A stretch of DNA of 23,473 nucleotides from a virus. The stretch covers positions 1 through 23,473 of IMG/VR virus record IMGVR_UViG_3300032334_001231. One strand, written 5' to 3'. A program made the position numbers and the translations under genes. The notes beneath the pieces were generated by a model. The model was not told the origin of the DNA. It did not search any database and worked only from the letters and a program-made list of their open reading frames with translations. Positions 1 through 23,473 of this stretch are shown in pieces; position 1 is the stretch's first letter, and every line of letters begins with the position of its first letter.

Positions 1-3000
1 CAAGTGATTTTTTGTATGTTTCAATACCCCTTTGATATCCCTTCTTTAACCCTGCTGAACGATTATTACCTTGTATAACTTCACCTCTTTCATTAACTAC
101 AGGTGCGCCACTATACGCATTTGTATTTTCGCCCATTTCAGCAAACCTTGGCTTGTTTGCAAATCCTTCTTCTGCTTGAATACTACCTTCGTCATTTCTA
201 TTCTTAGGTTGCGCTTCCCATATAAAATGATTAGGATTTCTTAATCCGTCTTGATGCGAAGGTTGTAATGTTTCGGATTCTACTAATTTGTATGTAAAGG
301 GAACTGATACACCGCCACCACCTGGCTCACTTGTAAATCTAACGCTGCCGCCTTCTTCGGATTTAATTCCCAAACCCTTTTCATTTCTAACATATTCAAC
401 ACCATCTTTTACATACTTGCCTTCTTTTCTTATTTTATCTCCGTCATTTAATAGGTTTTCTGTTTCTCTTAGTTCTTGTTGGTTTACTTGTTCTTGACTT
501 TGTTTGGGAATCGTAACTTTACTTTCTTTTTTTTGCTGAGATTCAGCTTTATTTAATGCCTCATTATTTAAAACTATTATACTTTCAGTTCCGTATTTAG
601 ACTTTCCAGTTATATCTTCATCATTATAAGATATAGCATCATATCCTCTTTTTTTAACTTCGGCTTTTATTTTATCTATATCTTCTTTTTTAAGAGATGT
701 ATCAAATCTTGGGTCAAGTAATTCATGCAATAATAAGTCTTCAAAATCAGTATTGCCTTCTTTATTTTCTAATTCTAAATCATTTATTATTTCCCTAACT
801 TCGTCTTCTTTAATTATTTTGTTTTCATCTAATGAAAAAGATTTTACTTCGCCTTCATTTATAGAGGCATATTCTTTTGCTATTTCTTTATTAGGAGTCA
901 AAAATATATCACCTTCTGAATCTAACCTGCCTCCATGAAAAAATATTTTTTTAATTACTTCTTTTTTTTTGGAAAGTGCTACTTTTTCAGACTCAACAAC
1001 TTCCGCTTCCGTTTCTACTACTTTCCTAGATTCGGCAAGCGCCATTTCCCTAGCCTTGTCACTAACCTCTCCAATTTTTGCAGTAGCGGCTTGATATTCT
1101 AATGTAATGTCCTTTAATTCATTTGGCAAATCTTCAAACTCTACTTGTTCCCCGTCCTTATCATTTACAATTATTTCGTTATCATAAGCAGTATCTATGG
1201 TATATCCTTTATTTTCAAATTCACGTTCTATCTCTACCATTCTATCTGTAATAGGCTTGGCTAGTCTTGCTACTTCTTTTTCATCTATGCCTGTTATTTT
1301 TACTTCTTCTTGTTTGGGAAGTTGTGCTTTAGTTGCTTCTGCATTTATTTTTATTTCTTTAAAAGGATTATAATTATATAAATCAGATGGTCTTAACGAC
1401 TCTTTTCTTCCAAAAATAGAATCTGAAAGTTTTTCTGATTCATTAATTGAATGATACTCATTAAGATAAGATTGAATCATTGCAGAATATGGATTGCCCA
1501 TTGCTTCATCTGGAGGCATGCTATATTTGCTTCCATTTTCAAATTTTATTACCCAATTTAAATTTTTGTCTTTATGATATTCTTTAGCAAATTTATTATC
1601 ACTTTTATAATTACCAGGAGAGTCTACTTCTACAGAAATTATTTTAGGTATCTTGCCTTTTTCGCTTATTTTTTTTGCTTCTACTTCAAATTTTGAATTA
1701 AATTTATCTATTTCTGATTTTACAAATTCAGCATTATCCCACCCTTTTGATAAAAAATTATTTATATTTAATTTAGATAAATTTTTTACCTTATCATTTA
1801 ATTCATCAGATTTATCAAAATATTCATCTCCTTTTAAATTATTTAATTTATCTACATCATTAAGTTCTTTGACAGTATCCTCTAGCTTTCCTACATCTTC
1901 TTTTAATAAAGGTGTAATAAGTTTATCGTACTTGTCATAAATTTCTTTTCGCTTTGCTTCGTCTGTTGGGTCAGGCATCGCATCGTACTCAGCTTGTTCT
2001 TCTGCTCTTAGTTGTTCTACTGTTTTTTGTTTGGGAAGTTCTGCTTGTTGTTTTTTAAATTCTTCTTTATAGTTTTCTATTATTTTATCTACATTATGAA
2101 AATCAGAAGTTAATCCTTCGGGTGCATTTTCTTCTAATTTTTTTGCTACAAATACAGCTTCATTAGGATTATCAAATTCTATATTTGCTAATGGAGTTTC
2201 GCTTTTAGCATCTCCTACATTTAAAAGTATTTTCCCATTTTTTAAATTATCATTTACTCTATATTTATTTGTTTCAAAATAAATATTAGCACCTGTTCCT
2301 AATTGTTTTATTGGTTTTACTTCTTCCCCGACTTTCTCACCAATTCCTTTCCCTTCTCCTTCAGCCCCTGGTGCTTGAAGTACTCCACCTGTGCTAATCT
2401 CTTCTGTGCTTGCCCCTTTGATAGGTTCGGTTGTGACAGATTCTTCCCCGACTCCGACTTTACTTGGTAACCCTGGGATGTTTTCTTTATCATTTGTTTG
2501 TGTTTTTTGTTTGGGAAGTTCTGATTGTTGCGCTTTTGCTATTTCATAATCAGCTACAGATTTAGCCAATGTTACTCTTACTATCTTCTTGCCATTATCT
2601 TCTCCTCTTGAAGATATTTTGTCTTTGAATTGTTCGGGAACTTCCGCCTCACTTCCGTAAGTAAATGTTACAAAATTTCCTTCTTTTATATCTTTTAATC
2701 TTTGTTCTTCAGTTGGCTCTTTCAACACTTCCCCAACACCCACTTGCTCTCCTTCTACTCCTTTTTGTAAGGGAGCTTCTGATATTTCACCATTTAAAGG
2801 CTGCCCTGTCACATCGTTTACTTCATATGCAAATGGGTCATTAGTTTCTGTTATGCCTTTTATTTGATTATTTATTGCATCTATTTGTTGTAGATATGGG
2901 TCTATTTGAGTAGCATCCTTAGATGACATTTCTGACATTAGATTATCTCTCTTTTGTATAAGACCTGCTACTGATGCTTGTGTTTCGGGAGTTAAATCCT

Positions 3001-4576
3001 GAGATGTTTTTTCTAATGATTTATTATAACTATTCAAATCAGCCATTACTGCTTCAGTAGTTCCCTGAGGTACATTACCTAATTGCTCATTATTGCTTAA
3101 TATAGCTTGTAATTCAACAGGATTTTCTTTGCTTAAACTATATTTTATAGCACTTCTTAATTGACCTGGTAGCTTTACCCCACCAACCACCGCTTGCGTT
3201 GTCAAATGCAATAAAGCTCCAGCAGTAGCACCGCTTGCAAATGATTTTGCTGCATCATTTATCACTTCCCCAGCAGACAACTTATATCTCTTATCTTCTA
3301 TACCTGCTTCTATTTCTTTTCCAGCTTCTCCTACTGCCGATATAGTTCCTAGCTCTACAGCAGATTTTGCTGTACCATGAGCTGTATTCTTTAATGTATT
3401 TGATATTGATTTTTCAAGTACGGGAATTGCTTCTTGTGCTATAGGCTTTGCTCCAATAGCAGTAAATGCCAAATTCGTCAATCCCCCAACTATCTCACCT
3501 GTAACTAATCCATTTTCAGCTTCACTCATTAAGTCTACATCAGATGTATCAGGGTTTTGTTCTTTAAGCATATTGAATCTTCTAAGAACCTCATCTCTAC
3601 CACCTTGATTAACCATGTCTGGAGTAGTCATTGCGAATGATAGCACTGGTGCTAAACCCACTAGCGAAGCACCTGCCGTTTCTGGGGCTGCCATAACTGC
3701 TGCTGTTGCCATTATCCCTGCTTCTGTCATTTTAGTAACAAATGGCACTGCTCCGCCTATTATTTCACCTGCTTCACCAAAAAATGCACTAGGGGTTTTC
3801 CCTACATATCCTTCTTTAGTTAAAGCGTACGCTTCTTCTCTTTTTTTGTTTGCATAATCAGCTCTTTGTTGTGTTGTCATATTATTGACAAACTCTTTTG
3901 ACTCTTCTTCATCATTAAAAGCCCTATTCAATGCATCCACTGTAGAATCCCAAAACCCAGTAGTTTGACTAAGTGCTGGTAGTTTTGTATTAGGGTCAAC
4001 AGTATAAACTGCATCGTTGTTTTTTACAGCTTCCTCTATTTTTTTTCTTTGCTTAATGTATGCTGGGGAATTTTTAGGTGCAGATAATCCTTTAGCTTTT
4101 AATGCTCTTTCTGTTGTGTTATCAATAGCTGTTTGCATATTAGCTCTTGACTTTGCGACTTGCTCTATTTTTTCTCCAGTTACATTCTTTGCAACATATG
4201 TTGCATCAGATGGCATTGGTTTATTAAATGAGCTTTTATCTAATACTATGCTTTTCCAATCTTTTTGTTTGGGAATTGGTTGAGGCTGAGGTGCATTTTC
4301 TTTTGCTACCTGCGCCTGTTGAGCTGCATAAGAAGGATTAAGTGCGCTTGTTTGCCAACTTGGCTTTTCTCCCCCTTCTTGTAAACTTGATGGTGATGGT
4401 GAGGGTGTAGGGGGATTGGTATTTGTCTTTAATTCTTGACCACCAGATTGACCATCTACTTTTTTTTTTACATCATCAAAATCAGAGAAATCGTATTGAG
4501 TATTAGATGGAGCTTGCTCTTTATTGCTAACAGCTTCATCAAATGCGGAAAAATCATATTTTTTAGCTCCAGACAT
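1..4576 (-). CDS. Giant polyvalent internal virion/ejection protein (partial, C-terminus off the left edge)
   Basis: The frame is open from ATG 4576 to the window edge, at least 1525 residues. The first 250 residues are polar and Pro/Gln/Ser rich. Hydrophobic Ala/Gly/Val-rich stretches lie near residues 265-320 and 440-465 and could touch a membrane. Around residues 1210-1345 is a segment like the ADP-ribosyltransferase module of polyvalent proteins: FFHGG, then DIFLTPNKEIAKEYA, then KKRGYDAISYNDE, then GTESIIVLNN. From about residue 1475 comes GAPVVNERGEVIQGNNRSAG, typical of the ParB-like (ddrB-ParB) domain of phage polyvalent proteins. Long charged linkers carry five (L/I)PKQ tetrapeptides, at about residues 101, 687, 847, 1086 and 1356. 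It is last in this part of the late operon, after three other ejection-type proteins, matching the place of T7 gp16. I infer injection into the host with the DNA. Domain calls are by eye; enzymatic activity is unproven. Confidence 0.7.
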   Translation of the reverse strand, partial: MSGAKKYDFSAFDEAVSNKEQAPSNTQYDFSDFDDVKKKVDGQSGGQELKTNTNPPTPSPSPSSLQEGGEKPSWQTSALNPSYAAQQAQVAKENAPQPQPIPKQKDWKSIVLDKSSFNKPMPSDATYVAKNVTGEKIEQVAKSRANMQTAIDNTTERALKAKGLSAPKNSPAYIKQRKKIEEAVKNNDAVYTVDPNTKLPALSQTTGFWDSTVDALNRAFNDEEESKEFVNNMTTQQRADYANKKREEAYALTKEGYVGKTPSAFFGEAGEIIGGAVPFVTKMTEAGIMATAAVMAAPETAGASLVGLAPVLSFAMTTPDMVNQGGRDEVLRRFNMLKEQNPDTSDVDLMSEAENGLVTGEIVGGLTNLAFTAIGAKPIAQEAIPVLEKSISNTLKNTAHGTAKSAVELGTISAVGEAGKEIEAGIEDKRYKLSAGEVINDAAKSFASGATAGALLHLTTQAVVGGVKLPGQLRSAIKYSLSKENPVELQAILSNNEQLGNVPQGTTEAVMADLNSYNKSLEKTSQDLTPETQASVAGLIQKRDNLMSEMSSKDATQIDPYLQQIDAINNQIKGITETNDPFAYEVNDVTGQPLNGEISEAPLQKGVEGEQVGVGEVLKEPTEEQRLKDIKEGNFVTFTYGSEAEVPEQFKDKISSRGEDNGKKIVRVTLAKSVADYEIAKAQQSELPKQKTQTNDKENIPGLPSKVGVGEESVTTEPIKGASTEEISTGGVLQAPGAEGEGKGIGEKVGEEVKPIKQLGTGANIYFETNKYRVNDNLKNGKILLNVGDAKSETPLANIEFDNPNEAVFVAKKLEENAPEGLTSDFHNVDKIIENYKEEFKKQQAELPKQKTVEQLRAEEQAEYDAMPDPTDEAKRKEIYDKYDKLITPLLKEDVGKLEDTVKELNDVDKLNNLKGDEYFDKSDELNDKVKNLSKLNINNFLSKGWDNAEFVKSEIDKFNSKFEVEAKKISEKGKIPKIISVEVDSPGNYKSDNKFAKEYHKDKNLNWVIKFENGSKYSMPPDEAMGNPYSAMIQSYLNEYHSINESEKLSDSIFGRKESLRPSDLYNYNPFKEIKINAEATKAQLPKQEEVKITGIDEKEVARLAKPITDRMVEIEREFENKGYTIDTAYDNEIIVNDKDGEQVEFEDLPNELKDITLEYQAATAKIGEVSDKAREMALAESRKVVETEAEVVESEKVALSKKKEVIKKIFFHGGRLDSEGDIFLTPNKEIAKEYASINEGEVKSFSLDENKIIKEDEVREIINDLELENKEGNTDFEDLLLHELLDPRFDTSLKKEDIDKIKAEVKKRGYDAISYNDEDITGKSKYGTESIIVLNNEALNKAESQQKKESKVTIPKQSQEQVNQQELRETENLLNDGDKIRKEGKYVKDGVEYVRNEKGLGIKSEEGGSVRFTSEPGGGGVSVPFTYKLVESETLQPSHQDGLRNPNHFIWEAQPKNRNDEGSIQAEEGFANKPRFAEMGENTNAYSGAPVVNERGEVIQGNNRSAGLKKGYQRGIETYKKSL

Positions 4577-4588
4577 TATTTATGTATT

Positions 4589-6262
4589 TTATGGTTTTTT
4601 TATTAACCCTTCAGCAATAAGTATTTTTATAGCATCGCTTTCGCTTAATTTATTCTTACCCATAAAAGATGAAATCTTTTTTTGAGTTGCATTATCATAA
4701 GATTTTATTGATGGCGCAGATTTAGGGATGCCTTTTTTCTCTTCTATTGCTAATATAGTTTTGCCTTTTGCATTAGGCTGTACTTTATATCCCAACGTAG
4801 CGGCATCTATAGTAGTTAATCTTTTTCCTATTTTATTATCTAAAACAGGATACACTTCCCAATTGCCTTGTTTATTCAGCTTTACACCTAAATTATCTGA
4901 ACCATACTCTCTTTTTTCTGTCTTTCCTTGTTCCTTTACTTCGTATCCTAATTTTAAATCTTTAATTATCCCTACAATGCTTTTAGAAAACTCTGCATCT
5001 AAGTCTTCTCTATTTAATGGCATATACGCTTCATTTCTGCCTTGCTGTGACGCTAGGACAGCGTTTGGCTGCAATCCTGTTTCTCTTGCAACTTCTTCTA
5101 CGCTCTTGCCTTGCTTTAACAAATCAGCAGCCTTATCTTTTTGGTCTTGAAGAGCTTTGTATTGTGTAGCAGCAAGAGTGTATATATCTCTTTTTTCTCC
5201 ACCTGCTCCCCCTACATTAACATTAGTTGTATTTCTAACTATAGGCTGCTTTTGTTCTTCCCTTACTTTAATAGATGCGGATTCAGTCATATTGTCTTTA
5301 ACTAAATCATAGGCGATAGCTCTTGATAATGCTTCTGCTTGGGAACTGTTGAGAGTAGCTTTGCCCTGCATTTGTTTTTTAACCTCATTTCTTAAATAAG
5401 CTGCTGCTGCTGGATTATTTTTAGGAGAAAAAATCTGCTCAAAGGCATCTTTATCTAATAGTTTTATAGGGGCTTTCACTTTTTCCCCAGCATCCCCCAT
5501 CCATTCGTGCATTACAACAGCATTGTTATCTGTAAATGTTTCGTGCTTAGGTTCAAAATCTCCTGTTGGCTTACCAGACGCATCTGTTATTGGCTGATAA
5601 AATGGCTGCGATTTTGCATCATACAATGTAGCTGTTTCTACACCAGCTTTATTTCTTGCCTTTTGGCTGTATTGGTATTCTATTGGCTTTGCATTTTTTA
5701 TAGATTCCCTTACAGCCTCTGCGTTATATATGTCGTCATTGTTTATTACATCGTCTATGTAATTATGTGTGATGTCTACGTTGTCTAAATTGTCTGGGAG
5801 TTTACCGTCTTGGATACCCCATGCTCTGTTCTGAAATGATTCCCTAAACTTATTAGCATCTATGCCCTTCATCCCCTTTACTTGCTCCAATCCAAGTTCC
5901 ATTTGTCTTTTTAATTCCTTTGACTTTTCAGAATCTTGAGCCACTTGTCTTATTATGGGGTTTGCGAACATTTGTATATGAGATTCAGTTGCCCCTGGGT
6001 TTTCCGCTATAAATGTATACACTTGTTGCAACCCACTAGATAATTTATTTGTAATGTTAGGGTCTGCTACTGTTCCACTTAAGTAATCTTTAGAACTAAA
6101 TTGATTTTCGACAAGTTTTGTTAATGCCGCTTTATTTGCTTTAGCCGTTTCCGCAGCCTTAGCTTTGGCAGCGTTTTGTGCGGTCATGTCTTCTGCTAGC
6201 TTATATAAGCCAGCAAATTGCTGTTCGGGGGTTACAAATCCTTTAATATCTAATTCTGCCAT
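4589..6262 (-). CDS. Internal virion / ejection-type protein, 557 aa
   Basis: A soluble, charged protein with no signal peptide or membrane segment. Residues about 28-55 are Ala/Lys rich and probably helical. A helix-turn-helix-like stretch, KQGKSVEEVARETGL, lies near residue 390. The end, SSFMGKNKLSESDAIKILIA, looks like a small C-terminal helical motif that I associate with structural proteins of Bacteroidota phages. It starts 6 nt after the 281-aa gene and ends 12 nt before the giant gene. That order is the one seen for T7 gp14-gp15-gp16, so I infer an internal (ejected) virion protein comparable in place to gp15. Sequence similarity to T7 gp15 is not apparent. It could also be another tail-associated cargo protein. 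Confidence 0.6.
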   Translation of the reverse strand: MAELDIKGFVTPEQQFAGLYKLAEDMTAQNAAKAKAAETAKANKAALTKLVENQFSSKDYLSGTVADPNITNKLSSGLQQVYTFIAENPGATESHIQMFANPIIRQVAQDSEKSKELKRQMELGLEQVKGMKGIDANKFRESFQNRAWGIQDGKLPDNLDNVDITHNYIDDVINNDDIYNAEAVRESIKNAKPIEYQYSQKARNKAGVETATLYDAKSQPFYQPITDASGKPTGDFEPKHETFTDNNAVVMHEWMGDAGEKVKAPIKLLDKDAFEQIFSPKNNPAAAAYLRNEVKKQMQGKATLNSSQAEALSRAIAYDLVKDNMTESASIKVREEQKQPIVRNTTNVNVGGAGGEKRDIYTLAATQYKALQDQKDKAADLLKQGKSVEEVARETGLQPNAVLASQQGRNEAYMPLNREDLDAEFSKSIVGIIKDLKLGYEVKEQGKTEKREYGSDNLGVKLNKQGNWEVYPVLDNKIGKRLTTIDAATLGYKVQPNAKGKTILAIEEKKGIPKSAPSIKSYDNATQKKISSFMGKNKLSESDAIKILIAEGLIKKP

Positions 6263-6268
6263 TTTTAT

Positions 6269-7114
6269 TTATTGTTGATTTGGATACCATGAATATGGAC
6301 TTTGATATCCGTATCCTTGACTTAAAAAGTTAGATGGATAATTGTATCCTTGTTGGGGAGCTGCTCCTGCTTGTTGTTGATAAACAGGCATAGCCCATCC
6401 CCCAGCACTTAATATATTTGATGGTATATTTGAATACGGCTGTTGAATGCCATATCCTTTGCTTAGGAAGTTGCTAGGGAGTTGTTGACCTCCTATGATT
6501 GGCATTGTACCTTTATCACCTAACCCAATGCCTCCAGAGCCTTGTGTTGTTCCAGGTGCTTGGGAAGACTTCCCTCCAAACATTCCACTTAAACCATTTT
6601 TACCAAAACCTCCAGCCGCATTAAATGATGCTAAAGAAAAACCAGCATTAGATATATCTCCCCAGGTATTTTGTTTGTTTTCTTGTATTGCCCCTTTTAA
6701 TTGAGCTTTCATTGCATAATCTCTCTGAGCTGCTTCATAGTCTGCATTTTGAGCTTCTACCAAATTACCATATCTACGTTGATAGTCAGATAATTCTGCT
6801 TGGTTAATGCCACTTATAGCTTGATTTTGTTGTGCTTGAACGCCACCTGCTGCCGATATTAAATCGGCTGCTGATGTTGCAGATTTTTGTATATTGCTCA
6901 TTGTATTAGCTCCACTTTGGAATATATTTCTTTCTGCTGCTGCTGCACCTGGCATACGTGCATTCAATAATGTCTGAGCAAATCCAGCTCTATTTTTATA
7001 CGCAGGAATTTGACCTAACATTCTTTCTAATTCTTTATTAGCCTTTGCCCTACCTATTGCTTTACCTGCTGCGCCTGCTAAGCCTACTCCTACCATTGAT
7101 AATGTAACTGGCAT
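6269..7114 (-). CDS. Ala/Gly/Gln-rich internal virion protein with C-terminal PSNFLS repeats
   Basis: 281 residues. The N-terminus (about 1-22) is hydrophobic and Gly/Ala rich and could insert in a membrane. Residues 55-150 are Ala/Gln-rich helix of the kind found in ejection proteins such as T7 gp14. Residues 150-210 are Gly/Ser rich. The tail (from 211) is Tyr/Gln/Pro rich and contains three PSN(F/I)LS units. The gene lies 4 nt downstream of the GNAT-like gene and 6 nt upstream of the 557-aa gene. Position and composition both point to a DNA-ejection (internal virion) protein. I do not recognise a specific family, so the assignment rests on context. Confidence 0.6.
   Translation of the reverse strand: MPVTLSMVGVGLAGAAGKAIGRAKANKELERMLGQIPAYKNRAGFAQTLLNARMPGAAAAERNIFQSGANTMSNIQKSATSAADLISAAGGVQAQQNQAISGINQAELSDYQRRYGNLVEAQNADYEAAQRDYAMKAQLKGAIQENKQNTWGDISNAGFSLASFNAAGGFGKNGLSGMFGGKSSQAPGTTQGSGGIGLGDKGTMPIIGGQQLPSNFLSKGYGIQQPYSNIPSNILSAGGWAMPVYQQQAGAAPQQGYNYPSNFLSQGYGYQSPYSWYPNQQ
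6290..6478 (-). repeat. Degenerate PSNFLS-GYG-PYS repeats at the end of the 281-aa protein
   Basis: The encoded protein has PSNFLSKGYGIQQPYS at residues 213-228, a shorter PSNILSAGGW at 231-240 and PSNFLSQGYGYQSPYS at 260-275. The first and third units match at 13 of 16 positions. Such Tyr/Gln-rich repeats are usually flexible or multivalent binding segments. Confidence 0.7.
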
Positions 7115-7118
7115 ATAA

Positions 7119-7556
7119 TTATTGTTTTAAATAAACTAATTGAACAATGTCATCTTTGTCCTCAATGACTTCTAAGTCATTTTTTAATAACCATTTTATT
7201 GCTCTTATATTTTTATTCCAAAGCCTACATACGAATTTCTTTCCTAGGTCTTTTCGTATCATTCCAAAGAATTCCCTTAAATATCCTCTTATTCTGTACT
7301 GGGAAGTCAAGCTAAATGAAATCAATAGCATATCTGCATAAACGTAATACCCTACTAATTTTCCTTTGTCATAAACTCCCTTACAAATACACAAATCTTT
7401 TATTTCAAATATCTTTTCACTTATACTGCTGATAACATCATCTATAGTTTCTACTTTCACATTTGGGTCGTACAGTTCAATTATTTCCTTATCTTCTTCA
7501 AATGCGATTCTTATTGCTTTTTCTAATTGACTGTATGTTATTTTTCTTGCTATCAA
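7119..7556 (-). CDS. GNAT-like protein in the gp13 position of the ejection module
   Basis: 145 residues. The second half reads like the GNAT N-acetyltransferase fold: a central strand KLVGYYVYADML, then SLTSQYRIRGYLREFF, then KFVCRLWNKNIRAIKWLLK. The N-x-R-A-I-x-W/F-L-x-K element is usual in that fold. A clear acetyl-CoA (R/Q)xxGx(G/A) loop is not obvious, so activity may be lost. T7 gp13, in the same place between the nozzle and the ejection proteins, is also GNAT-like. The only start available is TTG at 7556; an in-frame stop lies just upstream and no ATG is near. This TTG overlaps the TGA of the nozzle gene as TTGA, suggesting translational coupling. Confidence 0.6.
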   Translation of the reverse strand: MIARKITYSQLEKAIRIAFEEDKEIIELYDPNVKVETIDDVISSISEKIFEIKDLCICKGVYDKGKLVGYYVYADMLLISFSLTSQYRIRGYLREFFGMIRKDLGKKFVCRLWNKNIRAIKWLLKNDLEVIEDKDDIVQLVYLKQ

Positions 7557-10500
7557 ACTATATGACCTTTACTTATTGACATTCCTAGTTCTAAAATACG
7601 AAGTTGTAAAGGTGATGCTGTTGGGGAATACTCTGCTAAAACGAACATATTAGTATTCCTCATTACCTCAGCCGTTAACAAACCTGTATACACATCACCA
7701 CTTGTTGTTGGTACTACCTTGTTTCTCAATATCTGTGCGTACCAAATTCCTTCTTTCTGTACAAAACTAATGTCCTCTAAGTCTGATGTTTGTAAGTAAG
7801 GGAATTCATTATAAAAATACACAAAATTTGGAACAATATTAGATTCTGATAAAAAATTATCATAAACCTTCGGCATTTGTGGTAAAATGTTTGATGTAAA
7901 CATTATTTGTGACGGGGAATACACTCCATAAAATATATTTTGGTCGTTTTGATTATGTTCCCAAGCGTTACCTTGATTAAAAGAAAACAGCCTGTTTTGT
8001 ATTGTACAGAAATATTCTGTGTTGAATGTATATGCACTCTGCCAATGTGGTTGTACTACAGCTCCTGTACCTAACTTGTAAGAAATGGTTTTACCTTGGT
8101 AGTCTAGAATATCAAATGGATATACTACACTTGGGTAGTCTGGTAAGAATCCTTTTGGTGGTGTATCTGAAAGCTTGGGAATTGTTACCAATAATTCATC
8201 ATGTCCAGGGTCTACAGTAGCAAATACATATGGTCTGTTCCCAAACGACTCAATCTCATCCTTTGTCAAAGACATATACTTGTAGCACCAATTCTTCCAA
8301 AACCTTGTCATTTTTATTGCCGAAATAGTATCTAGTCCATTAGCTGAATATTGCACCCATCTGCCATTGCTGGCATCTAAGAAATAAACATTCCCACGAT
8401 ATTGAACAACGGATGCAGGGTCTATGCAGCCATAGTTTCCCTTTAATATATTAATAGTTCCCACGACATCTTTGCCTGCACTAAAAAACTGAACGCCACC
8501 TGTACTGTCCGTTATCTGCGTTTCCCCAAGATACATAGAATTAGTTTCTACTGCACACAAGGCTAACATGACACTACCCTGGTCTTGTACCTTTGATGTG
8601 TTCTGAAGTTTATTTATAGAGCCACAATCATCTGACACAAAGGTTTGACTTCCCAAACGGAATGTACTAGACCCATTTATTTGTGTACCCGATATATATG
8701 TGTCGCTCCATACTACTTCTGTGTTGTTGTCTGCTTGCCCTAGTCTTGTAATAATATTTACCTTACCTGTATCCGTAGCCCATATTTTATAAAACAAATC
8801 ATTTGGACTCATTGCATTTGCAAAGTATTGATTACTATCCCAAGTTCTACTCAAAATATAACTATCTGAAATAAAAAATCCTTCTAATTGAGAATATGTC
8901 CTAAATTCTGTTTTTGGATTATTTATATTGTATATCTCTCCCATTTCATAAAATGGTTCTGGCTCTGCTGATTTATATGGGGTATATATTTCGTAAACAA
9001 AATTTGTGGTTGTCAATGAACCTAAGTCTATGCTTTGTAATAAAATATAATCTCCGTCTTGACCTATGACATTTAATGTATAAGTTTCATAGGCTGAACT
9101 TCCTAAGTCTTCAGTTAAAATACAAACATCACCTTCCGTGTATATATAACCTAGACCTGATTGATTCAATGCATTTGTATTTAATGCTATACCTATTGAC
9201 CCTGGCAAAAAGTTGTCGTCATATACGTACACGCCTGTTGCATCCCTAGAGAAATACTTTGTTTTGTTTGTAAATGATTGAATAAAAAATCTTTTGTCTT
9301 GGTTCTTGGTTAGGACAGGAGCATAAAAATATGCCCAATCTGGTATTTCAAACAAAGCACCTGTATTATTTAAAGTCCACTTAAATGAATCTGTGGCTTC
9401 GGTATATTCGTAATCCCTTTCTTTAGTTGATATTGAACAATCACTATTTGTTACAACACCACACTTTCTCATGGCATAGTCATAAAATACTATTCCACAC
9501 TTGTATGTAGATAGTTGTGGAAATGCATTAGTTATGTCAATGCTAATCCCATACACTGGTATTGTGCTGCCTGGTTGTACTGCTGAACTAGTATTTCTAT
9601 ACCCTGATGGTTTTGTATTATTTATTACGGTTGGTACATCTTTCCCTTTGAACGTAAGACTTGCCGAATTATAGGTAATAGATGTTGGCGGTGTTGGCGG
9701 TGTTGGATATCCAGGGGGAGTTATACTAAATAAAGTATCTGTAATGTCATATCCATTTAACAAGTACCAACCTGGGGTTGCAGCCCATGGTAAATAAAAG
9801 TACCACCCAGAGTACCTGTACCATTCAAATGGGATTGTATTGTCTTTTCCAGCATGACTTAATTTAATTAATTGAACATCTCTTGTTGTAACAGTTGGGT
9901 TTACAACACTACCTTCTTCTATTGCCATAGATGTTGCTAGTGGGGCATCATAACCATCTATATTGTTAGCAAGAAAATATCGCTGTTTTGCTATTTCATG
10001 TGTTTGGGAATAGATAGGTATGTTGTCAAATGGTCTTAATACATCTGCTTCTGCTATTACAATTCCTGTTGTGGTATTGTAAAAATTATATGTTAGTGAG
10101 CCTATACTATTATTATGATTGTCAATATCATTTAAATCGTCTGGGTTGGCTTTATTCCAAGTCCTTGCTATAAATGCGTAGTTAGTATCGCTACTCCTGA
10201 CTATTAGGTTTATAATTTTTACAGTGTTAGGGATTTGTTCATTTAAATCCATAGTTACCACAATTCTATTTGGAGAATTATCTGGTGGCGTTACTGGGAA
10301 ATTAAGTCTTGAAGATGAGCTGTAGCTGCCTATTACACTTGTTTCGTAGTCATAGTACTGGTACTGAAATGCAAACTCAAAAGATTCATTGTTTATAAAG
10401 TTTTTAGTAAACAATGCATCGTAATCTTTTGTAAAGTTAGGTGTTAATATTGTAGGTCTTTTTATTAAAGTTATCTCATCAAAATTAAGTGGTAATAGAT

Positions 10501-11830
10501 ATGTATGGGAATCCGTTACAAATGATGAATAATTTGCACTAATACCCGACTCTATATTTATTTTTCTTGGTTCATTATTAGTACCATCTGTCCACGATAA
10601 AATATTGTTTGCTATATGTGCGCTATGTATAAGAGAGTTTTTATCAAAGTTTAACCCCCCAATTACTTGAGAAGAAGTCAAAACATTGTATTGCTCATTT
10701 GCATCTGTATACATACAAATAATCTTGTCTTCCCCTCCAGCAGTATAAAAAATATCAGTAGTAAAGCTATCATCAATAGGAAAAATATTTGATAGCTCTA
10801 TTTTATACCCACCAGGATATGAAACCTGGTCAGTAATAGTAATGGAAATAATAATAAATGATACTGCAGTACCAGCTCCATTTATTATAGTAATACCATC
10901 TCCTGCCTTTAATACTGATGCTCTTGGGTCGTATGTAAATATTAAATTGGTGGCTGGGAATAGAGTGCCTAACAAAGTTATGTTGGCTATAGGCACTTGA
11001 TGACTTCTTACTGTGTCATAGTCAAAGTAAACAAATCTGTTGTTCTCTGTGTCTTCTATTGAGCCTATTGTTATGTACTGGGAATTGAATGTTATTGCCC
11101 TTACAGAAGCTCCTCCAGCATGGAAATCAGAACTAAATTCAAATTCTCCACTAGCATAATATAACGATGATTGATAAGCATAGTCTGTCCCATTTAATGT
11201 TGCAGTCCATGCTCTATAATATTCATTTTTTATTAAAAAAGTTCCATCAGATGCTCTAATGCCATTTCCCAAGGCAGTAAATCCACTACTATTAGTGGCA
11301 TCTGTGTTTGGTGAATTCCAATGAGTAGTTCCTTGTTCCTTTAATTTACCTCCTGATATGCTATTACCACCTAAGTAAGTAGATAGTTGTTGCCATTCAT
11401 ATTGTGTGGGAATCCACCAACCTTGAGGAGCTAACCCCCTTGGGTCGTTTACTGCAAACCAATTATAAAGCCTAATTCCCGTATTCTCATCATTATCATA
11501 CCAACACCAAGCACCTGTTGTTAATGCAGCCCAAGCCACGGGGTCTTGTACTTCTGGTATAGGAGAGCCGTCCCTATATTCTGTTACATTTAAGTCTTGT
11601 GCAGACCACTTTTGGTCGCCTATAACTACTGATGCTAAGTCAGTAGGTTTGGGAATTTCTACATTTCCCCCAACACTTTCAACAACTCCCGTAACACCCT
11701 TGTCGGTAGTTCCCGTACGCACATTCTGTGCATTAACCCACTCATTGGTAGTTAACGCAAATGGAGAGTCGTCTGAGTTCATGCGACCAGACTGTATATC
11801 TCCAAAGTATTTTAAATCTTTTTGCCTCAT
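7553..11830 (-). CDS. Large tail nozzle/stabilisation-like protein with an inserted FISUMP domain, 1425 aa
   Basis: The start (residues 1-60: DIQSGRMNSDDSPFALTTNE, WVNAQNVRTG, VVESVGGNVEI) is typical of the phage proteins that build the tail nozzle or 'muzzle', related in role to P22 gp10 and T7 gp12. The same fold appears to resume at residue about 252 with TIGSIEDTENNRFVYFDYD. Between them, residues about 66-247 form a FISUMP (Fibrobacter succinogenes major paralogous) domain. The remainder is beta-rich, Tyr/Asn rich and free of membrane segments, as expected for a propeller-containing tail hub. It follows the connector proteins and precedes the ejection module. It probably forms the distal conduit for DNA and may touch the host surface. 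The nozzle-type role is fairly sure; the precise family is from memory. Confidence 0.72.
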   Translation of the reverse strand: MRQKDLKYFGDIQSGRMNSDDSPFALTTNEWVNAQNVRTGTTDKGVTGVVESVGGNVEIPKPTDLASVVIGDQKWSAQDLNVTEYRDGSPIPEVQDPVAWAALTTGAWCWYDNDENTGIRLYNWFAVNDPRGLAPQGWWIPTQYEWQQLSTYLGGNSISGGKLKEQGTTHWNSPNTDATNSSGFTALGNGIRASDGTFLIKNEYYRAWTATLNGTDYAYQSSLYYASGEFEFSSDFHAGGASVRAITFNSQYITIGSIEDTENNRFVYFDYDTVRSHQVPIANITLLGTLFPATNLIFTYDPRASVLKAGDGITIINGAGTAVSFIIISITITDQVSYPGGYKIELSNIFPIDDSFTTDIFYTAGGEDKIICMYTDANEQYNVLTSSQVIGGLNFDKNSLIHSAHIANNILSWTDGTNNEPRKINIESGISANYSSFVTDSHTYLLPLNFDEITLIKRPTILTPNFTKDYDALFTKNFINNESFEFAFQYQYYDYETSVIGSYSSSSRLNFPVTPPDNSPNRIVVTMDLNEQIPNTVKIINLIVRSSDTNYAFIARTWNKANPDDLNDIDNHNNSIGSLTYNFYNTTTGIVIAEADVLRPFDNIPIYSQTHEIAKQRYFLANNIDGYDAPLATSMAIEEGSVVNPTVTTRDVQLIKLSHAGKDNTIPFEWYRYSGWYFYLPWAATPGWYLLNGYDITDTLFSITPPGYPTPPTPPTSITYNSASLTFKGKDVPTVINNTKPSGYRNTSSAVQPGSTIPVYGISIDITNAFPQLSTYKCGIVFYDYAMRKCGVVTNSDCSISTKERDYEYTEATDSFKWTLNNTGALFEIPDWAYFYAPVLTKNQDKRFFIQSFTNKTKYFSRDATGVYVYDDNFLPGSIGIALNTNALNQSGLGYIYTEGDVCILTEDLGSSAYETYTLNVIGQDGDYILLQSIDLGSLTTTNFVYEIYTPYKSAEPEPFYEMGEIYNINNPKTEFRTYSQLEGFFISDSYILSRTWDSNQYFANAMSPNDLFYKIWATDTGKVNIITRLGQADNNTEVVWSDTYISGTQINGSSTFRLGSQTFVSDDCGSINKLQNTSKVQDQGSVMLALCAVETNSMYLGETQITDSTGGVQFFSAGKDVVGTINILKGNYGCIDPASVVQYRGNVYFLDASNGRWVQYSANGLDTISAIKMTRFWKNWCYKYMSLTKDEIESFGNRPYVFATVDPGHDELLVTIPKLSDTPPKGFLPDYPSVVYPFDILDYQGKTISYKLGTGAVVQPHWQSAYTFNTEYFCTIQNRLFSFNQGNAWEHNQNDQNIFYGVYSPSQIMFTSNILPQMPKVYDNFLSESNIVPNFVYFYNEFPYLQTSDLEDISFVQKEGIWYAQILRNKVVPTTSGDVYTGLLTAEVMRNTNMFVLAEYSPTASPLQLRILELGMSISKGHIV
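11090..11635 (-). other. FISUMP domain inserted in the nozzle-like protein
   Basis: Residues about 66-247 of the 1425-aa protein. Seen motifs include IGDQKWSAQDLNVTEYRDG, AWCWYDND, GIRLYNWFAV, GWWIPTQYEWQQLS, GFTALGNGIRASDGTF and GASVRAI. These are the successive landmarks of the TIGR02145-type FISUMP domain, common on surface proteins of Bacteroidota and Fibrobacter. The GWWIPTQYEW block resembles the GxRLPTxxEW signature of formylglycine-generating-enzyme-like (C-type-lectin-related) folds. A receptor- or glycan-binding role is inferred. Confidence 0.75.
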
Positions 11831-11832
11831 TA

Positions 11833-12615
11833 TTAATTTTTAATTGCTGCGGTATACCCGTTACGAAGGGTGTTCTTGATGTCTACTAATGTAAGTCCAC
11901 TTAGTCTTGCTCTTAATCTCTTCTTGTTGTTATAGAAAGATACTGCCTCTGGGCTGTAGTCGTTGTTTGAGTTGGGGGAGCGTTTCCACTCCTGCCATGC
12001 CCTAATACATTGTATAGCCTGTATGTCTATCTGACTTGCAGTGTCTACACTCTGACCGCTTGATATATACTGAAGTACTACGCTCTTTCTCTCATACCCA
12101 AGTGACATCTGTATTTGTCTTCTTTCCTTTATCACCTTGTACCCAATGCTAGTGCCTCCTGTAGCACCAAAGAATCTACCTGTTGGCTCACCAAAGTCAG
12201 AAATATTCCAAAACCAAAAAATGCCCAAACCGCCTAAAAATAGCTCATTACCGCCATAAATATTATTTACATTGTTTGGTGTAACTCCATTTGTAGGGTA
12301 ACGTGGATGCGTAAATTGAGCCGTTGCTGGGTCGTATTTTCTTAACGGACTAATAGAGCTTTGATGCGGAAGTTTTTGCAGAACTCCATTACCATAAAAA
12401 CCACAAGATACATCATCTACAAAATCGTCTGGCAAGTCTACTGCACCATAGTCGTTAACTGGTAGTTCTACCGTGTTAACTATTTTAAGCGTGTCAAATG
12501 ATAGTTCTCTTAGGCAAGTAGCACCATGTACCATGTATTCTAAATAGTAGTGTATGGGAAGACCTGACTCAATAAGTCCACGCCTTGTTATTTCATCTAA
12601 TGTTGCTAGTACCAT
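11833..12615 (-). CDS. Head-to-tail connector / ring-type structural protein, 260 aa
   Basis: No enzymatic motif is visible. The N-terminal part (ITRRGLIESGLPIHYYLEYM, then LRELSFDTLKIVNTVELPV) and the segment YGAVDLPDDFVDDVSCGFY resemble phage tail-tube or ring adaptors, in which a helical bundle is followed by a beta-sandwich. The C-terminus (residues 195-245) is helical and basic: CIRAWQEWKRSP, then YNNKKRLRARL. It ends 2 nt before the nozzle gene and begins 16 nt after the 231-aa gene, inside the connector block. I infer one of the stacked ring proteins between portal and nozzle. I cannot tell which ring it is. Confidence 0.55.
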   Translation of the reverse strand: MVLATLDEITRRGLIESGLPIHYYLEYMVHGATCLRELSFDTLKIVNTVELPVNDYGAVDLPDDFVDDVSCGFYGNGVLQKLPHQSSISPLRKYDPATAQFTHPRYPTNGVTPNNVNNIYGGNELFLGGLGIFWFWNISDFGEPTGRFFGATGGTSIGYKVIKERRQIQMSLGYERKSVVLQYISSGQSVDTASQIDIQAIQCIRAWQEWKRSPNSNNDYSPEAVSFYNNKKRLRARLSGLTLVDIKNTLRNGYTAAIKN

Positions 12616-12631
12616 CTTTTATTAATTATTT

Positions 12632-13327
12632 TTATTGGTTAGCTTTTTGTTGATTTGTAGGAACTCCCTTACTCTCATCAACAGTTGGGTCAACAAGTTT
12701 ATCAGGTATTGCTTGAGTGCTGTATAATTTATATACTTCTTGAATTACTTGCCATTCTTGTTCGGGAAGTATCGGCAATGGGTCGTAATCCCCGTACATA
12801 GATATATCCATTATGGCTAAACGCATCGCTAACTTTATGTTTGGGAAGAGGGTCTTCAAGTCCTTTGTGAAAATAACATCCATACCAAAGTTCTCGTAAC
12901 CAACCTGCCCCATTAAGTCGTTTAGCAACGGCTGAGATTTAATAAGACCTCCCTGACCCATTTGTAAGGGAATAAACTCTTTGTCTAATTCATATCCTAT
13001 ATCTTGTGGGTCATACTTTGCATATATAGCCCATATGCCCATATTTCTTGGTAGTTTTATTGGCTTGATGGGAAGCGTTGCCTTGCTCTTGCCATTATAC
13101 GAAACGACATCTATACCTTCATATAGACCTAGTGTTGTGCCGTTTGGTATCACTTCCCCCATCTTCCCATTGATACTAAAATACTCTGTTTTAAGTAATT
13201 GATTTATTACATTGCCACAGGCTATTTTTATTTCATTATATGAAAGACTAGAACCCTCCGCTATATCACCACCTTCAATAAGTGACAAACAGCTTTCTGC
13301 TAATCTATAAATTGTTACAACTGCCAT
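12632..13327 (-). CDS. Head-to-tail connector / ring-type structural protein, 231 aa
   Basis: Begins with a helical stretch (VTIYRLAESCLSLIEGGDIA, then YNEIKIACGNVINQLLKTEY) of the sort that starts phage head-tail adaptors. A beta-rich middle follows, including LPIKPIKLPRNMGIWAIYA. Near the end is ILPEQEWQVIQEVYKLYSTQ, a helical tail. There are no catalytic motifs or membrane segments. It sits between a small Lys-rich gene and the 260-aa connector, so I infer a structural connector role. The last 20 residues are polar and probably disordered. Confidence 0.5.
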   Translation of the reverse strand: MAVVTIYRLAESCLSLIEGGDIAEGSSLSYNEIKIACGNVINQLLKTEYFSINGKMGEVIPNGTTLGLYEGIDVVSYNGKSKATLPIKPIKLPRNMGIWAIYAKYDPQDIGYELDKEFIPLQMGQGGLIKSQPLLNDLMGQVGYENFGMDVIFTKDLKTLFPNIKLAMRLAIMDISMYGDYDPLPILPEQEWQVIQEVYKLYSTQAIPDKLVDPTVDESKGVPTNQQKANQ

Positions 13328-13338
13328 ATTTTTATTAT

Positions 13339-13713
13339 TTACGCTTTATTCATTTTAGCTTCTGATTTTTTCTTATTGTAATTTAAAGCTTTATGTTCAT
13401 TTTCTGGTCTATATACATTACTTGGAGTTTCTGATTGGTCTGACATATTTTTCTTCATATATTCCAAATTAGTGTTGAACGCTTCAAGTTCTGTTGGTTT
13501 ATTTACAGCCTTGCCATTTATTATATTGCCACTATATTTACCGTATTGAGTAGTAAGGTGTTTCCCTTCTTTGTGTTTTTTCTTCTTACCGTTATCGTCA
13601 CTATCCATCCTAGTATCTTCTACTTTTTTTACTTGCCCAGGTGTTCCCGTAGGCATATATTTATAAGACTTTTTTAAAGAGTTTTGTTTTAAATCCCATT
13701 CTTCTTTTGTCAT
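13339..13713 (-). CDS. Small Lys-rich hypothetical protein in the connector block
   Basis: 124 residues with very high Lys and Asn content, including GKKKKHKEGKH near residue 42 and a basic C-terminus (NKKKSEAKMNKA). No fold is recognisable and most of the chain is likely disordered. It lies 11 nt from each neighbour among connector genes, so it may be a minor virion or DNA-binding cargo protein, or an assembly factor. That is inference from position and charge only. Confidence 0.55.
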   Translation of the reverse strand: MTKEEWDLKQNSLKKSYKYMPTGTPGQVKKVEDTRMDSDDNGKKKKHKEGKHLTTQYGKYSGNIINGKAVNKPTELEAFNTNLEYMKKNMSDQSETPSNVYRPENEHKALNYNKKKSEAKMNKA

Positions 13714-13724
13714 TATTTTAAATT

Positions 13725-14636
13725 TTATATATGGTTAACGCCTTGATAATTTTGTTGTGATTTCATTTCTGCAAATTGAGATACTTCAGCATCGCTAAGA
13801 TTTATACCAACACTCAATAAAGCCTTTATTAGAATCATATTTATATCTGTATCCCTCCACTCTAATTGAACAGAACTTATTGGGTCATAAACGATGTTTC
13901 TTCCCCCAACAATGCTATATCCGTAAACAGGCTTCTTAGGTCTTCTCATGTAAGACACGCTGCCAATGTAATTATTGTTAGCAGGATATAAGCGAATAGT
14001 TCTCGGTGCAATTATTTCTCCTAATGGTGCTGTGGGAATTGGTGGGTCTATTTGAGAATTTAACTTATTAGACCTTTCATCTTCGTTTGTCATCTTAACT
14101 GGATAATATGTGTCCCTCCCGTCTTGAGTAAACTCAATTTCCATGTCTAACATATCAAGGTATACCCTGCTCTCAAAGACGCTTATTGTAGCTCCGCTTT
14201 GTATGGTTGTAATTGGGGCAATACTTACTTCAAATGAGGTAGAAGATGTTATCTTGGTTATAATGGTATCTGGTTGGAATAGCCCAGTTCCCGTACTAAC
14301 TACAACAATCTGCCCTATAATTAATACTGTTGTACTAGAAACATTAATTGTTGTACCAGAAGATGCAGCATTTGCAGTAATTACCGATACGAAGAATGTG
14401 TTTGGGATTGTAACTATTTGTGGGTTACTAGCAGCCGAATTAAAGCCATACCTAGTTTTAAATGGGGTTAGGCAGTCTTTTATTATTTGAGATGTAGCGT
14501 ACTTCGGGAATATGTCGTTGTAATAAGCAATCTGTCCCAAGTCAATTACGGCAACAGACTCTTCTATTGTCAAGAAAGAACCCCTCTCTTTTCTTATCCA
14601 GAAATTAATATAATCAACACAGTCTTTAATATTCAT
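13725..14636 (-). CDS. Ring-type connector protein with an inserted beta-domain, 303 aa
   Basis: The body looks like the crAss-like ring protein type. It has an N-terminal helical bundle (CVDYINFWIRKERGSFLTIE, then ATSQIIKDCLTPFKTRYGF), a beta part (YYPVKMTNEDERSNKLNSQI with DPPIPTAPLGEI) and the segment IGSVSYMRRPKKPVYGY. It ends in SVQLEWRDTDINMILIKALL and GINLSDAEVSQFAE. Residues about 84-155 differ from this. They are Ser/Thr/Ile/Val rich, with SSGTTINVSSTTVLIIGQIV and TIITKITSSTSFEVSIAPIT, a small all-beta repeat widely scattered in phage virion proteins. I read that as a domain insertion in the ring protein. It is probably the first ring below the portal. Confidence 0.6.
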   Translation of the reverse strand: MNIKDCVDYINFWIRKERGSFLTIEESVAVIDLGQIAYYNDIFPKYATSQIIKDCLTPFKTRYGFNSAASNPQIVTIPNTFFVSVITANAASSGTTINVSSTTVLIIGQIVVVSTGTGLFQPDTIITKITSSTSFEVSIAPITTIQSGATISVFESRVYLDMLDMEIEFTQDGRDTYYPVKMTNEDERSNKLNSQIDPPIPTAPLGEIIAPRTIRLYPANNNYIGSVSYMRRPKKPVYGYSIVGGRNIVYDPISSVQLEWRDTDINMILIKALLSVGINLSDAEVSQFAEMKSQQNYQGVNHI

Positions 14637-14653
14637 TTTGGCTGAAAGTTTGC

Positions 14654-14674
14654 CAAATTTAATAATATTATTAA
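14654..14674 (-). promoter_or_regulatory. Candidate internal promoter (-7 box) and 16-bp palindrome
   Basis: The 49-nt gap before the 303-aa gene holds TAAATTTG on the minus strand (14661-14654), a match to the Bacteroidota -7 box TAnnTTTG. A perfect palindrome TTAATAATATTATTAA overlaps it (14659-14674). No TTG lies about 19 nt upstream, so the -33 element is missing and the call is weak. If active, it would start a short-leader transcript for the connector block. Confidence 0.3.
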
Positions 14675-14685
14675 GAAAAAAATTT

Positions 14686-15321
14686 TTATTCTACTATTTC
14701 TTTGCCCAATATTCTGTCTTGCTGTAAAATTATAAACTTCTTTCCGTTTATCTCATAGTGCTGTACCTTGTCTGAGTTAAAGTATGCTAGGTCACCATTT
14801 GAGGCTTGAATGTTTGGGAGGTGCTGCCTATTATTCCCAATGTGCATAATATGCGAAGACTTTGCCCTCTTTGTTTTTTTTATGGTCTGCGACAATATAA
14901 TTTTGTCCTGCTCAAACTCTTCAAGCATCACATACCCATTGACCATTATTATTTCCCCGTCACGAATCACCCCAAACAAGTTTCTTATGTCGCAGCTAAA
15001 ATACTCCTTACCGTTGTAGTTTACTAAGTTCCTGTATATTGGCTCACCGTTCTCTTGCTTTATCACTAGGTCATAGATAACCTTGAATGAGAATATTGCC
15101 ATGTCACCTACTCTAAGGTCTTCTGTTGAGTACCCTTCATATTGCATATCAGTTGTGATGCGTTGGGGAATTGAAACTATTTCCCCTACAATATTTACCA
15201 CATCTGCTGGGTCTACCGATGCCCCGTTTTGAATTGATGACCTTTTCATTAGGTCTGTTATATGTCTTATGTATCTTGTCTTTGGGTGTACTATTACTTT
15301 ATTTGTTGGGGCTTGAATCAT
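14686..15321 (-). CDS. Tandem GroES-like co-chaperonin, two domains in 211 aa
   Basis: Domain 1 (about 5-121) follows the GroES order: NKVIVHP at the start, VVNIVGEIVSIPQ in the middle, LRVGDMAIFSF, then NYNGKEYFSCDIRNLFGVI. Domain 2 (about 124-211) repeats it: IIMVNGYVMLEEFE, HIMHIGNNRQ, then NGDLAYFNSDKVQHYEINGK and KFIILQQDRILGKEIVE. The last part is a close match in pattern to the GroES end (IDGKEYLILREDDILGI). An ordinary GroES has about 97 residues, so twice that length fits two copies. The mobile loops that would touch GroEL are not clearly recognisable. It overlaps the upstream 107-aa gene by 23 nt. Likely role: modifying host GroEL to fold a phage virion protein, as T4 gp31 does. A structural adaptor is the alternative. 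Confidence 0.6.
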   Translation of the reverse strand: MIQAPTNKVIVHPKTRYIRHITDLMKRSSIQNGASVDPADVVNIVGEIVSIPQRITTDMQYEGYSTEDLRVGDMAIFSFKVIYDLVIKQENGEPIYRNLVNYNGKEYFSCDIRNLFGVIRDGEIIMVNGYVMLEEFEQDKIILSQTIKKTKRAKSSHIMHIGNNRQHLPNIQASNGDLAYFNSDKVQHYEINGKKFIILQQDRILGKEIVE

Positions 15322-15622
15322 ACTTGAATTTTTTGTATTTTTTTTCTTTGGGAACTATACGATAAGCATAGTACCATATCGCCATGTCGTTCAATACAAA
15401 TTTAATATCCTTTTCTATATTTTTGTAACCTGGAATTAAACTTCCTCTCAAAGAACCGCTAAATACAACCCAAAGATAATAATTGGTTATTTGTATGGAT
15501 GGGATTATTGAATCTTTTGGGTATGTAGATATTAATCCTATATAGTGAGGGAATTCACGCTGTAAAATATAGTATTGCAATTCCCCAGCATTATCTTGTT
15601 CACGATACGTTATGTATTCCAA
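15299..15622 (-). CDS. Small hypothetical protein, 107 aa, TTG start
   Basis: A Tyr/Ile-rich protein (YITYREQDNAGELQYYILQR, then FPHYIGLISTYPKD, then NDMAIWYYAYRIVPKEKKY). It looks like a conserved small protein of Bacteroidota phage late operons, but I know no function for it. The only plausible start is TTG at 15622: an in-frame TAA lies a few codons upstream and the next Met is far inside. It overlaps the 67-aa gene by 23 nt and the tandem GroES-like gene by 23 nt, so translation is probably coupled. Confidence 0.6.
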   Translation of the reverse strand: MEYITYREQDNAGELQYYILQREFPHYIGLISTYPKDSIIPSIQITNYYLWVVFSGSLRGSLIPGYKNIEKDIKFVLNDMAIWYYAYRIVPKEKKYKKFKYDSSPNK

Positions 15623-15803
15623 AGGTTGCGTTTTTATGTATTTTTATTTGGGAAGTGCTGAAGTGCCTAATAATACCACCCTCACACAAAACCACACACC
15701 ATATGTCGTTCTCAAACATTCCAGAGGACTCTACATAGATAGCGTAACCATCTTCACCCTTTTCGGTAACTACTGGAATCGGTATATTAAATTGCATCAT
15801 CAT
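15600..15803 (-). CDS. Small hypothetical protein, 67 aa
   Basis: Reads FNIPIPVVTEKGEDGYAIYV, ESSGMFENDIWCVVLCEGGI, then IRHFSTSQIKIHKNATFGI. It is a compact beta-rich protein without catalytic motifs. Start is ATG 15803 (three ATGs in a row, 15803 to 15795). It overlaps the end of the GroES-like gene by 17 nt and the next gene by 23 nt, which argues for a real, coupled gene. Function unknown. Confidence 0.6.
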   Translation of the reverse strand: MMMQFNIPIPVVTEKGEDGYAIYVESSGMFENDIWCVVLCEGGIIRHFSTSQIKIHKNATFGIHNVS

Positions 15804-16086
15804 TTTCGTATTCCCTTACAATAAACCATACATCACCATCTGGTGCTGCCTTTGCGTCAATCCATAGACAAGCATTTCCATTATACATCTGACCAATGCC
15901 CGAACTAGAACTAATTACTACTACATCTCCAGGGATGTACATATCACTGTACTCTTTACTAACCTCTACAACCCTTACCTTTTGGAATTCAAGTTGTACA
16001 AGTTCAATACCTACTGATGTTGTGTAGTTGTCCTCCTTTAGCGGTTCAACTAACATTTTTCTGCCAACTGGCTCAAATTTTTGCAT
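15787..16086 (-). CDS. GroES-like co-chaperonin, 99 aa
   Basis: Starting at ATG 16086 the protein begins MQKFEPVGRKMLVEPLKEDN, the canonical GroES opening (PLGDRVLVKP...). It goes on with SVGIEL, then KVRVVEVSKEYSDMYIPGDV and VVISSSS, and closes with VWFIVREYE, matching the GroES pattern (GxVVAVG..., VKVGDxVLF, ...REEDI). The length of 99 residues fits the usual 97. A longer GTG start at 16158 is possible but would overlap a convincing 28-aa gene. Likely role: co-chaperonin for host GroEL during virion assembly, comparable to T4 gp31. A second, doubled GroES-like gene lies about 470 nt downstream. Confidence 0.62.
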   Translation of the reverse strand: MQKFEPVGRKMLVEPLKEDNYTTSVGIELVQLEFQKVRVVEVSKEYSDMYIPGDVVVISSSSGIGQMYNGNACLWIDAKAAPDGDVWFIVREYENDDAI

Positions 16087-16096
16087 ATTTATTGTT

Positions 16097-16183
16097 TTAT
16101 ATTTGCCCTTCTGTATGTGCATCCCAGTCAAGTTCTTCGGTGCTTTCTGCACCTTCACCTCCCCAAGAAAAAAAAGTTTTCAT
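16097..16183 (-). CDS. Tiny acidic hypothetical protein, 28 aa
   Basis: An ATG-initiated frame encoding MKTFFSWGGEGAESTEELDW followed by DAHTEGQI and TAA. It sits 14 nt after the HTH gene and 10 nt before ATG 16086 of the GroES-like gene, the spacing seen between other genes of this operon. It is strongly acidic with an aromatic N-terminus. Function unknown. Its fit between neighbours is the main evidence. Confidence 0.5.
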   Translation of the reverse strand: MKTFFSWGGEGAESTEELDWDAHTEGQI

Positions 16184-16197
16184 AGTGTTAAGGATAT

Positions 16198-16461
16198 TTA
16201 TGTTTTGATATAATAGTACCTATCCCCACACATCCACAAAATAAATCCCCTCAATTCAATACACTCCATAATACCAGACATAACCTCATCTGATACTATC
16301 TGATTGTCCTTTCTGAATGCGTTCTTAATTGTAGCCGTTGACTTTAGTCCAAGTTTTACTGCAATTTCTAACTCAGATAGTTCGCAGTTCGCAAACCGTG
16401 CATCCATTTCGGTTTGGAATTTTAGGTAATTGACCTTGTTATAGCCTTGTATTTCTATCAT
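16198..16461 (-). CDS. Small helix-turn-helix protein heading the late operon, 87 aa
   Basis: Residues about 28-55 (ELSELEIAVKLGLKSTATIK, then NAFRKD) look like a helix-turn-helix. They are followed by IVSDEVMSGIMECIELRGFI and the Tyr-rich end GDRYYYIKT. I start it at ATG 16461; an upstream in-frame ATG at 16491 would add ten very hydrophobic residues and lies close to the candidate -7 boxes. As first gene of the leftward operon, next to the divergent control region, it may regulate the switch between the two arms. That role is inferred. Confidence 0.55.
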   Translation of the reverse strand: MIEIQGYNKVNYLKFQTEMDARFANCELSELEIAVKLGLKSTATIKNAFRKDNQIVSDEVMSGIMECIELRGFILWMCGDRYYYIKT

Positions 16462-16532
16462 ATAAGCAAAATAAATTAAAATAAATATCATTTCAAAATT
16501 ATTTTTATCAAAATTATTATTATTTTTGTGTC
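16462..16532. promoter_or_regulatory. A+T-rich divergent promoter region between the two arms
   Basis: This 71-bp stretch is almost entirely A/T. Candidate Bacteroidota -7 boxes (TAnnTTTG) occur on both strands: TATTTTTG on plus at 16521-16528, and TAATTTTG on minus at 16516-16509 and 16501-16494. None has a TTG exactly 19 nt upstream, so the -33 elements are poor. Either these promoters need an activator or they are chance matches in A/T-rich DNA. Confidence 0.35.
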
Positions 16533-16697
16533 ATGGGAAGAGTCAAGACTAAAACCGAAGTTATTAAAGAGCCATATGTTCCCAAACTTGATACGCATTT
16601 ATACGTATATATACGCAAAAACCCACTATTACTAATTCCCATACCTTATAAATACAAACCCAACTATCAATACATTTTACCACTTATAAAAAACTAA
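16533..16697 (+). CDS. Possible 54-aa protein overlapping the regulatory repeats
   Basis: An ATG frame encodes MGRVKTKTEVIKEPYVPKLD, THLYVYIRKNPLLLIPIPYK and YKPNYQYILPLIKN, ending 3 nt before the next gene. It is basic and Tyr/Pro rich, with no known domain. The tidy spacing favours a gene. Against it, a candidate -7 box at 16521-16528 would place the transcript start at about the ATG, and three phased ATACG repeats lie inside the frame. It may instead be non-coding leader. Confidence 0.4.
   Translation: MGRVKTKTEVIKEPYVPKLDTHLYVYIRKNPLLLIPIPYKYKPNYQYILPLIKN
16591..16620. repeat. Three ATACG repeats at exact 10-bp spacing
   Basis: ATACG occurs at 16591, 16601 and 16611, in units ATACGCATTT, ATACGTATAT and ATACGCAAAA. 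The middle unit sits in the palindrome TATACGTATA (16600-16609). One helical turn per unit is the usual layout for cooperative protein binding on one DNA face. It lies just inside the rightward arm, so it is a candidate operator. Confidence 0.5.
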
Positions 16698-16700
16698 ACA

Positions 16701-16892
16701 ATGGAACTATCGCTAAAAATGCACGAAACTAGAATGATTATTGAGCAACAGTATGACGACATCACAATAGATGAGATGTTCAATATGTTCAATGCTTTAC
16801 TTATCTCTGCCACCTTTTCCCAAACGCAAATAGATAATTACATAATTGATAAAGCAGGTGAATTAAAGGAAGAAGAAGACTTTAATGATTAG
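16701..16892 (+). CDS. Small acidic helical hypothetical protein, 63 aa
   Basis: Reads MHETRMIIEQQYDDITIDEM, then FNMFNALLISATFSQTQIDN, and ends KEEEDFND. It is mostly helical and acidic, a type of small conserved protein seen in Bacteroidota phages; no function is known. It begins 3 nt after the possible 54-aa frame and is followed by a 125-nt intergenic region with inverted repeats. Confidence 0.6.
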   Translation: MELSLKMHETRMIIEQQYDDITIDEMFNMFNALLISATFSQTQIDNYIIDKAGELKEEEDFND

Positions 16893-17017
16893 TTTGCAAA
16901 AGGTGTCGTAAATCAGCACCTGTCGCAAATATTTACTTTGTTTACGACAACGTAAACAGTTTAAAAAAATAAACAACAAGGTACTATAAGTACCAATAAC
17001 CAAATAAATTTAAACTT
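16893..17017. promoter_or_regulatory. Intergenic control region with TGTCGyAAA repeats and two palindromes
   Basis: TGTCGTAAAT (16904-16913) and TGTCGCAAAT (16921-16930) are direct repeats 17 bp apart. TTTACGACA (16941-16949) is the inverted form. The last is part of an 8-bp inverted repeat TGTTTACG-ACAA-CGTAAACA (16939-16958). A second inverted repeat, GGTACT-ATA-AGTACC, lies at 16980-16994. Neither is followed by a T run, so these look like operators or replication-protein sites rather than terminators. No clear -7 box is seen. Confidence 0.5.
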
Positions 17018-17290
17018 ATGACATCAATAGAATGGTTACTTGAACAAGTAGAACATAACATTTCTAAAACTATTATTGAACAAGCAAAAGAAATGCACAA
17101 GCAAGAGATAATAGATGCTTTTTCCCATACAGAAATTATGAGTGGAGAGTATTTTCAAGTTTTTGATAATGCAGAAGAATACTATCAAGAAACATTTGTA
17201 AGTAAGGGAAGTGATGAAACATCTGACTTTGACAAACCTTTTATGCATTTTGCTAAACAATATGTAGAACAATTAAAAACTAAAAAATGA
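17018..17290 (+). CDS. MTSIEW-family small phage protein (paralogue A), 90 aa
   Basis: Starts MTSIEWLLEQVEHNISKTII, continues EQAKEMHKQEIIDAF and ends around EEYYQETFVSKGSDE. The pattern MT(S/A)xEW...QAKEM...YY(Q/N)ETF is common among small hypotheticals of Bacteroidota phages; its function is unknown. It shares 34 identical nt with paralogue B (17087-17120 against 17690-17723) and a second block near YYQETFVSKGSDE, so the two arose by recent duplication. Its stop overlaps the next ATG (ATGA). Confidence 0.7.
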   Translation: MTSIEWLLEQVEHNISKTIIEQAKEMHKQEIIDAFSHTEIMSGEYFQVFDNAEEYYQETFVSKGSDETSDFDKPFMHFAKQYVEQLKTKK

Positions 17291-17364
17291 GTGCTATAAT
17301 ATCATTTACCATTGGATTTGTAACAATATTAATATTAATAAAATTAAAAACTAAAAAAGATTAG
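17287..17364 (+). CDS. Tiny single-membrane-segment peptide, 25 aa
   Basis: Encodes MSAIISFTIGFVTILILIKL followed by KTKKD. One hydrophobic segment (about 3-18) is followed by a basic tail, a small membrane peptide. Its ATG overlaps the stop of the gene before (ATGA) and it ends 2 nt before the next ATG, which supports translation. Function unknown. Confidence 0.5.
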   Translation: MSAIISFTIGFVTILILIKLKTKKD

Positions 17365-17366
17365 TT

Positions 17367-17525
17367 ATGAAAATTTATCACGATATAGATTTTGGAAAAG
17401 TAAAAACCATTGAGGATATTATACTAATATTAAAAGCAATGGACTTTAATATAGTTGTTGATTCTGAGTATGAAATACCAGAAGAAATATTAGAGATTAC
17501 AAAATTTTTAAAACAAAAAGATTAA
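17367..17525 (+). CDS. Small hypothetical protein, 52 aa
   Basis: Reads MKIYHDIDFGKVKTIEDIIL, ILKAMDFNIVVDSEYEIPEE and ILEITKFLKQKD. It is a compact alpha/beta-looking acidic protein with no recognised domain. It ends in a KD-stop-TT-ATG boundary like its neighbours, 2 nt before the next gene. Function unknown. Confidence 0.55.
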   Translation: MKIYHDIDFGKVKTIEDIILILKAMDFNIVVDSEYEIPEEILEITKFLKQKD

Positions 17526-17527
17526 TT

Positions 17528-17890
17528 ATGAGACCATCAGAATTTTTAGAAGAATATTATGAAAAAAAGAAAAAAGAAGCACAACTTCCCCAACAAGAAA
17601 CTATGACATCAATAGATTTTTTAATGCAAAAGTTAATTAATGATTATGGAATGCAAATTGGTGATGATTATTTAATAATTCAACAAGCCAAAGAAATGCA
17701 CAAGCAAGAGATAATAGATGCTTATTTCCAATGTGGCAAAGATAATTTTGACCATATAAAAGTTTGTAATAGGTCTGCTGTTGATTACTATCAAGAAACA
17801 TTTGTTAGTAAGGGAAGTGATGAAAAAGAAGATTGTGAAAATACTAGTGGATTTTATCAAAACAATAATTTAAAACCTAAAAAAGATTAA
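17528..17890 (+). CDS. MTSIEW-family protein (paralogue B) with an extra N-terminal extension, 120 aa
   Basis: The first 25 residues (MRPSEFLEEYYEKKKKEAQL, then PQQET) precede an internal MTSIDFLMQKLINDYGM that corresponds to the start of the other family members. QQAKEMHKQEIIDAY and VDYYQETFVSKGSDE follow, near-identical to paralogue A. It therefore looks like a fusion of a short leader gene to an MTSI gene. The linker LPQQ comes from a CTTCCCCAACAA stretch, a near relative of the dispersed word. Function unknown. Confidence 0.65.
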   Translation: MRPSEFLEEYYEKKKKEAQLPQQETMTSIDFLMQKLINDYGMQIGDDYLIIQQAKEMHKQEIIDAYFQCGKDNFDHIKVCNRSAVDYYQETFVSKGSDEKEDCENTSGFYQNNNLKPKKD

Positions 17891-17892
17891 TT

Positions 17893-18138
17893 ATGACATC
17901 AACAACAGACCTTATAGATGCTGAGATATGGAGTTTATCTTTAGATGATAAAATGAAAGTGTGGGATTTAATAGAACAATTAGTTAAAGAGAAAACATCT
18001 ACTCTATATACAGAGGAACAAATGATAAATGCTTTTAAATATGCTTATTTAATAGGGGAAGATAACATATCTGAAGATGATGCAGAATTAGAAGCAAAAG
18101 AATACATACAATCACTTAAACAACCTAAAAAAGATTAA
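17893..18138 (+). CDS. MTS-family small hypothetical protein (C), 81 aa
   Basis: Begins MTSTTDLIDAEIWSLSLDDK and ends in AKEYIQSLKQPKKD. It has the same start and the same KPKKD-type end as its neighbours, but its middle (VWDLIEQLVKEKTSTLYTEE) lacks the AKEMHK block. It probably descends from a cassette with a replaced or diverged middle. Acidic, helical, function unknown. Confidence 0.6.
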   Translation: MTSTTDLIDAEIWSLSLDDKMKVWDLIEQLVKEKTSTLYTEEQMINAFKYAYLIGEDNISEDDAELEAKEYIQSLKQPKKD

Positions 18139-18140
18139 TT

Positions 18141-18281
18141 ATGACATCAATGCAACAAATTATTAACTCTTTTAAATGGACTGTTTTCTTTAAAGTTATA
18201 GATAACAAACCATTGACTAATTGGGAAGAGTATATAATGTATAAGAATATATTTGGTAAAAACTACTTTCAAACAACCTAA
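18141..18281 (+). CDS. MTS-family tiny protein (D), 46 aa, ending out of frame in the shared boundary repeat
   Basis: Reads MTSMQQIINSFKWTVFFKVI, DNKPLTNWEEYIMYKNIFGK and NYFQTT. Its last codons lie in the same boundary DNA that gives KQPKKD in gene C, but in another frame, so it stops earlier. This suggests a deletion or recombination joined its body to the boundary out of register. The frame is otherwise intact. Function unknown. Confidence 0.5.
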   Translation: MTSMQQIINSFKWTVFFKVIDNKPLTNWEEYIMYKNIFGKNYFQTT

Positions 18282-18293
18282 AAAAGATTAATT

Positions 18294-18521
18294 ATGACAT
18301 CAATAGAATGGTTATGGGAACAGATAGATGGTATTATACCCTATCAAGATATTAAAACATCACAACTTTTTAATGGGGTGCTTGAACAAGCCAAAGAAAT
18401 GCACAAGGCTGAAATAATAAAAGCATTTGATGAAGGTCAAGAGTATGAGTACCAATATCATATTAATAATGCTCCTAAATTTGATTCAGAAACTTATTAT
18501 CAAGAAACATTTAAAAGTTAA
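18294..18521 (+). CDS. MTSIEW-family small phage protein (paralogue E), 75 aa
   Basis: MTSIEWLWEQIDGIIPYQDI, then LEQAKEMHKAEIIKAF, then TYYQETFKS. Same family as paralogues A and B, with a different loop between the blocks and no KGSDE tail. A stretch of about 20 nt around CAAGCCAAAGAAATGCACAA is identical to B. Function unknown. Confidence 0.65.
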   Translation: MTSIEWLWEQIDGIIPYQDIKTSQLFNGVLEQAKEMHKAEIIKAFDEGQEYEYQYHINNAPKFDSETYYQETFKS

Positions 18522-18526
18522 CTAAA

Positions 18527-19021
18527 ATGATTATAGTTTTAACATTGGTTAATATATTTCTTGTTATTTATTTAGTTGTTAAATCAGTAACTAAATACTA
18601 CACAGAAAACTACACAGATAATTACCCAGAACTTTATGTTAGTAAAACAAGTGCTGACCATATTTCTGACATCAGCAAAATGGTAGAAGTTCCCAAACAA
18701 GAAATATGTATTAGTTGTGATGAACAAAAAGGAACACATAAAATCTGTATGGATTGTATTGGTAAGATGATAAAGGAAAACCAACAAGAAAAGTCTTTAT
18801 CAGATAAATGGAAAGAATATCAGGATTGGTTAAATGAAACACCTGAAATATCAGATGAAGAAATAGAGAAAGGTGCTGATGAATGTTATCCTTTTGATGA
18901 ATCAGACGATGGTCTTAAAGGGATGATTATTTCAGCAAAAAAAGGTGCTTGGTTTGATGCAATTAAATGGTATAGAGAACAATTAAAATGTAAGGGAAAT
19001 GATAGTAAAAGTAAAAATTGA
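18527..19021 (+). CDS. Membrane-anchored protein with a four-Cys zinc-like motif, 164 aa
   Basis: Residues 2-20 form one hydrophobic segment (IIVLTLVNIFLVIYLVVKS). A Cys61-x2-Cys64...Cys74-x2-Cys77 arrangement follows (ICISCDEQKGTHKICMDC), likely a zinc ribbon or knuckle. The C-terminal half (PEISDEEIEKGADECYPFDE, then AKKGAWFDAIKWYREQLKC) resembles a helical domain common in small proteins of Bacteroidota phages. VPKQ at 55-58 comes from the dispersed DNA word. It overlaps the next gene by 23 nt. Function unknown. Confidence 0.6.
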   Translation: MIIVLTLVNIFLVIYLVVKSVTKYYTENYTDNYPELYVSKTSADHISDISKMVEVPKQEICISCDEQKGTHKICMDCIGKMIKENQQEKSLSDKWKEYQDWLNETPEISDEEIEKGADECYPFDESDDGLKGMIISAKKGAWFDAIKWYREQLKCKGNDSKSKN

Positions 19022-19730
19022 AAAAGAAATAGAATTAAAGACTATGGTCGTAAAAGCAGAACCTCGTTATTGGGAGGATTCTGTAATAGATGGCAAAGAT
19101 GATACAGAAAGTGGGTTATATGTTCCTTGTAAAAATGGGAACATATGGAATCCACACATAGACATTGATACTGGAATAATTACTAATTGGGATAAAGGAG
19201 TTAAAGCAAATATTCATTATAAGGTTGCTGATTGTTGTGGGTATGACTTATTAGATAGTAATGATAATGTTATTATTTCATTTGAAGATGGGTATGTTCC
19301 CAAAACATTATATCCTAAAGAAAATGGTTATGGAGATTATATAATAATGGATATTGACGAAAATGGTAAAATACAAAATTTCAAATTTTATCCTAATGAT
19401 TTTGAAGGCGTAAGTATAATAAATAAACAATGAAAGAATTAGAAAAATACTCAAAAATAAGTATTGAATCAGAAGTAGTAGTGCCGATAAAAACTGAATT
19501 AAAATTAATTGGTACATTAAAGCCTAATAAAGGACACAAATGCTTTGAGATAAATACAATAACTAATGAAATATGTGAAGCGGAATTTTATGAAGATATT
19601 GTATCAATGTTTTCGTCAAGTTATGAAAGAAGAAAAAAATTGAAAGTAAAAGAAAATTGCGTTTACATAACTGCATTAAATAAGAAAAATGCTTTAAAAA
19701 AGTATAGAGAACAATTAAAATGTAAGGGAA
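18970..19730 (+). repeat. 29-bp direct repeat shared by the ends of two genes
   Basis: GTATAGAGAACAATTAAAAT followed by GTAAGGGAA is identical at 18970-18998 and 19702-19730. Both copies encode YREQLKCKG at the C-terminal end of otherwise unlike proteins. The AAGGGAA at its end also occurs near the ends of paralogues A and B (17204-17210, 17810-17816). Confidence 0.75.
18999..19433 (+). CDS. Conserved hypothetical protein of the RYWEDS type, 144 aa
   Basis: Reads VKVKIEKEIELKTMVVKAEP, RYWEDSVIDGKDDTESG, then GYVPKTLYPKENGYGDYIIM, then DIDENGKIQNFKF. I recognise this as a frequent small beta-rich hypothetical of Bacteroidota phages and gut mobile elements; no function is established that I know of. 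I prefer the first ATG (18999) over the internal ATG at 19044 because the IEKEIELKT strand belongs to the family pattern. It overlaps the genes on both sides (23 nt and ATGA). Confidence 0.65.
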   Translation: MIVKVKIEKEIELKTMVVKAEPRYWEDSVIDGKDDTESGLYVPCKNGNIWNPHIDIDTGIITNWDKGVKANIHYKVADCCGYDLLDSNDNVIISFEDGYVPKTLYPKENGYGDYIIMDIDENGKIQNFKFYPNDFEGVSIINKQ

Positions 19731-19810
19731 GTAGCACCGTACATGATACACCTTCTCATGGTAGTTATGCTGATTTAGAAAAATTACGCAGAGGTAGAAG
19801 TAAACATTAA
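19430..19810 (+). CDS. Conserved hypothetical protein of the KPNKGHKCFEIN type, 126 aa
   Basis: Contains LIGTLKPNKGHKCFEINTIT and NEICEAEFYEDIV, then KLKVKENCVYITALNKKNAL, a pattern I associate with small beta-rich hypotheticals of Bacteroidota phages. The tail KKYREQLKCKGSS is encoded by DNA identical over 29 bp to the end of the 164-aa gene. The last 20 residues are basic. It starts in an ATGA overlap with the gene before. Function unknown. Confidence 0.62.
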   Translation: MKELEKYSKISIESEVVVPIKTELKLIGTLKPNKGHKCFEINTITNEICEAEFYEDIVSMFSSSYERRKKLKVKENCVYITALNKKNALKKYREQLKCKGSSTVHDTPSHGSYADLEKLRRGRSKH

Positions 19811-19822
19811 AAAAGAAAGTCA

Positions 19823-19909
19823 ATGAAACAAGTGTTCTTGATTATTATTGTTTGGGAATTAGCAAAACTTGCAATTAGAACAATTTTTGATAAAATAGTT
19901 AATGAGTAA
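19823..19909 (+). CDS. Tiny hydrophobic peptide, 28 aa
   Basis: Encodes MKQVFLIIIVWELAKLAIRT followed by IFDKIVNE. A single amphipathic or membrane helix is likely. It starts 12 nt after the preceding stop. The dispersed word GTTTGGGAA (19850-19858) is read here as Val-Trp-Glu. Function unknown; shortness limits confidence. Confidence 0.4.
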   Translation: MKQVFLIIIVWELAKLAIRTIFDKIVNE

Positions 19910-19948
19910 AACGGGCGCATTACAATAAAAATAAGCGCAATATGAAAT

Positions 19949-20065
19949 ATGATATATTTATTTGAATTTATAATAGTTTTGTTGATATCTATTTTTTGGG
20001 TTATGGGAATAGACAATATGTCTAATAATCACAAAGACTATAAGGGAGATGATTTTTTAAAGTAA
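19949..20065 (+). CDS. Tiny membrane peptide, 38 aa
   Basis: Encodes MIYLFEFIIVLLISIFWVMG, then IDNMSNNHKDYKGDDFLK. One hydrophobic segment (2-19) is followed by a polar tail, the layout of a small inner-membrane peptide. It is flanked by a 39-nt gap on the left and a hairpin on the right. Function unknown. Confidence 0.45.
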   Translation: MIYLFEFIIVLLISIFWVMGIDNMSNNHKDYKGDDFLK

Positions 20066-20067
20066 AA

Positions 20068-20088
20068 TTGTCAGCTTTAGGCTGACGA
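20068..20088 (+). other. Short hairpin GTCAGC-TTTAG-GCTGAC
   Basis: A perfect 6-bp stem (20070-20075 with 20081-20086), extended to 8 bp by one G-U and one U-A pair, with a 5-nt loop. It lies between a membrane peptide stop and the next ATG. No T run follows, so it is not a standard terminator. It may be an operator or an RNA-processing or stability element. Confidence 0.45.
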
Positions 20089-20104
20089 ATAAGATACAAA
20101 AGAT

Positions 20105-20458
20105 ATGAATAAAATAAAAATAAACAGGGTAAAACTTTATGATAAGTATATGGCTTGGGTAAATCAAGTAGCAGATGATATACCAGAAAAGACGCACTTT
20201 GATGTGGATGAGATAATTAATGCTATTAGCCGTATTTTAGAGTCTGATACTGATATAATTCAGGAGTTCCCAGACAAGATTGTTAGGGAAGTAGTGGCTA
20301 AATACAAGCAAAGAAGCGACACAGGTATAAAGAAATACAACACGACCTTGGAAGAAAATAACACAGATGATTTTCTAGTTCATCTTCAACAAGAATTAAT
20401 GGATGCCACGTTGTACGTTGAAAAATTATTATCAAAACTTCCCAAACAAAATGACTAA
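20105..20458 (+). CDS. Small helical protein with a MazG-like C-terminal helix, 117 aa
   Basis: The end, FLVHLQQELMDATLYVEKLL, resembles the (H)LxEELxDAxxY helix seen in MazG-like nucleotide pyrophosphohydrolases and in many phage small proteins. The first half (VDEIINAISRILESDTDIIQ) is helical. A full catalytic set of acidic residues is not evident, so activity is uncertain. The tail LPKQND comes from the dispersed DNA word at 20439-20447. It overlaps the next ATG by 8 nt. Confidence 0.5.
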   Translation: MNKIKINRVKLYDKYMAWVNQVADDIPEKTHFDVDEIINAISRILESDTDIIQEFPDKIVREVVAKYKQRSDTGIKKYNTTLEENNTDDFLVHLQQELMDATLYVEKLLSKLPKQND

Positions 20459-20696
20459 ACAAGAGTACATAAACAACAAGAGAACAAACCAAATGAAAGT
20501 AATATACGAATACTACAAGGAGAAGTACAACCCTAAAAAACACACTCCATTTTTGTCTGAGCAAGAGTTTTACGTTTACATACAAATGAACAGAGATTTA
20601 AACGAAACTTACATTAAAGTAGCAAACTATTACGACTCTTATTACAACGTAGTTACCATTCTAGACGAAAAAGGTAACATAATTACTGCTTATTAA
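20451..20696 (+). CDS. Small Tyr/Asn-rich hypothetical protein, 81 aa
   Basis: I start at ATG 20451 (MTKQEYINNKRTNQMKVIYE), inside the end of the gene before; the frame stays open further upstream but the extra residues there look like read-through of another gene. The rest reads YYKEKYNPKKHTPFLSEQEF and YDSYYNVVTILDEKGNIITA. It is basic and aromatic, without recognised domain. It is the last gene before the 20,706 promoter. Confidence 0.55.
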   Translation: MTKQEYINNKRTNQMKVIYEYYKEKYNPKKHTPFLSEQEFYVYIQMNRDLNETYIKVANYYDSYYNVVTILDEKGNIITAY

Positions 20697-20705
20697 AAAT
20701 ATTTT

Positions 20706-20735
20706 TTGGTAGTATCAAAAACATTTCTATATTTG
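20706..20735 (+). promoter_or_regulatory. Consensus Bacteroidota promoter for the replication genes
   Basis: TTG at 20706-20708 is followed after exactly 19 nt by TATATTTG (20728-20735). This fits the Bacteroidota sigma-ABfr pattern TTG-N19-TAnnTTTG. The start of transcription would be near 20,742, giving a leader of about 145 nt before ATG 20886. Confidence 0.65.
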
Positions 20736-20791
20736 TTGTGCTTAACATTAATTAATCATGTTTACCAACAAAAACAATCATTTAAAATACT

Positions 20792-20870
20792 GGGCGATTC
20801 CTGTTGCAATTTTTTCTTCTGCTTTTCTATAAGCGAATTAATTTTTGTTAAGCAACAACAGGGGTTGCCC
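20792..20870 (+). ncRNA. Structured 5' leader: 15-bp stem with inner hairpin
   Basis: Positions 20792-20806 (GGGCGATTCCTGTTG) pair along their whole length with 20856-20870 (CAACAGGGGTTGCCC), giving 12 Watson-Crick and 3 G-U pairs. The 49-nt loop holds a smaller hairpin, GCTT-TTCTAT-AAGC (20821-20834), extended by TTC/GAA. The G-U pairs work only in plus-strand RNA, which fits the promoter upstream. The ATG of the next gene is 15 nt past the stem. It may be a regulatory leader or a small RNA; no known riboswitch class is recognised. Confidence 0.55.
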
Positions 20871-20885
20871 TTAACTTTTTATATT

Positions 20886-21110
20886 ATGGCAACAGTCAGA
20901 AAAACAATGTTTTTTGGAATTGATTCAGAAGATTCTAATTACCACACACACAAAATTTCTTTTACAGGGCAATCAATTATTATTGCTGATGCAGATGATG
21001 ATTTTAATGTAAATGCAATTGAAGTATCAATTCAAGATTGGAAGGATATATGTCAATTTATTCTTGAAGAAAAAAGAGAGTATGATTTTATTGTAAACTA
21101 TAAAAAATAA
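20886..21110 (+). CDS. Small acidic hypothetical protein, 74 aa
   Basis: Starts at ATG 20886 (MATVRKTMFFGIDSEDSNYH); a longer frame from 20706 would translate the promoter and the leader stem and is unlikely. It continues ISFTGQSIIIADADDDFNVN and WKDICQFILEEKREYDFIV. It is acidic, probably beta-then-alpha, with no known family. As first gene behind the promoter and structured leader, and 4 nt ahead of the initiator, it may act in replication or its control. Confidence 0.6.
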   Translation: MATVRKTMFFGIDSEDSNYHTHKISFTGQSIIIADADDDFNVNAIEVSIQDWKDICQFILEEKREYDFIVNYKK

Positions 21111-21114
21111 AATT

Positions 21115-21927
21115 ATGCCTAAAAGATTTACAGATACAGAAATATGGAAAAATCAGAGATGGTTTAGAAAACTATCTCCTATAAATAAATTGATATTTTT
21201 TTACATAAAAGACCAGTGTAACCATGCAGGTATTTGGAAAATAGATTGTTCTGACCTTATTGATGATTTAGGTTTGGATATATTTGATATGGATAATTTT
21301 ATTGATGAAATGAATTCTGATTTTGATAAAATAAATGGTAAAAAAATACAAAAAGAAAGGGTTAAAATTTTAAAAAATAACAACCTTTGGATAACTGGGT
21401 TTATACAATTTCAATATGAATCAAAAGAAAAAGTTGTTAGTGAGTCATCTTGTGTTAAAACTGCTCTTTTAATTTTAAAAGGTCTTGATATATATGAAGA
21501 ATCTATAAGTAAGGGTTATGTAACCCTTAAAAAAAACGATATAACCCTTAATAAGGGTTTGGTAACCGATAAGGATAAGGATACATACAATACTCTTATA
21601 AATAATAATAATAAACAAGAAGAAAATTTAAAAAATTCAAACTTGTTTCGTCAGCCAAATATTCCAACTAAAGACCAAGTTTGGGAATTCTTTCATGGTG
21701 CAAGGGCAACAAAGGAAATGGCTAAGGCTTTTTACGACAAATATGAGGGAACGGGATGGTTTATAAATGGCTCTCCAATTGTGAAGTGGCAAGCATTTGC
21801 AAACAATTTCATTACAAATTGGATTAAGATTGAAGAACAGAAGAAGAAAAAAAACACCTATCAACAGCCTGACCCAACCAAAATAAAAATAAAATTACCT
21901 AATTCCCCAACCCCAAGATATGATTAA
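21115..21927 (+). CDS. Replication initiator / helicase loader, 270 aa
   Basis: Residues 1-105 look like the winged-helix N-terminal domain of phage replication initiators (FTDTEIWKNQRWFRKLSPIN, KLIFFYIKDQCNHAGIWKID, then NNLWITGFIQFQY). Residues 130-185 are a low-complexity linker. Residues 185-240 (PTKDQVWEFFHGARATKEMA, then FYDKYEGTGWFINGSPIVKW) match the C-terminal helicase-loading region of DnaD/replisome-organiser-type proteins. The stop overlaps the DnaB start by 8 nt, so the two are co-expressed. It should bind the origin, probably inside its own gene, and load DnaB there. Confidence 0.75.
   Translation: MPKRFTDTEIWKNQRWFRKLSPINKLIFFYIKDQCNHAGIWKIDCSDLIDDLGLDIFDMDNFIDEMNSDFDKINGKKIQKERVKILKNNNLWITGFIQFQYESKEKVVSESSCVKTALLILKGLDIYEESISKGYVTLKKNDITLNKGLVTDKDKDTYNTLINNNNKQEENLKNSNLFRQPNIPTKDQVWEFFHGARATKEMAKAFYDKYEGTGWFINGSPIVKWQAFANNFITNWIKIEEQKKKKNTYQQPDPTKIKIKLPNSPTPRYD
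21510..21650 (+). other. Candidate replication origin inside the initiator gene
   Basis: Four copies of TAAGGGTT(A) lie within 50 bp as two inverted pairs: TAAGGGTTA-TG-TAACCCTTA (21510-21529) and AACCCTTA-A-TAAGGGTT (21543-21559). GATAAG direct repeats follow (21568-21579), then an A/T-rich stretch (about 21585-21650). The encoded protein here is the disordered linker, so DNA-level constraint is plausible. Iterons in the linker of the initiator gene followed by A/T-rich DNA is the arrangement of the phage lambda origin in gene O. Confidence 0.6.
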
Positions 21928-23332
21928 AGATAAATTACCTCCACAGTCAGCAGAAATTGAGGAATCAATCTTAGGGTCTTTGATGCTTGACATTAATTGC
22001 CAAAACTTAGGGATGTCAAGATTGTTTGAGGATATGTTTTATAAAATTGAATTTAAGGCTGTTTTTAAGGCTATAGCGGCACTTTATGATGGTGGGCAAG
22101 GCATAGACATCATTACGGTGGTTGAGGAGCTTAAAAGGCAAAATAATTTAGAACTAGTTGGAGGGGCTTATGCGGTCATGAAAATAACTAATTCTGTGAT
22201 TAGTTCTGCCAACATAGAAAATTACATTTTGATTTTGTCTGAAAGTTATTTGAAGAGGGAAATGATAACCATATCACACGATGCATTTTCAAAGTCATTT
22301 TTGGACGAAACTGACATTTTTGACCTTATAAGTGCTACAGACGAAAAGATGCAGAAGTCGCAGGAGAAGGTTATTAAGGGAATGTCTAAGGATATAGTTT
22401 ACTATGGAATGAAGGTTTTAGAGCAGCACGCTACCGTTAAGCATAGTGGTGTTTTGGGAATTAAAACCGAAATAAATGAACTTGACAAGGCTACGAATGG
22501 CTTGGTTTCCCCAGACTTGATAATAATTGCCGCAAGACCAGGTGCAGGTAAGACTGCATTGTCGTTGTCTATTGCTTATAATACTTCTGTCTTGGGAAAT
22601 GTTCCTTGTGCGATTTTTAGCTTAGAAATGGATGGAGTTCAGTTGGTAAGAAGGCTGGCTTCTATTGACACAAACATTCCACATGAGAGAATAAGAAATG
22701 GTCAGACTACAGATAATGAGGATAGGATGTTAGGGGAGTCCATAGACAAGATTGCTTCGTCTAAGATTTTTATTGAGGACAGGACAAGTATGAACATTAG
22801 GGATATTAGAACCAAGGCTACATTGTTAAAGAAGAAGCATAGTATTGGGTACATAATTGTTGACTACATACAATTGATGTCTGGAACTGATGTTAAAAAT
22901 AAGAATAGAGAGCAGATAGTTTCTGATATAAGTAGGGGTTTAAAGTGTATAGCAAAGGAATTAGAGATACCTGTAATTGCATTAAGTCAGTTAAGTAGAG
23001 CTGTAGAGTCAAGGGCAGACAAGATGCCTCAGTTGTCAGACCTAAGAGAGTCTGGTGCTATTGAGCAGGATGCAGATAGTGTATTATTTTTAATGCGACC
23101 TGAGTATTATGGTATGACAGAACCTATTGACATAAATAACATAGAATACCCTGTACAGAAACTAGCTATTTGTACTATTGCTAAAAATAGACACGGTTCT
23201 ACAAAAAATATAGCAATGGAATTTACTGGCTCAACAATGCAGTTTAGAAATCATCATTTAAGTCAAAATAAATTAATTAAGATAGAAAGACAAGCTGACG
23301 GCACATTTTCAAAAGAAGATTTACCATTTTAA
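21920..23332 (+). CDS. dnaB: Replicative DNA helicase, DnaB family
   Basis: 470 residues, the usual DnaB length. The N-terminal domain begins LPPQSAEIEESILGSLMLD. Walker A is RPGAGKT at about 206-212, Walker B ends in IIVDY with the Asp at about 315, the sensor-type SQLSRAVESR is at about 356, and DLRESGAIEQDADSVLFLMR spans about 374-393. It is a hexameric 5'-3' helicase that unwinds the fork ahead of the polymerase and recruits primase. It follows the loader with an 8-nt overlap. All core motifs are intact, so it should be active. Confidence 0.95.
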   Translation: MIKDKLPPQSAEIEESILGSLMLDINCQNLGMSRLFEDMFYKIEFKAVFKAIAALYDGGQGIDIITVVEELKRQNNLELVGGAYAVMKITNSVISSANIENYILILSESYLKREMITISHDAFSKSFLDETDIFDLISATDEKMQKSQEKVIKGMSKDIVYYGMKVLEQHATVKHSGVLGIKTEINELDKATNGLVSPDLIIIAARPGAGKTALSLSIAYNTSVLGNVPCAIFSLEMDGVQLVRRLASIDTNIPHERIRNGQTTDNEDRMLGESIDKIASSKIFIEDRTSMNIRDIRTKATLLKKKHSIGYIIVDYIQLMSGTDVKNKNREQIVSDISRGLKCIAKELEIPVIALSQLSRAVESRADKMPQLSDLRESGAIEQDADSVLFLMRPEYYGMTEPIDINNIEYPVQKLAICTIAKNRHGSTKNIAMEFTGSTMQFRNHHLSQNKLIKIERQADGTFSKEDLPF

Positions 23333-23333
23333 A

Positions 23334-23473
23334 ATGAAAAGATTTAATTCAAGTATTACGCAAAAGAATTGCAAGTGTTCTGCTGACTGTGAAAAGTATC
23401 CAACTCTAGGTTATAAGGGATATTTTATTCATCACTTCCCTGGCGAAATAAAAAAACAATACAGAAACCACAA
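23334..23473 (+). CDS. Cys/His-motif phage protein (partial, right edge)
   Basis: Starts 1 nt after the helicase stop: MKRFNSSITQKNCKCSADCE, then KYPTLGYKGYFIHHFPGEIK. A C-x-C-x3-C cluster (13, 15, 19) and two His (33, 34) suggest a metal-binding N-terminus. I associate this opening with a hypothetical protein of Bacteroidota phages. A nuclease or recombination role is possible but not shown, because the rest is outside the window. Confidence 0.55.
   Translation, partial: MKRFNSSITQKNCKCSADCEKYPTLGYKGYFIHHFPGEIKKQYRNH

Follow-up and report, generated by a model that had tools for sequence, protein, structure and literature searches.

The DNA analysed here (hereafter the window: 23,473 nucleotides, positions 1 to 23,473 of IMG/VR virus record IMGVR_UViG_3300032334_001231) carries a structured leader between a promoter and a set of replication genes, which raises the question of what such an RNA does at this position. 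A first-pass annotation had described it as an RNA regulator of an initiator/helicase operon or a small RNA. The features used in our analysis are as follows, where window class denotes the window and 11 related loci that are described below.

20705 to 20735, plus strand: Bacteroidota sigma-A type promoter, TTTG-N19-TATATTTG (pattern match; same layout in all 12 window-class loci)
20740, plus strand: inferred transcription start (+1), from the F. psychrophilum TAnnTTTG spacing in the available part of PMC9723704
20740 to 20756, plus strand: P1 5' strand (seqA), the 17 nt at the 5' end of the RNA (repeat finding, covariation, permutation)
20758 to 20832, plus strand: putative short ORF of 24 codons, MFTNKNNHLKYWAIPVAIFSSAFL, overlapping the P2 5' strand (start codon near here in 12/12 window-class loci)
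20792 to 20806, plus strand: P2 5' strand, GGGCGATTCCTGTTG, a 15-nt segment of the first-pass annotation, beginning GG (repeat finding, covariation)
20792 to 20870, plus strand: c4-like core of 79 nt closed by P2 (core lengths across the window class)
20821 to 20834, plus strand: P3, inner hairpin GCTT-TTCTAT-AAGC
20837 to 20853, plus strand: P1 3' strand, the antisense segment (seqB) (repeat finding, permutation; in the target class, described below, it also matches the next start codon)
20856 to 20870, plus strand: P2 3' strand, CAACAGGGGTTGCCC (repeat finding, covariation)
20871 to 20885, plus strand: U-rich tract (U5 at 20876-20880), a candidate attenuator-like element between P2 and the ATG (T-run counts)
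20886 to 21110, plus strand: first ORF of the operon, 74 aa, no family (ORF list, profile searches)
21115 to 21927, plus strand: 270-aa ORF before dnaB, phrog_15768, unknown function (PHROG match)
21920 to 23332, plus strand: DnaB-type replicative helicase (DnaB_C, 1.2e-88)

A Bacteroidota-type promoter and a structured leader precede the replication genes

The pattern TTG-N19-TATATTTG matches exactly at 20706-20735, as had been claimed, and a pattern scan found no other match in the window. Because 0.81 exact matches are expected by chance in a sequence of this length, the match alone is not rare, and the weight of the promoter lies in its conservation at the same place in relatives; 7 of the 12 window-class loci with this layout came from protein searches. 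According to the available part of PMC9723704, TAnnTTTG occupies -12 to -5 at F. psychrophilum promoters, and this spacing places the predicted start at 20740. That nucleotide is precisely where P1 begins and is close to the earlier estimate of 20742. The host of the window phage is probably a member of the Bacteroidota.

The leader RNA, ~130 letters long, begins just past this promoter, and the ATG at 20886 indeed lies 15 nt beyond the P2 stem. The helicase of the proposed initiator/helicase operon was borne out by the DnaB_C match, and the initiator was not, as the 270-aa ORF before dnaB has no Pfam match. By eye, the ORF that follows the leader in the relative L006 is similar in sequence to the 74-aa ORF of the window.

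The leader is predicted to fold as a pseudoknot

The two segments GGGCGATTCCTGTTG and CAACAGGGGTTGCCC pair at 15/15 positions, with 12 Watson-Crick and 3 G-U pairs, and an inner hairpin (GCTT 20821-20824, AAGC 20831-20834) lies between the P2 5' strand and the P1 3' strand, so that both elements described in the first-pass annotation are present. That description captured half of the structure: it overlooked P1, whose arms (20739-20756 and 20837-20854 in the repeat finder) are 89% complementary over 18 nt, as well as the 24-codon ORF at 20758-20832. The order of strands is P1 5', P2 5', P1 3', P2 3', so P1 and P2 are interleaved as in a pseudoknot. We observed that the plus strand folds better than 200/200 shuffled sequences (z -3.84; minus strand, z -1.60), and a covariance model of the window-class cores scored the plus strand of the window at 86.7 bits vs 26.4 bits for the minus strand. 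We regard the predicted pseudoknot structure of the leader as secure.

Relatives of the window conserve pairing through compensated substitutions

Protein searches with DnaB and with the protein encoded upstream of dnaB returned 10 loci, 7 of which (L004-L009 and L013) have the promoter and leader ahead of the operon. Four more, L017, L025, L031 and L038, came from RNA-pattern scans and, together with the window, bring the window class to 12 loci. Among the other protein-search loci, L012 starts inside dnaB and is uninformative on the leader, and L010 and L011 keep dnaB and have no leader at the same place. These two are close dnaB relatives, an observation that points to the leader being dispensable in some phages.

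To assess covariation in P1 and P2 together we used 8 distinct rows, leaving out L007, L008 and L017 with their differing P2 lengths; L006 equals L013 in these segments. Pairing was retained in 96.0% of cells, and 13/22 pairs had changed on both sides, giving a covariation score of 0.547 vs 0.210 in shuffled alignments (0/500 shuffles reach it), so the substitutions that could have broken the stem in relatives are in fact compensated. Shifting the P1 and P2 partners lowered pairing to 55% or less. An alignment of all 12 cores, which excludes P1, was 87.2% paired, with a score of 0.461 vs 0.231 shuffled (0/500). In both the window and target classes, P2 strands pair better with their own partners than with exchanged ones (matched in 0/5000 permutations), and for P1, positions outside the letters of the search pattern agreed at 80/120 (0.67) with own strands vs 0.42 with exchanged strands (0/20000). 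The core is 74-82 nt long in 11 window-class loci and 77 nt in L007 once a bulge is corrected, and GG opens 12/12 cores.

All 12 window-class records are without a tyrosine integrase, vs 5/11 in the target class, many of these records being fragments. Because of this absence from 12/12 records, most of them fragments, classical lysogenic immunity is unlikely for the window class. Downstream, the seqB complement recurs over 6 nt at best in the window and over 5-8 nt in the window class, and there is no second copy of the seqB target elsewhere in the 23.5-kb record, which is itself perhaps incomplete.

Comparison of the window with L013 gave 90.9% identity upstream and 89.1% in the downstream gene vs 58.1% in the RNA, and the RNAs of L005 and L006 match that of L013 at 85-87%. 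The RNA thus behaves as a cassette that is exchanged between close relatives, a pattern more in keeping with a specificity element than with a fixed protein site.

Diverged relatives match the start codon of the next gene

Loci of other phages have the same promoter, start, pseudoknot and size, and are followed by a gene that begins with ATGCTNAA, a copy of the RNA 5' end. We refer to such loci, in which the P1 3' strand matches the next start codon region over 8 to 21 nt, as the target class; the RNA 5' end, the antisense segment and this region change in concert. Among the eighteen stretches from one scan, arms are complementary in 11, and the other 7 are chance matches. The 15 target-class loci consist of these 11, L063 from a genome and three types contributed by named phages; 12 of the 15 were selected with a pattern that demanded the core match. 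Outside the letters of that pattern, seqB agrees with its own next start codon at 97/150 positions (0.65) vs 0.38 when exchanged (0/20000). Pairing with the target is predicted to be stabler than pairing with the 5' arm in 4/15 loci (L015, L045, L047, L052) and not in the other 11.

Downstream genes were tested at 10 target-class loci: 4 are antirepressor-like, namely P22_AR_N (1.7e-22) in L015, AntA (1.3e-16) in L052, weak ORF6N/Bro-N with anti-repressor PHROGs in L039 and weak RhuM in L043, and 6 have no Pfam family. In five of the 15 loci (L015, L045, L047, L052, L057) an ORF from the RNA 5' arm spans the leader and overlaps the downstream start out of frame; icd/ant of P1 resembles such a short ORF overlapping a downstream start in another frame. 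A stand-alone pseudoknot of the same topology, with a T-rich terminator-like tail, lies in minus orientation at 8386-8520 of L024, in a record that holds two integrases; as no gene follows on that strand, we placed it in neither class.

The leader resembles c4 and CI antisense RNAs

The leader resembles the c4 antisense RNAs, which serve temperate phages in immunity, and to identify it we compared these loci with Rfam. Rfam classes the copies in Flavobacterium phages 6H and 1H as c4-2 RNA (RF02944, 49.4 bits; cut-off 41), five more target-class loci scored 31-39 bits (E below 0.003), and L047 and L052 scored ~20 bits at the right place, values that are not significant alone. The window has no c4-2 match at the gathering cut-off, relaxing the threshold to E 10 brought up neither c4 nor c4-2, and the c4-2 model did not match the window-class loci L003, L071, L074, L076, L077, L078 and L080. 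In the reverse direction, the window-class model hit target-class cores at the exact position in L023 (21.8 bits, E 0.014) and L045 (16.8 bits, E 0.33), which are weak links.

The window shares with c4-2 (clan CL00128) a 79-nt element closed by an outer stem, the model having 79 positions, and its layout of promoter, start, P1 and core also occurs at the c4-2 loci of Flavobacterium phages. It differs in that c4-2 has a UAU/UAA internal loop, a GAAA hairpin and two inner hairpins, all absent from the window, where an uninterrupted 15-bp stem encloses one hairpin; the window also lacks a start-codon target and heads a replication operon. Upstream partners in c4 systems go by the names c4-a1b1 and a1/b1. 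In c4 of P1 and P7 (RF01695), RNase P cuts at the GG that opens the outer stem to give about 77 nt, close to the 79-nt, GG-opening core of the window, and the RNA is antisense to a cotranscribed target, with only a few specificity letters differing between P1 and P7 (available part of PMC5320573). Unlike the window, with its one hairpin and one antisense segment, c4 consists of three stem-loops, includes a' and b' loops and is directed against ant; the window has neither ant nor a downstream target. Its leader precedes a replication operon where c4 controls an antirepressor, and the antisense match to a downstream start or ribosome-binding region that we found in 15 target-class loci is at best 6 nt in the window.

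The pairing partners of P4 CI RNA are seqA on its upstream side and seqC on its downstream side, within the leader of the P4 replication genes, as given in the available part of PMC4825925; the window likewise has a replication-operon leader whose antisense segment is complementary to upstream leader sequence (P1 arms, 89%), whereas the window class has no seqC and P4 is a different type of phage. IsrK of Gifsy-1 occurs in two forms, one a small RNA that ends by termination and the other the leader on the mRNA of an antirepressor (same source and extent), a duality of small-RNA and mRNA-leader forms that the window RNA may share, but IsrK activates anrP and has another structure and host.

Our search for literature on c4-2 and RF02944 found no paper describing a c4-2 target, and RF02944 appeared only in the Rfam 15 paper, as far as the available text goes; the start-codon match of c4-2 may already be in print. 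That the window leader would work like c4 or CI is well supported by its layout and its relatives. We do not claim the window RNA as c4 or c4-2, because model, inner architecture and downstream target were tested and do not agree. Between the two roles suggested earlier, a small RNA fits best, given its c4-type size and layout, and regulation is a role that we infer. An unlabelled leader of environmental phages is thereby linked to c4/CI antisense systems, and the promoter-proximal pseudoknot is an addition to the Rfam c4-2 model, which omits it.

Three sites change together in cultured Flavobacterium phages

By DNA similarity, 12 Flavobacterium psychrophilum phage records contain the element, and we analysed six of them (6H, FPSV-F7, 2A, 1H, FPSV-D15 and 23T; L065-L070). 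The RNA 5' end, the antisense segment and the next start codon change together in these six: 6H, 23T and 1H have GACTAAA, TTTAGTC and ATGACTAAA, and 2A, FPSV-F7 and FPSV-D15 have GCAAAAA, TTTTTGC and ATGCAAAAA. A further locus, L046, differs from the 2A core by one matched substitution that is present at all three sites. Downstream, 1H and 2A are identical at 655/680 positions, vs 183/228 in the first part, which contains the RNA. As permutation over six loci and three types reaches the observed agreement in 324/20000 cases, this clade alone offers modest evidence for three-site covariation. The three-site sequence of the cultured phages looks like an immunity-type marker, and its covariation would make RNA immunity groups of named Flavobacterium phages predictable from sequence. 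In all six phages the element lies just upstream of a small ORF and the tail tape measure genes.

A short ORF and a U-rich tract accompany the leader

Counted from the T at -1, with which the P1 motif opens, a start codon for a short ORF follows after 6-19 nt in 12/12 window-class and 8/15 target-class loci; it is GTG in L007, and L009 has a second, later ATG. In the window class these ORFs have 9-29 codons, with P2 inside or just beyond them, and end before P2 in L004, L031 and L017. A run of at least 5 Ts precedes the ATG in 8/12 leaders vs 9/91 other ORFs of the same loci, a contrast whose p-value is indicative only, as the loci are related. The distance from the P1 3' strand to the ATG is constant at 26-35 nt in the window class, and roughly half of the target-class loci have no long U-run. 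We considered a simple intrinsic terminator and set it aside, since the U-run starts 5 nt past the stem and does not abut it. Short ORF and U-tract support, but do not prove, partial termination or coupling.

A model for the leader and its alternatives

We propose, with a probability of roughly 55%, that the leader is a c4/CI-type antisense RNA that heads the replication operon and acts on the 5' end of its own transcript. Transcription would begin at 20740, the first base of P1, and the transcript would fold as a pseudoknot in which P1 joins the 5' end to seqB and P2 closes the 79-nt core. Some transcripts would end early or be cut, as RNase P cuts c4 at GG, leaving a small RNA that carries seqB. 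Because seqB is already paired in cis, action in trans would require such processing. Freed seqB would pair with seqA, the opening ~17 nt of newly made transcripts that share its specificity, beside the short-ORF start, and would lower expression of the replication genes, as self-limitation or as exclusion of like phages; helicase would be made from read-through transcripts. In favour of this model are the covarying pseudoknot, the start of P1 at the inferred +1, the GG-opening 79-nt core, the cassette exchange and the layout shared with c4-2 loci. Against it count the cis pairing of seqB, the missing second target and Rfam match, the 12/12 records (mostly fragments) without an integrase, the U-run set off from the stem, and L010 and L011, which do without the leader.

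A more tentative extension, which we consider possible at well below even odds, is that phages without an integrase practise RNA-only exclusion at replication. A c4-like small RNA would pair with the first 17 nt of its own operon transcript, whose 5' end would serve both as pseudoknot helix and as specificity tag, and relatives would swap the entire RNA through recombination to escape, as temperate relatives swap three-site antirepressor cassettes. Trans action of the replication-operon form, if true, would mean that phages lacking an integrase practise exclusion by antisense RNA at the replication step.

An attenuator acting only in cis is a somewhat unlikely alternative. P2 and the U-tract would stop RNA polymerase before the first gene, ribosomes on the short ORF would prevent P2 from forming and so couple the replication genes to translation, and P1 would block initiation at the short ORF. 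The short-ORF start in all 12 window-class loci with P2 inside or just after the ORF, the enrichment of T-runs ahead of the ATG and the constant distance between P1 and the ATG agree with such a device, and leader-peptide attenuation is reported for F. psychrophilum in the available part of PMC9723704. It leaves unexplained the wholesale exchange of P1 between near-identical flanks, and it accords poorly with ORF lengths that vary from 9 to 29 codons, with ORFs that end before P2 in three loci and with target-class loci, around half of them, that lack a long U-run.

We consider it quite improbable that the pseudoknot is a protein site, bound by an operon product that thereby represses its own translation in the manner of T4 gene 32. 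The location directly upstream of the first gene of the replication operon would suit such a site, but the leader stays while first genes differ among relatives, and turnover of the RNA sequence outpaces that of the flanking genes, which a fixed protein site would not show. Our first idea, a riboswitch or a T4-gene-32-like site, is not favoured, as downstream genes vary. Least probable is an element of the DNA itself, an origin or an operator with inverted repeats: the repeats do adjoin the replication genes, but the three G-U pairs in P2, the strand bias of the covariance score, the start of P1 at the inferred +1 and the start-codon matches in relatives all argue for RNA. The antisense reading remains our preferred account of the leader.

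Further searches and observations

Several candidate matches were rejected. An exact 17-base scan of the P2 3' strand gave two unrelated loci (L001, L002), a scan of genome contigs gave 6 matches, none with complementary arms and none matched by the model, and the arms of L018 (=L021, L029), L020, L032-L037, L041, L044, L048-L051, L053, L055, L056 and L064 are not complementary, so that we treat these as chance. Weak Rfam matches at the window, far under the cut-off, to MIR399 (E 0.25) and snR34 (E 8), which we take to be plant and yeast families, are also chance. The promoter pattern had 0 matches in 395 genomes of the phylum and the target pattern had 2, one of them real; searches of family (149) and genus (121) genomes returned the same locus and nothing else, and a plasmid search gave no match. 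Compared with phage records by DNA similarity, the window leader gave 3 weak matches of 41-95 bases, two of them in records with a Listeria label and the third in a 636-kb record that has no annotation.

A weak window-class model match (16 bits) at 13745-13807 of the window is probably chance inside coding DNA, and matches of 16-20 bits in the relatives G003, G004 and G005 may be at the same place. In the early region of the window, the ORFs 17018-17290, 17528-17890 and 18294-18521 share the motif MTSIEWL...QAKEMHK.EI and are apparently duplicated paralogues.
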